Part shown: piece by piece, positions 1 through 64,000 of the stretch
Layout of the letters: every line of letters begins with the position of its first letter
How positions within the stretch are numbered: position 1 is the stretch's first letter
DNA from: Bacteroidia bacterium
GTDB taxonomy: Bacteria; Bacteroidota; Bacteroidia; B-17B0; Aurantibacillaceae
Length of the DNA: 64,000 bases
Direction of reading: 5' to 3'
NCBI GenBank assembly: GCA_016787785.1
Contig: JAEUTO010000004.1
Location: 248,001-312,000, forward strand
The notes under the pieces: generated by a model
What the model saw: only the letters and a program-made list of their open reading frames with translations
Told to the model about the DNA's origin: nothing
Database searches by the model: none
Program-made: the position numbers and the translations under genes

Positions 1-271
1 CATCTAATTTTACACCGGCAGTTTGTAACTGCTCACACAATTTGTCAAGATCGCTCACACGTAAATTGATCATAAATTGCTGATTCATATTACCAAAATA
101 GTTGGTTTCGCTTTTAAAAGGCGCAAAAACAGTTGGGCCTCCTTCTGTTTGCCATGGCTTATAATTTTGCACGGCATTAATACCAAAGTGTTTTTCGTAC
201 CAAAGTGCTAAAGCTTTATCATCTTTTGAGCGGAAAAATAGTCCGCCAATTCCTGTTACTAATTTTTCCAT
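1..271 (-). CDS. VOC (glyoxalase/bleomycin-resistance) family protein, partial
   Basis: The first 90 residues are visible; the gene runs off the left edge, so its C-terminus is missing. Translation from the ATG ending at 271 begins MEKLVTGIGGLFFRSKDD and continues with the ALWYEKHFG stretch typical of a vicinal-oxygen-chelate half-domain, then a beta-strand region ending in LRVSDLDKLCEQL. VOC proteins are small metal-dependent lyases, dioxygenases or resistance proteins, and the substrate cannot be told here. It starts 3 bases after the DUF4199 gene ends, so the two are probably cotranscribed from the LuxR-type gene upstream. The family call is good; the function is open. Confidence 0.8.
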   Translation of the reverse strand, partial: MEKLVTGIGGLFFRSKDDKALALWYEKHFGINAVQNYKPWQTEGGPTVFAPFKSETNYFGNMNQQFMINLRVSDLDKLCEQLQTAGVKLD

Positions 272-274
272 TTT

Positions 275-811
275 TTATATTGTTTGCGTTTGAGCTTTTT
301 CTTTTTTCTTTAAAATAAGGGCACTTACTATTGTAACTAATAATCCTACCGGAAAAACTTCCATGTAAGTAATAAGTACCAAAAAAATAGGGTTTTTATA
401 CATTTCTTTGCTGTGCGCAATTTCTGCTATTTGTTTATCCATTTCTGCTTGCGGCAAACCGCTTTGCTTCAATTGTTCCAGCATTTTTGCACTATAGGTT
501 TCCATAAAATCGGTGAGAACGAATTTAAGTTCAAAGATCCAGGTAATAACATAAAAGGTTGAAGCAATTAAAGAAATTAAGATACCCACCTTAAACGCTT
601 TTCCAAACGTAATAACGCCATTGTTGTACTTATCCCTGAAGTTTTTAATGCCCACAAATACAAAAGAAAATGCAACCAACATGGCCGCATAACCCACAAG
701 CATACTGCCGGCGCCGCTAACATTTTTACTAAATAAAAGCATGCTCACAAACATGAAGGTGCTTACAATTACCCCCGCAATGCAGCCAAAAACTAAAACA
801 TTCTTTTTCAT
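275..811 (-). CDS. DUF4199 family membrane protein
   Basis: This 178-aa protein has about four hydrophobic segments (roughly residues 5-27, 38-55, 72-95 and 143-167) and a charged loop at 105-140. The fold pattern and length match DUF4199, a membrane family almost confined to Bacteroidota. No enzymatic motif is visible. It lies between a LuxR-type regulator and a VOC protein on the same strand, a grouping I associate with Bacteroidota genomes, so these three may act together. Role unknown. Confidence 0.82.
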   Translation of the reverse strand: MKKNVLVFGCIAGVIVSTFMFVSMLLFSKNVSGAGSMLVGYAAMLVAFSFVFVGIKNFRDKYNNGVITFGKAFKVGILISLIASTFYVITWIFELKFVLTDFMETYSAKMLEQLKQSGLPQAEMDKQIAEIAHSKEMYKNPIFLVLITYMEVFPVGLLVTIVSALILKKKEKAQTQTI

Positions 812-932
812 TTTTTAAAAATTTAAATTGGTTAATATGTCGGCAAAACTAAGGTACAAAAAAGCCTTTTCCTTCATACTAAAGGGTGATTTTAGTGCTA
901 TTTTTTAGTTTCACACGAAAGTATGAATTTTT

Positions 933-1412
933 TTAGTGTATGAGATTCAGGCGTTTAGCTTTTTCTATGGCCTGGGTCCTTCTTTTAACATCCAGTTTTT
1001 CGAAAAGTTTGGAAGAATGGGTCTTAACCGTGTTTAACGATACAAATAATTTTTCGGCTATCTCGTTATTACTTAATCCTGCCGACATTAACTGTAAAAC
1101 TTCCAACTCGCGTTTGCTAATGCCAAGTTTTTCAAGTTCGGCCTCATTAAAAACAAAATCAGCGCCGGAGTTTATAAATACCTCTTTTTCTACCTCCACA
1201 ATTACGGTCTCAATTTTTGGTTTGGCCAGTTTTAATGCGAGCCAAATTCCCAAACCCATAAAAATAACAGCAATGGCGCCAATAAAAATTTCGAAAGAAT
1301 GACTGATCAGAATAAAACGGTATTCGAGCCATTTAAGGATCAACAATAACAGCGCTAAAGATGCACCGTAAATAATAACGAGTTTATTTTTAGATAAAAA
1401 AACCGTGAACAT
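933..1412 (-). CDS. Membrane-anchored LuxR-type HTH transcriptional regulator
   Basis: This 159-aa protein has two N-terminal membrane segments (about residues 10-28 and 40-63), a short linker, and a C-terminal GerE/LuxR helix-turn-helix (about 95-155). The HTH shows the usual signature KRELEVLQLMSAGLSNNEIA followed by LFVSLNTVKTH. There is no receiver or autoinducer domain, so any signal would be sensed in or through the membrane. It heads the DUF4199/VOC cluster and probably regulates it. The gap of about 120 bases before the DUF4199 gene could hold a separate promoter. Confident on the DNA-binding domain; the regulated genes are inferred. Confidence 0.85.
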   Translation of the reverse strand: MFTVFLSKNKLVIIYGASLALLLLILKWLEYRFILISHSFEIFIGAIAVIFMGLGIWLALKLAKPKIETVIVEVEKEVFINSGADFVFNEAELEKLGISKRELEVLQLMSAGLSNNEIAEKLFVSLNTVKTHSSKLFEKLDVKRRTQAIEKAKRLNLIH

Positions 1413-1520
1413 TTGTTTTTAAATCATTTGAAAATCTAATTAATGGATAAAAAAATAACTAGGCTATTTTACAAAACACTTTTTTTGTCTTTGAGGTTCA
1501 AAAAAGTAAAAATAATCATT

Positions 1521-2492
1521 CTATTGTATTATTACTTTTTGACTTGTAATTTTTCCATTTTCGCCGCAAAAGTTTATAAAATAAAGACCTTTCGGTTGTT
1601 TCGATAGATCAATATCTAGGTTTTTCGAAGCTGTATTCTGTTCATATACTTTTTCTCCATAGGTATTTACAATAGTAATTTTTGATGTATTTACGTCGGC
1701 AGTTGATAGATCAATTGAGAAGTTGCCGTTACATGGATTGGGAAACAAACTAGGGCTACTTGAGTTTTTTCTTTCTAACAGCGATGTGGCCGTACCTAAG
1801 TATAAATTGCTTACTTCGGTTGGTGTTAACACGCGATCCCAAATAGCAACATCATCAATTTTTCCAGCCTGTATTTGCACAGGGAAAAATGGCCCCTGAC
1901 TACCAATTCTAAAAACATCAGTGGGCGCCTGAAATACATTAAACACCGTGTTATCGCTATTATCAAGAACGCCATTAATATAAAGTTTAATACCAAACGG
2001 AATGCTATGTGTAACAGTAACGTTGTACCATTGATTTATAGATAGTGAAGCAGTGCTTTGCACGTCGATATATGTAGTTGAAGTTTTTGAATACCATATA
2101 TCTACTTTGTCGCCAAACATGGCCAAAGCATATGAACCGGTATTATTGGCATCATATTTTGCTAGTATGGTTTGATATTGAGAAGTATTGTCTGATAGAT
2201 AAAACCAAGCAGAGATCGTACTTTCATCAATATTTAGTGCGGTTCCACAATCTACTTCAACACTTCCGTTAAAAAAATAAGCGGCGTTAGCGTTAGAATA
2301 TCTATCTGTTGTAAGTGATGCGCCAACTGATGTTCCATTATTTCCCTGTCCACTCTCGTCGTTAGCATTTCCATTAAATGGAAACCACGCTTTTAAATTG
2401 TTTGTCGGCACATACGAGGGTATAGTTTGCGCTATTATGCTGTTTAAAAACACAATTGTAGTAGCGACAATAAAAAATAAATGTTTTTTCAT
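1521..2492 (-). CDS. Secreted LamG-domain protein with T9SS sorting domain
   Basis: I place the start at the ATG ending at 2492 rather than the in-frame one seven codons upstream, because it directly begins a signal peptide (MKKHLFFIVATTIVFLNSI, ending near AQ). The 323-aa product has a concanavalin/laminin-G-like jellyroll (about residues 35-225, with AWFPFNGNANDESG and IDDVAIWDRVLTPTE, hallmarks of the LamG-like fold). It ends in a T9SS type A sorting domain (about 245-323, starting FPNPCNGNFSID). It should be exported by T9SS and displayed or released; LamG domains bind carbohydrate or protein. It is monocistronic, with no terminator hairpin obvious. Confidence 0.88.
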   Translation of the reverse strand: MKKHLFFIVATTIVFLNSIIAQTIPSYVPTNNLKAWFPFNGNANDESGQGNNGTSVGASLTTDRYSNANAAYFFNGSVEVDCGTALNIDESTISAWFYLSDNTSQYQTILAKYDANNTGSYALAMFGDKVDIWYSKTSTTYIDVQSTASLSINQWYNVTVTHSIPFGIKLYINGVLDNSDNTVFNVFQAPTDVFRIGSQGPFFPVQIQAGKIDDVAIWDRVLTPTEVSNLYLGTATSLLERKNSSSPSLFPNPCNGNFSIDLSTADVNTSKITIVNTYGEKVYEQNTASKNLDIDLSKQPKGLYFINFCGENGKITSQKVIIQ

Positions 2493-3153
2493 GGGGTTTT
2501 GCGTAGTCGCCACGGTTGTTTAAGTTTTTATTTGAGAGCTGTTTTTTATGATTTTAGAAATAAAGACATATAAAGATACAATTATATTCTAATTTACAAA
2601 TTTTTAAATAGGCCAAAATTGCCAATAGTAATTGAACTTTCTTAAAATATTCAGATGTTTTTTTTATCAATTTGATGCAGGGTTTTGTGCTTTAGCAAAA
2701 TGTGGTTTACGTTTAATATTATAAGGCCACTCTACTGCGTGTACGTATGCGGACGGATTTTAGCTTTATAGTTTGGCGTACAGGTGTTTGAGTTATCGGT
2801 GCGCGGGCCAGGCAAAACGCTTTGCGTGGGTAGGGTGAATTGATTTTTTTGTAGAAAGGCAATAAAGGCGCTTGTCGTTTAAAATTCTGTTCTTACAAAT
2901 AAAAACGAGGAACAGAATTTTTTTACTTTATTAGCCTTTCAAGAAAAATCAAGAGCGGGTGGAAAGATCGTTTTGCCTTGTCTTTTGTTTACTTTTCGAC
3001 TAAGGAAAAGTAAAGAAAAAGAACTGCGCCAGCGCATTACCGATAGCTATCAGGATTTTGGTTGCTCTCGCACCAGCACGCTCAATGCTTCGCATTGCCG
3101 TCATCAAGCAAAAAGTGACGACAGAAATAAAAGTTCAGGAATTATTTAGGGTA
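2493..3153. other. Repeat-rich non-coding gap
   Basis: I see no credible gene here. From about 2690 to 3130 the DNA is a mosaic of palindromes. A large nested inverted repeat covers 2808-2980. A smaller hairpin (TTTACTTTTC / GAAAAGTAAA) lies at about 2988-3015, a CGATAGCTATC palindrome near 3040, and a CAATGC-TTC-GCATTG hairpin near 3084-3098. Its GC content is locally higher than in the flanking gaps. Such mosaics fit dispersed intergenic repeat families of Bacteroidota. Confidence 0.6.
2808..2980. repeat. Nested imperfect palindrome (MITE- or REP-like)
   Basis: Four pairs of arms are arranged symmetrically. The core is a perfect 12-bp stem (2881-2892 with 2910-2921) around a 17-nt loop. 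Outside it 2854-2867 pairs with 2926-2940 (one bulge), then TTGATTTTT at 2840-2848 with 2944-2952, then AGGCAAAACG at 2810-2819 with 2969-2978. The whole element could fold into one hairpin of about 170 nt. No coding capacity. This layout is typical of a non-autonomous palindromic mobile element; no partner transposase lies in the window. Confidence 0.7.
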
Positions 3154-3792
3154 TTATTTTTTACCTGCAAAATATTTTTTTGCCAAAACACCAAGCACCA
3201 GTCCATAAATAATATGCCCTGTAATACTACCTGTAAAAGAAACAGGCGTAATTTTAAACATCATGGCCTGTGTTTGTTCAAAAAAGAAAAGCGTCAACAT
3301 TAAACCGGTAAAAATAAAGAGACCGTATAAAAGACCTTTTAAGATTAGGTGTTGTTGGTTCTTTAACTGCGAGATCAAAATAAAAAAAGCAACACCCATA
3401 CCACCACCGTTACCAATGTAACGCCAGGTGTAACCTAACAGCGCATTTTTTTCGTCGCTGTTAGTTATCCAACCACCAATTTTAGGAATAAAATCAGACC
3501 AACCTGCAAGTATATAAGGTACACGCGAAAGATCGTATAAAAAAACTGCAATAATGCCGGCAGCAAAACCTGCAATAACTGTTTTGCCAATGGCCGGAAA
3601 TTTTATGCCTAAAGTAATAAAGGATAATAGCACAGGGATAACTAAAAAGATCAAACATTGTTGCAAAGGTAAAATGCCTAAACAATGTAGGATGATAGAG
3701 GTTACCGGAAAAAAACCGCCAAAAGTAAATAACAATGCTAACGATTGTTGTGATAATTTATTGAGCGAACCGGTTTGAGAGAGAGCTTTCAT
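3154..3792 (-). CDS. Conserved membrane protein of unknown function
   Basis: This 212-aa protein has about six hydrophobic segments (near residues 17-37, 44-63, 70-90, 128-145, 152-172 and 186-205). The loop SRVPYILAGWSDFIPKIGGW between segments 3 and 4 and the sequence GNGGGMG before segment 4 are the most conserved-looking parts. No family is recognised with confidence and no catalytic motif is seen. It stands alone between the repeat-rich gap and a T9SS protein gene. It could be a small transporter-like or DUF-type membrane protein. Confidence 0.7.
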   Translation of the reverse strand: MKALSQTGSLNKLSQQSLALLFTFGGFFPVTSIILHCLGILPLQQCLIFLVIPVLLSFITLGIKFPAIGKTVIAGFAAGIIAVFLYDLSRVPYILAGWSDFIPKIGGWITNSDEKNALLGYTWRYIGNGGGMGVAFFILISQLKNQQHLILKGLLYGLFIFTGLMLTLFFFEQTQAMMFKITPVSFTGSITGHIIYGLVLGVLAKKYFAGKK

Positions 3793-3888
3793 GTTTTCTG
3801 TTTCTATTTAGATGATAGAAAGCTGAAAATTCCATAAAATTCGTTAAAGCCTCTGTTTACGGGCTAATGAAGAGAGGCTAAAAGCAGG

Positions 3889-5412
3889 TTATTCTGCTTT
3901 TACCAGTGTTTTAGTAAAGTTTTGTCCGTCGTTCTCTATTAAAATAAAGTATACACCTTCTGGCATTTCTTTTAGCTCAATGTGTTCTGATAAATTAGTT
4001 TCCAGAACAATTTCTCCTAAGCTATTGATCAATTTTATTTTTCCGTTACCGTTTTTAATTCCTGAAAAATAAATATGATCTTTTGTTGGGTTGGGATATA
4101 AAATAATATCTTCATTGGTTGACACATTTTTAGAAAGTGATGTGATGATCATATTTTCATATGGTCCCATGTCAACTACACTAAATGTAATTCTTGGGTT
4201 ATTAAGTATATCGTTTAAAGTAACTGAAGCATTGTCTCCAGAATTCATGCAGGGTGAAGGAAAAATTAATTGTAAGCCATCATCAGCAGTCATCCATTTA
4301 TTATCTGGCCCGGTACCATTTGCAATACTAGAGAATCCCGGATTGGAATTTATGGTAGCTGTACCTGGGCCCGAAATAATGTGCGGTGTTGTTTGCCCTG
4401 TCATGTCAATATCGGTATAGGTTGCCTGGAAAGCAGCATTTGCTAAAATAAGAAACTGCGGCCCTGTTCCAGAAGCGGTGTTTCCCCAGAAGATGCAATT
4501 TCTAAAATTTGGCGTTGCTGTACCCGAACTTCCTGCACTGGTGTTTAAGCGATCGCATACAATTGCACCGCCATCTACTGCAGTATTATTTACAAAACAA
4601 CTATTTAAAACAACCGGACTAGCATTACCATTATTGCCGCCCCAGCAATACATACCACCTGCGCGAAAGGCTGCGGTATTATTATAGATAACACAATTGG
4701 TTATTATAGGACTTGCATTTCCTGCCACACCAAAATTATCAATACCGCCACCACCGGTTGTTGCCGTATTTGTAGTAATAACACAATTTAAAATTATCGG
4801 GCTGGCATTACCTCCCATATAACCATTATTAAAAATTCCTGCACCAAACACCGATTGGTTATTTGTGATAACACAATTGCGAATTGTTGGACTACAAACA
4901 TTACTTGCCCCACTACCGCCATTATAAATGCCGCCGCCTAAACCAAAGTCAGAACCGGTTGCAGCGCGGTCGTCATTTCCATCGCGAATAATAAATCCAT
5001 CTATTATTGCTGTGTTATTTAAATTGGAATTAGAAATAACATGATAACTATTATCGCCAATGCCAACCGTTCCTATAGCGCCACTTAAGGTGCTACTTAA
5101 ACCGGCAGTTAAATTGCGTTGGGTAATTGATGTTTCGGTGCCCGCAAAACTTCCATAAATGATCACATTATTTTTCATGCTAAAAGAAATGCTGCGCGTA
5201 CTGCTGCTTGTTGTGTAATAAATGCCTGTGGCTACCCAAACTTCATCGCCACTGTTAGCACCGGTAATAGCTATTTGCAACGAAGCAGCAGGAAAGGCGT
5301 TCAGCCAGCTGCTGCCATTCATGCTGCCACTGCCGCTTTGTGTAACAAACCGTGTTACAGCATAAAAATTAAATGCAAGGGCTACGAAAATAAAACATAA
5401 ACAGCGTTTCAT
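3889..5412 (-). CDS. Secreted right-handed beta-helix protein with T9SS sorting domain
   Basis: The 507-aa product begins with a signal peptide (MKRCLCFIFVALAFNFYAV). Residues about 30-330 form a DUF1565-like right-handed parallel beta-helix, with repeated units such as SPIITNCVIYNNTA and SPIILNCVITTN at regular spacing. The C-terminal 85 residues are a T9SS type A sorting domain (NEDIILYPNPTKDHIYFSG, ending FTKTLVKAE). Beta-helix proteins of this type are polysaccharide-binding or lyase-like surface proteins; no lyase catalytic residues can be assigned. It has its own transcription unit. Confidence 0.88.
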   Translation of the reverse strand: MKRCLCFIFVALAFNFYAVTRFVTQSGSGSMNGSSWLNAFPAASLQIAITGANSGDEVWVATGIYYTTSSSTRSISFSMKNNVIIYGSFAGTETSITQRNLTAGLSSTLSGAIGTVGIGDNSYHVISNSNLNNTAIIDGFIIRDGNDDRAATGSDFGLGGGIYNGGSGASNVCSPTIRNCVITNNQSVFGAGIFNNGYMGGNASPIILNCVITTNTATTGGGGIDNFGVAGNASPIITNCVIYNNTAAFRAGGMYCWGGNNGNASPVVLNSCFVNNTAVDGGAIVCDRLNTSAGSSGTATPNFRNCIFWGNTASGTGPQFLILANAAFQATYTDIDMTGQTTPHIISGPGTATINSNPGFSSIANGTGPDNKWMTADDGLQLIFPSPCMNSGDNASVTLNDILNNPRITFSVVDMGPYENMIITSLSKNVSTNEDIILYPNPTKDHIYFSGIKNGNGKIKLINSLGEIVLETNLSEHIELKEMPEGVYFILIENDGQNFTKTLVKAE

Positions 5413-5477
5413 GAAAATTGGTTTTTAAAAAAATGGTATATATAAATATACATTTTTTTGCTGAAAAAGACAAAGTG

Positions 5478-5882
5478 TTATATCACATCGCCAAAATAAA
5501 TCATAGAAAAAACGGCTGTAAAATAGATCCAGATCAAAGAGAAAACAATATGCACCACGGTCTCAAATCCCTTGCCTTTCCATAATTTAGGTGAGTACAC
5601 AAAGAACTGAAATAGTAAACGTGCGAACCAGAATAAAAATAAACCAAAAATAACGTGGCTGCCTAATTTGGTAGTTAAAAGATCGTTTGTGCAGCAAACA
5701 CACAGCAAACCCATTAATAAAACAACAAAAGCAATAAAAAACGTGTGCACGTACATTAACTGTCGGTTAACTAAACTTATTAAGGGCATTTCTTTTTTCC
5801 ATTTAAAATATTTTGGAAAGATAATGTGCACAAAGGAAAGCGCAATAGACAAATAACCAACGATGTTAAGATGTAGTTCCAT
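5478..5882 (-). CDS. Small four-helix membrane protein, unknown
   Basis: This 134-aa protein has four hydrophobic segments (about residues 5-24, 44-66, 74-95 and 107-130), a conserved-looking RQLMYVHTFF motif in helix 2, and paired Cys in LLCVCCTND. No known family is assigned. It is the last gene of the operon running from 8158 down to 5478 and its start overlaps the end of the methyltransferase gene by 17 bases, which implies translational coupling. His and Cys in helix 2 could bind a cofactor, but that is speculation. Confidence 0.72.
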   Translation of the reverse strand: MELHLNIVGYLSIALSFVHIIFPKYFKWKKEMPLISLVNRQLMYVHTFFIAFVVLLMGLLCVCCTNDLLTTKLGSHVIFGLFLFWFARLLFQFFVYSPKLWKGKGFETVVHIVFSLIWIYFTAVFSMIYFGDVI

Positions 5883-6624
5883 GTTTAGACAATACGAAAG
5901 TAGAAATAAAAGGTGTTATTTTAAATTCTTTTTCTAAAGTTAAACCTGCCGCTTTAAAGGTCTTTTTCCATGTGGCGGTTGAATGAAAATGAAAAAAGCC
6001 AAAGTTGTAAGCCATAAAATTAACGAAGTCGCGCTGATGCTCTACCACAAAAATTTTTCCGCTTGGGTTAAGCGCTTTTTTAAATTGTTCAAAGAACACA
6101 ATGCGTTCTTGTTCATTTCTAATTTCGTGCGCTGCTAAAATTAAAAAAATAATGTCTGTTGAATTTTCTTTCAGTGGAACAGCAGCGGTACTTATTGTTT
6201 GTGTGCCGGGGTAGGGCGGGTAGGCCTTACGGGCACGCTCTATCGACACTTCGGTATGTTTTACCGGATCATAAAAATCAAATACCTGCATAGTAGCACT
6301 GGGATATTTTTGCGCGAGCAAAGCACTGGTCTCGTCAAAGCCTGCATTAATAGTCACAATTTGTTTTGGCGAAGAAGCTGCAAGCCAATCTAAGGTGTAC
6401 AAATTAGAGAGATCGTAAATGTACAACGACACCGCTAATGAGATCAAAATAGCTAAGGCACTTAAGAATAAAAAAATATCTGCAAAAAATTGAACTGATA
6501 CCGGTAAAAATTGTTTGCCATACTGTAAACCGGCAATGGTAATAATAGCGATCACATAAAATTGCCAGTTAAAGCGCACAATATTTATTACACCCTGAAA
6601 TGTTGTTCTTTTTATCCCTTCCAT
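5866..6624 (-). CDS. SAM-dependent methyltransferase with N-terminal membrane helices
   Basis: This 252-aa protein has two N-terminal hydrophobic segments (about residues 15-32 and 45-68) followed by a class I Rossmann methyltransferase domain. The SAM-binding loop is the degenerate IVTINAGFDETSALLAQKYP (about 89-108), followed by MQVFDFYDP, and a post-motif strand DIIFLILAAHEIRNEQERI. This points to a membrane-tethered enzyme acting on a lipid or quinone-like substrate. It overlaps the upstream DUF2071 gene by 13 bases and the downstream membrane protein gene by 17. The substrate is unknown. Confidence 0.78.
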   Translation of the reverse strand: MEGIKRTTFQGVINIVRFNWQFYVIAIITIAGLQYGKQFLPVSVQFFADIFLFLSALAILISLAVSLYIYDLSNLYTLDWLAASSPKQIVTINAGFDETSALLAQKYPSATMQVFDFYDPVKHTEVSIERARKAYPPYPGTQTISTAAVPLKENSTDIIFLILAAHEIRNEQERIVFFEQFKKALNPSGKIFVVEHQRDFVNFMAYNFGFFHFHSTATWKKTFKAAGLTLEKEFKITPFISTFVLSKHGTTS

Positions 6625-7349
6625 TTTTCTATTTTTCCTTTTTTCCAGTAATAGGGTATGTTCTCAATTATAAACGCATTTGCTAAAACCAGCCCTTTAA
6701 AATTCTTTTGTTTTAAAAATCCTACTTCCTGTTTTAAAACTTCTACCGCGCGGGGTGTCCAGTTCTCGCGCACACCTTCAATGATCAACACTTCTTTAGT
6801 GGCGATATTATACGTAAATGTAAAGGGTAGCGGGCCCGCAAACCTGCGTGCTTCTTTCCAATCGTTAAAGGGCGAATGCTGTGGCAAGGCTACTTCTTCT
6901 TTTTCGGCATTTACTTCTACATCTAACGCCGATCTTTTTGAAACAATGCGCGTTATATTTTCTTTTTTTGTAAGTGTAATATCGGTAGTAGTATAATTGT
7001 AGTGCGTAAACATATTTCCAAAGAAAGACATTTTGTTTTTGTTGGTCTCTGACTTAATAATGTATAACCCGCGTAAACGTTTACCGCGCAAATCGGTATA
7101 CCTTACAAAAATGCGGTAGCCCGTCAAAAAAAAATCGTTACCCATAAATTTAGGGAAACCTTTTGGGCGCAGATCTTTTGTTTGCACCATGGCCACGGCC
7201 ACAAAAGCCCAGGTATCGTTAAAGGTATCCAGCTCTAAACATTCGGGAATTAAATGTTTTAATTCTTCCTTTGGCACGGCGTAGGTTAATACCAGCGAAC
7301 TTTCAAAAAAAGTTTCTACTGCAAAGGGATGATCTTTTAGGGATAACAT
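6612..7349 (-). CDS. DUF2071 (YqjF-like) family protein
   Basis: A 245-aa protein if started at the ATG ending at 7349; the reading frame is open to a TTG ending at 7370, which I think less likely. It matches DUF2071: an N-terminal VPKEELKHLIPECLELDTF region, a central GNDFFLTGYRIFVRY stretch, and a C-terminal FTFTYNIATKEVLIIEGVRE strand pair. The family has an acetoacetate-decarboxylase-like fold without known activity. It sits directly downstream of a DoxX-like gene, a common pairing, and overlaps the methyltransferase gene. Function open. Confidence 0.82.
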   Translation of the reverse strand: MLSLKDHPFAVETFFESSLVLTYAVPKEELKHLIPECLELDTFNDTWAFVAVAMVQTKDLRPKGFPKFMGNDFFLTGYRIFVRYTDLRGKRLRGLYIIKSETNKNKMSFFGNMFTHYNYTTTDITLTKKENITRIVSKRSALDVEVNAEKEEVALPQHSPFNDWKEARRFAGPLPFTFTYNIATKEVLIIEGVRENWTPRAVEVLKQEVGFLKQKNFKGLVLANAFIIENIPYYWKKGKIEKWKG

Positions 7350-7370
7350 AGTGCATTCTAAGGTACGCAA

Positions 7371-7760
7371 TTATGTGTTAGCGACTTTGCTGCGAAGAAA
7401 AAATTCATTCACAAAAATAACGCTCATTAAAAGCAGTGCCGGAAATATATTTGCCCTGCCATACAACAACAGGTCGGGGGCTAATGTAATTTCAATAATG
7501 TTCATTGTACCTATTATGAGTAGTTGCGTTAAAGCGCATAAACGTGACTTTATGCCGCTTAAGATCCACAGTACCATTAACACTTCCAGTGCGCCAATAA
7601 TTTTTATGAGTACAAACGAATGGTCATTTCCCAAAATGCGGCCAACAATTTGCTGGTGCCGCGGTACAAAATTCAGGAGCTTGCAAAATAAACCGTTCAA
7701 CAACCACACCAGGGCAATGGCATAGGTTAATACTTTGTTTACAACGGTTTTGCCCTGCAT
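7371..7760 (-). CDS. DoxX-like family membrane protein
   Basis: This 129-aa protein has four hydrophobic segments (about residues 8-25, 48-68, 75-92 and 97-118). The motif LVWLLNGLFCKLLNFVPRH near the N-terminus and ALEVLMVLWILSG in helix 2 are characteristic of the DoxX-like family. DoxX proteins are small membrane proteins associated with quinone or redox partners. The stop of the upstream DUF1801 gene and this start share a base (position 7760), so the genes are translationally coupled. Confidence 0.83.
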   Translation of the reverse strand: MQGKTVVNKVLTYAIALVWLLNGLFCKLLNFVPRHQQIVGRILGNDHSFVLIKIIGALEVLMVLWILSGIKSRLCALTQLLIIGTMNIIEITLAPDLLLYGRANIFPALLLMSVIFVNEFFLRSKVANT

Positions 7761-8158
7761 TATTTCTTTTTTGCTTTTGCCTTCTTTTTTGATTTCGCCG
7801 CTTCGTCTGCTAAATTTTCTTTTAGCCTGTACTTTACAATATCTGTTATTAGTTTAACGGGTACTGCTTTATCTATCGGAAATTTAATAGTGCCTTTAGA
7901 AACTTCCAAACCTTCCAGTCTGTCTTTAAAAGCAACAATGGCCTTTGTTTTTGGAAAGATAGAATAGTGGTTCTTAAACACCGCGTACCAAATTAGCAGC
8001 CCGTGAAATTTTACCGCCGGCATTTGGTAACTTATTACTTCTTCGCCTTTGGGTACTGTTTTTAAGATACAGGTGCGTATGCGTTCTAATATCTCTCTTG
8101 CTTTTTCGGGTTGTGCGGCAATGTATTGCTCAACTGTGGTAAATTCCTCTTTTTTCAT
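7760..8158 (-). CDS. DUF1801 (YdhG/frataxin-like fold) family protein
   Basis: This 132-aa protein begins MKKEEFTTVEQYIAAQPEKA and carries the DUF1801 core: VPKGEEVISYQMPAVKF, then WYAVFKNHYSIFP, then GTIKFPIDKAVPVKLI. The family includes Bacillus YdhG-type proteins with a frataxin-like fold, some proposed as iron chaperones. The Lys/Ala-rich C-terminal tail (about residues 118-132) is a low-complexity basic extension. It is the first gene of the five-gene operon that ends at 5478. Confidence 0.86.
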   Translation of the reverse strand: MKKEEFTTVEQYIAAQPEKAREILERIRTCILKTVPKGEEVISYQMPAVKFHGLLIWYAVFKNHYSIFPKTKAIVAFKDRLEGLEVSKGTIKFPIDKAVPVKLITDIVKYRLKENLADEAAKSKKKAKAKKK

Positions 8159-8356
8159 GATAGTATTTTTTCGTCAGTTCCCTCTACAGGCTCGGGATCA
8201 ACATCCCTAAGCGTTTACTTCGCAAACGCAAAGGGCTGCATGATTTTGCATAGCTTATAATTACATGTAAAGTTAAACAATGCCGCTTTATTTTAAAAGC
8301 CGTTTTGGTGTAGAATTTCCCCAACAATTAGCCTTAAAATCTTACATGTGTAGTAA

Positions 8357-8370
8357 TAATTGGCCAATTA
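8357..8370. promoter_or_regulatory. Perfect 14-bp palindrome, candidate operator
   Basis: TAATTGGCCAATTA reads the same on both strands and lies 53 bases upstream of the 85-aa gene starting at 8424, within the 8159-8423 gap between divergent genes. A symmetrical site at this distance suits a dimeric repressor or activator. The gap also holds a GCGTTT...AAACGC hairpin at 8211-8229. No consensus TAnnTTTG promoter is obvious, so regulation is inferred only. Confidence 0.35.
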
Positions 8371-8423
8371 GCTGGTAGGGCGGATGCCAATGCCCGAAAT
8401 TTGTTGTAACAAAACATGAAGCC

Positions 8424-8681
8424 ATGAACATATACGATTACGCGAAATTAAGCAAAGGTGAAAAAGAAGTAGTAGTAAATAACGATGCACTTTTTTTAGA
8501 AGACTACATAGACCGTGAACACATTATTTACGTTTATTATTTGAACGGTTTTTTTATTGAAGTAACAAAACAGAATGACAAGATAATAGATTGTGTGCCT
8601 TTTATAAGAGGCTACAAGATCAATAAAAAGAATTTACACGCAATTGAAAAACGAACTATTTTGGTGAACGTTGCTGCCTGA
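8424..8681 (+). CDS. Small protein of unknown function (85 aa)
   Basis: The 85-aa protein starts MNIYDYAKLSKGEKEVVVNN and has a soluble alpha/beta look, with the strand-rich segment HIIYVYYLNGFFIEVTKQ and no signal peptide or membrane helix. I recognise no family. The A-rich region just before the ATG fits Bacteroidota translation starts. It is alone on the plus strand, ending 4 bases before the convergent lipoprotein gene. A palindrome at 8357-8370 may regulate it. Codon use looks like that of its neighbours, which supports a real gene. Confidence 0.62.
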   Translation: MNIYDYAKLSKGEKEVVVNNDALFLEDYIDREHIIYVYYLNGFFIEVTKQNDKIIDCVPFIRGYKINKKNLHAIEKRTILVNVAA

Positions 8682-8685
8682 CCAT

Positions 8686-9135
8686 CTAAAGCCGCTCAAA
8701 CGTAAGGTAACTTGCCTTGCCGGCATTACCGCTCACATCTAATAATTTTATTTTAGTGGCGCTTTGTGAAACAACCTGCCAATCTTCATTTAACTCTTTA
8801 AAAAAAGTGCTGTTACTAAATTTAAGATCCATTTTTAAATAGCCGCTGTCGGTTCTGGTGCTCCAGGTGCCGCTAATGCTGTTGGTTAAACTAAAGGCAT
8901 CAACGGTGCTGTTGGTATTAAAACGAAACTCGTAACCAAAGTAATGATCTGTTTTATTGGTATTTTCTTCAGTAAACTCGGTTACCTTCCAGGCACCTTG
9001 TGTAATGTTATGATTAATGCTGGAGTTACTTGCCGCCACAACCGTGGGCGAAGCTGCGGAATCTTTTCTACAGGCCATAAAGCTAAGGATGGCCAGGGCT
9101 ACTACAAATGTTAATTTAATAAGCGTTTTTATCAC
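8686..9135 (-). CDS. Putative lipoprotein, lipocalin-like
   Basis: This 149-aa protein has an N-terminal lipoprotein-type signal (hydrophobic residues 8-20, then MAC followed by RKDS, with Cys22 the likely lipidated residue). The rest is beta-rich: GAWKVTEFTEENTNKTDHYF, YEFRFNTNSTVDA and SGTWSTRTDSGYLKM, the pattern of Bacteroidota lipocalin-like domains. It is probably anchored at the periplasmic face or the outer membrane. Ligand unknown. It converges with the 85-aa gene. Confidence 0.75.
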   Translation of the reverse strand: MIKTLIKLTFVVALAILSFMACRKDSAASPTVVAASNSSINHNITQGAWKVTEFTEENTNKTDHYFGYEFRFNTNSTVDAFSLTNSISGTWSTRTDSGYLKMDLKFSNSTFFKELNEDWQVVSQSATKIKLLDVSGNAGKASYLTFERL

Positions 9136-9257
9136 GATAATAGGGTTTAATATTATCTATGAAGCAATTGTTGTGCCAGTGGGAAACATAGATAGGAAGA
9201 GGGGGTCTTAAATAGCCCAGAGGGGGTCTATTGTTTTTGTGCTTGTTTTGTAAAAAA

Positions 9258-9280
9258 AGCACGGATTACAAATCCGCGCT
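9258..9280. repeat. Palindromic repeat, left copy (island edge)
   Basis: A 23-bp near-perfect palindrome: AGC-A-CGGATT, loop ACA, AATCCG-C-GCT. A second copy lies at 14196-14218 in the opposite orientation and matches this one at 20 of 23 positions. Together they bracket the metallophosphoesterase-NTPase / YegP / repressor segment. It may be a REP-like or RAYT-type hairpin, or only a terminator relic; no transposase is nearby. Confidence 0.65.
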
Positions 9281-9327
9281 AACCGTGGGGTTGAACTTTG
9301 GTTGTCGATACTATCCTGAGACAGAAT

Positions 9328-12300
9328 TTATTTCCTTTTGTTATTGACGTTTTTTAATTTGACAAGATTAGTAGTTTTTAAAATTCCCTTCTGTAACTCA
9401 CCTACGTCAGTTTTAGGATTAATTTTTAAAGTTTGAATACGTATTTTGTTTTTTAGGAGCTCTTCAAGCAAAGGTTTATTATTGCATTTAAACATTAAAT
9501 AATAGAATAGCTTTAAAAGGGTTGTTTGTCTGAGGGTATTTAAATTTATCAATTCAATCACTTCATCAATTAAATCTTTATGGGCGTTAAGATCTAAGTC
9601 AATAAGTGTAAAGTATAAAATTAAAAGTTGAAATTGATTATTTTTTGCATCCTTTTTAAGAACTTGAATTTTATCTTTTAAAATTCTTTCAAGATCATTT
9701 TGCGCAATTGCATCATAAAAAAATGTTTGTACGATAATTGGCATAAAATTTGTGATCAACTGTACAAGCATCTGTTCTTGTTGCTCGCTTAAAGCTTCTG
9801 AGTTTGGTATAACCCCATCTTCTTCTGCTTCATCAATCAATTTAAAACCCATATAACATGCGTTATTCAATATGTAATCAAAAACTTCGCTAACCTGTTT
9901 TTCATCCTGAATATTACTATTTCGAAATACCCTAGCTAATATATGCAGCGCTTTTTCTAAATTATTTGAATTATCCTCTATTTTTTCGTAATAATGTTTG
10001 ACTTTCACTTCTGATTTCTGAATATTAACAGGGTTCATCTCCGCAAGCATTTCATCTTGTTTTTCAACAGTAAAAGTTTTTTTTATTTCAGAGCTTAACT
10101 GTTGAACAGGAAGTGAGATATCGTATGCCTCTGAAATTTTTAACATTAATTGCTTATCAATACTTGTTTTGGAGTATTTTTCTTCAACATTTCTAAAAAT
10201 TGATTTTGTTCTTTTATAGATCTTATCGAGATATTCGCTATTATTTTTTTCAAATCCAGCAAACAATTCTAATTCATTTTTGAATGATAGATAATAATGA
10301 TCGTCATTAATGATTTTATCACAAAATTCTTTATCATGTGTCATATAAAGTGCTACAAAGTATTCGAACACTCCATTTAATCTAAATGTATAGCTATCAT
10401 CAAAAGCTTTTCTTAGAATATTCTTTTCAATTACGAGATCGATAACATCCTTTACCTCAATAACAAATCTTTTATTCTTATCCCTATAGAAAGAAGTAAA
10501 TTCGACAATTTCTGCATAGGTTGCCGTGTAACCTTTATCTATTCTTTCAAATAAAAGAAAATGAGCTAGTTGAGCCAAATATGCTTTGAAGTCGTCAAAA
10601 TTAATCTTCGAACTTTTATCTAATGCAAGCCTTTTTCGATCTAGTAAATTATCTATGTAAAGTTGGATTAATTCAAAGCTATTGTGAAAATTTGCGTCAT
10701 TATTTTTTTCAAAAATCCAAAGAAATAATGAAACGGTCCAATAATTGGTTGGTATATTAAGTTGGGTAAAAATTCCAAATATTTTTTCGAGAATTATTTC
10801 TTTTTTATCTGTGGTTAATCCAGGCCACTTGTTAGCAAGTAAACGAACTTCTGGCCTAGATATTTCATGTATATATAAATTAGAATAAGTTCTTCCATCA
10901 AAAACATATGATGTGAAGGATGCGGCAAGCTTTTCTTCTGTTGCAGCTATAAATGTTACTGTCTCGTTTTCCTCCAAGAATGTATTAATAACTTCATTAA
11001 AAGAACTGAAGTTTGGATCATAATTATCGATAAGCAATCGAATTGAGTAAGTGCTTGACAATGACTTAGCCTTTGCAGCACTCATTTCATAATAAAGAGA
11101 AATGTTCTTATAAAGCTCAAGAGTTTTTTTAGAACTCTTATATTCCTTAGCATCAATTAGAATAGGTATGGTTTTATGAAGCGTGAAATCAGCGAGGAGG
11201 TCTAAAAAAATCTTGTAAAGTATAGAGGTTTTGCCACTTTTGTCTTTACCAAATAAGAGAATGTTTTCTTTGCTTGAAATAAAAGAGCTTATTGTTATAT
11301 TTCCAGTGTCACTTTTGTTTTCAGCGATTTGAGCCCGTGTTTTATTTTTTAATATTGGATCAGTGAAGAGTTCTATAAACCCTCTGGAACCTTCTTTACT
11401 ATCGTAAGAAATAAAAAGTTCATTTGCTCTCATTAACTCTTCTTGATATTTTTTTCTTAATGTTTTTTTAAAGTCATTAGCTGCTTTTTTTTGGTCACCG
11501 ACTGGTATAGAGGTTTTAATTGATTCTTTTGGGTGGAGAAATACACCATCTTGGCGATTATAAAAACGGTTATTTATTTCTATATCGTATGTTTCAACAT
11601 CGATTTCAATAATAGTGTATCCATTTGTTGTACCATCAAGAGCCAGAGTTGCAGCTGAAGAACAGCAGAATATCCCCTCGTCTGTACAAATTTGAATTGT
11701 TTGCTTCTTTTTATGGAGATGACCCGAAAATAATAAATGAAACTCCTTATGTATTAGGTCTTCCATTTCCGAACCATTCCAGTCTTTGAAATCAGAAATT
11801 GGATGGTGTAAAAGAATTATTCTAAAATCAGTATTTTTTTTGGTTTCTTCAATTGCTGCTTTCAGCAAAGAAATTGGAAATAATAAATTTCCTCTGTCTG
11901 TTTTTGAATCAATAGCTCGCCATGCGGAGTTGATGGTCAAAATACCTATCTTGTGATTATGGTAGTTAGTTTTTCGTATAGTGTATAGGTCAGAAATTAG
12001 TTGCTTTTCTGATCCGGAAAATTCATTGTAAAATTCCTCTTGAAATTTATTATAATTTAAAGTGTTTTTTAAACTCTCCTTAAAAGATTTTCCTTCCTGT
12101 CTTTTCAAAAATTCTTCGAGCTTTTCTGAATTATCAATCTGTTTAATTTTATCTGTAGTGTCTTCTAATTCTTGATCTCTATAAATGTCGTGATTACCTG
12201 GACAGATGAAGATGTTTTGTTTTTTTAGTTTCAACTCTTTTTCCAATCGATTAATCAGTAACTCTTTTGCTGTAATAAAATCCTCATACTTTTTTCCTGA

Positions 12301-12447
12301 AAAAACTAAGTCACCAGTAAAAAAAAGATAATCTATTTGTGTTTCAGATTTCAAATCTACAACAAGTGCATCGATTATCTTATTTTGATCGTGTTCATGC
12401 TTTTTATCGTTTGAATAATGAAAGTCCGTTAAGTGCAATATTTTCAT
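9328..12447 (-). CDS. Metallophosphoesterase fused to STAND/NACHT-like NTPase
   Basis: A 1039-aa cytoplasmic protein with no signal peptide. Residues 1-300 are a calcineurin-like phosphoesterase with every metal-ligand motif intact: D8-x-H10, GD at 45-46, GNHD at 84-87, HH at 214-215 and GHLH at 242-245. A linker (about 310-385) leads to a P-loop NTPase: Walker A GKDKSGKT at 400-407, Walker B LLID at 471-474, an IPTNYWTVSLFLW segment (565-577) like the NACHT proline motif, and YTFRLNGVFEYFVALYM (686-702) like the F-x-EYFxA winged-helix signature. Residues 710-1039 are helical, probably the sensor. This effector-switch-sensor order is that of STAND immune proteins, so I infer phage defence in which sensing activates the phosphoesterase. 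The gene looks more AT-rich than its neighbours, fitting horizontal transfer. A cytosolic signalling phosphatase is the alternative. Confidence 0.85.
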   Translation of the reverse strand: MKILHLTDFHYSNDKKHEHDQNKIIDALVVDLKSETQIDYLFFTGDLVFSGKKYEDFITAKELLINRLEKELKLKKQNIFICPGNHDIYRDQELEDTTDKIKQIDNSEKLEEFLKRQEGKSFKESLKNTLNYNKFQEEFYNEFSGSEKQLISDLYTIRKTNYHNHKIGILTINSAWRAIDSKTDRGNLLFPISLLKAAIEETKKNTDFRIILLHHPISDFKDWNGSEMEDLIHKEFHLLFSGHLHKKKQTIQICTDEGIFCCSSAATLALDGTTNGYTIIEIDVETYDIEINNRFYNRQDGVFLHPKESIKTSIPVGDQKKAANDFKKTLRKKYQEELMRANELFISYDSKEGSRGFIELFTDPILKNKTRAQIAENKSDTGNITISSFISSKENILLFGKDKSGKTSILYKIFLDLLADFTLHKTIPILIDAKEYKSSKKTLELYKNISLYYEMSAAKAKSLSSTYSIRLLIDNYDPNFSSFNEVINTFLEENETVTFIAATEEKLAASFTSYVFDGRTYSNLYIHEISRPEVRLLANKWPGLTTDKKEIILEKIFGIFTQLNIPTNYWTVSLFLWIFEKNNDANFHNSFELIQLYIDNLLDRKRLALDKSSKINFDDFKAYLAQLAHFLLFERIDKGYTATYAEIVEFTSFYRDKNKRFVIEVKDVIDLVIEKNILRKAFDDSYTFRLNGVFEYFVALYMTHDKEFCDKIINDDHYYLSFKNELELFAGFEKNNSEYLDKIYKRTKSIFRNVEEKYSKTSIDKQLMLKISEAYDISLPVQQLSSEIKKTFTVEKQDEMLAEMNPVNIQKSEVKVKHYYEKIEDNSNNLEKALHILARVFRNSNIQDEKQVSEVFDYILNNACYMGFKLIDEAEEDGVIPNSEALSEQQEQMLVQLITNFMPIIVQTFFYDAIAQNDLERILKDKIQVLKKDAKNNQFQLLILYFTLIDLDLNAHKDLIDEVIELINLNTLRQTTLLKLFYYLMFKCNNKPLLEELLKNKIRIQTLKINPKTDVGELQKGILKTTNLVKLKNVNNKRK

Positions 12448-12553
12448 GGTTAATTTCTTATTTTTTCTTTTTTGTTATTAAATACCTTACCCCGACCAAA
12501 AATTAGTTTGAGAATTATGTATCCAAAATAAAGCAAAATAAACGACAAAGAAT

Positions 12554-12571
12554 ATAGGTAATTTTACCTAT
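12554..12571. promoter_or_regulatory. TAGGTA inverted repeat, candidate operator 1
   Basis: ATAGGTA and TACCTAT are perfect 7-bp arms separated by ATTT, about 107 bases upstream of the NTPase start codon. The same hexamer recurs in inverted order at 12621-12642, giving four TAGGTA/TACCTA half-sites within about 90 bases. This looks like paired binding sites for a dimeric regulator of the NTPase gene. It differs from the ACTAAAGT operator of the nearby S24 repressor, so another regulator may be involved. Confidence 0.45.
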
Positions 12572-12620
12572 TTATTAGAAGTGCTTTTGAAATGAGTAAG
12601 CCAAATAAACTACTGAAGTA

Positions 12621-12642
12621 TACCTACTGCTGGAGGTAGGTA
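12621..12642. promoter_or_regulatory. TACCTAC/GTAGGTA inverted repeat, candidate operator 2
   Basis: Seven-bp arms TACCTAC (12621-12627) and GTAGGTA (12636-12642) enclose an 8-nt loop and are followed on the plus strand by CTTTTTT. It may be a second operator, paired with the site at 12554-12571 through the shared hexamer, or a weak plus-strand terminator. No plus-strand gene precedes it, which favours the operator reading. Confidence 0.4.
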
Positions 12643-12800
12643 CTTTTTTGAGGGAACAACGGAAAAGATGTAAAAGCGCTAGTGCCTTTTACAAGGGGTT
12701 AAAACTCGTTTTTTTGCCATATTAATTATGGATTTTGGAGTAACTTTTTGGTTGATCAAAAAATAACCAAAAAATCAGGGAATTATCCCTTTAACTCACC

Positions 12801-12839
12801 AAAATTAAAAAGGAGTCCAAGTGACTCCTTTTTAATTTT
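12801..12839. terminator. Bidirectional intrinsic terminator
   Basis: Perfect 17-bp stem (12801-12817 with 12823-12839), loop CAAGT, core GGAGTC/GACTCC, with A-rich and T-rich flanks on both sides. It lies 40 bases after the stop of the minus-strand YegP-like gene, so it should end that transcript and insulate the NTPase gene downstream. Confidence 0.85.
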
Positions 12840-12879
12840 TCGAATAATTGTTACATTTAATATGCAACAATTATTTAGC

Positions 12880-13218
12880 TTAGTAAACCGGTGCGCGGTC
12901 TACTACTTCGGCTTTTGGTCCGTTTTCTTTAACAGAAGCAATTCCGTTTTCGCGACTTGAACTGAATGAGTACATCTCACTTGTACCAATAATTTTATTG
13001 TTATTGGATACTAAAGTAAAATAAAACTGTCCATTAGTGGCAGTATGCTTCTTGTAATTAGAATCATACGGCGAGTGCGTTCTTACGGACGTTATCCCAT
13101 CATTACAGCCTTGTCGAGTTACATAGGTTTCGCTAGTAAGAATGATTTCACCATTCTTACCGGTTAGGTTAAAATAGAACTGACCATTTATAGCCTTGTT
13201 GACGTAATACTTTGACAT
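12880..13218 (-). CDS. YegP-like protein, two DUF1508 repeats
   Basis: I start at the ATG ending at 13218 (MSKYYVNKA), giving 112 aa; the frame is open 13 codons further up, but that part looks like leader. The protein is two tandem DUF1508 units, each beginning GQFYF: the first reads GQFYFNLTGKNGEIILTSE and closes GITSVRTHS, the second reads GQFYFTLVSNNNKIIGTSE and closes GIASVKENGP. E. coli YegP has the same two-repeat layout and no established function. It is followed by a strong terminator, so it is its own unit between the S24 repressor and the NTPase gene. A GTTAG/CTAAC inverted repeat lies near 13238-13256. Confidence 0.88.
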   Translation of the reverse strand: MSKYYVNKAINGQFYFNLTGKNGEIILTSETYVTRQGCNDGITSVRTHSPYDSNYKKHTATNGQFYFTLVSNNNKIIGTSEMYSFSSSRENGIASVKENGPKAEVVDRAPVY

Positions 13219-13273
13219 AATGTATAGTATTAAATTGTTAGCTATCGTAACTAACACCGTGTAGAAAACCTGA

Positions 13274-13304
13274 TTTGGTTTATGAAGAAAAAAACGTAAC
13301 TTTG
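13274..13304 (+). promoter_or_regulatory. Consensus Bacteroidota promoter for a small RNA
   Basis: TTTG at 13274-13277, a 19-nt spacer, and TAACTTTG at 13297-13304. This exactly matches the -33 TTTG / -7 TAnnTTTG consensus known for Bacteroidota vegetative promoters. It points right, away from the YegP-like gene, into a stretch with no plus-strand gene but with a terminator 40 bases on. Confidence 0.65.
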
Positions 13305-13309
13305 TAACA

Positions 13310-13378
13310 GCTATGTTAAGGGGCTACGCTCTTTATCTTCAAGACCAGGTGATTCCTACGTTTCACCTGGTTTTATTT
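13310..13378 (+). ncRNA. Predicted small RNA (~65-70 nt) with own promoter and terminator
   Basis: A transcript starting about 13308-13311 from the consensus promoter would end after the hairpin ACCAGGTGA (13344-13352) / TCACCTGGT (13363-13371) and its TTTATTTTT tail. It would be about 65-70 nt long and antisense to the last codons and 3' UTR of the S24 repressor gene (stop at 13356-13358). An in-frame ATG at 13313 exists, but that frame passes through the terminator, so an untranslated RNA is more likely. Possible roles are control of repressor mRNA stability or a trans-acting regulator. It rests on sequence signals alone. Confidence 0.5.
13344..13378 (+). terminator. Intrinsic terminator of the small RNA
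   Basis: Nine-bp stem ACCAGGTGA/TCACCTGGT with a 10-nt loop, followed on the plus strand by TTTATTTTT. On the minus strand no T-run follows, so it works as a terminator mainly rightwards. It overlaps the end of the repressor gene. Confidence 0.65.
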
Positions 13379-14012
13379 TTCTCCATACTTCCCAAAGTTC
13401 AAGAACTTCATCCTTTTCTATATGTTTTGGAGAATATTTAATATTTTTTGAGATTAAGTAGACTGTATTATCATCTACTCGAACCTCTTTACACTGGATT
13501 CCGTTTTTTGTTACTACAACATAAGTCCGTCGGTCAATAAAATCTAAAGCATTAGCTTTTATTCCAATTACAAGAGAACCATCTTCAATATCTGGTTCCA
13601 TAGAGTCGCCATCAATTTCAAATGCGCGAGCAATACCAAACGGTTTATATGGTATGTTTACTGTAGGCAATTTAGCTATCCATTCTGAATCACCATATCC
13701 AGCAATATAACCGGCACGAGCTTTTATAGGAATTTTTTCAATCTCATATAAAGTCAGCGCTGATTTTAACTTTGGTAATGATGCAATATCTTTGGTAACT
13801 AAATCTTCAACTGACACATCAAAGAAGGATGCTAATTTTAATATCTTAAAAATATCTGGTATAACTTTTCCTTGCTCATAAGCGTGATAAGAAGTTCTTC
13901 CCTGCAAATCAAGAGCTTTGGACATTTGGTCCAGTGTAAATTGTTTTTGCTCCCGTAAGTATACAAGATTCCTACTGATAAAAGACGGATTATTTTTACG
14001 TGATATAGCCAC
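13356..14012 (-). CDS. XRE/LexA-like repressor with S24 peptidase domain
   Basis: I prefer the GTG ending at 14012 (MAISRKNNPSF, 218 aa); a TTG five codons upstream would lie inside the operator. An XRE helix-turn-helix occupies about residues 14-70 (LREQKQFTLDQMSKALDLQG), and an S24/LexA autoprotease domain about 95-215. The serine in DGDSMEP (Ser137) and the lysine in CKEV (Lys175) form the Ser-Lys dyad, and an AGY cleavage-type segment precedes them. It should repress its own promoter and others and self-cleave during DNA damage. The operator at 14016-14035 sits directly upstream. It is the only regulator in the island. Confidence 0.9.
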   Translation of the reverse strand: MAISRKNNPSFISRNLVYLREQKQFTLDQMSKALDLQGRTSYHAYEQGKVIPDIFKILKLASFFDVSVEDLVTKDIASLPKLKSALTLYEIEKIPIKARAGYIAGYGDSEWIAKLPTVNIPYKPFGIARAFEIDGDSMEPDIEDGSLVIGIKANALDFIDRRTYVVVTKNGIQCKEVRVDDNTVYLISKNIKYSPKHIEKDEVLELWEVWRKIKPGET

Positions 14013-14015
14013 GGC

Positions 14016-14035
14016 ACTAAAGTACAAACTTTAGT
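14016..14035. promoter_or_regulatory. Operator of the S24 repressor
   Basis: ACTAAAGT-ACAA-ACTTTAGT, a perfect 8-bp inverted repeat beginning 4 bases upstream of the preferred GTG start. On the minus strand it also reads as overlapping TTGTACTNNAG direct units. A further half-site (ATACTAAAGC) lies at 14130-14139. Position and symmetry fit autoregulation by the LexA-like protein. I did not find this site upstream of the NTPase gene. Confidence 0.6.
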
Positions 14036-14146
14036 ACAATTTATGTACGTGGTTTATGAACAAATTATTAATTCATTGATTATCAATGAATTAAAATTAA
14101 AATTGTACCTTATCGACCTGTTGATGGTATACTAAAGCATGACAAA

Positions 14147-14190
14147 GATAATACGAATTATAGCATTTTGTTGCTATAATTCGTAGTATC
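14147..14190. repeat. Long hairpin, 19-bp stem
   Basis: Arms at 14147-14165 and 14172-14190 pair at 18 of 19 positions around the 6-nt loop TTTTGT. It lies between the 121-aa gene (ends 14258) and the repressor promoter. It could be a terminator, a folded insertion remnant, or part of the same repeat system as the adjacent 14196-14218 palindrome. Confidence 0.7.
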
Positions 14191-14195
14191 CCGTT

Positions 14196-14218
14196 CGCGT
14201 GGATTTATAATCCGTGCT
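14196..14218. repeat. Palindromic repeat, right copy (island edge)
   Basis: Read on the minus strand it is AGC-A-CGGATT, loop ATA, AATCC-ACGCG, the inverted counterpart of the copy at 9258-9280. It lies 6 bases after the 19-bp-stem hairpin and 40 bases from the 121-aa gene. The pair marks the borders of the accessory segment. Confidence 0.65.
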
Positions 14219-14257
14219 AGCTAGAATTTCTACTAAGAAAAATTAAAGAAGAAAAAT

Positions 14258-14623
14258 TTAATCGCCAACAGCAACAACAAGTTTTATTTTTGTTTTGCAT
14301 TCATCGCAAAAAAAATACACGGTACTACCGTCATACTGCCTAAACATTTTTTGAGAACATGTTGTGCAGTAACGAAATTTCAAGATATAAAAAAGAAAAA
14401 GTATCGCACCAGTCTGTGCCAGGTGAAATCCAAAGCTGTAGATAGTGATGACGTTAAGTAAATAAAGGGCTAAAACTATACTAAGAAAAATAACTGCTAT
14501 AATAAATACTTTTTTAAATTTATCAGGAATGTCAGAATACCTGATCCTTTCACTTATAGGTACTAGTTTTCTTTTTCGTTTAGGTTCATCAATATATTTA
14601 TCATAAAGCTCTTCTATGTTCAT
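14258..14623 (-). CDS. Membrane protein with C-terminal zinc ribbon, unknown
   Basis: This 121-aa protein has a charged N-terminus (about residues 1-38), two hydrophobic segments (about 40-61 and 65-83), and a C-terminal zinc-ribbon-like domain with two CxxC knuckles, CTTC (about 86-89) and CDEC (about 107-110). No family is recognised. It follows alanine dehydrogenase by about 30 bases on the same strand and may be cotranscribed, but the biological link is not clear. It forms the chromosomal flank of the accessory island. Confidence 0.7.
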   Translation of the reverse strand: MNIEELYDKYIDEPKRKRKLVPISERIRYSDIPDKFKKVFIIAVIFLSIVLALYLLNVITIYSFGFHLAQTGAILFLFYILKFRYCTTCSQKMFRQYDGSTVYFFCDECKTKIKLVVAVGD

Positions 14624-14655
14624 TTGTAAAAAATATATTGAGAGTAAAAAAAGAT

Positions 14656-15867
14656 CTAGATAGCCGCCATCAACAAATTAATATCTTTAAATGGCAGGTT
14701 AAAGGCTTCGCCTAAGAACTGGTTGGTTAAAATGCCATTGTAAATATATACGCCGTTGCGCAGGCCCGGGTCTTTACGCACAATGCTGTCAAAGCCACCT
14801 TCGTCGCCCATGTTTAAAATAATTTGAGAGAAGATGTTGCTTAAGGCATAAGAGGCAGTACGTGCCACGCGGCTGTTAATGTTGGGTACGCAGTAATGGA
14901 TAACGCCGTGTTTTCTAAACACCGGTTTGGTATGGTTGGTAACCTGCGAGGTTTCAAACACACCGCCCTGGTCAATACTCACATCAATAATTACAGAGCC
15001 GGTCTTCATTTCGCCCACCATGTTTTCGGTTACCACACAAGGCGTGCGGCCACGTGTAGCGCGCAACGCGCCAATGGCCACATCGGCAGAGCGTAAATGT
15101 TTTTCTAATACTTTTGGTACAATAACCGAGGTAAATACGCGGCTGCCCAATTGGTTTTGTAATCTTCTTAAACGCGAGGTGCTGTTATCAAATACTTTTA
15201 CGGTAGCACCTAAACCAATAGCAGCGCGGGCTGCAAATTCGCCCACAGTACCTGCACCAATAATAACCACTTCGGTAGGCGAGATGCCGCTAATGCCACC
15301 TAAGATAGAGCCAACGCCGTTGTTAACGTTGCTTAATAATTCTGCTGCAATTAAAATACTGGCACCGCCTGCAATTTCGCCCATGGCGCGTATAACGGGA
15401 AAGATGCCGGCCTCATCAATGATAAGATCAAAGGCCACACAGTTTAATTTTTTGGAGATGAGTTTCTTTAAAAAATCCTGTGGCTGCACAGTTAATTGCA
15501 AAGCACTAAACAGGGTTTGTTTAGGTTGCATCATTTCAATTTCTTCAAGCGTAGGCGGTGCAATTTTAAAGATCACATCTGCTTTATAAACATCGCTGGG
15601 CGAGAGTACAATTTCTGCACCGGCTTCGCTGTAATCGCTGTCTTCAAAGTTGGCGGCTTTACCGGCACCGGTTTCTATAACAATGCGGTGACCGTTATTA
15701 ATTAACAGGGCAACAGCATCGGGCACCAGGGCCACGCGGTTTTCCTGGAAGGCAATTTCTTTAGGGATGCCGATGTAGAGCTTTCCTTTTTTACGCGCTA
15801 CTTCCAACATTTCTTCCTGAGGTGCAAAGGCTCCTTTGGTTAAAGAAAATAAAACGTCTTTTGTCAT
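14656..15867 (-). CDS. ald: Alanine dehydrogenase
   Basis: NAD-dependent oxidative deamination of L-alanine to pyruvate and ammonia, or the reverse, in the cytoplasm. The 403-aa protein (I use the second of two close Met codons) begins its catalytic domain with GIPKEIAFQENRVALVPDAV (about residues 33-52, substrate-binding Arg and Lys). It has a Rossmann NAD domain with VVIIGAGTVGEFAARAAIGL (about 200-219). The C-terminal part contains VPNINSRVARTASYALSN. Length is slightly above the usual 370 because of an N-terminal extension common in Bacteroidota members. It precedes the 121-aa gene and follows the barrel protein gene. Confidence 0.9.
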   Translation of the reverse strand: MTKDVLFSLTKGAFAPQEEMLEVARKKGKLYIGIPKEIAFQENRVALVPDAVALLINNGHRIVIETGAGKAANFEDSDYSEAGAEIVLSPSDVYKADVIFKIAPPTLEEIEMMQPKQTLFSALQLTVQPQDFLKKLISKKLNCVAFDLIIDEAGIFPVIRAMGEIAGGASILIAAELLSNVNNGVGSILGGISGISPTEVVIIGAGTVGEFAARAAIGLGATVKVFDNSTSRLRRLQNQLGSRVFTSVIVPKVLEKHLRSADVAIGALRATRGRTPCVVTENMVGEMKTGSVIIDVSIDQGGVFETSQVTNHTKPVFRKHGVIHYCVPNINSRVARTASYALSNIFSQIILNMGDEGGFDSIVRKDPGLRNGVYIYNGILTNQFLGEAFNLPFKDINLLMAAI

Positions 15868-15902
15868 TACCATAATTTCTAAAAAATTATTACTCAGTTA
15901 AA

Positions 15903-16637
15903 TTAATAAGCCGGCCCGTTATATCGTGGCGCGTTGCAATCGTCAATATTTCTTTTGCGTGGGCGGTACATCAAGCCAACGCGTAATTCAAATGTGCGGT
16001 TACGGAATTTTGTACCATCTTTGCGGTGCGAGAGTACATCGGGGTTCCAGTGGTACTCTACAAAGGCCGAGATCTTTTTTAGGATAGGAAATTCGTAACC
16101 CAAACCAACCACACCGCTAAAAAATATTTTTGGAAAAGAGCCTGCAAATGGTGTATAAGCGCTAACGCTGGAGTTAAATAAATAATCGAGCTTAACACCG
16201 GGCATTAAATACCAGCGCGATGAAAGACCAAGGGGCGAATAGAATTTTAAATAATTGTTCCACTGTATATACGTGTACTTGTTGGTAGAGAAACCATCGG
16301 CACGCAAACCCGATAAAGGGTCGAGCAATTCTTTTTCTTTTGCGCCTTTGTGTGTGTATTCTAATTCGGTTTGCCAGCGCACGTTATCGTAACGTAAAAA
16401 TTCGGCAAAGATGCCGGCGCCCCAGCTAAAGTATTCGCGTGAGATATGGCTGCGCGGATAGTAATCGGTAATATTGTTTTGATAATTTATAGGATCGTAA
16501 TCTCTGCGGTCTTGATTGGTGTTCTTGTAATAATGGCACGAGTGGTTAACCGCACCAAAGATGCCAAAACCCCTGAAAAATTGTGCATTTGCTTTTTGTA
16601 AGCAGATCAGTAAAAATAATATAAGTACCCTTTTCAT
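15903..16637 (-). CDS. Outer-membrane beta-barrel protein
   Basis: I use the ATG ending at 16637, which directly begins a signal peptide (MKRVLILFLLICLQKANAQ, cleaved after AQ). This gives 244 aa; a longer frame overlapping fabD exists but adds only a hydrophilic tail before the signal. The mature part shows alternating aromatic strands (WQTELEYTHKGA, YIQWNNYLKFYSPLG, ISAFVEYHWNPDV and FELRVGLMYRPR), the pattern of a PorT/OMP_b-brl type barrel. Role unknown. It lies between fabD and ald with 35-40-base gaps. Confidence 0.8.
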   Translation of the reverse strand: MKRVLILFLLICLQKANAQFFRGFGIFGAVNHSCHYYKNTNQDRRDYDPINYQNNITDYYPRSHISREYFSWGAGIFAEFLRYDNVRWQTELEYTHKGAKEKELLDPLSGLRADGFSTNKYTYIQWNNYLKFYSPLGLSSRWYLMPGVKLDYLFNSSVSAYTPFAGSFPKIFFSGVVGLGYEFPILKKISAFVEYHWNPDVLSHRKDGTKFRNRTFELRVGLMYRPRKRNIDDCNAPRYNGPAY

Positions 16638-16677
16638 TATATGTCTTTGGTCATTTATCCTTTGTCTATAGTCCCTT

Positions 16678-17565
16678 TTAAACACTAACTGCTTCCGATG
16701 TGCCGCTTATTTTTTTAACCAGTCCTTGTAACACTTTACCCGGACCAACCTCAATAAACTGTGTGGCGCCATCTGCTACCATTTGTTGAACGGACTGTGT
16801 CCATTTAACCGGTGCTGTTAACTGCGCAACCAAATTTTGTTGTATTTGTTTAGGATCTGACACCGCATTTGCTGTTACATTTTGGTAAACAGGGCAAATA
16901 GGCGTGTTAAAGTTGGTGGCTTTAATAGCAGCTTCTAATTCAACACGCGCAGGTTCCATTAAAGGCGAGTGAAAAGCACCGCCAACAGGTAGTACTAATG
17001 CGCGTTTGGCGCCGGCTGCTTTTAATTTTTCGCAGGCAATGTTAATACCTTCGGTAGAGCCGGAGATAACTAATTGTCCGGGGCAGTTATAATTGGCTGC
17101 AACAACAACGTGTCCGCTTGCTGTAATTTCTGCGCAAATCGTTTCAACTATTTTATCGTCTAAATTTAAGATGGCGGCCATGGTGCTTGGGTTAATTTCG
17201 CAGGCCTTTTGCATGGCAAGGGCGCGTTTGTAAACCAGCTTTAAGGCATCGTCAAAACTCAAACATTTGTTGGCAACCAGGGCCGAGAACTCGCCTAAAG
17301 AGTGGCCCGCAACCATATCCGGTTTAAAAGTGGCTTCGTTAACAGCGGCTAAAATTACCGAGTGTAAAAAAATGGCCGGTTGTGTAATTTTGGTTTGTTT
17401 AAGTTCTTCTTCGGTACCTGCGAACATGGTATCGGTTATCTTAAAGCCTAAAATGCTGTTGGCTTTTTCAAATAATTCTTTGGCAAGAGGGTTATTATCG
17501 TAAAGATCTTTGCCCATTCCTGGAAATTGTGAGCCTTGGCCGGGAAATATGTATGCTTTTTTCAT
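16678..17565 (-). CDS. fabD: Malonyl-CoA:ACP transacylase
   Basis: It loads malonyl units onto acyl carrier protein for fatty-acid synthesis in the cytoplasm. The 295-aa length is standard. N-terminal IFPGQGSQFPGMG (residues 6-18), nucleophile elbow GHSLG with Ser89, and catalytic His199 in GGAFHSP are all present; Q11 and the C-terminal FIEVGPGKVLQGL also fit. It heads a run of minus-strand genes ending at 14258, but those are not fatty-acid genes, so the linkage is probably chance. Confidence 0.96.
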   Translation of the reverse strand: MKKAYIFPGQGSQFPGMGKDLYDNNPLAKELFEKANSILGFKITDTMFAGTEEELKQTKITQPAIFLHSVILAAVNEATFKPDMVAGHSLGEFSALVANKCLSFDDALKLVYKRALAMQKACEINPSTMAAILNLDDKIVETICAEITASGHVVVAANYNCPGQLVISGSTEGINIACEKLKAAGAKRALVLPVGGAFHSPLMEPARVELEAAIKATNFNTPICPVYQNVTANAVSDPKQIQQNLVAQLTAPVKWTQSVQQMVADGATQFIEVGPGKVLQGLVKKISGTSEAVSV

Positions 17566-17690
17566 GTTTTTAGTCTAAAAAAGTATAGAATTGTAAATTT
17601 AGCAGAATAAAGCGACTAAATCAATTAAGTAAGCGGCCATTAGTTAACGGTGGGTTGTTAGGAAAGTAACAATTTCTCTAGGCACACAGT

Positions 17691-17730
17691 ATCCCCCTTT
17701 GGAGGGGGTGCCCGGAGGGCGGGGGAGGGT
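17691..17730. repeat. C/G-run dispersed repeat remnant
   Basis: ATCCCCCTTTGGAGGGGG is followed by a TGCCCGGAGGGCGGGGGAGG run. C-run/G-run units like this recur between genes in many Bacteroidota genomes. It forms a small CCCCC/GGGGG hairpin and sits between fabD and the rpsT terminator. Only one copy is seen in the window. Confidence 0.5.
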
Positions 17731-17733
17731 AAC

Positions 17734-17764
17734 AAAAAAACCCGCAACGTTACCGTGCGGGTTT
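17734..17764 (-). terminator. Intrinsic terminator of rpsT
   Basis: Stem AAACCCGCA (17738-17746) / TGCGGGTTT (17756-17764) with a 9-nt loop, followed on the minus strand by a run of seven T. It lies 23 bases after the rpsT stop. Confidence 0.85.
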
Positions 17765-17786
17765 AGTAAAAGGTGAAAACCTTTAA

Positions 17787-18041
17787 TTATTTAATAGTAG
17801 CAACCTTTTTAGCCAATTTTGACTTAAGATTACCAGCTTTATTTTTATGAATTACTGATTTTTTAGCCAATTTATCGATCATGCTCGATACTTTTGGTAA
17901 AAGGTCTTGCGCTTCTTTCTTAGAAGTAGCGTTACGTAATTTATTTACCGCATTACGGGTTGTTTTAGCGTAATAACGATTTTCAGTACGTTTAGCATCG
18001 TTAGAACGAATGCGTTTGATGGATGATTTATGATTTGCCAT
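17787..18041 (-). CDS. rpsT: Ribosomal protein S20 (bS20)
   Basis: An 84-aa small-subunit protein that binds 16S rRNA. It begins [18 protein letters not shown], the standard bS20 start, so I take the ATG ending at 18041 and not the longer frame open to 18122. Very Lys/Arg/Ala-rich helices throughout. It is monocistronic, with a clear terminator after it and a divergent OmpA-like gene before it. bS20 expression is autoregulated in E. coli; nothing here shows that directly. Confidence 0.95.
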
Positions 18042-18123
18042 TTCTTTAATTTCTTGTTGTGTACCCCAATTTTGGGAAGGCAAATATACGATTTTTTTTG
18101 AATATGCAAATGTTAAAAACAAT

Positions 18124-18155
18124 TTTGCTATAAAATCTATTAAAGGTTATTTTTG
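18124..18155 (+). promoter_or_regulatory. Promoter of the OmpA-like gene, near-leaderless
   Basis: TTTG at 18124-18127, a 20-nt spacer, TATTTTTG at 18148-18155: a full match to the TTTG / TAnnTTTG consensus. The start codon is at 18160, only 4 bases after the -7 box, so transcription would begin at or next to the A of ATG. Confidence 0.65.
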
Positions 18156-18159
18156 TAAT

Positions 18160-19251
18160 ATGAGGCAGCTGATTCTTGTGGTTATTGGGCTTTTGGTGGG
18201 TTTTGCAGGCTTTGCCCAAACGGTTATAACCCAAAAACCCGTTAAGAACCTGGTGCCCAATGGTAGTTTTGAGAATTACCGCCGTAAAACCAACAATATT
18301 AAACAGGCCGTGCCATGGCGGCCCATAGCCTCTATCGACTACTATCACAACCCCTTAGATAACGATACTACCGTGCAAAAAGGCGCTTATTCGGGCGATT
18401 CCTATGTTGGTTTCCGTTTTCAGAAGCGTTATAAAGAATTTTTGCAGGTAAAACTGGCCGAACCCCTGCACCGCGGCACTGTTTACGAGTTCTCAATGCA
18501 GGTGCGCCTTGCTTTTTGGAGCAATGCGGTATTGCGCTCGTTTGGTGTATTAATAAGTAAAGCCGGTTACAGCAAACAAGGTGATGCGGTAAAAGCCAAT
18601 ATGGTAGATTCTATCGGCAAAAAAGGTGGCTTATTCAAAGCGCATGAATGGTTTACCATTAGAGGTTATTATAAAGCAGATGGCGGCGAAAAATACATTA
18701 CCATTGGCAACTTTGCACCCAAAATAAAAAAAGAATTTGTGCGCATGAATTTATTTAAACTGGGTTATAAAGAGGCTTATTATTTTGTAGATGATATTAA
18801 ATTAATTAAGAGTCCTGCCTTTGAAGAAAAAGTAGATGTAGAAATTGTTGGCCCAAATTATCATGCTGAACAGGATTCGAGTTTAAATGTGAGCAAGGAT
18901 ATTAAAGTAGGGGATAAAGTAAACTTAAATAATATTTTCTTTGACAACGGTCGTTATTATTTGTTGCCGGAGTCGTACCAGGAATTAAACAAGCTGGTGC
19001 AATATCTTTTAAAGAACCCGAGTGTTGAGATCCAAATTAACGGACACAGCGATAGTGGCGGTTTAAATTACAAGAACCAAAAAATGTCGGAGTTGCGCGC
19101 CCGCGAGGTGTTTGAATATTTAATTAAAAAAGGCGTGCAAAATAAAATGTACTTTAAAGGTTACGGCAGTACGCAACCCGTTGCCAGTAACGATACAGAT
19201 GAAGGTAAAGCCAAGAACCGCCGTGTTGAATTTCAAATCATAAAAAAATAA
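18160..19251 (+). CDS. OmpA-family outer-membrane/peptidoglycan-binding protein
   Basis: The 363-aa protein has a signal peptide (MRQLILVVIGLLVGFAGFAQ). A beta-sandwich-like domain follows at about 30-215 (LVPNGSFENYRRK, carbohydrate-binding-module style), and a C-terminal OmpA domain at about 245-363. The OmpA part has the peptidoglycan-binding pattern INGHSDSGGLNYKNQKMSE then RAREVFEYL and NRRVEF. It should tether the outer envelope to the cell wall. The MFS gene follows by 2 bases, so the two are cotranscribed. The N-terminal domain's ligand is unknown. Confidence 0.88.
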   Translation: MRQLILVVIGLLVGFAGFAQTVITQKPVKNLVPNGSFENYRRKTNNIKQAVPWRPIASIDYYHNPLDNDTTVQKGAYSGDSYVGFRFQKRYKEFLQVKLAEPLHRGTVYEFSMQVRLAFWSNAVLRSFGVLISKAGYSKQGDAVKANMVDSIGKKGGLFKAHEWFTIRGYYKADGGEKYITIGNFAPKIKKEFVRMNLFKLGYKEAYYFVDDIKLIKSPAFEEKVDVEIVGPNYHAEQDSSLNVSKDIKVGDKVNLNNIFFDNGRYYLLPESYQELNKLVQYLLKNPSVEIQINGHSDSGGLNYKNQKMSELRAREVFEYLIKKGVQNKMYFKGYGSTQPVASNDTDEGKAKNRRVEFQIIKK

Positions 19252-19253
19252 CT

Positions 19254-20618
19254 ATGGAGGACGGAAAATTATTGATCGACGATCCCAAAACAATAAAAGC
19301 CTGGACCTTTTATGATTGGGCCAATTCTGTTTTTCCATTGGTAATTACGTCTGCTATCTTTCCCAATTTTTACGACGCGGTAACCTCCACAAAAAATGAA
19401 GCGGGCGATGTGGTGAGCCATGCCGTTACTTTTTTTGGAAGAGAATTCGAGAACCAGAATATTTATTCTTTCGTTTATGCCTTTGCACTTGCTATAGTAG
19501 TGTTGATCTCGCCCATCTTAAGCGGTATTGCCGATTATTTAGGAAATAAAAAACGTTTCCTGCAATTCTTTTGTTATTTGGGATCTATCTCCTGCATGTG
19601 TTTGTTTTTCTTTTCGAAAAATAATTTAGAAATGAGTTTTATTCCATTCATCACCGCTACCGTTGGTTTTTGGGGAAGTTTGGTGTATTATAATTCGTAC
19701 TTACCGGAGATCGCATCAGAAGCCAATCAGGATAAAGTAAGCGCAAGAGGTTTTGCGTTAGGCTATTTTGGAAGCTCGTTGTTACTGATTGTTTGTTTAG
19801 CATTGGTGATGACAAAAACATTTCATCACTTGTTGAACACCGATCCAAAACAAGCTATTGATGTAAGGATCTCTTTTTTATTGGTTGGCCTTTGGTGGAT
19901 GGGCTTTGCGCAATACACGTTTAAACGTTTGCCAAGATTAAACCACAAAGCACATGGTAACGGCAGCGATAAACAAGGATTATTCTCAAAAGGATTTAAA
20001 GAATTACGTTCGGTTGCAAAACAAATAAAAGATCTGCCGCAGTTAAAACGTTTTTTAAGCGGTTACTTTTTTTACAACATGGGTGTGCAAACCATTATGG
20101 TGGTAGCGGTGTTATTTGCACGTAACGAAATTGTATGGGAAAATGAACAGGCAAAAACAACCTCGTTAATTGTAAGTATTTTAATTATACAGTTTGTTGG
20201 TATTGCAGGCTCTTTCTTTTTCTCAAAATTATCGTCACGCATTGGAAACATAAAAGCATTGATGAGCGCTATTTTTATCTGGATCTTTATTTGTGTGTTC
20301 ACCTACATGGTGGCGCGTTTGCCAATTCATTTTTACATCGTGGCGTTTTTAGTTGGTTTCGTAATGGGTGGTATCCAGGCTTTATCAAGAAGTACCTACA
20401 GTAAATTATTACCCGAGACAGAGGACAATACCAGCTTTTTTAGTTTTTACGATGTGATGGAAAAAATGGGCATGATCTTAGGCACCATCACTTTTGGCGT
20501 TATAAGCGAAATAGTTGGTGGCATGCGTCCCTCTATTTTATCGCTGATAGGTTATTTTATTTTGGGCTTTATTATTTTGCTCACCATGAAGAAGAACATA
20601 GGCGGAAAAACAGTTTAG
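19254..20618 (+). CDS. MFS transporter, UMF1/Atg22-like
   Basis: A 454-aa protein with about 12 membrane helices. It opens DDPKTIKAWTFYDWANSVFP, the diagnostic start of the UMF1/Atg22 family, and the second half repeats the fold from about residue 260. Atg22 exports amino acids from yeast vacuoles; bacterial members are uncharacterised, so the substrate is open. It follows the OmpA-like gene with a 2-base gap. The VWA gene begins 59 bases downstream and may be in the same unit. Confidence 0.87.
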   Translation: MEDGKLLIDDPKTIKAWTFYDWANSVFPLVITSAIFPNFYDAVTSTKNEAGDVVSHAVTFFGREFENQNIYSFVYAFALAIVVLISPILSGIADYLGNKKRFLQFFCYLGSISCMCLFFFSKNNLEMSFIPFITATVGFWGSLVYYNSYLPEIASEANQDKVSARGFALGYFGSSLLLIVCLALVMTKTFHHLLNTDPKQAIDVRISFLLVGLWWMGFAQYTFKRLPRLNHKAHGNGSDKQGLFSKGFKELRSVAKQIKDLPQLKRFLSGYFFYNMGVQTIMVVAVLFARNEIVWENEQAKTTSLIVSILIIQFVGIAGSFFFSKLSSRIGNIKALMSAIFIWIFICVFTYMVARLPIHFYIVAFLVGFVMGGIQALSRSTYSKLLPETEDNTSFFSFYDVMEKMGMILGTITFGVISEIVGGMRPSILSLIGYFILGFIILLTMKKNIGGKTV

Positions 20619-20677
20619 GTTCCTGATAATTTTTGTTAAGAAAAAAACAATTGCCTGATCTTTGTATTATACCAAAT

Positions 20678-21799
20678 ATGCTCAAGAAACTTTTTATCTT
20701 TTTTATTCTCTCTACAGGTTTAGTGCATGCGCAATTGCAGTTCAAAGAGCAGGATACCGATCTGGGCACCATTGCCGAGACCTACGAAATAAAAGGCGAT
20801 GTACTCGTAAAAAACAGTACCGATAAAAAGGTTTTTTTAATGCGCGCCGATGCCGATAAAGGCGTAAAAGTTTTTACCACCAAAAAAACTTTGCTGCCCG
20901 GCGATACCTGCTTGATTATTATTTCTTTTTTACCCGAGAGTGCCGGAAAATTTAAAAAGAAGATCAACCTTATTTGCAGCGACAACACAAAACCTTATGA
21001 ATTAATCGTTTCAGGCAACCTGGGAAAATTAAGAACCGACGATAAACTGGCTTGTTTTTATTTCGGTAACCGCAGAAGCAGTTCTATAAAAACAACAACA
21101 GAACCCATTGTTGTAAAAGAGAATACAACAAAAAAAGACAATACCAATAAAATTCCCGATAACTCCAGTACACCAAAAATAGATACCGTTTGGGAAAAGC
21201 CACCGGTTATTTTAAAAGAAGAAAGCACAACTGAGCTTTCTGTTTTAGGGTACAAGCCCAACAACATTTTATTTTTGGTGGATGTAAGCAGTTCTATGAA
21301 AGATTCTTTGAAATTACCTTTAATGAAAACGGCTTTGCATACGTTAATTGATGCCGTGCGCGAAGTAGACGTTATAACTTTTGTTACTTATGCCGATAGT
21401 GTAAAAATAATTAAAGAAGGCATAAAAGGTTCCGACAAAAAACAATTGCACGCGGCAGTAGATGGTTTAAAAGCAAAAGGTTTGACAAAAGGTAACAAAG
21501 CAATTTTATTCTCGCAGCAATTGGCGCAAAAACATTTTATTGCAGAAGGAAATAACCAGATCATTATGGCAACCGATGGTAAGTTCCGATTTTACAGCGA
21601 AGACCAAAACACCTGGACCCAAAAACAAATGGATAAAAAGATTGTTTTAACTACGGTGGCTTTTGGTAATGATAGAGAAGCGATGAAGAACTTAAAAGAA
21701 ATTGCAGATAAAGGCGAAGGTTCTTTTATACACATTAAAAAACGTCATGGCAGCGAGGAAAAACTACTGGATGAGGTGAAAGCGAGGAGTAAACGTTGA
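20678..21799 (+). CDS. Secreted DUF1573-like / von Willebrand A domain protein
   Basis: I use the ATG at 20678, which begins a signal peptide (MLKKLFIFFILSTGLVHAQ); 373 aa. Residues 20-115 are an Ig-like DUF1573-type domain (LGTIAETYEIKGDVLVKN). A Thr/Lys-rich linker (about 135-185) leads to a VWA domain (about 195-370) with an intact MIDAS D202-x-S204-x-S206 (VDVSSS) and the later TDGKF strand. VWA domains bind proteins through a metal ion; the partner is unknown. The position after OmpA/MFS genes suggests an envelope role. Confidence 0.85.
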   Translation: MLKKLFIFFILSTGLVHAQLQFKEQDTDLGTIAETYEIKGDVLVKNSTDKKVFLMRADADKGVKVFTTKKTLLPGDTCLIIISFLPESAGKFKKKINLICSDNTKPYELIVSGNLGKLRTDDKLACFYFGNRRSSSIKTTTEPIVVKENTTKKDNTNKIPDNSSTPKIDTVWEKPPVILKEESTTELSVLGYKPNNILFLVDVSSSMKDSLKLPLMKTALHTLIDAVREVDVITFVTYADSVKIIKEGIKGSDKKQLHAAVDGLKAKGLTKGNKAILFSQQLAQKHFIAEGNNQIIMATDGKFRFYSEDQNTWTQKQMDKKIVLTTVAFGNDREAMKNLKEIADKGEGSFIHIKKRHGSEEKLLDEVKARSKR

Positions 21800-21846
21800 T
21801 TAGTCCGGGTTTCGGGTTTCTTGTTCTGTGTATTAAACCTAAGAAT

Positions 21847-21987
21847 TTTAAACCACATAGACACATAGATTTAAAGGTGTTTGTTTAGGTTAAGAGTTAA
21901 ACATAGGATTTTTCGTCAAAGACGAAAAATTATGTTCGCTTTAGGCGAATAGATTTTTTCTTTTTCCTATATGCCAATGTGTTTAAA
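21847..21987. repeat. AACCACATAG palindromic element, copy 1
   Basis: About 140 bp. The left end is TTTAAACCACATAG and the right end, read inverted, is TTTAAACACATTGGCATA. A perfect internal hairpin ATTTTTCGTC-AAA-GACGAAAAAT (21908-21930) is framed by AACATA/TATGTT. A second member with the same ends is at 39707-39827. Both lie between genes and have no coding capacity, so this looks like a dispersed non-autonomous element. It may also end the VWA transcript. Confidence 0.65.
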
Positions 21988-22020
21988 TTTGTACCTTGAT
22001 GTTAAAATTTGTAAATTTTG
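21988..22020 (+). promoter_or_regulatory. Candidate msrB promoter
   Basis: TTTG at 21988-21991, a 20-nt spacer, and TAAATTTTG at 22012-22020, one base longer than the TAnnTTTG consensus. The leader to the msrB start would be about 70 nt. It begins exactly at the right end of the repeat element, which may therefore have supplied the -33 box. Confidence 0.4.
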
Positions 22021-22092
22021 AAAGGAAAAGACAGTGAGTTCGTATATATAATAGAACGCCGAAAAACAGCGCGGCAATAAAACAAAAACCAA

Positions 22093-22608
22093 ATGAAAAA
22101 GTTAATTTTATCAGCGATCTTAATAAGCACGTTTGGCCTGGTATCATGTCAAACTGCAGTTAACACAAAAGAAGAACAAAAAATTTCAAATAAAAAAGTT
22201 ATGGACACGAGCTACAAAAAAACAGACGAAGAGTGGAAAAAAATATTAACCCCCGAACAATATTATGTGTTGCGCCAAAAAGGAACAGAGCGCGCCGGAA
22301 CGGGTGTATATAACGATCATAAAGAAATAGGTTTTTATACCTGCGCGGGTTGCGGCACCGAATTATTCTCTAACGAACAAAAATTTGACAGCCATTGTGG
22401 TTGGCCAAGTTTTGATGGTGAGTTAGGTGGTGGCGACCGCGTATTAAAAGTAAACGATTTTTCGCACGGTATGATCCGTACAGAAATTGTGTGCGCAAAA
22501 TGCGGCGGCCACTTAGGACATATTTTTGATGATGGTCCAACTTCTACCGGCCAACGTTATTGCGTAAATAGTTTAAGTCTGGGTTTTAAACCGGCTGCGA
22601 AGAAATAA
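22093..22608 (+). CDS. msrB: Peptide-methionine (R)-S-oxide reductase, lipoprotein form
   Basis: Reduces methionine-R-sulfoxide in damaged proteins. The 171-aa protein has a lipoprotein signal (LVSC, Cys19), so it acts outside the cytoplasm. Zinc ligands C84/C87 and C134/C137, the CGWPSF motif (C102) and catalytic Cys157 in RYCVNS are all present; the family is otherwise about 140 aa. It is the first gene of the 22.1-25.1 kb plus-strand cluster. The Lgt-like gene follows by 21 bases, so envelope repair and lipid or lipoprotein chemistry may be linked. Confidence 0.93.
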   Translation: MKKLILSAILISTFGLVSCQTAVNTKEEQKISNKKVMDTSYKKTDEEWKKILTPEQYYVLRQKGTERAGTGVYNDHKEIGFYTCAGCGTELFSNEQKFDSHCGWPSFDGELGGGDRVLKVNDFSHGMIRTEIVCAKCGGHLGHIFDDGPTSTGQRYCVNSLSLGFKPAAKK

Positions 22609-22629
22609 TTTTTTAGCTATATTAGATGA

Positions 22630-23385
22630 ATGCATTTTCCGATAAATCTTCATCTTTTTGGTAAGGAAATTTCTACACATTATGCTTTAGAGATCATAAG
22701 CATTTTTATTGGTGTGCGCTATTACGTTTTTTTGCGAAAGCGAAGTCACGATACTATTAGTGATGTTAATCGCCTCAAGATCTTTGTCGCCGTTTGTTTA
22801 GGTGCCCTTTTAGGTTCACGTCTGGTAGGTGTTTTTGAAGATCCCGAACAATTTTTTGCAGCCCCCGATAAATTCCGTTACATATTTAGCAATAAAACAA
22901 TTGTTGGCGGCTTATTATTTGCTTTGTTTTTTGTAGAGCTTTTTAAACTTAAATTAAAAATTAAAACTTCCAGCGGCGATGTAATGACCTATCCCTTGCT
23001 GCTTGCCTTGATCTTAGGGCGTATTGGTTGTTTTTGTGAAGGTCTTGATGATGGTACTATTGGAAGAGCAACTACTTTGTTTACAGGAATAAATTTTGGC
23101 GATGGTATTTTACGGCACCCGCTTCCTTTATACGAAATAACATTTTTAAGTTGTCTTTGGTTAGTTATTTATAATCTTGATAAAAAGAAGGTATTAGCCA
23201 ACGGTTCCAAATTTAAATTGTTTTTGATCAATTACTTTTTTTACCGTTTTTGTATTGAATTTTTGAAAGATAATGAATTCACCATTTTTTATTTAAGCAC
23301 CATACAAATTGCCTGTTTAATAGGATTAATTTACTATATAAAAACACTTGTTCAACCAAAAACATTATTTTTACGTTATGCCTGA
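22630..23385 (+). CDS. Lgt-like (prolipoprotein diacylglyceryl transferase family) membrane protein
   Basis: A 251-aa protein with about seven membrane segments. Lgt hallmarks are visible: TIVGGLLFAL (about 90-99, the GG loop), GRIGCFCEGLDDG (130-142, with the conserved Arg131 of the Lgt signature) and HPLPLYE (163-169). Classical Lgt adds diacylglycerol to lipoprotein Cys. This protein is shorter than usual, has Cys-rich GCFCEG where Lgt has an Asn-containing loop, and its 3' end overlaps a radical SAM gene by 8 bases. I infer a specialised paralog handling a different lipid or acceptor; it could also be the cell's only Lgt. Confidence 0.8.
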   Translation: MHFPINLHLFGKEISTHYALEIISIFIGVRYYVFLRKRSHDTISDVNRLKIFVAVCLGALLGSRLVGVFEDPEQFFAAPDKFRYIFSNKTIVGGLLFALFFVELFKLKLKIKTSSGDVMTYPLLLALILGRIGCFCEGLDDGTIGRATTLFTGINFGDGILRHPLPLYEITFLSCLWLVIYNLDKKKVLANGSKFKLFLINYFFYRFCIEFLKDNEFTIFYLSTIQIACLIGLIYYIKTLVQPKTLFLRYA

Positions 23386-24772
23386 AAGAAGTTGGATCTA
23401 TTATGACTATACCATTAGTCTCTGTTCAAAATGTTTACGTCGCATTAGCGCTAAAATAGTTTTTGAGAATGATAATGTTTACATGATAAAGAATTGCCCG
23501 GAACATGGCATGGAAAAAGTATTGATAGCAACGGACATTGAATATTACAAACGCATTCGTAATTATAATAAACGCAGCGAGATACCATTAAAATTTAATA
23601 CGCCAACGTTGTATGGTTGTCCTTACGATTGCGGCTTGTGCCCGGATCATGAACAACACTCTTGTTTAACCCTGATTGAAATTACCGACAGATGTAATTT
23701 AACCTGCCCAACCTGTTATGCCGAATCGTCGCCACACTTTGGTAATCACAGAACTTTGGATGAGGTAAAAAATATGCTCGATCTTATTGTTGCTAACGAA
23801 GGAAACCCCGATGTGGTGCAGATCAGTGGCGGAGAGCCAACCATTCATCCGCAATTTTTTGAAATTTTGGATGAAGCTAAAAAAAGACCGATCAAACATT
23901 TGATGTTAAACACAAATGGAATTCGCATTGCAAAAGAAGAAGATTTTGTAAAACGTTTGGCTACGTACATGCCTGATTTCGAAATTTATTTGCAGTGGGA
24001 TAGTTTTGAAAACAAAGCTTTAAATAAATTACGCGGGGCCGATCTGTTGGATCTTCATTACAAAGCCATGGAGCATTTGAACAAGTATAATCTTTCTACA
24101 ACACTGGTAGTTACATTACAGCGCGGTGTAAACAATCATGAGATAGGAAAGATAATTGAATATGCTTTAAAACAACCTTGTGTAAGAGGCGTAACTTTTC
24201 AACCTGTGCAGGTGGCCGGAAGAAATGATAAGTTCGATCCTTCAACAGAACGTTATACATTAACCGAAGTAAGACGAGACATCTTAGATCAAACCTCCTT
24301 TTTTACCGAAGACGATCTTATTCCGGTACCATGTAATCCCGACGCTTTGGTAATGGGTTATGCATTGAAGTTAGAAGGTGAGATAATTCCACTTACAAGA
24401 TACATTAACCCTGCAGATCTGTTGGATAATTCAAAGAACACTATTGTTTACGAACAGGATGAGCGATTGCACCAACATGTTTTAAAAATGTTTAGCACCG
24501 CTAATTCGGTAGAAACAGTTACAGAGGATTTGAAAGAATTGATGTGTTGTTTACCTTTTGTAAAAGCACCGGATCTGGGTTATGATAATTTATTCAGGAT
24601 CATTATTATGAATTTTATTGACGCCTATAATTTTGATGTAAGAGCGATAAAAAAATCATGCGTACACATTGTACATAAGGATAAAATTATTCCTTTTGAG
24701 ACCATGAATCTGTTTTACAGGAATGGAAAGGATAAACAATTGGAAGAATTAAGAAAACTTCAGGTTATTTAA
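23378..24772 (+). CDS. Radical SAM enzyme, tetraether lipid synthase-like (COG1964 type)
   Basis: I start at the ATG at 23378, inside the end of the Lgt-like gene (ATGCCTGA overlap); 464 aa. A rubredoxin-like N-terminus has C16-x2-C19 and C40 in NCPEHG. It is followed by C81-x3-C85-x2-C88 and C96, then the radical SAM CNLTCPTC triad (C106, C110, C113) and a QISGGEPTIHP segment. This order of clusters matches the archaeal tetraether synthase Tes (MJ0619), which joins lipid tails by C-C bonds, and COG1964. In this bacterium it may cross-link or modify acyl chains handled by the Lgt-like partner. The substrate is unproven. Confidence 0.85.
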   Translation: MPERSWIYYDYTISLCSKCLRRISAKIVFENDNVYMIKNCPEHGMEKVLIATDIEYYKRIRNYNKRSEIPLKFNTPTLYGCPYDCGLCPDHEQHSCLTLIEITDRCNLTCPTCYAESSPHFGNHRTLDEVKNMLDLIVANEGNPDVVQISGGEPTIHPQFFEILDEAKKRPIKHLMLNTNGIRIAKEEDFVKRLATYMPDFEIYLQWDSFENKALNKLRGADLLDLHYKAMEHLNKYNLSTTLVVTLQRGVNNHEIGKIIEYALKQPCVRGVTFQPVQVAGRNDKFDPSTERYTLTEVRRDILDQTSFFTEDDLIPVPCNPDALVMGYALKLEGEIIPLTRYINPADLLDNSKNTIVYEQDERLHQHVLKMFSTANSVETVTEDLKELMCCLPFVKAPDLGYDNLFRIIIMNFIDAYNFDVRAIKKSCVHIVHKDKIIPFETMNLFYRNGKDKQLEELRKLQVI

Positions 24773-24791
24773 ATAATTAGTAAATTAGAGT

Positions 24792-25079
24792 ATGGAAAAT
24801 AATGAAATTATAGACCCCGATAAAAAAACTGCCAAACTAATGGGCATTGTTAACGGTTTGTTGGTGGTTTTGATGGGATTATGCTGTCTTAGTGAAGACC
24901 TTGCCGTTTTCGCCTTTATTCTTGGATGTTTGGCCGGAATTTTAAATTTTATCCTAATGATAATCTTTATCGTTCAACGCAAAACGTTTTCATATATAAT
25001 TTGCATCATAAGCATGTTGCTAATGCCAATTATTGGTTTTGGCTGTTGCGCTTATGGCATAAAGAACCTGGGTTTTTAA
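24792..25079 (+). CDS. Small membrane protein, unknown
   Basis: The 95-aa protein has a short charged N-terminus and three or four hydrophobic segments (about residues 15-32, 36-60 and 67-90) containing several Cys (LCCLSE, FGCCAYG). No family is assigned. It follows the radical SAM gene by 19 bases and ends the cluster, overlapping by 4 bases the convergent aldo/keto reductase gene. Its location suggests a membrane partner of the Lgt-like/radical SAM pair, but that is inference. Confidence 0.68.
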   Translation: MENNEIIDPDKKTAKLMGIVNGLLVVLMGLCCLSEDLAVFAFILGCLAGILNFILMIIFIVQRKTFSYIICIISMLLMPIIGFGCCAYGIKNLGF

Positions 25080-26062
25080 AACAAGGCCTGAACCGGTTTA
25101 TTCTGCAATATCCCTTCAATTTTTTCCATTACTTCGATGGTAAGTAAAGGAAGTATTTCCAATGACGTTATTGTTTCTTTTAATTGTTCTGCTTTAGATG
25201 CACCTAAAATAACGGTACTTACATTTGGGTTCTTAGCACACCAGGCAACGCCCAATTTTGGCAGGGTAGTGCCAAGCTCTTTTGCCAAAACATCTAATTT
25301 TTTTGTTTTCTCAATACGTGTTGGGTCGCCCAGTGTTCTTTCTTTTAACCAATCCATTCCGTCAATGTGCAAACGGTTATCAGTTGGTACGCCGTTATTA
25401 TATTTTCCGGTAAGCAAACCACTTGCTAATGGACTCCATATTGTTGTGCCCAAACCAAAATCGCGAAACAATAATAAGTGGTCTTTCTCAATTTTTGTAC
25501 GCTCGAACATGTTGTACTGCGGTTGCTCCATCGTTGGGCCTATCAAACGGTTCTTCTCTGCAAATAAAAAGGCTGCCATTAATTCATCGTTAGCCCATTC
25601 GCTGGTGCCCCAGTATAAAATTTTGCCTTGCTGTATCAATGTATTCATAGCAAGAACAGTTTCTTCGATCGGTGTGTTTTTATCCGGGCGATGACAAAAG
25701 AAAAGATCAACATAATCTACCTGCAAACGTTTTAGCGCTGCGTGGCAACCTTCCATAATATGTTTGCGTGACAGACCTGTTTGATTAGGTTTACCATCTT
25801 CGTAACCAAAATATACTTTGCTTGAAAGGCAAAAGGAACTACGTGCCCAATTCTTTTTCTTTAAAATTGCACCCATTACTTCTTCCGATTTTCCGCGCGC
25901 ATAAATTTCGGCGTTATCAAAAAAGTTAACACCGTTATCGTAGGCAATGCTCATTAACTCATCAGCAGTGGTATCACCAATTTGTTTTCCAAAAGTAACC
26001 CAGCTCCCGAACGAAAGTGTGCTAACCTGTAATCCTGATCTTCCTAATCTCCTGTATTCCAT
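25076..26062 (-). CDS. Aldo/keto reductase (Kv-beta/YghZ type)
   Basis: NADPH-dependent carbonyl reductase with a TIM-barrel fold. From the ATG ending at 26062 (MEYRRLGRSG, 328 aa) the catalytic tetrad is Asp49, Tyr54, Lys82 and His124 (FFDNAEIYA, SKVYFGYED and FFCHRP). WSPLASGLLTGKYNNG (about 213-228) matches the Kv-beta/YghZ subgroup. The physiological substrate is unknown; members detoxify reactive aldehydes such as methylglyoxal. It is convergent with the small membrane protein gene. Confidence 0.93.
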   Translation of the reverse strand: MEYRRLGRSGLQVSTLSFGSWVTFGKQIGDTTADELMSIAYDNGVNFFDNAEIYARGKSEEVMGAILKKKNWARSSFCLSSKVYFGYEDGKPNQTGLSRKHIMEGCHAALKRLQVDYVDLFFCHRPDKNTPIEETVLAMNTLIQQGKILYWGTSEWANDELMAAFLFAEKNRLIGPTMEQPQYNMFERTKIEKDHLLLFRDFGLGTTIWSPLASGLLTGKYNNGVPTDNRLHIDGMDWLKERTLGDPTRIEKTKKLDVLAKELGTTLPKLGVAWCAKNPNVSTVILGASKAEQLKETITSLEILPLLTIEVMEKIEGILQNKPVQALF

Positions 26063-26114
26063 AAACAATTTTAAAAGCTAAAGGTATTGTAAATTCCGCA
26101 AAATAAAAATGAAG

Positions 26115-26963
26115 CTAGAAATATAAAGTGAACACATAAAGCAGAAGGCCCACACCAACAAGGTAGGCGATCAATATGGTCCAGGCCATTATCTTTGCAA
26201 TGATCGCCATATCTTCTCCAACATACTTGTCGGGTTGCGCTTTGATCTGTTTAAGTGCTTTTTTAGCTGAATTTATTGCCATAACGAGGATACTTATTAA
26301 AAGTAAAAGTATAGCGATCGATAATAAAAAAAGCAGTGTGGAGCCGCCCCAGCTAAAAGCTAAAGTAACAAATAAAATATACGCGAAGAACAAAAACAGA
26401 GACAGGATAGAAAGGATGAGGGACAAAATAGAGTTGGGGTGAAGCGTCGTATCTGGGATCGGTTTTTCGGGCGTTACGGTTTCGTTATGGCTCACCGCAT
26501 TGTCGTCTTCAAAAACATCTTCAGTGCCGTTCGTGTATTTAATTTTTAAAATATCAGATTTTGCTGTTGAGTATAAGGGTCCGTTTAAATGATCGCACTT
26601 TTTATATTTTACAACAGTTGCGTTTACCTCTTTAACTTTTGCAACAATTTGTGCGCCGGATCTAAGTGTAATAACATCGCCGCAACTATCGGCACTAATT
26701 AAGAACGATCGCCTGGCGGGTAAGCTGTTAAAACTTTTTTCATGATCGGCTGACAAAGTAGCTTCATCATTTTTTGTTGTTATTATTTTTTTGGAGATGA
26801 ATAGCGTTGTATCTGAATTTTTAGCAACATGGCCTGGTGTTGCATGTGCTTTGTGTTTGGTATGTGCCCAGTCAATATAATAGCCATTGCGGTAACTACG
26901 TTTTTTTACCGTGCAGGAAACGATAAAAACAGAGGCGAGCAGATATAGGATTAGGTTTTTCAG
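26115..26963 (-). CDS. Lipoprotein with C-terminal membrane helices, CTG start
   Basis: The frame has no ATG, GTG or TTG before an internal TTG ending at 26756, but it is open back to 26990. The codons from 26963 read (CTG)KNLILYLLASVFIVSC, a textbook lipoprotein signal with Cys17, then TVKKRSYRNGYYIDW, a motif common after lipoboxes in this phylum. I therefore infer a CTG start and a 282-aa product. The middle (about 90-155) is a small beta domain (DVITLRSGAQIVAKVKEV, KYKKCDHLNGPLYS), and the last third has three membrane segments. Lipid anchor plus C-terminal helices is unusual. Function unknown. Confidence 0.7.
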   Translation of the reverse strand: MKNLILYLLASVFIVSCTVKKRSYRNGYYIDWAHTKHKAHATPGHVAKNSDTTLFISKKIITTKNDEATLSADHEKSFNSLPARRSFLISADSCGDVITLRSGAQIVAKVKEVNATVVKYKKCDHLNGPLYSTAKSDILKIKYTNGTEDVFEDDNAVSHNETVTPEKPIPDTTLHPNSILSLILSILSLFLFFAYILFVTLAFSWGGSTLLFLLSIAILLLLISILVMAINSAKKALKQIKAQPDKYVGEDMAIIAKIMAWTILIAYLVGVGLLLYVFTLYF

Positions 26964-27020
26964 ATCTTTAATTAATGCACAATTTAGTCAAAAAGAAGCA
27001 ACTAAGACCCTCTAAAATAA

Positions 27021-27049
27021 AAAAAGGGAGACCATTGGCCTCCCTTTTT
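27021..27049. terminator. Intrinsic terminator after the glycine-rich gene
   Basis: Stem AAAAAGGGAG (27021-27030) / CTCCCTTTTT (27040-27049) with a 9-nt loop. It lies 18 bases past the stop of the gene at 27067-28683 and has T/A tracts on both strands, so it may also act rightwards. Confidence 0.8.
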
Positions 27050-27066
27050 AAAATATACATGTTCGT

Positions 27067-28683
27067 TTATTTAGTAACAATTATTTTTTGTGAAATTAAT
27101 TGATGACCGCTATCGCCTACAATAAAATAAATACCGCTGGCTAAATTAGTTACCTGCGCTTTATAATTATTTTGTGCATTTAATGAAATAGTTTTTACAA
27201 CCTGTCCTAAATTATTTACCAATGATAAGTTCAGATCTGTTTCAGAAGAAATATTAAAATCTCCTTTGCTTGGATTAGGATAAATTTTTATCAATAATGC
27301 TTCGCTTGAATTTATTCCTGCAATACCTGTACAGGCCGAAACAGATTGTGTAATGGTTGCTGTTGCAACACAACTATTTGTAGTTCCAGTTACGGTATAA
27401 GAAGTAGTGGTTGTTGGAGAAACCGCAATCGCAGTTGTAGTAGCAGTTGTATTCCACGAATAGGTTGTAGCGCCACTTGCAGTTAAAGTTGCAGTTTGGC
27501 CCGAGCAAATTAAACTTGCACTTGAACTCGCGGTAACTGTTGGTGTTGGATTAACTGTAAAAGATACAGCTGTGCGTGAAGCTGAAACGCAACCGCCGCT
27601 GAAGCCATAAATAATTACCTGTCCGTTACCTGTTTGTACACCTGCCGAAAAACTTGTGCTTGTAAGGGATCCCGTATAAGACGATCCACCGCCGCCACCG
27701 CCGCCAGACCATGCACCGCCGCCGCCGCCAGCACCGCCGCCGCCGCCAGCACCACCGTAAAATCCGCCACCGCCGCCGCCGCCGCCCGAACCTGTATAAC
27801 CAGCGCAACCAAGCATGCCGGCGCCGCCATTACCACCAGTCCCTAAAATACCAACAGTTCCTGTACCACCAGTTGCAGAACAGTTAGAATTCCCTGTACC
27901 ACCAACACCACCGGTTGATTGATCTCCACCTGTGCCGCCACTACCGCCAGTGCCACAACCTGTGCCCGCTGTTCCCGCACCCGCAATTGCATTTCCGCCA
28001 ACACCGCCGTTACCACCTGGTCCGCCAACACAGCTGCCCTGAGGACCGCCTGTGCCGCCGCCGCCGCCGCCGGCAACAATAACTCTGTCAGCAAGTGTTA
28101 TGCCGTTCAGGCGAACGTCTGATGCGCCACCGCCGTTACCGGAAGTATTTGTTCCGCTTACTCCGGCAAGCCCGCCGCCGTTATATCCGTTTTGCCCGCC
28201 AACATAAACATTTAATGTTTGTCCGGCAGTTACTGCTAATACGCCTGTAACCATTCCGCCTAAACCACCTGTTCCAATAAGTCCGTTAGTGCCGCTAACA
28301 CCTTGTGCTCCGCTGGCTTGTATTGTTACAGAAGTTACACCAGCAGGTATAACAAGCTGTTGCATAGCACCAGTATAATTTAAAATTGTACTACCACTTG
28401 TTGATGCAGGAACAAATGCTTCTGCATAATAAGTATTTGTAATTACCGGTGCGATCGTATAATTACCACCACTTGTACTCGTGCCCGTTGGTGTGCCACC
28501 AATGGCAACTGTGTACCAGTTAATAGAGCTTCCAACCGAAGTAGCGTTTAAACTTGTTGTGGCACCCGCGCACATCACACTTGGCGTGGCGGTTACAAGT
28601 GTGGGCACAATACACTGTGCATTGACGGATTGACAGACCGCGGTAATTAAACCGGCTGCGACTAATTTGTAGATGTTTTTCAT
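27067..28683 (-). CDS. Secreted glycine-rich (ALK-type) protein with T9SS sorting domain
   Basis: A 538-aa protein with a signal peptide ending SVNAQ. An Ig-like SprB/PKD-type segment (about 25-95) leads to a glycine-rich domain (about 100-360) with GASDVRLNGITLADRVIVAG and later GGGGGSSYTGS, the signature of the ALK-like glycine-rich fold. A second Ig-like stretch (about 375-450) and a T9SS type A sorting domain (IKIYPNPSKGDFNISSET, ending KIIVTK) follow. It should be a surface or released matrix protein. The GCC/GCN-heavy codon run makes this the most GC-rich patch of the window. Paralog of the next gene; probably one operon (20-base gap). Confidence 0.87.
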   Translation of the reverse strand: MKNIYKLVAAGLITAVCQSVNAQCIVPTLVTATPSVMCAGATTSLNATSVGSSINWYTVAIGGTPTGTSTSGGNYTIAPVITNTYYAEAFVPASTSGSTILNYTGAMQQLVIPAGVTSVTIQASGAQGVSGTNGLIGTGGLGGMVTGVLAVTAGQTLNVYVGGQNGYNGGGLAGVSGTNTSGNGGGASDVRLNGITLADRVIVAGGGGGGTGGPQGSCVGGPGGNGGVGGNAIAGAGTAGTGCGTGGSGGTGGDQSTGGVGGTGNSNCSATGGTGTVGILGTGGNGGAGMLGCAGYTGSGGGGGGGGFYGGAGGGGGAGGGGGAWSGGGGGGGSSYTGSLTSTSFSAGVQTGNGQVIIYGFSGGCVSASRTAVSFTVNPTPTVTASSSASLICSGQTATLTASGATTYSWNTTATTTAIAVSPTTTTSYTVTGTTNSCVATATITQSVSACTGIAGINSSEALLIKIYPNPSKGDFNISSETDLNLSLVNNLGQVVKTISLNAQNNYKAQVTNLASGIYFIVGDSGHQLISQKIIVTK

Positions 28684-28703
28684 GGGCTATTTTTTATTTT
28701 TTT

Positions 28704-30173
28704 TTATTTTACTACTATTATTTTTTGTGAAATTGTTTTGTGATCGTTATCGCCTACAATAAAATAAATACCGTTGGCCAAGTTAGTTAGCGGTGCTTTA
28801 TAATTGTTCTGTGCATTTAAAGAAATAATTTTTACAAGCTGTCCTAAATTATTTACCAGCGATAAGTTCATTTCCTGGTCTCCTGCGATCATAAGGTCGC
28901 CTTTGCTTGGATTAGGATAGATTTTAAGTGCAGAGGTTTCGACGGCTGCAAAACTATTTACACCAGTACATGCTGAAACCGATTGTGTAATAGAAGTATT
29001 GCCAACACAACCATTAGAGGTGCCGGTAACAGAATAAGAAGTAGTTACTGTTGGAGACACTGCTATAACAGATGTTGTTGCCGTGGTATTCCACGAATAA
29101 GTATTGGCGCCACTTGCAGTTAAACTTGCAGTTTGTCCCACACAAATTAAACTTGTATTTGACACAGCCGAAACCGTTGGGTTTGCATTTACAACAACCG
29201 TATTAGAAGTTCGCGGACCTTCGCCGCAAGTGTTGGTTGCTGCTGTATAATAGAGATACGTTCCCGGGGTTAACGTTGGTGTTGTTGTAAACATAAAACC
29301 TGTTGCTAAAACAACCGTTGATGTAGGTGAATTATACCAATTAAGTGTACCTGTGCCAAACGCAACTAACGTTGCTGAATTGTTTGCGCAGATAGTTTGT
29401 GATGCAGGAGTTGAATTTGTTGGAGCTGCAGGAGTAGAACAACCGGCCCATGAGATCTGGCAATAACCACCGGCACCAATACCAAATGGTGAGCCAATGC
29501 CATTGCCGCCGCCGCCACCGCCGCCGAATGTTCCGCCGTTAGCAGCAGGATCGGTTGTACTGCAGGTTGAATTTGTAAAACCAGCACCTTTACCACCACT
29601 ACCTCCGGGAGGACCACCACTTGGTGAACCTGAGCCGCCAGGTGTTAAACAATTTGTTCCATTATATACAGGTGTGTTGCCGCCAGCGAATCCATTTGAA
29701 ATTGGTCCGCCTGCACCGCCACCGCCACCGCCAAAATAAGTATAGTAGCCACCGCCACCTGCGCCGCCATTTCGGTTAGCAATTGTTCCACCCGAACCAA
29801 CGCCCCCAAGGCCGCCGCCACCAACCGATGGGTTCGAAACAGAGACACCATTAGCACCACCCGTTGCCGAAATAAATCCACCAACGCTTGTTGTGCCGGC
29901 TGCAGAACCTGCACCGCCCGAACCTACTTTTACAGCAAGTGTAGCGCCGGGAGCAACAGAGTAAACGCCTTTAGCATAACCGCCGCCACCGCCGCCGCCG
30001 GTGCCGTTACCACCGCCTGAACCACCACCACCAACTATTTCAACAGTGATGGAAGTTACACTAACAGGAACTGTGAATGTAAAACTCCCCGGTGTGGTAT
30101 ATGTTTGAGGACTTGTTTGAGAAAACGAATTACCAATTAAGGCAAAGAAGATTAATGTAGATATTTTTTTCAT
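28704..30173 (-). CDS. Secreted glycine-rich protein with T9SS sorting domain (paralog)
   Basis: 489 aa with a short signal peptide. Residues about 22-245 are a glycine-rich beta-domain with TPGSFTFTVPVSVTSITVEI at its start, the Gly-rich type found also in phage-tail and adhesin proteins. An Ig-like segment NNSATLVAFGTGTLNWYNS and a PTVSAVSNTSLICVGQTASL strand region precede a T9SS sorting domain (about 410-489). The C-terminal 150 residues are closely similar to the downstream paralog, so the pair arose by duplication with different N-terminal glycine-rich domains. Confidence 0.87.
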   Translation of the reverse strand: MKKISTLIFFALIGNSFSQTSPQTYTTPGSFTFTVPVSVTSITVEIVGGGGSGGGNGTGGGGGGGYAKGVYSVAPGATLAVKVGSGGAGSAAGTTSVGGFISATGGANGVSVSNPSVGGGGLGGVGSGGTIANRNGGAGGGGYYTYFGGGGGGAGGPISNGFAGGNTPVYNGTNCLTPGGSGSPSGGPPGGSGGKGAGFTNSTCSTTDPAANGGTFGGGGGGGNGIGSPFGIGAGGYCQISWAGCSTPAAPTNSTPASQTICANNSATLVAFGTGTLNWYNSPTSTVVLATGFMFTTTPTLTPGTYLYYTAATNTCGEGPRTSNTVVVNANPTVSAVSNTSLICVGQTASLTASGANTYSWNTTATTSVIAVSPTVTTSYSVTGTSNGCVGNTSITQSVSACTGVNSFAAVETSALKIYPNPSKGDLMIAGDQEMNLSLVNNLGQLVKIISLNAQNNYKAPLTNLANGIYFIVGDNDHKTISQKIIVVK

Positions 30174-30281
30174 TTGCTTATGGATTTAATATTTAAATAA
30201 ATATACTTAAATAAATATCAAAATCCTATCCAGAAATATAAACAGTGTAAAAAGAGATCGGGAAAATAAAATGGCGTTAAC

Positions 30282-30662
30282 TCAACCGGCTTTTTCAATA
30301 AATTCAAAAGTGCGATTAAGGATCTTCTCTAAAGTTTCGCCTTGCTCTAACATGTCAACATCTTCCCTTTCATATTTCCACACGATGCGTAAACTTTTTT
30401 TATCCTTAACGATCTCTGCGATCGCTCTTATGATCTGTAAAAATATTCTTGTACTGGATGTATTCACATTTTCAAGATCAAATGTGATATTAAGTTTAGC
30501 AGGTTTGGTTTTCTTTAATTCCTCTAACCAGTCAAGAATTGGTTGATAAAATTTGTTCACATTCTCGGGGAAAGAACTGCCGGATATCATTAGTAGTTCT
30601 CCAGATGCAAGGAAAATGATCTCAGGTGTTTTTTTTGTTGCAGGTATTACCAGGTTTTTCAT
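30282..30662 (-). CDS. SiaC-like (DUF1987) regulatory phosphoprotein
   Basis: This 126-aa protein matches DUF1987/SiaC, a STAS-like protein that in Pseudomonas is phosphorylated on Thr68 and controls a diguanylate cyclase. Thr68 falls here in NVNTSSTRIF, the expected phospho-site position. The SiaB kinase and SiaA phosphatase partners are not in the window. It is preceded on the same strand by the small secreted protein gene (19-base gap), which gives no clear clue to the pathway. Confidence 0.82.
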   Translation of the reverse strand: MKNLVIPATKKTPEIIFLASGELLMISGSSFPENVNKFYQPILDWLEELKKTKPAKLNITFDLENVNTSSTRIFLQIIRAIAEIVKDKKSLRIVWKYEREDVDMLEQGETLEKILNRTFEFIEKAG

Positions 30663-30681
30663 TCAATTCTTTTTAATGTAG

Positions 30682-30963
30682 TTAGTAGCAATAATTTTTT
30701 GTTTTTACGATGTTTCCTTTCTGTCGTTCAACAATAAAATAGATACCTGTAACTAAATTAGAGAATGAGATCTGGTGTTGGTTGGTTCCGTTAAAAGAGA
30801 TGGTTTTAAGCTGTTGCCCGTTAATCTGACCTTTATTCTCTTTAAAAAGAATAACGGGTTGTTGAGTTCTGTGATCTTTGGGCGTTAGAGAGGCAAAAAT
30901 GACATTAATTTGCAGTAAAAAAGCAAATAAAAGAGTACTTATTATTTTTAGATCAAGTTTCAT
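30682..30963 (-). CDS. Small secreted protein with T9SS-like C-terminus and no cargo
   Basis: A 93-aa protein: signal peptide (MKLDLKIISTLLFAFLLQIN, to about residue 25), a short linker, then a segment like a T9SS sorting domain (QLKTISFNGTNQHQISFSNL then TGIYFIVERQKGN). It lacks the usual PNP motif and any cargo domain, and it ends NYCY instead of KhhK. It could be a decayed remnant of a T9SS protein or a deliberate mini-signal. Same strand as the SiaC-like gene. Confidence 0.6.
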   Translation of the reverse strand: MKLDLKIISTLLFAFLLQINVIFASLTPKDHRTQQPVILFKENKGQINGQQLKTISFNGTNQHQISFSNLVTGIYFIVERQKGNIVKTKNYCY

Positions 30964-31008
30964 TTCTTCTTAAGCACCCAATGTACAAAAAATAAACGAA
31001 AATCATAT

Positions 31009-31938
31009 TTATTTAGGCGTAAAAATGGGGGTTTGTTTGCTGGGATCCGGCTTTTCCGCTTTATCATTTTTGTTCTTTTCATTACGGGCATCAATGTCTT
31101 CGATCGTTACCCACTTATCTTTCCGCAATTCAAGAGCATCAAAGGTTCCATCCGGGCCGTAATACTGGAATTGCCCCTCAAGCAAGCTGCCTTGCTGTTT
31201 TGGCGCTAAATGGCTGTAAACAATTTGATTCCTTTTGTTATCATATTTAACACTCATGGTAACTTCGCTACTCCATTCAAACATCAAACGCCTCGGATTT
31301 TTACGCGGAAATTTAAAAACATCTTTTCCAAAAACGGGGGTTCCATCGGCTTTAAAATATAACACATCAATAAATTTTCGTTGTATGAGTTTATCATTTC
31401 CATCCCACGCAATTAATGTATAAAAACCATCGCACTCGATCAAAGAAGTATAAAGCATACCAAACCATTTGTCGGTGGTGCCAATATAAGTTTCAGGATT
31501 TTTTATTGTTACAGATCTGTCAGATAATTTAAAATACTCAAAGGCTTCAACGGTCTCATGTTTAAACAAGCCTTTTTTTACGCGCTTACTGTTATTTACC
31601 ACCAAATAACCAAAAAAAGTATGGGTTCCATCGTCCTTATTTAAGTTCCAGGTAATGAGCTTAAATTTTTTATCCTTTGGACTTAAGATCGAAATGCCTT
31701 TTATGCTATCGAAAGGGTACGTTAAAATTTTAGGGTCATCGATAATGGCATCCCAGGCAGCAATTAGTTTTTTATTGGCGTCTATTCTGTCGGCCTCTTT
31801 ACGGCTGTTAAAACCTTTTTCAATTTTAATTATTTCTTTTTCGGCAAGCCTTAGTTTGGTATACGTTGTATCGTTCTTTTGCGACTGTGCAAATACGTTA
31901 ATTAAAAGAAAAAAACAGAATATGGTCTTTTTAAACAT
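31009..31938 (-). CDS. Secreted protein of unknown function
   Basis: I use the ATG ending at 31938, which begins a signal peptide (MFKKTIFCFFLLINVFAQSQ); 309 aa. The mature protein is mixed alpha/beta with FKLITWNLNKDDGTHTFFGY and DKWFGMLYTSLIECDGFYTL as conserved-looking segments, and a Lys/Pro-rich C-terminal tail. I recognise no domain. It is divergent from the aminopeptidase gene, with starts about 46 bases apart, so the promoters overlap. Probably periplasmic. Confidence 0.68.
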   Translation of the reverse strand: MFKKTIFCFFLLINVFAQSQKNDTTYTKLRLAEKEIIKIEKGFNSRKEADRIDANKKLIAAWDAIIDDPKILTYPFDSIKGISILSPKDKKFKLITWNLNKDDGTHTFFGYLVVNNSKRVKKGLFKHETVEAFEYFKLSDRSVTIKNPETYIGTTDKWFGMLYTSLIECDGFYTLIAWDGNDKLIQRKFIDVLYFKADGTPVFGKDVFKFPRKNPRRLMFEWSSEVTMSVKYDNKRNQIVYSHLAPKQQGSLLEGQFQYYGPDGTFDALELRKDKWVTIEDIDARNEKNKNDKAEKPDPSKQTPIFTPK

Positions 31939-31984
31939 TAATTTTATAACTGTATATATGATGCAAAGATACAAATATGAAACA

Positions 31985-33025
31985 ATGATGGTTGTTTTTA
32001 GGTGGATAAGATTGATTTTTGGGTATTTATTTTTTTGCCTGGCAATTATTTGTGTTATAAATTATAAAACAAGTATTTATTTAATTGAACAGGGCAGGGG
32101 ACAATTGCAGGTTTTAACGAATAAAGAAAGCATTACTTCTTACCAAAAAAATAATGAGCTAACTGAGCAGGAAAAAAATAATCTTCAGTTGATAGAAAAA
32201 ATAAAAGCCTACTCTATAGATAGCCTGGGTTATTTGCCTACAAAAAATTTTACAGAAATTTACGATCAAAAAGGTAAAGCAATTTTATGGGTAATAACGG
32301 CAAGCGCGCCTTACGCCTTAGATGCTTATGAATGGAAATTTCCTTTAGTTGGAAGAGTTAGTTATAAAGGTTTTTTTAAAAAAGAACTGGCCCAAAAAGA
32401 ATACAACCATTTGGCGGCAATGGGCTACGATGCCGACCTGCGAAGCGTTTCGGCATGGAGCACTTTAGGTTGGTTCAACGATCCGCTGTTAAGTTCGATG
32501 CTACATCGCAGCAAAGGATCGCTTTGCAATTTGTTATTCCACGAATTATTTCACGCTACTTATTACGCGGCCAACAATGTTGAGTTTAATGAAAACGTTG
32601 CAAGCTTTATTGCGCATAAAGCAACACTGCAATTTTTGCAAAATGATACCGCCGCACTACAAACGTATCTAAATAATTTTTCAGATAATGCTATCTATAC
32701 AAGATACATGATAAGACAGGCAAATTATTTAAGGAGCTTTTATCCAACCATTGCCGATAAAAAAAATAAAGATGTTTTAAAGTTAAAGGCCCTCTATACT
32801 ATTGCAGATAGTATACATCTTTTGCCTTTAAACGACCGAACAAAATTCATGTCAAAAAAAGAAGACATTTTTAAGTACAAGAACGCTTATTTTGTTGATT
32901 TTGAACAGTATGATAGCATGCAGGACAGTTTAGACGCGGTTTTTAACAAATTTTATAAAGGTAGCCTTAAAAAATTGGTACAAGATTTGAAGCAAGATAA
33001 AACAATCATTAAATTTGGTAACTAA
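31985..33025 (+). CDS. Predicted aminopeptidase (COG4324 type)
   Basis: A zinc peptidase-like protein of 346 aa from the ATG at 31985 (or 31988); the frame is open far upstream, but that part is antisense to the neighbouring gene. One N-terminal membrane helix (about 5-27) anchors it. The active-site motif H186-E187-x-x-H190 (LFHELFHAT) is followed by VEFNENVASF (E200 or E203 as third ligand), the COG4324 pattern. It probably acts in the periplasm; substrate unknown. Its last codons contain the promoter of the next gene. Confidence 0.83.
   Translation: MMVVFRWIRLIFGYLFFCLAIICVINYKTSIYLIEQGRGQLQVLTNKESITSYQKNNELTEQEKNNLQLIEKIKAYSIDSLGYLPTKNFTEIYDQKGKAILWVITASAPYALDAYEWKFPLVGRVSYKGFFKKELAQKEYNHLAAMGYDADLRSVSAWSTLGWFNDPLLSSMLHRSKGSLCNLLFHELFHATYYAANNVEFNENVASFIAHKATLQFLQNDTAALQTYLNNFSDNAIYTRYMIRQANYLRSFYPTIADKKNKDVLKLKALYTIADSIHLLPLNDRTKFMSKKEDIFKYKNAYFVDFEQYDSMQDSLDAVFNKFYKGSLKKLVQDLKQDKTIIKFGN
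32986..33017 (+). promoter_or_regulatory. Consensus promoter inside the aminopeptidase 3' end
   Basis: TTTG at 32986-32989, a 20-nt spacer, TAAATTTG at 33010-33017. It is a perfect -33/-7 match and overlaps the last codons of the aminopeptidase gene, giving a leader of about 20 nt to the ATG at 33041. It should drive the thioredoxin-like pair separately. Confidence 0.65.
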
Positions 33026-33040
33026 ACAAAAACTTTCGTT

Positions 33041-34579
33041 ATGAAAAAATCTACCCTTGTGTGCCTTGCGCTTATTATTTTTTCATTTTCAACAAACGCA
33101 CAAACCGGTTACGATATTAAATTAAACTTAAAAGGCTGCAAGGATACCTCCATGTACCTTGTTAAATATTTTTTCACCTCCAATTTTATCGTGGATAGCT
33201 GTAAAAAAGTAAAGAATGGTAAAATTCAATTTAAAGGTAAAGAAGATCTTGAAAAAGGTGTTTACGCTATTGTAGGTGAGAATAAATCTTCTTTCTATTT
33301 TCAAATATTTGTAAATGAGGATAAAAAATTTACGATCTCTTCTGATTTTGCCGATATGGTAAACACCCTAAAGGCCGAAGGAAGTAAAGAGAACGAACTG
33401 GCGTTTACCTATATGAAATTTATGACCAACAAAAGCAGAGAATTTGGTAAGGTCATGGAAGAGTCTAAAGGAAGAAAAGACAGCGTTGCTTTTTTGACAG
33501 AAAAACAAAAGAGTTTTGGTGAAGAGACCAAAAAATTTGAAGACGATTTTGCTTTAAAGAACAAAGGCAGTTTTATCTTAGACTTCTTAAATCTAAATAA
33601 AGAAAAATATCCAACCGAAATACCTAAGGCATCAAACGGACGTCCGGATAGCACTTACCAATACTTTTATTATAAAGCACATTATTTTGACGGCGTGGAT
33701 CTGAATGACAACCGCATTATTCGCACACCATTTTTTGCCGATCGTGCAAAAAAATATTTCGAGAACGTAATTGTTCAGCATCCGGATACATTTATTGTAG
33801 AAATGGATAAATTCTTTGCAAAATGTAATCAGGGCACAGACATTTATAATTCTATGATAGGTTATTTAACTTACAAATTTGAGAATAACAAAACAATGAC
33901 CTTTGATAATAAAGGTAACACGGTAACTTTTGAAAAAGCCTTTGTACATATTTGCGATAAATATATTATTAGCGGAAAAGCGCCCGGCGTTTACACCGAA
34001 GAAACAGTAAAAAAAATAAAAGAGCGTGTGGACATTACACGTAATTTATTAACGGGCGCAAAAGTTCCGGATATACAAATGTTTGACAGCATTGGCGGAA
34101 AAGCAATTCGCAAAATGGGTTTTGATACCGCTAAAACAACAGTTAGTATTAGTGATCTTTATAATAAGAATATTGACAGGATAGCGCCATTGTATAAAAG
34201 TTTGTACTCGGTTAATGCAAAATATACCATTTTAGTTTTTTGGGCCGAAGATTGTGGTCACTGTCAAACAGAAATGCCTAAGTTAAAAGAAAATTTAGAA
34301 GCTATAAAAGGTAAAGTGGATTTTAAAGTATTTGCCGTGCAAACCAAAGGCGATCTGTTTGAGAAGTGGTGTAAATTTATTGTAGATAAGAAATTGGATT
34401 TTGTGAATGTGTATGAAGGCATTCCTTTTAATAATTTAAGAGAGAAGTTTGATATTTATGCCACACCGGTAATTTATATTTTAGATAAGGACAAACGTAT
34501 TAAAGCAAAAAAATTAGGAGCAGAGCAGGTTGTTGAGATCATCAAGATCATGGAAGAGGTTGATAAAAAGAAAAGCTAA
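33041..34579 (+). CDS. Secreted DUF4369/DUF5106-type TlpA-like thioredoxin (paralog 1)
   Basis: 512 aa with a signal peptide (ending TNAQ). Residues 22-115 resemble DUF4369 (GYDIKLNLKGCKDTSMYLVK), 120-330 are a helical DUF5106-like part, and 370-510 a thioredoxin fold with active-site C405-G-H-C408. It should work in the periplasm in disulfide reduction or cytochrome and extracytoplasmic redox handling. It has its own promoter. The next gene is a tandem duplicate. The cis-proline is in TPVIYILDKD, as expected. Confidence 0.87.
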   Translation: MKKSTLVCLALIIFSFSTNAQTGYDIKLNLKGCKDTSMYLVKYFFTSNFIVDSCKKVKNGKIQFKGKEDLEKGVYAIVGENKSSFYFQIFVNEDKKFTISSDFADMVNTLKAEGSKENELAFTYMKFMTNKSREFGKVMEESKGRKDSVAFLTEKQKSFGEETKKFEDDFALKNKGSFILDFLNLNKEKYPTEIPKASNGRPDSTYQYFYYKAHYFDGVDLNDNRIIRTPFFADRAKKYFENVIVQHPDTFIVEMDKFFAKCNQGTDIYNSMIGYLTYKFENNKTMTFDNKGNTVTFEKAFVHICDKYIISGKAPGVYTEETVKKIKERVDITRNLLTGAKVPDIQMFDSIGGKAIRKMGFDTAKTTVSISDLYNKNIDRIAPLYKSLYSVNAKYTILVFWAEDCGHCQTEMPKLKENLEAIKGKVDFKVFAVQTKGDLFEKWCKFIVDKKLDFVNVYEGIPFNNLREKFDIYATPVIYILDKDKRIKAKKLGAEQVVEIIKIMEEVDKKKS

Positions 34580-34615
34580 TAACAAAAATATTAAGTGGAC
34601 AAAAATAAATTCTTT

Positions 34616-36142
34616 ATGAAAAAAACAATTCTTTTACTCGCAGCAATTTTAACGTTTTCTTTTTCCGCAAAATCGCAGGGTGGTTACGACATTAAATTTA
34701 ATTTTAAAGGGTGTAAAGATACCCTGATGTATTTGGTAAAGTACACATTCGATCAACAATACATTGCCGATACCTGCAAAAAAGTGAAGAACGGTTTAGT
34801 GCAGTTCAAAGGAAAAAAAGATCTTGATAAAGGTGTTTATACTTTAGTTAGCCAGGAAAAATCTATTTATTTCGATTTTTTCATCAATGAAAATCAAAAA
34901 TTTACGGTTAATACAGATCAAGCTGATATTGTGAACACGTTGAAGTCTGTTGGCAACAAAGAGAACGAACAGTTTTTCTCTTACATTAAATATATAACCA
35001 ATAAAAATTTAGAGTTCGGAAAGATACGAGAAGCAACAAAAGGAAAAAGCAAAGCCGATAGTGCAAAATATGTGAATGATAAATTAAAGGAACTTAATGC
35101 GGATGTAAAAAAGTTTGAAACTGATTTTATGGAAAGTGTTAAGGGAACTTTTGTTTACGATGTATTAAATCTTAAAACAGAAAAAGAACCGAAAGATATT
35201 CCAAAAGCAAAAAATGGACGCCCCGATAGTTTGTATCAATACTACTATTACAAGAGCCATTATTTTGATGGTGTTGATTTTAAAGATGAGCGTATCATTC
35301 GCACTCCTTTCTTTGACGACCGTATTAAAAAATATTTCGATCAGGTGATCGTGCAGCATCCTGACACTGTTATACAAGAGATAGACAGGATCCTTGAAAA
35401 ATGCAACGAATGTAATTTGATCTATAATTTATTATTAGGCCATTTTACATACAAATACGAGCAAAGCAAAATTATGGGCTTTGACAAAGTATTTGTGCAT
35501 CTTGCTGATAAGTACATAATAGGTGGAAAAGCTGTTAAGTGCGGTGTTTACAGCGCAGAGACCGTTTCAAAAATTAAAGACCGTACCGATATTTTACGTA
35601 ATTTATTACTAGAATCAAAAGTGGCTGAATTGTATATGATAGATACACTTTACGGTAAACAAGTAATGAAGATGGGTTTTGATACAGCTAAAACAAGCAA
35701 AAGTGTTACCGATCTTTATTATAAGAATTTAGAGAAGTTAACGCCAATGTTCACTACACTGTATACTATTAAATCAAAGTATACTGTCTTAGCTTTCTGG
35801 GCTTCAGATTGCGGCCACTGCCAAACAGAGATGCCGAAATTAAGCGAGAATTTAAAAGACCTTAAAGGAAAAGTTGACTTTAAGGTTTTTGCAGTACAAA
35901 CAAAAGATGATTTTGAGGCATGGCGTAAATTTATAATTGAAAAGAAACTGGATTTTATAAATGTATTTGATCCGGTACACTTAAATAATTTAAAAGAGCG
36001 TTTTGATATTTATTCTACCCCGGTAATTTATATTTTGGATAAGGATAAAAAGATCAAAGCTAAGCGTTTAAGTGCCGATCAGGTGCCGGATATGCTGAAG
36101 ATGTTGGAGGCAATGGATAAAGCTGCCGCCGGAAAGAAATAA
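34616..36142 (+). CDS. Secreted DUF4369/DUF5106-type TlpA-like thioredoxin (paralog 2)
   Basis: I use the ATG at 34616, directly at the signal peptide (MKKTILLLAAILTFSFSAKS); 508 aa. A GTG seven codons upstream is in frame but only adds MDKNKFF. Domain order and the CGHC active site match the preceding gene, with clear residue identity throughout, so it is a tandem duplicate that has diverged mainly in the middle. The 36-base gap suggests cotranscription. Same predicted periplasmic redox role. Confidence 0.87.
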   Translation: MKKTILLLAAILTFSFSAKSQGGYDIKFNFKGCKDTLMYLVKYTFDQQYIADTCKKVKNGLVQFKGKKDLDKGVYTLVSQEKSIYFDFFINENQKFTVNTDQADIVNTLKSVGNKENEQFFSYIKYITNKNLEFGKIREATKGKSKADSAKYVNDKLKELNADVKKFETDFMESVKGTFVYDVLNLKTEKEPKDIPKAKNGRPDSLYQYYYYKSHYFDGVDFKDERIIRTPFFDDRIKKYFDQVIVQHPDTVIQEIDRILEKCNECNLIYNLLLGHFTYKYEQSKIMGFDKVFVHLADKYIIGGKAVKCGVYSAETVSKIKDRTDILRNLLLESKVAELYMIDTLYGKQVMKMGFDTAKTSKSVTDLYYKNLEKLTPMFTTLYTIKSKYTVLAFWASDCGHCQTEMPKLSENLKDLKGKVDFKVFAVQTKDDFEAWRKFIIEKKLDFINVFDPVHLNNLKERFDIYSTPVIYILDKDKKIKAKRLSADQVPDMLKMLEAMDKAAAGKK

Positions 36143-36190
36143 CAAATTTTTATTTTGCTGTGCCAGAAGCGACGGCAGTACTGGTAAACG

Positions 36191-36826
36191 TTAAGAGTTT
36201 TCGGTCTTCAGTAGTTTGATATCTTTAATGAGTTTAATAACCTGTACTTTATCGGTTCCGTCGTACATACCGCGAATCCTTCCTTTTTTATCTATGAGTA
36301 AAAGTAATTCGCTGTGTAAAAAACCTTCCGGACTCCCGTCTTCTTCTAAAGCATTTACAAGGTAACTTGTTTTTGCAAGATCGTAAATTTCTTTTTTGTT
36401 ACCGGTTAAAAAATGCCACTTGTCTTTTTTGGCACCGTATACATTGCCGTAAATATTTAATACTTCAACTGTATCATGTAATGGATTAACGGTGTGACAA
36501 AGTATTAGCAAAGTATCATCATTTTCAAAAGCTTTTTGTACATCCTTTAAATTTGTGCTCATCTCCGGGCAAATGCTCTGGCAGGTGGCAAAAAAGAAAT
36601 CGGCTACATAAATTTTATTGGCTACTGTTTTGTTATTTACTGTTTCGCCAAACTGGTTGGTAAAACTAAATTCGCCAATAGTATGGTAAATTGTATCGTT
36701 GTTACTCTTTTTCTTTTCACCAAAAACGGGTAATAGAAATTTTTTTTCTTCTGCAGCAGGTTTACAGGCTGAAAAAAAGATAGCAGCACTTATTGCTAAT
36801 AAACTAAGAGTTTGTTTTAATTTCAT
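36191..36826 (-). CDS. SCO1/SenC-type copper chaperone, lipoprotein
   Basis: It helps build the CuA site of cytochrome oxidase or handles periplasmic thiol and copper stress. The 211-aa protein has a lipobox (FFSAC, Cys21), thioredoxin fold, and all copper ligands: C82-x3-C86 (TCQSICPEM) and His171 (FLHSELLL). It overlaps by 23 bases the upstream SCO-like gene that lacks these ligands, so the two should be translated together. No oxidase genes are in view. Confidence 0.92.
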   Translation of the reverse strand: MKLKQTLSLLAISAAIFFSACKPAAEEKKFLLPVFGEKKKSNNDTIYHTIGEFSFTNQFGETVNNKTVANKIYVADFFFATCQSICPEMSTNLKDVQKAFENDDTLLILCHTVNPLHDTVEVLNIYGNVYGAKKDKWHFLTGNKKEIYDLAKTSYLVNALEEDGSPEGFLHSELLLLIDKKGRIRGMYDGTDKVQVIKLIKDIKLLKTENS

Positions 36827-37469
36827 TGCTTTGTATCAATTTATTTTTTTCTTCTTTTAAACGTAAATGCTGGTACTCATCTATCAAACGTTTTATCTCA
36901 GAAACATAACGGCCGTCGTAATAGCCGCGAATGTTACGGTTAACATCAATCAGTGTAAAAAAACTATAGTCAATGTAATAAGGTTTTTGTAAAAAATAAG
37001 AATTGTTCAAACTATCAAAACTGTGTTTGTTCCAGGTGTAAAGAAAAACATTTTTATTTCCGTCGGTCAATTTTTTTAACTCTTCATGTAGTTTTGATCT
37101 TCCATTTTCAGACTCGGTTATCAGAACAATAGGAATGTGTTCTATTTTTTGCTTTTTGTAATTGATATATTCCCAAAGCCCCGCCAAACGAAGATCTGTT
37201 TTTTTGTATTCTTCTTTAATGAACATAACTACATAAAGAGGATACTTATCCGGCGACAGAGTTATTAGTTCCTGTTTTGAACTATCCTGTGCGTTAAGCG
37301 AATAAAACTGATCCGTTACTTTCTGATAAATTGTGTCATTAGCAGCAACAACTTTTCTTGGCCCATAAATTGGTAATTTTTTAGAATTAATGGTGCTGGT
37401 CTCTAATATCAACCACATGGTAGAAGGTAGGGCAAGTATTAAAAGTAATAACCACTTTTTGTTTTTCAT
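36804..37469 (-). CDS. SCO-like protein lacking copper ligands
   Basis: From the ATG ending at 37469 (MKNKKWLLLLILALPSTMWL, signal anchor) it is 221 aa. The thioredoxin-fold plan of its neighbour is kept: KLPIYGPRKVVAANDTIYQK, VVMFIKEEYKKTD where SCO has CxxxC, and a C-terminal DVNRNIRGYYDGRYVSEIKR like SCO's KKGRIRGMYDGTDKVQ. No Cys or metal His remains at the active site, so it cannot bind copper in the SCO way. I read it as a diverged pseudo-enzyme partner of the intact SCO. Confidence 0.78.
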   Translation of the reverse strand: MKNKKWLLLLILALPSTMWLILETSTINSKKLPIYGPRKVVAANDTIYQKVTDQFYSLNAQDSSKQELITLSPDKYPLYVVMFIKEEYKKTDLRLAGLWEYINYKKQKIEHIPIVLITESENGRSKLHEELKKLTDGNKNVFLYTWNKHSFDSLNNSYFLQKPYYIDYSFFTLIDVNRNIRGYYDGRYVSEIKRLIDEYQHLRLKEEKNKLIQSNEIKTNS

Positions 37470-37504
37470 GCAAATAATTTGCACAAAGATACGCCAGTTA
37501 AAGC

Positions 37505-37547
37505 AAATAAAAAACCCCACTCCGTTAAGAAGCAGGGTTTATTTTTA
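37505..37547 (-). terminator. Intrinsic terminator after the T9SS pair
   Basis: AAACCC (37512-37517) pairs with GGGTTT (37535-37540) within further A/T-rich pairing, followed on the minus strand by a run of T. It lies about 15 bases after the stop of the gene at 37560-38564. Confidence 0.65.
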
Positions 37548-37559
37548 GTTTAGTTATAA

Positions 37560-38564
37560 TTAGTCAACTAATAATCTTCTTGAAGAAGTTTTGTTGCCTA
37601 AAGTAGTTTTTACAATATAGATACCGCTAGAAAGATCGGTGATATTGATATTTTTTTCTAAAAGGGAAGCATTTCCTAATTCGATGGTTTTTACAACTTG
37701 CCCAACAGCGTTATAAATTAAAATACTGCCATTGTCGTTATTACTGTTTGAAAGAGACACGTTAAAAGCATCTTTTGCAGGATTAGGGAATACCTGGAAA
37801 GTAGCATCAAAGTTCTTATCATTTAAACCGGTTATTAACGCCTGGTTAACCCATGTTTTTCCGGTATATCCTGTTCCCTGATCGTTATAAGAAACGGTCA
37901 TTAAAGGGAATTTTTGCGAACCATGGTAATAAGCATAATCAATACCTTTTACAGTTAATGTTGTTGGCGGTATGGTAACAACTACTATAACAGTGTTGGT
38001 TGTTTTAACTTGTAAGATATTCGTAAAGTTTGTTCCACCCGGTATAGTTAAAGTTCCGGTACCGGAACCAACTGTATTAATTGTACCTGTTAAGTTACCA
38101 CTTGCAATACCTGAAACCGTACCTGAGTAAGTATCTGTATTTGTGTAACCCATATTAACCGGCCAGATAGCTGCGATAGCAGAACTACCACTATAGTTAA
38201 AGGTTAAAGTTGAACTTGCACTTCCCAACAATTCGTAATTGGTTGCAGTTGCTTTCCAGAAATTGTAATTTCCAGCACCCTGATCTTCTACAATTGTGAC
38301 ACCGGCAAAAGCAGAACTTGCTGCTACCGACGCAGGCGTTGTATATGTGCTAAGCGAGGTGTTTGTGTTTGCTGTAAAGGCTTGAAAATTCCAGGTTTGG
38401 TTAGTGCCTGTATTTTTTGGTATTACGCCAACAGAATCGTAACCTTTACGTGATTCTGTATTTCCAAGAACAGGCTCATTAAAAGCTTTTGTTAATGTTA
38501 ACTGCGCATTCGCAAACTGGCTGATGAACAAGCCAGACAATAATGTTAAGTAGATTTTTTTCAT
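37560..38564 (-). CDS. Secreted T9SS sorting-domain protein (tandem paralog A)
   Basis: 334 aa with a signal peptide (MKKIYLTLLSGLFISQFANA) and a mature start LTLTKAFNEPVLGNTESRKG shared almost exactly with the upstream paralog. The middle (about 40-250) is beta-rich with low-complexity Thr/Ser segments; the last 80 residues are a T9SS type A sorting domain (FQVFPNPAKDAFNVSLSN then SSRRLLVD). No enzymatic motif. Duplicated T9SS proteins of this kind are typical surface or secreted proteins of unknown target. Confidence 0.85.
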   Translation of the reverse strand: MKKIYLTLLSGLFISQFANAQLTLTKAFNEPVLGNTESRKGYDSVGVIPKNTGTNQTWNFQAFTANTNTSLSTYTTPASVAASSAFAGVTIVEDQGAGNYNFWKATATNYELLGSASSTLTFNYSGSSAIAAIWPVNMGYTNTDTYSGTVSGIASGNLTGTINTVGSGTGTLTIPGGTNFTNILQVKTTNTVIVVVTIPPTTLTVKGIDYAYYHGSQKFPLMTVSYNDQGTGYTGKTWVNQALITGLNDKNFDATFQVFPNPAKDAFNVSLSNSNNDNGSILIYNAVGQVVKTIELGNASLLEKNINITDLSSGIYIVKTTLGNKTSSRRLLVD

Positions 38565-38588
38565 GTTCTATTTTTTTATTGGTTTATA

Positions 38589-39629
38589 TTATTCTTTAAT
38601 TAATTTTTTTGAAGAAGAAGCATTACCAACAGTTGTTTTTACAACATAAAGGCCACTGTTAAGATCTGAAAGGTCTATTTGGTTATTGATGTCGTTAGCA
38701 TTTCCTAAAGCCACCGTTTTAACTAACTGACCAAGGTTGTTGAATATTTTTACAGAAACATTCTCTGCCTTTTTATTTGACAACACCACATTTAATTTAT
38801 CTGTTGCCGGGTTTGGATATAAAGAGAAATCAGAACCTAAAGCATTTTCATGAATACCGGTAAATATATTGTTATTAATTCTAACTGTTCCCGAGTTGCT
38901 TGTAAAAGCGCCAGATATATCTTGATAGCTAACAGTTACAATTGGAAATTTTTGACTGCTGTGGTAATATTGAAATGTTTTATTAATAAGTGTTGCAGTA
39001 GCAACCGGAATTGGTCCTGCAAATAAAGCCACATTTATAGTTTGAGTTGCTGTTACCTGTAATACATTCGTAAAAGTTACTGAACCTGGTAATACAATTG
39101 TTCCGGTTCCACTACCTAAAGTATTGATGTTACCGTTAGCAGTTCCGCTAAGACCTGCAGTGGCAGTTTGCACAGTTCCACTTAAGGCGTCGGTTTTATT
39201 ATACCCCATTACAATTGGCCAAACAGCAGCAATTGCAGAGTTAGCATTTAAGTTAATTGACAAACTTGGTTGCACAATACCTAATAATTCTAATTGAGGA
39301 GTTGCCGTTGTTGTGGCTTTCCAATAGGTGTAGCCGGAGTTTCCGTCAAAATCTACAAAAGTAGCAGATGGAAAAGTAGAAGCACTTGGTGTACCTGCAA
39401 CGGGAACATAACTGCTGGTAGCAACACTGGTGTTGGTAGTTAAGGTAGAAAAATCCCAAAGCGTATTTGGCCCAAAATTATTGTTGATCGCCGCGGTAGT
39501 GTCATAGCGCGTAGAAAGATTAAGGTCACCTATAACCGGCTCGTTAAAAGCTTTTGTTAAGGTTAATTGTGCGTTTGAAATTTGCGTGAAGAATAGTCCT
39601 GACAAAATAGCAAAGTAGATTTTTTTCAT
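38589..39629 (-). CDS. Secreted T9SS sorting-domain protein (tandem paralog B)
   Basis: 346 aa with a signal peptide (MKKIYFAILSGLFFTQISNA) and the same opening LTLTKAFNEPVIGDLN as its downstream paralog, from which it is separated by 24 bases. Beta-rich mature body, then a sorting domain from about 270 (FSLYPNPATDKLNVVLSN), ending SSKKLIKE. The pair forms one operon ending at the terminator near 37.5 kb. No activity can be assigned. Confidence 0.85.
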   Translation of the reverse strand: MKKIYFAILSGLFFTQISNAQLTLTKAFNEPVIGDLNLSTRYDTTAAINNNFGPNTLWDFSTLTTNTSVATSSYVPVAGTPSASTFPSATFVDFDGNSGYTYWKATTTATPQLELLGIVQPSLSINLNANSAIAAVWPIVMGYNKTDALSGTVQTATAGLSGTANGNINTLGSGTGTIVLPGSVTFTNVLQVTATQTINVALFAGPIPVATATLINKTFQYYHSSQKFPIVTVSYQDISGAFTSNSGTVRINNNIFTGIHENALGSDFSLYPNPATDKLNVVLSNKKAENVSVKIFNNLGQLVKTVALGNANDINNQIDLSDLNSGLYVVKTTVGNASSSKKLIKE

Positions 39630-39706
39630 AAGATAGTTTATATTTAAGAGATAAAAATAAGAAAAAAACCTTCCTATCCAACAAAATTATGATAGACGGC
39701 CTGATT

Positions 39707-39827
39707 TTTAAACCACATAGGAAAGATAGAAATAAAAGGATTTAGCTTACCATTTAAGAGTTTAAGAACCAAATAGAAAAAACAAAGGTTCTTTTTAACA
39801 ATTCCCTATGTTTTCTATGTGGTTAAA
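39707..39827. repeat. AACCACATAG palindromic element, copy 2
   Basis: About 120 bp with near-perfect terminal inverted repeats: TTTAAACCACATAGG (39707-39721) and, on the other strand, TTTAACCACATAGA (39814-39827), each continued by another CATAG/GATAG block. Related in ends and inner TTTAAGAGTTTAAG motif to the element at 21847-21987. It abuts the bshC stop codon at 39828, so it may also serve as that operon's terminator. Confidence 0.65.
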
Positions 39828-41429
39828 TTATTTACCGATCTCAATAAAAAGCTTATGGTCTAATGCAAAAGGCCTGATATTTTCTTTTACTTGGCTTAAA
39901 AAAGCCGCGCCGTATTTTAAATAAAAACCCGAGAAGTTCTCAAAACGTTCTTGTGGCATTGCGTTTGGAAATAACTTTTGTTTAACGCCGGTTATTTGGT
40001 TTATCTCCGTTTCCGATCGTTGTTTTAATGCTTTGTTGGCTTTACCAATTAAAAGATCTACACCATTAATTGTTTTTTGAAGCTCGGCCATTGCAGCTGC
40101 ATTCAACGTTTTATCAACACCGCTTATTTTTTCAATGAGTCCGTTATATAATTTAGTCAGCTCTTCTTTTTCTTTATCCAATGCAAAAACATTATTTGTT
40201 TTTAACTGGTAAGCATTTATTAATTCCTGCGCTTCTTTAAAAAAATCTGTAGGAGTAAAACTTAATTTATCAATTTTATTTTTTGTACCTGCATCAATTA
40301 CAGTAACAAAATTGCGCGGCATTAATAGAGGAAAAAATACATTTAAAGCATCAAACATTTTTTTGTATTGCAACCAATAAGCGAGCTCACCTGGGCCGCC
40401 AATGTAAGCGATGTTAGGTAAGATGCATTGTTGGTAAACTGGCCGCAATACAACATTCGGACTTATTTTTTCGGGATTGTTTTTTATAATGTTCTTTAAT
40501 TCTTCTTCTGTAAAAGAAAGTTCTGTGCCAACAACAGAAAATTTAGAACCTACTTTTTCAATTCTTCCTCTTAAATTATCTTCAATATAAAAGCAATTAA
40601 TGGGGCGGGGGTTAACCTGTGTAGTGTAACCTAATTTATTTAAAGCATCTGTGCTTTCTTTTACTTTGCCAAAAGAAATATTTTCAAAGATCTCTTTCTC
40701 GAGAGCAGTTTTAAATTGCTGTTTAAATTGCTCGTCGTGCCCATCAGCAACAACTAAGCCATAAGCGCCAAATAATTCATTGGCTAAAAAGCGCGTGGCA
40801 TCTTTTAACGTGCTGTGGTTCAAATAGGCTTTTTCAAATAAAGAAGATAAATGAACTGCGTTTTCTGTTGTTCCTAAACTTTCTTTTATTAAAACAAAAA
40901 GATCTTTTAATTCGTCTGTTTTAAAATCGCCAACAGCCCCGGCTTGTTTGCTTTCCCATTTAAAATTTTTGCCAAATACATTAAAATGGTTCACCTCTTC
41001 AAAATCATGATCTTCACTGGCCATCCAGTACACCGGCACAAAATCAAAATCGGGAAATTCTTTTTTTAATTCTTCAGCCAGATTAATAGTAGAAAAGATC
41101 TTGTAAATAAAATAAAGTGGTCCTGTAAAAAGACAAAGTTGGTGACCGGTTGTTAGTGTAAAAACATTTTTTTGTTTTAAGCTTTCAATTTTTTTTAATG
41201 ATAAGGCGGATGAATTATTTACGAGTTTACTTTGTTTAAGTAAGATCTCTGCTAATAAATTTCTATCGAGAGATGGATATGGATTTGTTTTTAATAGATC
41301 AGAAAAGCCATTCTTATCCGGATAATTATTATAAAAAGGACTAAGTGTTTCTTTTTTTTCTAAATAATCCATCACTAGCGCGTTAATAGCACCGGATGTT
41401 TTGAGGTCAATAGTTTCGGTTTTAAACAT
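39828..41429 (-). CDS. bshC: Bacillithiol synthesis cysteine-adding enzyme
   Basis: Joins cysteine to glucosamine-malate in the last step of bacillithiol synthesis. The 533-aa length is right. Characteristic segments: FTLTTGHQLCLFTGPLYFIY (about 105-125), FVPVYWMASEDHDFEEVNHF (about 142-162), and PNIAYIGGPGELAYWLQYKK in the middle. Last gene of the thiolase-PD40-upp-bshC run (gap to upp is 2 bases). BshA and BshB are not in view. Bacillithiol is the expected low-molecular-weight thiol of many Bacteroidota. Confidence 0.94.
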   Translation of the reverse strand: MFKTETIDLKTSGAINALVMDYLEKKETLSPFYNNYPDKNGFSDLLKTNPYPSLDRNLLAEILLKQSKLVNNSSALSLKKIESLKQKNVFTLTTGHQLCLFTGPLYFIYKIFSTINLAEELKKEFPDFDFVPVYWMASEDHDFEEVNHFNVFGKNFKWESKQAGAVGDFKTDELKDLFVLIKESLGTTENAVHLSSLFEKAYLNHSTLKDATRFLANELFGAYGLVVADGHDEQFKQQFKTALEKEIFENISFGKVKESTDALNKLGYTTQVNPRPINCFYIEDNLRGRIEKVGSKFSVVGTELSFTEEELKNIIKNNPEKISPNVVLRPVYQQCILPNIAYIGGPGELAYWLQYKKMFDALNVFFPLLMPRNFVTVIDAGTKNKIDKLSFTPTDFFKEAQELINAYQLKTNNVFALDKEKEELTKLYNGLIEKISGVDKTLNAAAMAELQKTINGVDLLIGKANKALKQRSETEINQITGVKQKLFPNAMPQERFENFSGFYLKYGAAFLSQVKENIRPFALDHKLFIEIGK

Positions 41430-41431
41430 TT

Positions 41432-42082
41432 TTATATTTTGCTTCCAAATGCAAGATCGCCGGCATCGCCCAGGCCGGGAACAATGTATGAATGCGCGGT
41501 CAATTCTTCATCAACAGCACCACACCATAACGTGTAATTTGGCGATGGCATGTTTGCTTTTAAATGATCTATCCCCACTTGGCTTGCAACTGCAGTTACA
41601 ATATGTGTGTGTTTAGGAATGCCTTTTGATAAAAGCGATTTATACGTTAATACCATTGATGCACCTGTGGCCAACATGGGATCGCATAAAATAAGTGTTT
41701 TGTCGGTAAGGTCGGGGCAGGCAACGTATTCTAAAATAATTTCAAATGTGTTGTTCTTGTGATGACGGCGATACGCACTTATAAAAGCGTTCTGTGCTTT
41801 ATCAAAATAATTTAGTAAACCTAAATGTAAAGGCAAACCGGCCCTTAAAATTGTGCCAATAACAGGTTGTTCTGCTAAAGCCTGTGTTTCTGCAACACCT
41901 AACGACGTAGTTGTTTGAACAGAATTATAAGCCAGCGTTTTACTTATTTCGTAAGCAAAGATCTCGCCCATGCGTTCAAGATTCCTTCTAAAACGCATAC
42001 TGTCTTTTTGTATTTCAATATCCCTTAATTCTAAAATATATTGATTAAAAATAGAATTTTTGTCTGCTAGGTTATGTATCAT
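41432..42082 (-). CDS. upp: Uracil phosphoribosyltransferase
   Basis: Salvages uracil to UMP with PRPP. 216 aa, with the PRPP-binding motif LILCDPMLATGASM (about 131-144) and the uracil-binding C-terminus (about 193-216, VPGLGDAGDLAFG). N-terminal RFRRNLERMGEIFAYEI fits the family. It lies tightly between the PD40 protein gene (6-base gap) and bshC, an operon with no obvious shared pathway. Confidence 0.95.
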   Translation of the reverse strand: MIHNLADKNSIFNQYILELRDIEIQKDSMRFRRNLERMGEIFAYEISKTLAYNSVQTTTSLGVAETQALAEQPVIGTILRAGLPLHLGLLNYFDKAQNAFISAYRRHHKNNTFEIILEYVACPDLTDKTLILCDPMLATGASMVLTYKSLLSKGIPKHTHIVTAVASQVGIDHLKANMPSPNYTLWCGAVDEELTAHSYIVPGLGDAGDLAFGSKI

Positions 42083-42088
42083 GGTGCT

Positions 42089-43666
42089 TTATTTTGAGAG
42101 AGTGATTGTAAGATTTTTTTCTGCCTGGTATGAAACCTTATCGAAAATTTCGATAGGATATTTATAATCTTTAAAGCCCGGAGACTCGACAAGAATGGTG
42201 TATTTACCCGGAGGGAGAATAATGATAAAACGGCCAGTTGACGGATTAGGAAGATAATTCCCCACGATCTCATTTGTAATTGTATTGTTAACAGAAATAA
42301 ACGAATCTCTGAATTCAATTTTATCTAACGAATCTTTAGCCGCTAATTCACCAATTAAAACAGTGTAATCCATTTCAACATCGTTGAACGAAACGCGGTA
42401 AATATCAAAATCACCATTACCACCGCCGCGTAAAGAACTTACGTAACCGTAACGTCCGTTCTTTGAAATTCTAAAATTAAGATCGTCGTACGACGTGTTT
42501 AGTGGGTAGCCCATGTTTTTTACGTCACCGTCAAAAGAAGTTCCTTCTTCGTTAACCGAAACTTTAAAAATATCGTAACCACCCATACTACTATGGCCCT
42601 TGCTACTGAAATATAAAATATTTGCCGCAGGAGAAAGGTTTGGAAAATCTTCATCAAATGGTGTATTGATCTTTGGTCCTAAATTTTTTGCTTCGCTCCA
42701 TTTACCGTTTGGTAATTTTAAACAACTGTAAAGATCTGTTCCACCAAAACCACCTTTGCGGTTGCTTGCAAAATAAATAAGTTTACCCTCGTTGTCCATG
42801 GTTGCTGCAATTACGTCGCCACTTCCATTTATAGTTGGGGGTAGCTCTTCTAATTTAGAGAACAATCCACCGGGCAATAATGTTGAGAGATATAATTTTC
42901 CTTTGCCGGTTAAACTTGGTTTGTTTATCAGTAAAATGTTTCCTTTTGCATTCATACCAATAACTTCTTCTACAGAATTACCGGTGCAAATTGGTTTGCC
43001 AATAACTTCGGCTGTGGCATATTCACCATTAATAACTTTTGTAATGTAAATTGAATTTAAAAAAGTACCGTTCAATGTTTTTGTCACCTCTTTATCTAAT
43101 GGGCGTTTAGAGTTAAACACCATATAAGCTTCGTTCTCATTTACAAAAGGATAGTAATCCGCAAAAGGCGAGTTAACTGTTTTGCCAAGATTTTGAAAAA
43201 CTACATCAATAGGAAATTTAATTAACTCTTTAGCATTGATGCAATGTTGGATTTGTTGATCGGCCTCTTTCAAATTTGACTCGCTGCCTTTACCATTCTT
43301 CTGAAATTTTTCAAATGCGGCTATGGCCTCGTCAAACCTGTTTGCATATTGATAAGATCTGCCCAACAAATAATCTGCGTTAGGGTTGTGTTTTTCGCTA
43401 CGAACAACATTTTCTAAATAAGGAACTGCTTTTGCTTTGTTGATGTTTGTATTTAAATAACAAACGGCAGTATTGTAATTATAATTCTCGTTCTTTGGGT
43501 CGATAGCTACTAATTGTAAAAAATCTTCAAGCGCCTCTTCATAATCTTCTACTTTTAATCTGGCTTCACCTTCGGTAACCAAAGCTTTAACATCTTTATC
43601 TTTTTGCGCGAAATTTTTCGTGCAGGTGAAAATTAAAAATAATATGACAAATTTTTTAAAATGCAT
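42089..43666 (-). CDS. TPR / PD40 beta-propeller protein, PorE-like without OmpA domain
   Basis: 525 aa with a signal peptide (MHFKKFVILFLIFTCTKNFA). TPR repeats cover about 25-140 (AVCYLNTNINKAKAVPYLEN, LGRSYQYANRFDEAIAAF), a WD40-like PD40 propeller about 150-420 (NILYFSSKGHSSMGGYDIFK and similar blades), and a carboxypeptidase-regulatory-like beta domain about 450-525. This is the order of PorE (T9SS) minus its C-terminal OmpA peptidoglycan domain. It is probably periplasmic or outer-membrane associated. In the thiolase operon. Confidence 0.84.
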   Translation of the reverse strand: MHFKKFVILFLIFTCTKNFAQKDKDVKALVTEGEARLKVEDYEEALEDFLQLVAIDPKNENYNYNTAVCYLNTNINKAKAVPYLENVVRSEKHNPNADYLLGRSYQYANRFDEAIAAFEKFQKNGKGSESNLKEADQQIQHCINAKELIKFPIDVVFQNLGKTVNSPFADYYPFVNENEAYMVFNSKRPLDKEVTKTLNGTFLNSIYITKVINGEYATAEVIGKPICTGNSVEEVIGMNAKGNILLINKPSLTGKGKLYLSTLLPGGLFSKLEELPPTINGSGDVIAATMDNEGKLIYFASNRKGGFGGTDLYSCLKLPNGKWSEAKNLGPKINTPFDEDFPNLSPAANILYFSSKGHSSMGGYDIFKVSVNEEGTSFDGDVKNMGYPLNTSYDDLNFRISKNGRYGYVSSLRGGGNGDFDIYRVSFNDVEMDYTVLIGELAAKDSLDKIEFRDSFISVNNTITNEIVGNYLPNPSTGRFIIILPPGKYTILVESPGFKDYKYPIEIFDKVSYQAEKNLTITLSK

Positions 43667-43684
43667 TTTATTTATTTTTGATCT

Positions 43685-44890
43685 TTAACAACGTTCAATT
43701 ATTACAGCATATCCCTGGCCAACACCAATACACATAGTTACCAAAGCAAATTTTTTATTGTGTAATTGAAGATCTATAGCTGCCGAATTTAAAATACGCG
43801 CGCCACTCATTCCTAACGGATGACCAATTGCAATTGCACCGCCATTAATATTAATTCGCTCGTCGTTATCTGCTAATCCCCATGTGCGAGTACAAGCTAA
43901 ACCCTGCGCAGCAAATGCTTCATTCAATTCAATAAGATCAATATCTTTAAACGTTAAACCCGCACGCTTTAATGCTTTGTTGGCCGCTTCAACCGGACCA
44001 ATACCCATAATGCGCGGCTCTACACCAACAACAGCACTTGAAACAATTCTTGCCAAAGGCTTTAAATTATTTTTCTTCATTCCTTCTTCACTTGCTAGTA
44101 ATAGTGCAGCGGCTCCATCATTTAATCCGCTGGCATTTCCCGCTGTAACCGTACCATCTTTTTTAAATGAGGGCTTTAAATTAGATAAACCTTCAAGTGT
44201 GGTTTTTGTTTTAGCGAATTCATCTTTTGAGAAAATAATTGGATCACCTTTTTTTTGCGGGATCTCTAAAGCAACTATTTCTTTCTCGAAACGTTTATTT
44301 TCTGATGCCTTTGCAAATTTTTGCTGGCTCCAAAAAGCAAATTTATCCTGATCTGCACGATTGATGTTATATTTTTCGGCTACATTCTCTGCAGTTTCGC
44401 CCATAGCATCAACGCCAAACAATTGTTTCATTTTTGGATTGATAAAACGCCATCCAAAACTACTGTCAAATAATTGTTGATCGCGCCCAAAAGCAGATGA
44501 GGCTTTACTCATTACCAAAGGGCCGCGTGTCATATTCTCAACACCACCCGATATCATTAATTCTTCATCGCCAACTTGTATTGCTCTTGCTGCATCAATG
44601 CTTGCGCTTAGTCCGCTTGCACATAAACGGTTAACGGTTTGGCCCGGCACTGTGATTGGTAAACCGGCTAATAACGCTGCCATGCGTGCAACGTTGCGGT
44701 TATCTTCGCCTGCCTGATTAGCGCACCCTAAAATAACATCGCCAACAGAATTAAAATTAACTGCCGGGTTTTTTTTCATTAACTCTTTTAAAACAAAAGC
44801 GGCGAGGTCATCAGTTCTTACTGTTGATAAAGTACCACCAAAATTTCCGATAGCTGTTCTAACCCCGTTAATTATATAAGCCTGTTGCAT
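43685..44890 (-). CDS. Acetyl-CoA C-acyltransferase (thiolase)
   Basis: Cleaves or forms 3-ketoacyl-CoA, probably in fatty-acid beta-oxidation. 401 aa. Active-site Cys90 in NRLCASGLS, the GNASGLNDGAAALLLASEE segment (about 250-268), the NEAFAAQGLACTR motif, GGAIAIGHPLGMSG with the catalytic His, and the final Cys in MCIGVGQG are all present. First gene of the 44.9-39.8 kb operon; its start is 93 bases from the divergent tail-fibre-like gene. The chain-length preference cannot be read. Confidence 0.93.
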   Translation of the reverse strand: MQQAYIINGVRTAIGNFGGTLSTVRTDDLAAFVLKELMKKNPAVNFNSVGDVILGCANQAGEDNRNVARMAALLAGLPITVPGQTVNRLCASGLSASIDAARAIQVGDEELMISGGVENMTRGPLVMSKASSAFGRDQQLFDSSFGWRFINPKMKQLFGVDAMGETAENVAEKYNINRADQDKFAFWSQQKFAKASENKRFEKEIVALEIPQKKGDPIIFSKDEFAKTKTTLEGLSNLKPSFKKDGTVTAGNASGLNDGAAALLLASEEGMKKNNLKPLARIVSSAVVGVEPRIMGIGPVEAANKALKRAGLTFKDIDLIELNEAFAAQGLACTRTWGLADNDERININGGAIAIGHPLGMSGARILNSAAIDLQLHNKKFALVTMCIGVGQGYAVIIERC

Positions 44891-44983
44891 AAAATAAACT
44901 ACGTTTTAAGATAGTAAATGTAATTATATTATTGTTTTAATTATGAAAAAATTGGGTTATATTTACTTAAAAGAAACAACGAA

Positions 44984-47053
44984 ATGAGAAAATTTAGCAT
45001 TATTCTTTTAGTTTTAATAAACACTACTTTTTTTGCACAAACTGCAGCGCCGCAGTTAATTAACTATCAGGGTGTGGCAAGAGATGCGTCGGGTAACCCA
45101 ATTATTGGGCCAATAGGAGTAAGATTTCACATACACCAATCAACACCAACCGGAAGTATAGTTTTTACGGAGGTGCATTCGCCAACAACTAATGCTTACG
45201 GTATATTTAATGTTAAGATAGGATCAAACAATCCATCACAATTTACTTCAATAACCTGGGGGACAGATGATTATTTTTTAGAAGTTCAGATGGATCCTAC
45301 AGGGGCAACATCATATTCGTCAATTGGTAACCAACAATTAGTAAGCGTGCCTTATGCTTTATATGCTAAGAACGCCGGTAACTCTGCTTCATATAATGCG
45401 GGTTCAAATGTAACGTTTACCGGTCCGGCAAATAATCCAACAATTAATTCCAACCCGAATTTAAGTTTATCAGGAAATGTTTTGAGTATCAGTGGATCTG
45501 GTTCTCCGGTTACTTTGCCAAGCTATTTAGCAGGTTCCAATGTAACGCTTACCCCATCGGGGAGTAATTATATTATCAATGCCGCGGGAGCAGCAACATC
45601 TACTGTCTTACCCTATAGCTTAACTGTAAACTCACCGCATAACGTAACGGCCGGGCCATCGGCAAGTTTAACAATTGTTGCACCAAACATTTCAGTAACG
45701 GGCGGTGGCGCTACTGTAACCGGAAATGTGTTGCCAAATTATTCCATTAATATTCCAACAGTTGTAGTAACGCCAACTACGGGTGGTTTAATTTTTACGC
45801 AAAACGGAAATACTTCCACAGTTGCAGTTGGTGGCAATGGTCAATGGACAAATACCGGACCAATAGTTCATTTAGTTACAGGTTCAAATAATGTTGGTAT
45901 TGGTACAACTAATTCTACCGCTAAATTAACGGTAACAACAAACATAGCAATAGATGCTATTTTAGCTCAATCTGCCGGAGCAAATGGCATATTAGCTCAA
46001 AGTGTTTCAAGTGGCACTGCCGATGCAGGTGTTTATGGTACTAATAACGGAGCGGGTTTTGGTTTGCGTGGTGAAACAATTAGCACAAATACCAACGTTG
46101 CCGCAGTACTTGGGGTTAATAATGGAACAGGCGGTGGTAATGGAATAATTGGCATAACTAATTCCTCAAACCCTTCATCAAATGGTGTATATGGAAGAAA
46201 TAATAATGTTGGTGCTGGAGTTTCTGGAGAGAATTTGCAGGGAACAAGTTCTATTGCCGCTCACGGTGTAAAAGGCGTAACTAATAGCACCGGTGCACAA
46301 GCGGCAGGAGTGTTTGGCGAAAATAAAAATATTGGTGCCGGTGTTTACGGTATAAATAATTATACTCTATCAGCTAATTCAAACGCCCATGGTGTATATG
46401 GTAAAACAAGTAATTCTGATGTAGCAGCTGCAGGCGTTTACGGCATTAATAGCGGCATAGGAAATGGCGTGTTTGGGCAAACTGGCTCGGCGGCTACAAA
46501 TGCATATGGCGTTTACGGAAAAAGTGTTGGCAGCGGTGATGGTGTGCACGGCGAAACGAGTTCGCCAAACGTTACAGTGGCTGGGGTTAGTGGATTAAAT
46601 ACCGGAACGGGTGTTGCGTTAAAAGGAAGTCTGCCTTCAGCTTCTGTTGCAGGTTCTTCAAATGTTGCGATGTTGTTAGAGAATGGCCACATAAAAGCAA
46701 CCAGTACAGCAAATGCAATAAGTTCGTTTAGTGTTTCATTCAGCCTCTCAGCAACACATAACATTGTACCCAATGCAGGAAACAATGATGTAAGAGGTGT
46801 TGTAACCTATACCACTAATCAAACAGCCCCGGCGCCGGCTGGCACTTACGTAAATATCAATACAACATTTAGTAAGATCTATAGCTCGCCACCGGTTGTT
46901 GTAATAAGTTGTATGAATGCTAATTTACAGGGATGGGAACTACAGCTGGCCCAGATAAATAGTTCGTTCTTTGCTGTGAGGGCTGTAAATAACAGTGGCG
47001 GCCCTGCTTCGCCTCCTGCTAATATTACTTTTTCATATATAGTGATCGAATAA
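44984..47053 (+). CDS. Secreted tail-fibre-like protein with GVYG repeats
   Basis: 689 aa with a signal peptide (MRKFSIILLVLINTTFFAQ). The N-terminal domain (about 20-135, LINYQGVARDASGNPIIGPI ... SVPYALYAKNA) is widespread in Bacteroidota extracellular proteins. Residues about 330-560 carry many units ending GVYG, GVFG or GVSG every 18-22 residues (for example AAGVYGINSGIGNGVFG), a beta-solenoid-type repeat like that of phage tail fibres. A C-terminal H-type-like beta domain (about 580-689) follows. No T9SS sorting domain is seen. It could be an adhesin. Ends convergent to the His-rich gene (4-base gap). Confidence 0.8.
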   Translation: MRKFSIILLVLINTTFFAQTAAPQLINYQGVARDASGNPIIGPIGVRFHIHQSTPTGSIVFTEVHSPTTNAYGIFNVKIGSNNPSQFTSITWGTDDYFLEVQMDPTGATSYSSIGNQQLVSVPYALYAKNAGNSASYNAGSNVTFTGPANNPTINSNPNLSLSGNVLSISGSGSPVTLPSYLAGSNVTLTPSGSNYIINAAGAATSTVLPYSLTVNSPHNVTAGPSASLTIVAPNISVTGGGATVTGNVLPNYSINIPTVVVTPTTGGLIFTQNGNTSTVAVGGNGQWTNTGPIVHLVTGSNNVGIGTTNSTAKLTVTTNIAIDAILAQSAGANGILAQSVSSGTADAGVYGTNNGAGFGLRGETISTNTNVAAVLGVNNGTGGGNGIIGITNSSNPSSNGVYGRNNNVGAGVSGENLQGTSSIAAHGVKGVTNSTGAQAAGVFGENKNIGAGVYGINNYTLSANSNAHGVYGKTSNSDVAAAGVYGINSGIGNGVFGQTGSAATNAYGVYGKSVGSGDGVHGETSSPNVTVAGVSGLNTGTGVALKGSLPSASVAGSSNVAMLLENGHIKATSTANAISSFSVSFSLSATHNIVPNAGNNDVRGVVTYTTNQTAPAPAGTYVNINTTFSKIYSSPPVVVISCMNANLQGWELQLAQINSSFFAVRAVNNSGGPASPPANITFSYIVIE

Positions 47054-47057
47054 TTTT

Positions 47058-47480
47058 TTAGTCGGGTTTTATTTCTTCTTTATGTTTGCTGTTATTCGTA
47101 TAAACTTCATCCACATCATCTTCGTCCTCTTTTAACTCTACATTTTTTTCCTTCTCTAAATTTACATTTACAATAACTGCGGGAGCTGTTGGTTGCGATA
47201 TCCAGGCACCACCATTATAAAACACGTAATGATTCCTCCAGTTATCCCAGTAAAAATTATATCTTGGAAAATAAACCCAACGGCGACTGTATGCATACTT
47301 TGGGCGCCAGTGCGGATGATACACTACTACTTTAGCAGGCCGGTAATGGCTGCGCTTAACAACAACAACTTTTTTATTGCCGTGATGATGATGATGACCA
47401 TGGCCTTTACCTTTTTGACCAAAAAATGCTGTACTAATAAATAAAGATAAAATAATGGCGATGAATTTAATTGCTTTCAT
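47058..47480 (-). CDS. Secreted histidine-rich protein
   Basis: 140 aa with a signal peptide ending near FFGQ. The mature part opens with KGKGHGHHHHHGNKK, a strong metal-binding tract, and continues with aromatic/Arg-rich HPHWRPKYAYSRRWVYFPRY and an acidic tail (ELKEDEDDVDEVY). No family is assigned. It could bind nickel, zinc or copper in the periplasm. Last gene of the TonB receptor-PduO-PaaI run, which fits metal or cofactor handling but proves nothing. Confidence 0.72.
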   Translation of the reverse strand: MKAIKFIAIILSLFISTAFFGQKGKGHGHHHHHGNKKVVVVKRSHYRPAKVVVYHPHWRPKYAYSRRWVYFPRYNFYWDNWRNHYVFYNGGAWISQPTAPAVIVNVNLEKEKNVELKEDEDDVDEVYTNNSKHKEEIKPD

Positions 47481-47530
47481 ACGTAGTTTTTATTGTAAGA
47501 CAACAAAAGCAGGAAAAGGTTTAACCGGTA

Positions 47531-47941
47531 TTACCAGCTTTTAGATGTTTTATAAACGATACCTTTAAAAAGCGCAACAATTTTTGTTGGATCGTTCTTT
47601 AAGAATATAGATATTTTGTAATGCCCTAATTTTTCGGTTTCAGTTTCACAAAAACCATCTGCAACTATTTCATCATTTTCTTTTAAGCTAATAATGTGTG
47701 AAATGGAAGTTTCTATACTAACACTTTTTCTGCCTTTGGAGTTAGAAGCAAATGCTAACGCGCTATCTGCCAAAGAATAGGTAATGCCGCCATGTGCAAT
47801 TCCAAAGCCATTTAGCATATCTTTTCTAACAATTAAACTTAGTTTGCAGGCGCCTTCTTTTTGTTCTAAAATTTTAATTCCTAACCATTGACTAAAAAGA
47901 TCGTTTTTCATCATGGTATTTACAATTTCAGAATGATCCAT
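47531..47941 (-). CDS. PaaI-like hotdog thioesterase
   Basis: 136 aa, with the hotdog core GFGIAHGGITYSLADSALAF (about 47-66), which contains the HGG active-site loop and catalytic Asp. The C-terminal strand HYKISIFLKNDPTKIVALFK fits. PaaI-type enzymes hydrolyse aromatic or aliphatic acyl-CoA. It lies 5 bases after the adenosyltransferase gene. The nearby thiolase at 43.7-44.9 kb is on the same strand but in a different unit. Confidence 0.88.
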   Translation of the reverse strand: MDHSEIVNTMMKNDLFSQWLGIKILEQKEGACKLSLIVRKDMLNGFGIAHGGITYSLADSALAFASNSKGRKSVSIETSISHIISLKENDEIVADGFCETETEKLGHYKISIFLKNDPTKIVALFKGIVYKTSKSW

Positions 47942-47946
47942 AAGAA

Positions 47947-48501
47947 TTACATTTTTGCTTTCCAGGGAATTTCGTTCGCTTTTTTATCAAAGGTTATCCA
48001 GCGCGATAACATGAATAGATAATCAGACAAACGATTTAAATATTTTGCATGGATCTCTTCTACTTTTTCGTTCTCCGCCAGGCGCAACACTGCTCTCTCG
48101 GCTCTGCGACAAACACAGCGGGCAATATGACAATAAGAAACATGAACGTGGCCGCCCGGTAAAACAAAAGATCTCATTTCGGGTACTTGTTCGTTAATTG
48201 TATCAATGGCTTTTTCTAATGCAATAACATCTTCTTCGAAGATCGGAGGTAATTGCATTTTACTTTTTTCAGGATCGGCTGCAAGATGCGAGCCAATTGT
48301 AAAAAGCCTATCTTGTATAGAAATTAAGAGATCAAAGGTAGTTTTGTCTTCAATAACATCGCGCAATAAACCTATGTGCGAGTTTAACTCATCAACTGTT
48401 CCGTATGCCTCGATCCTTACATGTTGCTTTGGAAGTCTTGTGCCGCCAATTAAGGAGGTTTGTCCTTTATCGCCGGTTTTTGTGTAGATCTTAAAAGCCA
48501 T
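47947..48501 (-). CDS. PduO-type cob(I)alamin adenosyltransferase
   Basis: Makes adenosylcobalamin by transferring the adenosyl group of ATP. 184 aa. The PduO signature is clear: KIYTKTGDKGQTSLIGGTRL (about 4-23, ATP loop), VDELNSHIGLLRDV, and the helix RCVCRRAERAVLR (about 137-149). It sits 10 bases after the TonB receptor gene, so vitamin B12 uptake by that receptor is a tempting link, although the receptor has a SusC-like regulatory domain rather than a BtuB layout. Confidence 0.93.
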   Translation of the reverse strand: MAFKIYTKTGDKGQTSLIGGTRLPKQHVRIEAYGTVDELNSHIGLLRDVIEDKTTFDLLISIQDRLFTIGSHLAADPEKSKMQLPPIFEEDVIALEKAIDTINEQVPEMRSFVLPGGHVHVSYCHIARCVCRRAERAVLRLAENEKVEEIHAKYLNRLSDYLFMLSRWITFDKKANEIPWKAKM

Positions 48502-48511
48502 GTGTTGCTAT

Positions 48512-50878
48512 TTAAAAAGTAAGACTTAAATTAATATTTGGCATTATCGGCAATTGGTTAATGCGAGAGAAAGTAAAACGGTCAACATAAAAAATATTTT
48601 CGCGGTTATAAATATTTGTTGCTCCTGCGTTAATTTCAAAAGTTGTTTTTTCGCTCCAGTTATATTTATATTTTATACCAATATCAAAACGGTGATAATC
48701 CGGCAAACGCCCACCATTTAAGGTGCCGGGAATGTAGTTTAATGTACCGTTAGCAGTGTTTAAATTGTAATTAATATTACCCGCAGGGTTTAACTGATTA
48801 ATAAAACCTTGTGTTTGCGTAAAAGGAAAACCTGTACCGTAATTCCAACGGGCGTTAACTTCCCATTGCTTCTTTTTACCAAAATTGTAAGATGATACTA
48901 AATTTACATTATGGCGGCGATCAAAATTTGGTGGATAATTCGTTACAACACCGCTTGCATTATTTCCGATCCAACGGTCGTTAAATGTAAGTGAGTATAC
49001 TGCCCAAAAGTAAAAACGTTTTTTGTCGTATTTTAAAACTACGTCAAACCCACGTCCACGGCCTTGTTCTATCACAAAATTCTTTTTGTATTCATCTGGG
49101 CGGTAGGCATTAACATCATTATCATCAAAAATTTTCTCGCGGTTAACATTAATTACCTGGTTAAAATTCTTTTGGTAAACCTCCACATTCAATTCAAAAT
49201 GTTTAAAAAGATCAAATTCAAATCCACCAACTATGTGCGTGGCTTTTTGAACAGAAGAGTTAACGGTTTTAGTGGCACCTTTGTAATCGATATATGTTTT
49301 AGAGATCTGATCGTTCTCAGGCGAGTTAATAAAACCGTAAAACAGATTTACAATATCCCTATCGCTATTTGCACTTAAAAGTGTTTGGCTATATAATCCA
49401 CCCGCACCTTTAAAACGTATTTTTGGTGTGACATTTACCTTAATAGACGCACGAGGTTCAGGAGAGAATACGGCAAGTGTTGCATAATACTGTAAACGAA
49501 TGCTCGGTTCAAAAACAATGCGTTTCTTCTTATCAATGAATTTATGTTTTAAAAAGCCGGCAACATCAATTGTAGAACGACTCATTTTTATTACCGCGTA
49601 ATAAGGGTTTTGAATTTCGTAATTGGTATTTGTAATAACGCCTTCAAAGCCAAACCTTAATTCCTGACGACCAATGAATTTTACAAAATTAAAACCCGTG
49701 TTAACACCGCTCACGTCGCTTTTTTTAGAATCGGTTTCAAGTGTAGGGTTCTTAAAATTTACATTGTATTTTGAGTAGGCAAAAACACCTTCAATTAATA
49801 AATTACTTGATTGCGGTACAAGTACAAAATTTGTTCCAACGCCGGTGTTTTTCCAATCAAAAGAAGCCGTTTCGCTATAATTTACCTTATCGCTAAAGTT
49901 AAAGCCAAACATACTGAATTTACTTCCACCCGTTGAATTAATAGAGGCTTTGCCATAAAGATCGGTGTAATAAAATGGCAAGCCATTTGGGTTGGCATAT
50001 GAATAAAGTAATTTTGAAGTTTGTGGTAAATAAGAATGTTTTGCAGAAAGTAAAAAAGAAGCGCTTGTATTTCCTTCATCTTTAAGTTTTACAATAGGAC
50101 CCTCTAAGGTTGCTTTAGCACCAAAAGTAGAAGCAGCTATTTTGCCGCTTATGCGTTTTTTATTTCCATCGCGTGTTGTAACATCCATAATAGAAGAGGT
50201 TCTGCCACCGTACTCGGCACCAAAACCAGCGCTGTATACAGATGCATTCTTCATAATATCGTTATCAAAAACAGAGAACAATCCGATAGAGTGAAAAGGA
50301 TTATAAACAATAAGTCCGTCAAGCAATACTTTATTTTGAACAGGTAATCCACCACGTATGTATAATTGCCCGCCCTGGTCACCTGTAAAAATCACACCCG
50401 GTAATACCTGTAAGTATTGAGCAATATCAGGCTCGCCCACAGATGGTAATTTGCTAATAATAATAGGATCAATTTTTTGCACAGCCACAGTGGTGTTCTC
50501 AACTTTATCTACGGCTGTGGTAGAGATCTCGACCTCTTCTAATTTAATACCGCCTTTTACTGAAAAGAATTTTTTTGTAATTACATCGCCAGCTTTAACG
50601 GTGATGGTTTCGCTAATAGTATCAAAATCAAGATTGGTTACAATGATCTTATATTCTCCCGGTGGCACACGCGTAATGGTAAAGAATCCATTAAGATCGG
50701 TATTTGCGCCAATGGTAGTGCCTTTAAAATAAACATTACTAAAGGGTACTGGCTCGCCATTTGCTTTATCGTAAACAAAACCTTTCACAAGACCTGTTGT
50801 TTGAGAAAAAACACCAAAAGCCGATAGAAAGAAAATAACTAAAAGGTTTATTTTTTTAAGATGTTTGATATGCGCCAT
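48512..50878 (-). CDS. TonB-dependent receptor with regulatory-like N-terminal domain
   Basis: A 788-aa outer-membrane transporter with a signal peptide (to about 28, VFSQ). Residues 30-115 are a CarboxypepD_reg-like domain (GFVYDKANGEPVPFSNVYFK, YKIIVTNLDFDTIS), then a TonB plug (about 140-235, GEPDIAQYLQVLPGVIF and GQLYIRGGLPVQNK), then a 22-strand-type barrel ending FSRINQLPIMPNINLSLTF. Substrate unknown; co-location with cobalamin adenosyltransferase hints at a corrinoid. First gene of a four-gene run ending at 47058. No TonB box is clearly visible. Confidence 0.9.
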   Translation of the reverse strand: MAHIKHLKKINLLVIFFLSAFGVFSQTTGLVKGFVYDKANGEPVPFSNVYFKGTTIGANTDLNGFFTITRVPPGEYKIIVTNLDFDTISETITVKAGDVITKKFFSVKGGIKLEEVEISTTAVDKVENTTVAVQKIDPIIISKLPSVGEPDIAQYLQVLPGVIFTGDQGGQLYIRGGLPVQNKVLLDGLIVYNPFHSIGLFSVFDNDIMKNASVYSAGFGAEYGGRTSSIMDVTTRDGNKKRISGKIAASTFGAKATLEGPIVKLKDEGNTSASFLLSAKHSYLPQTSKLLYSYANPNGLPFYYTDLYGKASINSTGGSKFSMFGFNFSDKVNYSETASFDWKNTGVGTNFVLVPQSSNLLIEGVFAYSKYNVNFKNPTLETDSKKSDVSGVNTGFNFVKFIGRQELRFGFEGVITNTNYEIQNPYYAVIKMSRSTIDVAGFLKHKFIDKKKRIVFEPSIRLQYYATLAVFSPEPRASIKVNVTPKIRFKGAGGLYSQTLLSANSDRDIVNLFYGFINSPENDQISKTYIDYKGATKTVNSSVQKATHIVGGFEFDLFKHFELNVEVYQKNFNQVINVNREKIFDDNDVNAYRPDEYKKNFVIEQGRGRGFDVVLKYDKKRFYFWAVYSLTFNDRWIGNNASGVVTNYPPNFDRRHNVNLVSSYNFGKKKQWEVNARWNYGTGFPFTQTQGFINQLNPAGNINYNLNTANGTLNYIPGTLNGGRLPDYHRFDIGIKYKYNWSEKTTFEINAGATNIYNRENIFYVDRFTFSRINQLPIMPNINLSLTF

Positions 50879-51204
50879 AAATAAGTTCCGTTTTAAAGCA
50901 AAATTAGATCGTAAATGTAATTAATATTAAGTTAAGGTAATGACCATCAATGAGTTTTTTGATAAGTGGTAGAATTAGCCATTTGACCTGCAAATCTTAC
51001 ATCCGTATGTTTTTTTCACTGAAATTAACATTAGGGATAAAACGGTTAATTACATTTGGTAAATGGTTTTGAAACAGGAGCCTCTTTGGTTTAAAAAGCC
51101 AAAAATAGCACTTTGTCTAAATCATTTTAAATTTTATTAACTTTTGAGCGTAAAAACTTGATTAAACAAAAAAATTGATTTACATTTAATTAAAATTACA
51201 GAGT
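50879..51204. other. Gap between divergent TonB receptor and T9SS protein genes
   Basis: About 325 bases of AT-rich DNA without a gene. A TACATTTG -7-type box is at about 51052, without a clear partner. The best rightward promoter is TTG at 51158-51160, a 20-nt spacer and TACATTTA at 51181-51188, 16 bases before the ATG at 51205. No notable inverted repeats or operators were seen. Confidence 0.5.
51158..51188 (+). promoter_or_regulatory. Weak promoter match of the 864-aa T9SS gene
   Basis: TTG (51158-51160), a 20-nt spacer, TACATTTA (51181-51188), which departs from TAnnTTTG at the last base. The leader would be only about 10 nt. Confidence 0.3.
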
Positions 51205-53799
51205 ATGAAAAGAATATTTATTTTACTATTTAGTGTGTTTGCATTTGTAACATCTAAAGCTCAATCTTATACATGGACCAATGCGGATGCGGATAACGAT
51301 TTCGAAAATCCTAATAACTGGAATCCAACGCCTCTTTTTGGCTATCCATCATTTGGTGAAACGGCAGTTTTTGACGGTGCTTCTTCAAACGGTAATTGTA
51401 TTATGCCGAATGATGAAGATTTTACCACATTAAGCATGCTTTCCAGTTATACAGGCTCCGTAGATGCTTCAGGTGTTATACTAACATTAGTAAGTATTAG
51501 TTTGCAAGGAGGTACTTTGGTTTCCCCATCGTCAACCCTGCACGTTTCCGGAAACTTGGTTAAATCTGCGGGTGCAGCTTATTTAACAACGCCAAGTAGC
51601 TGGTTAGATTATAATCTGACGTCTACAACCCAAAGAAGTATTGTTGGTAATTTTAGTTTCGCAAATCTGGAGGTTACTACTACAGGAACCGGCAACAGGA
51701 GCTTAAACTTTGGAGCGAGTACCGCTACGACTACAAATTTATTTTTTACTGGCGCTACCAACCCTATGGCTTATAAAGGTGCAATTAATGTTAGCAGTAT
51801 GTTGACCATTTCAGGCACAACTAACGTAGCGGCACCAAGTAATACTGGAAGCGTTATTTTTGTTGGCGCAGGATCAAAAACCATTACAGGTAACGCTAGT
51901 GCCGTTAATAATCCAATAGGCAGCATTCGTTTTAATACATCGGGTAACCTTACTATGACAGGTAACGTGAATATTACCGGTACTTGGAGCGTAACCGCTT
52001 TGGGTGGTTTAACGGCTGGTACCTCTGTGGTAAATATGATGGGTGGTACCGTTACAGCTGGAAACACTGCAACAACTCAAGCCCTGTTTGATAATTTAAC
52101 AACCACCACAGGCAGTACAACGGTATTGTCTAATAATTCTTTTATAGGTTTTAATGGTAACTTAACTAATAACGGATCTATAACGGCAAACAACGCTTTA
52201 TTAAGAATGAACGGTGCTACTCAATCTATCACCGGAACAAGTTTAACGCTTAACGCACTTGAAGCAAACGGTGCAGGAAATAAAACAATAGGTACTGCAA
52301 TTAATATTAATGATTCTCTAAAGATCTCTGCCGCAGCAGCTGTGGCAAGCGGTGGTAACATAACTCTAAAAGCTACCAGCGCTGTAAAAGGCAGAATAGC
52401 GCAGATCGCTGCGGGTGGCTCTATTACAGGAAATGTAACGGTTGAAAATTTTATATTGGGTGGCAACACCGGTTGGGCTTTGTTAGGATCTGCGGGTGTT
52501 AGCGGTATGACCATGAACGATTGGTACGACGATTTTCCAATGGCTATTGAAGGTTCTGCCACAGATGTAACTTCTGCCGGTGGTTATTTTGAATCGGTAC
52601 AAGGTTGGAACGAAGGTGACGCATATGGATACGATACAACAATTACTATTGGAACGGCTTTAACTCCTGGAAAAGGTTTCTGGACCTATTTAGGTACTGG
52701 TCCTTCAACTACTTCTGACATTACAATTGATCTTGTTGGATCGCCCGTAACAGGTGGTTTACCAATTAACTTAACTAATTCTGCTCAAAGCGGTACTTGT
52801 TTAATTGCAAACCCTTACGCATCGCCAATTCGTTGGACATTATTAAGGAACGGAAATTTACAGGTTACAAACGCTATTTATATTTATAATGCCGATGGGC
52901 CATACGCAACATTTGTAAACGGTTTTGGAACAAATGGCGGTACGGATTTTATTCCTGCCGGACAAGGTTTTTATGTTGAAGCACTTTCAAATACAAGTTT
53001 AAATGCACAAGAATCAAACAAGGTTTCGAGTGCAACGCAAGTAATGAAAACAAACAATGCCAGCAACATTGCTAATTACGGTTTACCAATTAAATTGCAA
53101 ATTCAAGGTTTTAGTGGAGATTATGATGAAACAGGAATTCGTTTCCACGGTTCAGCTACAAATGCCTATGATATTGAGTGGGATGCCCGCAAGATCTTCC
53201 AAACTCCAGGTTATGTAGGATATCCGGGTGGATACAGCAAGTACACAACCATTTCTACAAAAGGTGGAAATATAGACTATTCAATTAACAGTTTACCATA
53301 TGCTTTAACTCAAAACGCAGTTATCCCGGTTTTAGTGAAGGTTATGGCCAGCGGTCAGTATACAATCAATGGTTTTGATATGCACTTATTACCGCCTAAT
53401 GCTTGTGTAACTTTAAAAGATAAATTATTAAATGTTACACATAACATTAAGGCAAGCCCATACGTTTGTACAATTAACGATACAACGTCAACAGCGCGTT
53501 TTGAATTAACAGTTTGCGCTGATCTTACAACAGGTGTTAACAACAATACACCAGTTATCAATGATAACTCAGTAATGGTTAAGCATGATGTAAGTGGTGT
53601 TTATGTAGATCTTAACTTTGATAAAACTACTAAAGCTAACATCTCTGTAACAAATGTGTTAGGACAAAAAATTGTTGATGGAAAATCAGTTACTACTCAA
53701 AACGAAACAGTACACTTTGGTTTAGAAGCAAAAAATCAATTGTTATTTGTAACGGTTGAAACTGAGAGCAGCAAGATCACTAAAAAGATCATCCACTAA
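51205..53799 (+). CDS. Large secreted T9SS sorting-domain protein
   Basis: An 864-aa protein with a signal peptide (MKRIFILLFSVFAFVTSKAQ) and a beta-rich, Gly/Ser/Thr-heavy body with short repeats (GNLTMTGNVNITGTWSV, GFNGNLTNNGSITAN), possibly beta-solenoid. A domain at about 400-650 contains CLIANPYASPIRWTLLRNGN. The last 85 residues are a T9SS sorting domain, ending KITKKIIH. Probably an adhesin or matrix protein. Single-gene unit with a very strong terminator. Confidence 0.87.
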   Translation: MKRIFILLFSVFAFVTSKAQSYTWTNADADNDFENPNNWNPTPLFGYPSFGETAVFDGASSNGNCIMPNDEDFTTLSMLSSYTGSVDASGVILTLVSISLQGGTLVSPSSTLHVSGNLVKSAGAAYLTTPSSWLDYNLTSTTQRSIVGNFSFANLEVTTTGTGNRSLNFGASTATTTNLFFTGATNPMAYKGAINVSSMLTISGTTNVAAPSNTGSVIFVGAGSKTITGNASAVNNPIGSIRFNTSGNLTMTGNVNITGTWSVTALGGLTAGTSVVNMMGGTVTAGNTATTQALFDNLTTTTGSTTVLSNNSFIGFNGNLTNNGSITANNALLRMNGATQSITGTSLTLNALEANGAGNKTIGTAININDSLKISAAAAVASGGNITLKATSAVKGRIAQIAAGGSITGNVTVENFILGGNTGWALLGSAGVSGMTMNDWYDDFPMAIEGSATDVTSAGGYFESVQGWNEGDAYGYDTTITIGTALTPGKGFWTYLGTGPSTTSDITIDLVGSPVTGGLPINLTNSAQSGTCLIANPYASPIRWTLLRNGNLQVTNAIYIYNADGPYATFVNGFGTNGGTDFIPAGQGFYVEALSNTSLNAQESNKVSSATQVMKTNNASNIANYGLPIKLQIQGFSGDYDETGIRFHGSATNAYDIEWDARKIFQTPGYVGYPGGYSKYTTISTKGGNIDYSINSLPYALTQNAVIPVLVKVMASGQYTINGFDMHLLPPNACVTLKDKLLNVTHNIKASPYVCTINDTTSTARFELTVCADLTTGVNNNTPVINDNSVMVKHDVSGVYVDLNFDKTTKANISVTNVLGQKIVDGKSVTTQNETVHFGLEAKNQLLFVTVETESSKITKKIIH

Positions 53800-53819
53800 T
53801 TTTTAACTCTTTTTATACA

Positions 53820-53857
53820 GATCCCGTCATGGTTTAACCATGACGGGATCTTTTTTT
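53820..53857 (+). terminator. Very strong intrinsic terminator
   Basis: Perfect 15-bp arms GATCCCGTCATGGTT and AACCATGACGGGATC around one central T (53820-53850), followed by seven T. It ends the 864-aa T9SS gene 20 bases past its stop. Confidence 0.92.
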
Positions 53858-53909
53858 ACTTTTTTACAATAATTGTATTTCCATTTTCGTTAAAGCAGCA
53901 CGCTTTGTT

Positions 53910-53917
53910 TATATTTG
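53910..53917 (+). promoter_or_regulatory. -7 box of the T9SS plug gene, near-leaderless
   Basis: TATATTTG matches TAnnTTTG exactly and lies only 3 bases before the ATG at 53921, so the transcript should have almost no leader. The upstream -33 region (TTTTCG) is a poor match. Confidence 0.5.
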
Positions 53918-53920
53918 ATC

Positions 53921-55231
53921 ATGTTTAAAAAGAACTTCATTTATTTTTTGCTGGCTTTACCAATCGCCATTTTTTCCCAAACTAAAACCGGAGAGGACGA
54001 AGATTATGTAAATGATAATGTTCTTAAATATGATGACTACAATTATAAGCCTACCATAAAAACAGTGCAGATCCACGAATCGAGCTGGGAATTTGGTTTA
54101 CCTATTATTGACCTTAATGGTGCCGAACAAATACAATTAACCTTTGACGATCTGGAAGCTGATAAAAGACAATACAGCATTTCGTTCATTCACTGCAATG
54201 CCGATTGGACACCAAGCGACCTGATGATAAGCGAATACATGACCGGTTTTTTTGATCTTAACATCATTAACTATTCTTTCTCTACCAACACCATGCAAAA
54301 GTACATTCACTATGATATTGTGTTTCCGCAACAAAGTTTAAAATTTACAAAAAGCGGAAATTATATTGTTTATGTGTATGCCGATGGTGATAAAAAAGAT
54401 CTTGTATTAAGCAGACGTTTTTTAATTTACGATCCAAAAATTACTATTGCCGCTAATTTCAGGCAGCCTATAGGTGATGGAGAACAATATAACAAACAAC
54501 ATATGGATCTTGTTATTAATAACTCAGGTTATGATATCACAAATCCATATAAAGATCTTAAAGTTACTATAACACAAAACAACCGTTGGGATAATGCAGT
54601 TACAGATGTGAAACCAACATTTATGGGCGGCAATACGCTTACCTATTCGTTGGATGACGCTACGACCTTTAACGGTGGAAATGAATTCAGGTATTTTGAT
54701 GCAAGAAGCGTGAGATTTTATTCAGAAAAAGTAAAAGAGATCTATAAAGATGAAAATTTAAAAAACCACATTGTGTTATATAAAGAAGAGATACGCTCGG
54801 TAAAACCTTATTTATACTATCCGGATTTTAACGGAAAATTCTTAATTAAGAATAACGATTTTAAGGGGAATATGGATACCGAAGCAGATTATGTTTTTGT
54901 TGATTTTTTCCTTCCATACTTGACACCCGAAGCCAACGGTAATTTTTATATACTTGGCAAATTAACCGACTGGCGCATGAATAAAGCCAGTAAAATGACC
55001 TACAACTATAAACGTTTTGGTTACGAAGCCCAATTGTATTTAAAACAAGGTTACTACAACTATATCTACGTTTTAAGCAACGATGCTAAAAAAGGAGGGG
55101 ATGAAACTATTACAGAAGGAAACCATTGGGATACAGAAAATGATTACAATATTTTTGTGTATCACCGCAAAATAGGTCAGTACTACGATCAGCTGATCGG
55201 TTTTAAAAAAATGAATTCTTTAAAAAAGTAA
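53921..55231 (+). CDS. T9SS plug protein (DUF5103)
   Basis: Gating partner of the type IX secretion translocon SprA: it seals the pore in the outer membrane. From the ATG at 53921 (MFKKNFIYFLLALPIAIFSQ, signal peptide) the protein is 436 aa, the family size. DUF5103 signatures: SWEFGLPIIDLNGAEQIQLT (about 48-68), YSISFIHCNADWTPSDLMIS, and YFDARSVRFYSEKVKEIY. Its presence supports the T9SS readings of the many sorting-domain proteins here. Convergent with the aldehyde dehydrogenase gene (3-base gap). Confidence 0.9.
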   Translation: MFKKNFIYFLLALPIAIFSQTKTGEDEDYVNDNVLKYDDYNYKPTIKTVQIHESSWEFGLPIIDLNGAEQIQLTFDDLEADKRQYSISFIHCNADWTPSDLMISEYMTGFFDLNIINYSFSTNTMQKYIHYDIVFPQQSLKFTKSGNYIVYVYADGDKKDLVLSRRFLIYDPKITIAANFRQPIGDGEQYNKQHMDLVINNSGYDITNPYKDLKVTITQNNRWDNAVTDVKPTFMGGNTLTYSLDDATTFNGGNEFRYFDARSVRFYSEKVKEIYKDENLKNHIVLYKEEIRSVKPYLYYPDFNGKFLIKNNDFKGNMDTEADYVFVDFFLPYLTPEANGNFYILGKLTDWRMNKASKMTYNYKRFGYEAQLYLKQGYYNYIYVLSNDAKKGGDETITEGNHWDTENDYNIFVYHRKIGQYYDQLIGFKKMNSLKK

Positions 55232-55234
55232 TTT

Positions 55235-56650
55235 CTATTTCACCAAGATCTTTGGTTCCATCATATCCATGATGGCATATTTAACGCCTTCGCGTCCCAA
55301 CCCACTTTCTTTTACGCCGCCATATGGCATTTGGTCAAAACGTAAAGTTGGCACATCGTTATGAATAATACCACCCACTTCAATCTGCTTAAAGCAAAGA
55401 TCTAATTCGGTAACTGAATCGGTAAACACGCCACATTGCAAACCAAATTTCGAATCGTTTATTTTTTTAATAGCATCTTCTATTTTACCATTATATTTTT
55501 CTACACAAATTACAGGACCAAAAACTTCTTCGGCACTTACCTTCATTTTAGAAGTAGTGTTTGTTAAAATAGTTGCTTCATAAAAAGATTTTTTTCTTTT
55601 ACCGCCACAAACCAGTTCAGCACCTTGTTTTACGGCTTCTTTTACCCATTCATCAACACGTTTTGCATTTTCTTCATCTATCATGCATGAGATCCTGGTT
55701 TCTTTTTTTAAGGGATCGCCGGCAATTAATTTTTCTGTTTCTTTTTTCATTAAACTTAAAAATTCGTCAAACCTGGTTGGGTGTACAACAAAGCGTTGCG
55801 CGTGAATGCAAATTTGCCCGCTATACGAAAACGCACCTGCTAAACATTTTGCAATTATTTTTTTTAGATCAACACCCTCAGAAATTATTACACCGGCGTT
55901 ACCGCCGAGTTCTAAAACAACTTTCTTTTTACCACTTTGCTTTTTTAACTCCCAGCCAATTGCCGGTGAGCCTGTGAAACTTAAAAGGTTAATGCGATCA
56001 TCTGTTGCCAATAAATTTCCCGTGGTTCTGTCCATCGGTAAAATAGACACCATGCCCTTTGGCAAATTTGTTTTTGCGATGATGTGGGCTAATTCTAATG
56101 TTGAAAGTGGAGTAGAAGAGGCAGGTTTTAAAATGATAGGGCAGCCCGCTGCGATTGCCGGCGCAATTTTGTGCACGGCTAAATTCATAGGAAAGTTAAA
56201 TGGCGAAATTCCTGCCACGATACCAATAGGAAAATAATTTACCAGGCCTTCTTTGTTTTTTCCGTTGAGCGTCCAGTCAAGGCTCATGTACTCTTTTGGT
56301 AAGCGTTTACATTCTTCGGCGGCAATTAAAAATGTTTGCGCCGCACGTTCAATTTCGGCAATTGCATAAATAATAGGTTTACCACTTTCAATACTTAAAA
56401 CTTTTGCCAGGTGTTTTTTTTTATTTTCAAGTTCTTCGGCGATAAATGTTAGCGCGGTAAATTTTTCATAAGAAGACAGTTCTTTGCAGGCCTGTTTTGC
56501 TTCTTCAGCAGCAATAATGGCTTTATTTAATATTTCTCTATGAGCTAAACACGTTGTTGTAAGTAATTTACCGGTATACTTATTTGTAACCTCCAGTTTT
56601 TTATTTGTCGAAACAAATTCGCCCGCTAAAAATAATTTACATTCTATCAT
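55235..56650 (-). CDS. NAD(P)-dependent aldehyde dehydrogenase
   Basis: 471 aa, with Asn152 in SPFNFP, general base Glu247 in LELGG and nucleophile Cys281 in SGQICIHAQR, so it is catalytically intact. FTGSPAIGWELKKQSGKKKV (about 225-244) is the NAD-binding region. The subgroup resembles succinate-semialdehyde or lactaldehyde dehydrogenases, but the substrate cannot be fixed. A single gene, convergent with the plug gene. Confidence 0.92.
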   Translation of the reverse strand: MIECKLFLAGEFVSTNKKLEVTNKYTGKLLTTTCLAHREILNKAIIAAEEAKQACKELSSYEKFTALTFIAEELENKKKHLAKVLSIESGKPIIYAIAEIERAAQTFLIAAEECKRLPKEYMSLDWTLNGKNKEGLVNYFPIGIVAGISPFNFPMNLAVHKIAPAIAAGCPIILKPASSTPLSTLELAHIIAKTNLPKGMVSILPMDRTTGNLLATDDRINLLSFTGSPAIGWELKKQSGKKKVVLELGGNAGVIISEGVDLKKIIAKCLAGAFSYSGQICIHAQRFVVHPTRFDEFLSLMKKETEKLIAGDPLKKETRISCMIDEENAKRVDEWVKEAVKQGAELVCGGKRKKSFYEATILTNTTSKMKVSAEEVFGPVICVEKYNGKIEDAIKKINDSKFGLQCGVFTDSVTELDLCFKQIEVGGIIHNDVPTLRFDQMPYGGVKESGLGREGVKYAIMDMMEPKILVK

Positions 56651-56696
56651 TTAGTTCTTTATTTACAATGCAATTTACCATTTTTTAGTAAAATAA

Positions 56697-56723
56697 AAAG
56701 GCAGTTAATTTTTAACTGCCTTT
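56697..56723. terminator. Bidirectional intrinsic terminator
   Basis: Perfect 12-bp stem AAAGGCAGTTAA (56697-56708) / TTAACTGCCTTT (56712-56723), loop TTT, with A/T-rich flanks on both sides. It lies after the stop of the DUF892 gene and between it and the aldehyde dehydrogenase gene start. Confidence 0.85.
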
Positions 56724-56744
56724 AAGTATAAATTAAGTTTTTTT

Positions 56745-57314
56745 TTATTCTTCTTCACTTTCAACTTCCTCTGCCGCTTGAATATTTATCGTATTTACGG
56801 CAATTTCAGTTAATTTTTCGTCGGCTGCTTTTTCCTCTTCTAAAATCTCTTCCAAAATAGCAGCGGCATCATTTAACCCTAAAATTTCTGCAAAAGTGCG
56901 TAACGTACCATAGGTGGCAATTTCATAATGCTCTACTTTTTGGCCCGCTGCGATAATACCAGCGTCGCGCATAGCGCCATCATCCGTGTCTTTCATTATT
57001 TCTTCGGCTTCTTTAATAAGCCCATTCATAGCCTCACATTTTTTTGCTACAGCTTTTTTGCCAATTATTTCAAACACCTCTTCTACTTTTTTTATCTGCT
57101 CTTCAGTCTCCGCCAGGTGACTTTCCAATGCGTCAATTAATTCTGGTGACGAAGCTTTTTTTACCATTTTCGGCAATGCTTTGGTTAAAGCTTTTTCTGC
57201 CCAATAAATGTCTTTTAAACTGTCTTCAAACAACTTCATTAATTTTGATTCTTCCATTCCGTATTCTTCTGAGCCGGAATTTTTCTTAGCCGAAGCTTTA
57301 GTTCTTGTTGCCAT
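56745..57314 (-). CDS. DUF892 ferritin-like protein (YciE/YciF family)
   Basis: 189 aa. After a basic N-terminal tail (about 1-22) comes a four-helix bundle with the DUF892 start [20 protein letters not shown] and the ligand-type helix [20 protein letters not shown] (about 118-137); a Glu-rich acidic tail ends it (EEVESEEE). YciF-type proteins are ferritin-like and linked to stress, with unknown enzyme activity. A single gene with its own terminator. Confidence 0.88.
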
Positions 57315-57496
57315 TTTTTGATTTTTTTTTTGTTAGTAGTGAAGTGAGCTTTGATCTGCTTCACCGGATTTATATTATTTCTATTATTTAATGGCAAAAA
57401 TTATGCCTGTTATTATTTTTATGCAGAATACAGGTTTATATTTCATAATAATTCGTTCTCAGTTATTTATAAAATTTGCTTTATTTTGTTGGCAAA

Positions 57497-60022
57497 ATGA
57501 GTACCATAGAAATTAATTCCCAATTTGAGCACGTTTTAAATTTTGTGAACCAAACTAACCAACCCGTTTTTTTAACGGGTAAGGCAGGTACAGGCAAAAC
57601 AACATTATTAAAGTACATTAAAGAAAATACCATTAAACAAATGGCAGTGGTTGCCCCAACAGGTGTGGCCGCAATTAATGCAGGTGGTAGTACCATTCAT
57701 TCTTTTTTCCAATTTGCATTTGCACCTTTTTTACCGGTATTAAATTTAGAGCATCAGGTAGATTTTTCTCAAACTGCAGCAGCGGCTGCCCAGTTTAAAT
57801 ACAATAGTTTGCGTCTTTCTATTTTCAGGAAACTGGAATTATTGGTTATAGATGAAATAAGTATGGTTCGCGCCGATCTTTTAGATCAGATAGATTTTGT
57901 TTTGCGCAGCACCCGCAAAAAAACACATTTGCCTTTTGGCGGCGTGCAGGTAATGTTCATTGGCGATATGCACCAATTGCCGCCAGTTGTCAATCCGGAG
58001 GAATGGCGTTTGTTGAATCATATTTATCAAAGCCCATATTTTTTTGATAGCCTTGTTTTTAGAAATAATCCGGCTGTTTATATTGAGTTGGAAAAGATAT
58101 ATCGGCAAAGCGAAACGGCATTTATTGATATTTTAAATAAGGTGCGCAATAATAATTTAAGCCTTGATGATCTTGAAACACTTAACGGGCATTATCGCGC
58201 AGATCTTTCTCAGGAATTTATCCAGTCGAATATTACATTAACAACCCACAACCAAAAAGCAGATGAGATAAACCAAAAATTAATAGGCTCTCTGCCAGAC
58301 AAAGCTTACACCTTTAAATGTAAAGTAGAAGGTATTTTTAATGAAAAAAATTATCCGGCCGACGAACAGTTAACCTTAAAAAAAGGAACACGCGTGATGT
58401 TCCTAAAAAATAATCCTGAAAAAAATTATTATAACGGTAAAATTGGCATCGTAACGTATTTAAGTGATAGTGTTATAAAAGTAAAATGCGAAGAGGATCA
58501 TGAAGAAATTGAAGTTAATAAAGAGGCCTGGAGCAACGTATCCTATAAATTAAATAAGGAAACAAAGGTTGTTGAGGAGGAAATATTAGGAACGTTTTCG
58601 CAATACCCATTGCGTTTGGCGTGGGCAATTACCATTCATAAAAGTCAGGGTTTAACGTTTGAAAAAGTGATTATAGATGCGGCACACTCCTTTAGTGCTG
58701 GCCAGGTGTACGTGGCGTTAAGCCGTTGCCGTAGCTTGGCGGGTTTAACGTTGAGCTCAAAAATAAATGCGGAGACATTGTTTAACGATAAAAAGATCCT
58801 GAATTTTTCTTCCGAAAATAAACAGGATCAAAATGCAATTGATTCTATTTTTAAGTCATCAAAAAATGAATACATCAAAACTGTCTTGATCGGTCTTTTT
58901 GATCTTACAGATATTATTTATGTGCGCAAAGATCTTGCGGGACTTTTTCAATTGTATAAAACAAAGGTTCATGCATCTTTAACCGATTGGAGCGAAAAGT
59001 TCTTTTCAAAACTGGATGCGCTGAATGAAGTGAGTTTAAAATTTAAAAATCAATTAAGTAATTTAATTGCAGCTTCAACAAACGTAGAGCATGATGAGGT
59101 TGTTCGAAAACGTTTGGAACAGGCTTCTGCATATTTTCAAAACGAACTGGAGCAAATAAATAGTTTACTCAAGAATATTCCTTTTACCACCGAGAGTAAA
59201 GAAGCCGCTGAAGAAATAAATACTGAGTTGCAAAGTATATTTGAGCAAGTGTTTACCAAACTGGCTTTATTTAAGTCGAGTGCTTATGGATTTAATTTGC
59301 ATGAGTTCTTAAAAGCAAAATTAAAAATTGTTTATCCAGTCATTCGTATTAATATTTATGAGAATGCCAGGAATGCAAAAATTTCGGGAGATATTAGTCA
59401 TCCCGCTTTGTACAAAAAACTATTATTGCTGCGCGATGATATTTGTAACGATGAGCAAAAGCCAATTTACATGGTTGCCAGTAACAAGACCTTAAAAGAA
59501 TTGACCGAATTTTTACCCACAACCTCTGATGAACTTATGAAGATAAGTGGTTTTGGAGAAGCAAAAGTAGAGGCTTTTGGAGATGATTTTTTGACCATTA
59601 TAAGAGATTTTATGGACGAGCACGCGCTGGAGTCAAACATGCAGGCAAAAGCTCCCACAAAAGCAAAGAAGACAAAAAAGGAAGCTTCGGCGAGTTCGAC
59701 CTCAAAGGCCGGCGAAAAAAAAGTAAGCAGCAGCGAACAAACCTTTAAGTTATTTAAAGAAGGATTAAGTCTTGACGAAATTTCTATTATGCGTGGTTTT
59801 ACAAGGGCAACGTTAGAAAGTCATTTAACACCTTATGTTGCAAGCGGTGAAATAAATATTGATTTTTTAGTTTCTCCTGAAAAACAAAAAACAATAATGC
59901 GTGCCTTAGAAAAATTTGATAAGGCGGCAGGATTAAATCCTATTAAAAGTAAATTGCCCGCCGATATTTCTTTCTCTGAAATAAAATATGTTTTGGCATT
60001 GAAAATGAAAGAGGAGGGTTAG
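57497..60022 (+). CDS. PIF1-like superfamily 1 helicase with HRDC and C-terminal HTH
   Basis: 841 aa from the ATG at 57497 (MSTIEINSQF); a seven-codon upstream extension is unlikely. Walker A GKAGTGKT at 28-35, Walker B with Asp119-Glu120 (LLVIDEISM), and the C-terminal helicase motif LAWAITIHKSQGLTFEKVII (about 379-398) make it a 5'-3' DNA helicase of the PIF1/RRM3 type. After a coiled-coil-like stretch, an HRDC-type domain occupies about 640-715, and a helix-turn-helix (SLDEISIMRGFTRATLESHL) the C-terminus. This layout is common in Bacteroidota. It probably works in DNA repair or G-quadruplex resolution. Confidence 0.9.
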   Translation: MSTIEINSQFEHVLNFVNQTNQPVFLTGKAGTGKTTLLKYIKENTIKQMAVVAPTGVAAINAGGSTIHSFFQFAFAPFLPVLNLEHQVDFSQTAAAAAQFKYNSLRLSIFRKLELLVIDEISMVRADLLDQIDFVLRSTRKKTHLPFGGVQVMFIGDMHQLPPVVNPEEWRLLNHIYQSPYFFDSLVFRNNPAVYIELEKIYRQSETAFIDILNKVRNNNLSLDDLETLNGHYRADLSQEFIQSNITLTTHNQKADEINQKLIGSLPDKAYTFKCKVEGIFNEKNYPADEQLTLKKGTRVMFLKNNPEKNYYNGKIGIVTYLSDSVIKVKCEEDHEEIEVNKEAWSNVSYKLNKETKVVEEEILGTFSQYPLRLAWAITIHKSQGLTFEKVIIDAAHSFSAGQVYVALSRCRSLAGLTLSSKINAETLFNDKKILNFSSENKQDQNAIDSIFKSSKNEYIKTVLIGLFDLTDIIYVRKDLAGLFQLYKTKVHASLTDWSEKFFSKLDALNEVSLKFKNQLSNLIAASTNVEHDEVVRKRLEQASAYFQNELEQINSLLKNIPFTTESKEAAEEINTELQSIFEQVFTKLALFKSSAYGFNLHEFLKAKLKIVYPVIRINIYENARNAKISGDISHPALYKKLLLLRDDICNDEQKPIYMVASNKTLKELTEFLPTTSDELMKISGFGEAKVEAFGDDFLTIIRDFMDEHALESNMQAKAPTKAKKTKKEASASSTSKAGEKKVSSSEQTFKLFKEGLSLDEISIMRGFTRATLESHLTPYVASGEINIDFLVSPEKQKTIMRALEKFDKAAGLNPIKSKLPADISFSEIKYVLALKMKEEG

Positions 60023-60147
60023 TATTAAACCTTGCTACACTTCTTACTTTTACATAATTTAAATGTGCTCTTATATAATTCACGGAAATGCGATGACCCA
60101 TTTTTTATTCAGTATCTTTGGTAGTAAGAAAAAAATAAAATCATTTT

Positions 60148-60672
60148 GTGGTAAACACTTTTAATAAAACTATTCTTCCCGAAAATGAAGTTGACAGGCT
60201 TAAAGCATTAGAGTATTTTGATATATTAAATGCTTTGCCCGATCGTTATTTTAGTAACCTTGCAAGAATAATTGCAGTAACATTTGATGTGCCTATTGCA
60301 TTGGTGTCGTTGGTTGGCAGTGAAGATGTTATTTTTAAAGGTAATTTTGGAATGAAAGGTATTAATAGAGTAGATAGGGGAAAAAGCCTTTGTTCGTTGG
60401 CTGTTCTTGATCTTGAGCCAACAATTTTTGCCGATGCAATAAAAGAGCCTTGCTTATTAACAAACCCATTGGTTATTGGTGAATTTGGATTACGTTTTTA
60501 TGCAGGGGCGCCTATAATTACCAAAGAAGGATTTTCAATTGGCACGGTGTGTATTGTTGGTAAAGAACCCCGTGAATTTAGCGCAGATGAAACAGAGATC
60601 TTAAAATTATTTGCAGAGAATGCCATGCATGAAATAGAAATGCGTGGTATAATTAAACACAATTCTAAATAA
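60148..60672 (+). CDS. Stand-alone GAF domain protein
   Basis: 174 aa with a GTG start, chosen because it is the first start before the conserved LPENEVDRLKALEYFDILNA opening of this GAF family. The core FYAGAPIITKEGFSIGTVCI (about 119-138) is the typical GAF strand pair. Catalytic domains are absent, so it is a sensor only or works with a partner. Ligand unknown. A TATCTTTG box at 60113-60120 fits a promoter. Ends 9 bases before convergent nadB. Confidence 0.85.
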   Translation: MVNTFNKTILPENEVDRLKALEYFDILNALPDRYFSNLARIIAVTFDVPIALVSLVGSEDVIFKGNFGMKGINRVDRGKSLCSLAVLDLEPTIFADAIKEPCLLTNPLVIGEFGLRFYAGAPIITKEGFSIGTVCIVGKEPREFSADETEILKLFAENAMHEIEMRGIIKHNSK

Positions 60673-60681
60673 AATTAATTT

Positions 60682-62241
60682 CTACTTCTTATAATTAACC
60701 ATGTAATGCAAGCCAACGCTTTCTTTTCGTTTCATGGCTTGTTTAATAATTAAATAACCAATACAAATTAAATTCCGCAGCTCGCATAATTTTTGAGTGA
60801 TCACAGTTTTATCGTAAAGCGCTTCGTTCTCATTATACAAGATCTCTAAACGGTCGAATGCGCGCTTAAGGCGTAACTCGCTGCGCACAATGCCAACGTA
60901 ATTACTCATAATTTGCTGCACTTCTTTTTGCGATTGTGTAATTAAGATCATCTCTTCAGCATGTTCTGTGCCTTCTGCATCCCATTCAGGAATATTATTT
61001 TCAATTTCAACTTTGTCAACTAAAGTTTTAACTTCTTCAGCCGCACGGTGCGCAAACACAACCGCTTCTAATAACGAATTACTTGCCAAACGATTAGCGC
61101 CATGTAAACCTGTGCAGGCACATTCGCCAATTGCATATAAATTTTTGATAGAAGATTGGCCATTATCATTAACGCCAATGCCACCGCATAAATAATGTTG
61201 TGCTGGCACAACAGGTATCATTTTTACAAAGGGATCAATTCCCAAACTCATGCACTTGTTATAAATATTTGGAAAGTGCTCAATAAATCCTTTTCTATCA
61301 AAATGGCGGCAATCTAAAAAAACAAAATCTTCACCTTTCATTTTTAATTCATTATCAATAGCACGCGCAACAATATCGCGCGGGGCTAAAGAACCGCGAC
61401 TATCGTATTTTTGCATGAACTCACGTCCGTCTTGCGTTTTTAAAACACCACCAAAACCACGCATGGCTTCGGTAATTAAAAAGCTTGGATTCTCGCCCGG
61501 GTTATAAAGTGAAGTGGGGTGAAATTGCACGAACTCCATGTCTTTTACAAAACCTTTTGCACGATACACCATAGCAATACCATCGCCCGTTGCAATTTTA
61601 GGGTTGGTAGTTGTTGCATACACATGACCTGCACCGCCGGTTGCCATAATGGTGAATTTTGATAGCACAGTATCAATAACGCCGGTTTTAGTATTTACAA
61701 TATATGCGCCATAACAGGTAATGTCGGGTGTTTTAGAAGTAACTGTTTTTCCTAAATGATGTTGGGTAATAATATCAATGGCGAAATAATGATCGTAAAC
61801 TGTAATGTTCTTATGGCTGTGGATCTGTTGCAATAATGCGCGTTCAATTTCAAAGCCCGTAATATCTTTATAATGCAAAATTCTGTTCTCACTATGTCCG
61901 CCTTCTTTTGCAAGATCGTATTCGCCTTTTTCGGTTTTATCAAACTTTGTTCCCAGTTCAATTAATTCTTTCACGCGCTCGGTGCCTTCTGCAACAACCA
62001 TTCTCACAATTCGTTCATCGCATAAGCCGCCACCCGCATTTAAAGTATCTGCCACATGTTTTTCTATGCTGTCTTTATCATGCCACACGGCAGCAATACC
62101 ACCCTGGGCATATTTGGTGTTGCTTTCATCTTCGTTACTTTTGGTAATTAAAATTACTTTGCCTTTTTCTGCCACTTTAAGAGCAAAACTTAGGCCTGCT
62201 ATGCCGGACCCAATAACTAAAAAATCAGTTTTTATCTGCAT
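60682..62241 (-). CDS. nadB: L-aspartate oxidase
   Basis: First enzyme of de novo NAD synthesis, oxidising aspartate to iminoaspartate with FAD. 519 aa, the usual size. FAD-binding GSGIAGLSFALKVAEKG (about 12-28), the catalytic-loop AQGGIAAVWHDKDS region, MEFVQFHPTSLY (about 233-244) and the C-terminal ACTGLHGANRLASNSLLEAV are all present. nadA and nadC are not in view. Start at the ATG ending at 62241, divergent from the Nfu gene. Confidence 0.96.
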   Translation of the reverse strand: MQIKTDFLVIGSGIAGLSFALKVAEKGKVILITKSNEDESNTKYAQGGIAAVWHDKDSIEKHVADTLNAGGGLCDERIVRMVVAEGTERVKELIELGTKFDKTEKGEYDLAKEGGHSENRILHYKDITGFEIERALLQQIHSHKNITVYDHYFAIDIITQHHLGKTVTSKTPDITCYGAYIVNTKTGVIDTVLSKFTIMATGGAGHVYATTTNPKIATGDGIAMVYRAKGFVKDMEFVQFHPTSLYNPGENPSFLITEAMRGFGGVLKTQDGREFMQKYDSRGSLAPRDIVARAIDNELKMKGEDFVFLDCRHFDRKGFIEHFPNIYNKCMSLGIDPFVKMIPVVPAQHYLCGGIGVNDNGQSSIKNLYAIGECACTGLHGANRLASNSLLEAVVFAHRAAEEVKTLVDKVEIENNIPEWDAEGTEHAEEMILITQSQKEVQQIMSNYVGIVRSELRLKRAFDRLEILYNENEALYDKTVITQKLCELRNLICIGYLIIKQAMKRKESVGLHYMVNYKK

Positions 62242-62297
62242 GATCGATTGGCGTAAAAGTACTATTATTTAAAGGCAAATCATAAGCTTTTAGTTCG

Positions 62298-62305
62298 TAA
62301 ATTTG
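62298..62305 (+). promoter_or_regulatory. -7 box of the Nfu gene
   Basis: TAAATTTG, a full TAnnTTTG match, 8 bases before the ATG at 62314. The -33 part is not clear. Short-leader transcript expected. Confidence 0.5.
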
Positions 62306-62313
62306 CAGTCTAT

Positions 62314-62937
62314 ATGAATCCCAACGAAATACCTTTTATTATTTACGTAGAAGAAACGCCAAACCCTTCGAGTGTGAAGTTTGTTGCCAATAAATTGCTT
62401 TTAGTAAGTGGCGCAACAGCCGAATATAAAACTGCAGGTGAAACAAAAGATGCGCCAATTGCCCAAAAATTATTTCAATTTCCGTTTGTGAAAAGCATCT
62501 TTATTGCCTCTAACTTTATTACGATCACAAAACAGGATGGTATTGTTTGGGAAGATGTTAGAGATGAATTACGCGTTTTTATAACGGATTACTTAAATAA
62601 AGGCAACGCCATCGTCAATAAATTGCCACAGAAAGAAGTACCAAAAGACTCTTCCTTTAAAGAAACTGTTTCTATAAATACACAACATGTTCCCCCAACA
62701 AACGATGTGGAAAATAAGATCATTGAAGTGTTGGAGCAATATATTCGCCCTGCTGTTGAATCTGATGGCGGCATGATCACTTTTAAGGAACTAAAGGATG
62801 GTATTGTTACCGTGCAAATGCGCGGCAGTTGCAGTGGCTGCCCAAGCAGCACCATGACCTTAAAGGCGGGTATTGAAGCGCTTTTAAAACGTTTGTTGCC
62901 AGATGATGTTAAAGAAGTGGTTAGCGAGGCATTGTAA
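62314..62937 (+). CDS. Nfu-type iron-sulfur scaffold protein
   Basis: Carries Fe-S clusters to target enzymes. 207 aa: an N-terminal Nfu_N domain (about 8-95, YVEETPNPSSVKFVANKLLL) and a C-terminal NifU-like domain (about 133-207) with C173-x2-C176 in GSCSGCPSS. All ligands are present. Its position next to nadB, whose partner NadA needs an Fe-S cluster, is suggestive but not proof. Followed by the deaminase gene (34-base gap). Confidence 0.92.
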   Translation: MNPNEIPFIIYVEETPNPSSVKFVANKLLLVSGATAEYKTAGETKDAPIAQKLFQFPFVKSIFIASNFITITKQDGIVWEDVRDELRVFITDYLNKGNAIVNKLPQKEVPKDSSFKETVSINTQHVPPTNDVENKIIEVLEQYIRPAVESDGGMITFKELKDGIVTVQMRGSCSGCPSSTMTLKAGIEALLKRLLPDDVKEVVSEAL

Positions 62938-62971
62938 ATTATAATTTCTTAAATCTAAAATCTTAAATCAC

Positions 62972-63439
62972 GTGCAAAAACCTTCCTTCAACGATATCTA
63001 TATGGAACTGGCTGAAAAGCTTGCTCTTCGCTCGCATTGTGTAAAAGCCCAGGTAGGTGCGGTTCTTACAAAAGATACCCGTATCATTTCTTTGGGTTAT
63101 AATGGTCCGCCAGCCGGCACACATAACTGCGATATCGAATTTCCTGTTGTTGGCTGCCCGCGCGATAGCAAGGGAAGCTGTTCTTTGGCTTTACATGCAG
63201 AACAAAATGCTATTTTGTATGCAGCAAAAAATGGGGTTAGCATGCAGGGTGCAACATTGTATGTAACACTTTCGCCATGTATTTCATGTGCCAGGGTTAT
63301 TTACACTACAGGCATTCAAAAAGTATATTTTATGCACAGTTATGCCAAATACAAAGGCTTAGCAAACGACGAAGGCGTTGATTTTTTAAAACGTTTTGGT
63401 GTTGAAGTGGTAGAATACAAAAAAGAGAATGAGGTTTAA
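62972..63439 (+). CDS. Deoxycytidylate (dCMP) deaminase family protein
   Basis: 155 aa with a GTG start. Zinc site H75-A-E77 (LALHAEQNA) and SPCISC (C103 and C106), and the longer N-terminal insert with H51/C53/C62 (GTHNCDIEFPVVGCPRD), point to the dCMP deaminase branch, which supplies dUMP for thymidylate. Cytidine-deaminase-like members such as ComEB are close. Its end overlaps by 11 bases the next gene, so those two are coupled. Confidence 0.9.
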   Translation: MQKPSFNDIYMELAEKLALRSHCVKAQVGAVLTKDTRIISLGYNGPPAGTHNCDIEFPVVGCPRDSKGSCSLALHAEQNAILYAAKNGVSMQGATLYVTLSPCISCARVIYTTGIQKVYFMHSYAKYKGLANDEGVDFLKRFGVEVVEYKKENEV

Positions 63440-63752
63440 AATTATAATAATTCTATTATTATTCTTAGCGAGTTTTTTGCCTGCTTTTTCGCAAGAAAAA
63501 GGCACCGGGCCAAAAGAAAAATCTATAAAAGTAGATCTTAAACAACAAAAGAAAGCAAGGCTGGAGGCCCGTGAGAACAGGCGTAAAGAGAGGGCTGAGA
63601 AAAAAGCGATCAAAAAATATCACAAACGTTTGCAAACAAAAAAAGTGCGTAAGCGTATGAAAAAAAGCAAGCAAACATCCAACCTCAACAACAACAATAA
63701 ACGCGAACCGTTTTTTAAGCGTTTGTTTAAAAAGAAAAAACGGAAAAAATAA
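63429..63752 (+). CDS. Small secreted very basic protein
   Basis: 107 aa: signal peptide (MRFKIIIILLLFLASFLPAF, cut near FSQ), then a Lys/Arg-rich, largely helical mature part (KARLEARENRRKERAEKKAI) ending KKKKRKK. No family is assigned. The charge suggests binding to nucleic acid, LPS or an anionic matrix. The ATG lies inside the end of the deaminase gene in another frame, and the clear signal peptide supports it as real. Confidence 0.65.
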   Translation: MRFKIIIILLLFLASFLPAFSQEKGTGPKEKSIKVDLKQQKKARLEARENRRKERAEKKAIKKYHKRLQTKKVRKRMKKSKQTSNLNNNNKREPFFKRLFKKKKRKK

Positions 63753-64000
63753 TATCCCCATTTATCCCGGTTTTTTAACCACTTATAAATTTCGTGTTAC
63801 CACATTTTAACTTGTTAATTTCTATTAAAATCATTGTGCTTAGCTTTATAATATGAAAATAATGTTAACAGCGTATTAAAAGTTTAATAAATTGGAAATC
63901 AGTAGCTTAATAAAATGTAGGGTTTTTTGCTTGTTATTAATGCTTAGTGTTTATACTTTTAAGGCTTTTATAAGTGGAAAAATTAAGGTAATTTAACAAT
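63753..64000. other. Right-edge non-coding stretch
   Basis: About 250 AT-rich bases. No gene is supported. A 34-codon TTG-started frame at about 63892 contains a hydrophobic run (CRVFCLLLMLSVYTFKA), but it is too short and closes before the edge. No promoter or hairpin stands out. Confidence 0.5.

Follow-up and report, generated by a model that had tools for sequence, protein, structure and literature searches.

The window (the whole 64,000-nucleotide stretch of Bacteroidia DNA analysed here) carries three closely packed genes on its forward strand: an Lgt-like membrane protein gene, a radical SAM gene whose ATG at 23378 lies within the last codons of the Lgt-like gene, and a gene for a small multi-helix membrane protein. 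The features at this locus are as follows.

22630..23385 (+): Lgt-like membrane protein gene, 251 aa; predicted Lgt fold, active site altered
23017..23043 (+): GRIGCFCEG, signature loop of the Lgt-like protein; C134 and R131 each in 60/60 aligned rows
23378..23385 (+): 8-nt overlap in which the Lgt-like gene stops and the radical SAM gene starts, read from the sequence; likely translational coupling
23378..24772 (+): radical SAM gene of the Tes/TrsS (HMPTM zinc-ribbon) superfamily, 464 aa; PF04055, PF23545
23423..23506 (+): rubredoxin-type site C16, C19, C40, H43; conserved, in alignment with the site of MJ0619
23618..23641 (+): N-terminal auxiliary cluster motif C81, C85, C88; invariant
23693..23716 (+): CX3CX2C radical SAM motif C106, C110, C113; invariant
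24792..25079 (+): small multi-helix membrane protein gene, candidate substrate, 95 aa; position and Cys tail recur in relatives
25035..25049 (+): Cys tail G82-F-G-C85-C86, 9 residues from the C-terminus; family pattern, Cys in 92/93

An earlier, sequence-only reading of this DNA had singled out the overlapping pair, and we confirm that pair, an Lgt-fold and a Tes-fold radical SAM protein by their predicted models; the extent given for the unit did not stand, since a third recurrent gene, which that reading overlooked, begins 19 nt after the radical SAM stop and takes the unit to 25079. The two enzyme genes overlap in 74 of the 100 loci that hold both, the overlap measuring exactly 8 nt in 36 of them, 11 nt in 24 and 29 nt in 14; it is not a product of chance. 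Translation of the window's pair is likely coupled at its 8-nt overlap.

Co-occurrence and distribution of the three genes

The trio was examined in Bacteroidota genomes, in plasmid records, and at the best 80 of 245 relatives from one contig scan, the 80 named loci therefore leaning towards close relatives; L004, which is nearly identical to the window region, was nevertheless counted as a locus. The alignments A3 and A4 draw on 41 and 48 of the 109 related loci, and A3 and A5 include rows from some of the genomes that were later searched, so that detection is favoured there.

At the locus level, the Lgt-like gene is found at 100 of the 109 related loci. The genomes of seven of the other nine hold it elsewhere and the remaining two loci lie on contigs that are too short; for loci that lack an adjoining Lgt-like gene, 5/5 genomes encode both enzymes. 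At the genome level, 31 of 395 Bacteroidota genomes hold both enzymes, three the radical SAM protein only and one (G017) the Lgt-like protein only (one-sided Fisher 1.7e-41; with the 10 genomes contributing rows to the query alignment left out, 2.0e-30; relatedness uncorrected in both). Two of the three radical SAM-only genomes, G066 and G302, encode Tes-type proteins, and the third, G096, has a divergent Lgt-like neighbour, whereas G034 and G272 hold both enzymes unlinked. Chance neighbourhood was rejected on these counts and on the unlinked cases, and the co-occurrence survey that the sequence-only reading had called for supports its proposal that the two enzymes share a pathway.

Gene order varies among relatives, with Lgt-small-radSAM, radSAM-ICMT-Lgt-small and small-Lgt arrangements also observed. 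Lgt-like, Cys-tail and radical SAM genes adjoin one another on two Mycobacterium plasmids and in a Nonomuraea record, and these Actinomycetota radical SAM proteins are just 30-33% identical to P0002.

The small membrane protein and its cysteine tail

The small protein of the window spans its membrane with several predicted helices and ends in G-F-G-C-C plus nine residues, the conserved Cys being residue 86 of 95; across the family, the tail follows the pattern I-G-[FL]-[GS]-x-C and then 3-13 residues. A small membrane protein is encoded immediately 3' of the radical SAM gene in 93 of the 105 loci with room for one, and its start overlaps the radical SAM stop as ATGA in 40 of these 93. Nine of the 12 loci without a direct downstream small gene have one elsewhere or via another start, and at L037, L046 and L079 (3/105 loci) the stretch searched held no small Cys-tail protein. 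At least two tail proteins occur in 27 of the 109 loci.

The tail Cys of these proteins is nearly invariant. It stands at the end of the last helix in 92 of the 93 downstream small proteins versus 23 of 67 background small ORFs (Fisher 3.7e-21), and it is this 92/93 that is the unbiased figure, since the rows of alignment A5 (100 of 105 tails) were picked by a pattern that demands the Cys, making its invariance there one of construction. Topologically, Lys and Arg number 272 before and 27 after the last helix, and the Cys tail should therefore lie on the periplasmic side. The tail Cys is usually preceded by T, I, V or S.

A profile built on the tail recovers the window's small protein in its own genome (E 1.9e-7, that row being part of the profile). 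At E<=1e-5 it has matches in 20 of the 34 radical SAM genomes, missing 14, versus 1 of 361 others (4 others at E<=1e-3), and in G034 it places the tail protein on a third contig. Pfam and NCBIfam searches with nine small proteins gave sub-threshold matches only, to many membrane families.

Such a protein might instead belong to a membrane complex with both enzymes, as its regulatory or redox/metal subunit, its Cys binding a metal or forming a disulfide rather than carrying a lipid. The Cys-rich enzymes, including the invariant Cys134 of the Lgt-like protein, fit this explanation, and a membrane thiol could serve as a redox partner, but copy numbers of 1 to 4 per locus and lengths of 54-117 aa would be unusual for a fixed subunit, and little is conserved past the tail motif (mean column identity 22% in A5). 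It is the least probable of the explanations weighed here.

The Lgt-like protein

The Lgt-like protein matches PF01790 with 73.8 bits (cut-off 24.9) and TIGR00544 (Lgt) with 46.6 bits, under the curated cut-off of 118.9. Its predicted structure (pLDDT 93.2) aligns to 5azb over 239 residues (Z 14.2, rmsd 4.9; next entry Z 6.5), supporting an Lgt fold in common with the E. coli enzyme (5AZB/5AZC). Gly142, Arg143 (R131 here), Gly145, Gly150, Gly154, Glu202, Tyr235 and Arg239 of E. coli Lgt are retained in 60/60 rows, and the Glu243 position is E in 50 rows and D in 10. Elsewhere the active site departs from that of E. coli. Asn146 is replaced by Cys (C134) in every row, so that the signature GRLGNFINGE is not matched, and the loop is indeed Cys-rich and atypical, as had been noticed from the sequence, although its second Cys, C136, is not invariant. 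Tyr26 is His in 58/60 rows (2 gaps), Glu151 is kept in just 9/60, in a gapped stretch, and the essential His103 (HGGL) is V, T, M or L in other alignments, its column being gapped in that of 60 rows. In E. coli, the H103A/N/Q/R/Y variants did not complement, according to the available part of PMC4728403.

Functionally, a protein without His103, and with Cys for Asn146 and His for Tyr26, may therefore be no diacylglyceryl transferase at all. That this gene is the only Lgt of the genome was rejected: an ordinary, canonical Lgt gene, for which the sequence-only reading had suggested looking, is encoded at G000:C10:11216-11983 (224.8 bits).

The radical SAM protein

The radical SAM protein matches PF04055 and PF23545, and 7tol with E 1.5e-65; its predicted structure (pLDDT 77.2, below 50 in the stretch 366-398, which contains C390 and C391) aligns to 7tom over 393 residues with Z 39.6, whereas the best non-Tes entry reaches Z 19.0. 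The whole-chain fold, the rubredoxin and N-terminal cluster residues, the radical SAM motif and the equivalent of Met439 are thus common to the window protein and the tetraether lipid synthase Tes (GDGT-MAS; MJ0619, 7TOL/7TOM), Met411, at the position of that labile Met, being invariant. All 15 Cys, among them C319, C390 and C391, are invariant across 80 relatives and the query (one row is truncated at four Cys). The rubredoxin-type residues, the extra Cys cluster (C81, C85, C88, with C96) and the CNLTCPTC triad reported from the sequence are all present.

Other Tes features are missing. The HxxC motif, the first Cys of the CC pair and the PFC motif of Tes are replaced, the Tyr459 position is Ile, and the partner genes of Tes are unlike those of the window gene. 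Three Tes rows share four C-terminal Cys, of which the main family retains one, the second Cys of CC, and L160 two, with HPDC in addition. The Tes-like character proposed from the sequence therefore stands for the rubredoxin, N-terminal cluster and CX3CX2C residues and fails for most of the Tes C-terminal Cys. By profile, the protein scores 272.4 bits against Tes (NF045702), below the cut-off of 450, and has its best NCBIfam match in TrsS (NF045646; 324.9 bits over residues 12-451), below the cut-off of 490. TrsS-like genes on Mycolicibacterium and Haloarcula plasmids, which themselves score below 490, are followed by a methyltransferase gene, and the stretches read show no Lgt-like gene beside them. 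Evolutionarily, MJ0619, L166 and L167 group together (100/98) and the main radical SAM family is separate (100/100) in a tree of 20 rows with long branches; the proposed phylogeny against MJ0619 went against a Tes assignment, the window family falling outside the clade of MJ0619 and two Bacteroidota Tes-type proteins. The Tes-like identity suggested from the sequence is thus partly supported: the model has a Tes-type fold over nearly the entire chain, yet the protein is no Tes by NCBI's cut-off. PADLOC returned only weak viperin matches for it.

These features bear on two other explanations. In the first, the pathway acts on lipids only, the radical SAM enzyme joining or altering phospholipid alkyl chains and the Lgt-like protein moving diacylglyceryl to another lipid or head group, with the small proteins as accessory subunits. 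The extent of the Tes fold, the conserved rubredoxin, N-terminal and radical SAM Cys, the invariant Met411, and the use of phosphatidylglycerol as donor by Lgt are consistent with such a pathway. The sub-cut-off score, the position outside the Tes clade and the loss of most C-terminal Cys speak against it, as does the setting of the Tes-type genes of G066 and G302, which have no Lgt-like partner at E<=1e-30 and none in the 14 kb read; nor does it explain why one Cys is retained in a small protein that otherwise diverges. We consider this pathway unlikely, and a membrane-spanning or cross-linked lipid, as the sequence-only reading had suggested, a possible product, not the favoured one.

In the second, to which we give the same low weight, the radical SAM enzyme would act directly on the small protein (a RiPP-like thioether, C-methylation or a change to the Cys), which the Lgt-like protein would lipidate or only present. 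Tandem, precursor-like small-protein paralogues and the ATGA coupling of radical SAM and small genes would suit such a relationship, and the loss of Tes-type Cys alongside invariant C319, C390 and C391 suggests altered chemistry. Against this, no SPASM domain or RRE is among the Pfam matches at E<=0.01, the fold is far closer to the lipid enzyme than to peptide maturases (SuiB, Z 18.6), and the Cys should be periplasmic, across the membrane from a cytoplasmic enzyme, unless modification precedes insertion.

Proposed function of the system

The two enzymes recur jointly with a small protein that changes fast but keeps its Cys nearly invariant, in several gene orders and also unlinked. From this comparison we posit, with a probability of about one half, that the three genes form a dedicated system modifying the small membrane protein, by lipid or otherwise, at a periplasmic C-terminal Cys. 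The last helix of the small protein would run from the cytoplasm to the outside and finish with G-[FL]-[GS]-x-C on the periplasmic side, where a lipobox Cys meets Lgt. There the Lgt-like enzyme would add a diacylglyceryl or related lipid group to the tail Cys; with T, I, V or S before that Cys, LspA cleavage is mostly unexpected, and the small protein would therefore remain anchored. Working from the cytoplasm, the radical SAM enzyme would alter either the lipid donor's alkyl chains, in the manner of Tes, or the small protein itself, and the product would bear an unusual lipid or a second modification. The target of the radical SAM enzyme is the least certain step of this explanation, and as acceptor or substrate the small protein seems a better candidate than a free lipid.

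In a more specific version, which we regard as improbable, though less so than a redox or metal subunit, the Tes-fold enzyme would form a C-C or C-S bond on the alkyl chains of a lipid, and the Lgt paralogue would fix this unusual lipid to the C-terminal Cys, yielding a horizontally spread (Bacteroidota, mycobacteria, Nonomuraea) protein-lipid conjugate that ends in a cross-linked or membrane-spanning anchor. If true, the conjugate would represent an inverted lipoprotein pathway, or a RiPP class modified by lipid.

More broadly, Lgt lipidates bacterial proteins at a Cys that ends up N-terminal, and the trio points to an undescribed route for modifying a membrane protein. If our favoured explanation of a dedicated system holds, a small protein with a C-terminal Cys would be served by its own Lgt paralogue together with a tetraether-synthase-like radical enzyme, and this type of protein modification would be new. 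Some bacterial Tes homologues, whose function is left unproven in the available parts of PMC8941075, which proposes brGDGT synthesis, and PMC9433317, would also gain a role.

Comparison with known systems

Within the literature covered, which leaves out most subscription journals, the novelty would lie in the three-part system and not in the enzyme folds: nothing combined prolipoprotein diacylglyceryl transferase, radical SAM and tetraether, nothing concerned lipo-invert, and PMC7641849 contains both gene names in unrelated places. The name of NF058595 (invert_tail, 'lipo-invert putative C-terminal anchoring domain') suggests that its curators considered C-terminal lipid anchoring. As a name for the present system it was rejected: one of nine small proteins, not the window's own, matches at E<=1 (13.8 bits, cut-off 37), none of 7 further small proteins matches at E<=0.01, and none of the 395 Bacteroidota genomes exceeds the cut-off; all 14 control genomes give weak matches at E<=1, with none over the cut-off, and the small proteins are missed.

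A parallel exists with the DAG-RiPPs (DybA, NedA), described in the available text of a preprint (PMC12636315) as modified ribosomal peptides that are also lipidated at a Cys and also occur in Bacteroidota. As described there, they use an MNIO enzyme and the ordinary lipoprotein pathway, with an N-terminal lipobox Cys and SPII cleavage, whereas the window system has its conserved Cys at the C-terminus of a multi-helix protein and a dedicated Lgt paralogue alongside; its cluster includes no MNIO, the two enzymes matching Lgt and radical SAM families only. In Pseudarthrobacter, the accessible part of PMC12010503 reports radical SAM and Lgt-annotated genes in a ~3.5-kb stretch missing from one of four near-identical single-cell genomes, naming the pair in passing, with mention of neither a third gene nor a function. 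Judged by that description, the indel probably represents this cassette being gained or lost whole.

Locus layout

As the sequence-only reading had claimed, the Lgt-like and radical SAM genes of the window overlap. A third short gene follows them:

22630-23385: Lgt-like gene, overlapping the radical SAM gene by 8 nt
23378-24772: radical SAM gene (protein P0002, 464 aa), starting inside the end of the Lgt-like gene
24792-25079: third short gene, beginning 19 nt past the radical SAM stop

The 4.6-Mb host genome also contains a second, canonical Lgt (G000:C10:11216-11983, 224.8 bits), which that reading had proposed looking for, and a search of the same genome for a second P0002-like gene found none (single match at E ≤ 0.001). 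Immediately 5' of the cassette lies a SelR/MsrB methionine sulfoxide reductase gene (22093-22608, +), which was absent, by eye, from 25 recurrent neighbour clusters.

The two enzymes

P0002 carries the Pfam Radical_SAM and HMPTM zinc-ribbon domains and matches the NCBIfam models TrsS (324.9 bits, cut-off 490) and Tes (272.4 bits, cut-off 450), both under cut-off; both models match 48 of 48 members of a family alignment (E ≤ 1e-20). Structurally, its AlphaFold model (pLDDT 77.2) superposes on the archaeal Tes MJ0619 (7tom; Z 39.6, rmsd 2.6, 393 aligned), with the top non-Tes structure at Z 19.0. The rubredoxin residues, N-terminal cluster cysteines and CX3CX2C motif noticed earlier are all retained, with MJ0619 ligand positions taken from the available part of PMC9433317, and all 15 cysteines of P0002 are invariant across the query and 80 relatives (one row incomplete at four positions). 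Towards the C-terminus, HxxC, a CC pair and PFC are common to MJ0619 and two Tes-type rows; the main family, to which P0002 belongs, has NPDA, SC and PFE there, and one further locus (L160) has HPDC, SC and PFD. Of the CC pair, the main family retains the second residue (C428), and it carries invariant cysteines of its own (C319, C390, C391); Met411 and Ile431 of P0002 occupy the MJ0619 positions Met439 and Tyr459. Evolutionarily, the closest named relatives of P0002, among the matches listed, are Bacteroidota, and the likening to MJ0619 did not extend to phylogeny: in a 20-row tree with several long branches, MJ0619 and two Bacteroidota Tes-type proteins form their own clade (100/98), separate from the main family (100/100), which a distant branch (L153-L155) joins with support 90/88.

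The Lgt-like model (pLDDT 93.2) aligns with E. coli Lgt (5azb) over 239 residues at Z 14.2 and rmsd 4.9, the next structure reaching Z 6.5. Arg143, Arg239, Glu202 and Tyr235 of E. coli Lgt, and its glycines 142, 145, 150 and 154, are retained in 60/60 rows; Asn146 is Cys in 60/60, Tyr26 is His in 58/60 (two gaps), and in the alignments inspected the His103 position holds V, T, M or L. The tested E. coli variants of His103, Arg143, Tyr26 and Glu151 were inactive, according to the part of PMC4728403 consulted.

A small membrane protein with a cysteine tail

We collected 109 loci whose radical SAM gene has at least 55% identity (80 named, the best 80 of 245 relatives; 27 from other genomes; one plasmid record; and the window), 105 of which extend at least 350 nt past the radical SAM stop. 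At 93 of these 105, an ORF of 45-135 aa with at least two hydrophobic helices starts between -25 and +200 nt of that stop, in 40/93 through an ATGA overlap. The rule is blind to cysteine, demanding none and scoring it as neutral, and 92 of the 93 ORFs have a Cys in the second half of, or beyond, the last helix, vs 23 of 67 small background two-helix ORFs from other places in these loci (Fisher 3.7e-21). Before this tail Cys (n = 92) stand G at -4 in 77, F/L at -3 in 76 and G/S at -2 in 86, and 3 to 13 residues follow it. Basic residues number 272 in the loop preceding the last helix and 27 behind it, so by the positive-inside rule the tail should, from sequence, face the periplasm. A stricter tail pattern occurs at least once in 92/109 loci, at least twice in 27 and at least three times in 5.

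Among the 12 loci that fail the ORF rule, the small protein is in place with an earlier possible start (L036, L063), lies between the two enzyme genes (L102, L105 and L106, as well as L100 and L104, whose genomes are L163 and L164), sits 2 kb downstream (L005) or is encoded on another contig (L094, genome G034); it was not found in the stretch searched at L037, L046 and L079.

Co-occurrence and other arrangements

The proposed co-occurrence survey, covering 395 Bacteroidota genomes, bore out the pairing: the radical SAM protein (E ≤ 1e-30) matches 34 genomes, the Lgt-like profile 32 and both 31, with the caveat that the Fisher tests ignore relatedness and some profile rows were drawn from searched genomes. 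Radical SAM matches stand without an Lgt-like match in G066, G096 and G302. In G096, the radical SAM gene has a Cys-tail gene and a divergent Lgt-like gene as neighbours; G066 scores 493.8 with the Tes model, over the cut-off of 450, and G302 441.9, slightly under. Neither the genome profile search nor a reading of the neighbourhood found an Lgt-like partner for the latter two:

G066:C91 (L166), 6864-8321: Tes-type radical SAM gene, Bacteroidota
G302:C1 (L167), 6107-7582: Tes-type radical SAM gene, Bacteroidota

Conversely, G017 has a solitary Lgt-like gene (L162, 5653-6498, -): its genome gives no radical SAM match at E ≤ 1e-30, nor was a Cys-tail gene seen near it. The tail profile (E ≤ 1e-5) matches 21 genomes, 20 of the 34 with the radical SAM protein plus G013, and three more matches (2e-4 to 9e-4) fall in long or interrupted frames. 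Across the 109 loci, the Lgt-like gene lies inside the locus in 100, elsewhere in the genome in five of five (L027, L046, L047, L058, L063) and on other contigs in two (L094, L110; genomes G034, G272); L026 and L044, with less than 310 nt upstream, fall outside this check.

In G121, G370 and G156 (radical SAM identity 40-41%), the Lgt-like gene lies downstream, followed by the Cys-tail protein, and in G156 an ICMT-family gene (PF04140) separates the two enzyme genes. In the distant branch, the same position holds an ICMT-family methyltransferase gene at L155 (4784-5377) and a DUF4395 frame at L154 (5518-6516); thiol or lipid methylation may be part of this version of the system. At L171, an unlinked Lgt-like gene directly overlaps a Cys-tail gene. 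On Mycobacterium avium and M. branderi plasmids, the Lgt-like and radical SAM genes flank a tandem pair of genes for three-helix proteins, whose tails read G-[IYLV]-C-T-G-L-N-P followed by a few more residues. This motif, with I replacing L, also occurs in a Nonomuraea record (11.9 Mb, labelled plasmid), in a frame that stops just past the first possible start of the Lgt-like gene, which itself overlaps the radical SAM gene. Unlike the Bacteroidota family, the actinobacterial radical SAM proteins retain the Tes-type C-terminal cysteines, so loss of these cysteines is not required for the association. Beside TrsS-like genes on Mycolicibacterium and Haloarcula plasmids, no Lgt-like gene was found in the stretches read, and a methyltransferase takes the partner place.

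Proposed function and known systems

Functionally, since both arginines that bind the ester of phosphatidylglycerol are retained in the Lgt-like enzyme, its simplest function would be lipid transfer to a cysteine, and we posit from these sequences that the acceptor is the tail Cys of the small protein, whose predicted position, where the last helix reaches the periplasm, is also the place at which Lgt encounters a lipobox Cys. A different acceptor or donor would fit the altered Asn146, Tyr26 and His103 positions. The radical SAM enzyme, which shares the fold that binds lipid tails in MJ0619 and has altered C-terminal cysteines in Bacteroidota, may alter the donor lipid or the small protein.

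No paper on the trio was found in the literature searched. PMC12010503, in the part consulted, mentions incidentally a ~3.5-kb Pseudarthrobacter segment that contains a radical SAM gene and another annotated as Lgt and is absent from one of four near-identical single-cell genomes; likened by gene annotation only, this is consistent with a cassette acquired or lost whole. Closest among published concepts is the DAG-RiPP, where the enzyme is an MNIO, the lipoprotein pathway is the ordinary one and the Cys is N-terminal (PMC12636315, in the part available). The NCBIfam lipo-invert model shows that C-terminal lipid anchoring has already been conceived of; it does not match the small proteins, and we rejected them as members.

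Elsewhere in the window, a 1039-aa protein (9328-12447, -) matches the PADLOC candidate defence family PDC-S60 nearly end to end (1264.7 bits), its start resembling, by eye, a metallophosphoesterase, and two tandem ~510-aa paralogues (33041-36142, +) carry, by eye, a thioredoxin-like CGHC close to the C-terminus.
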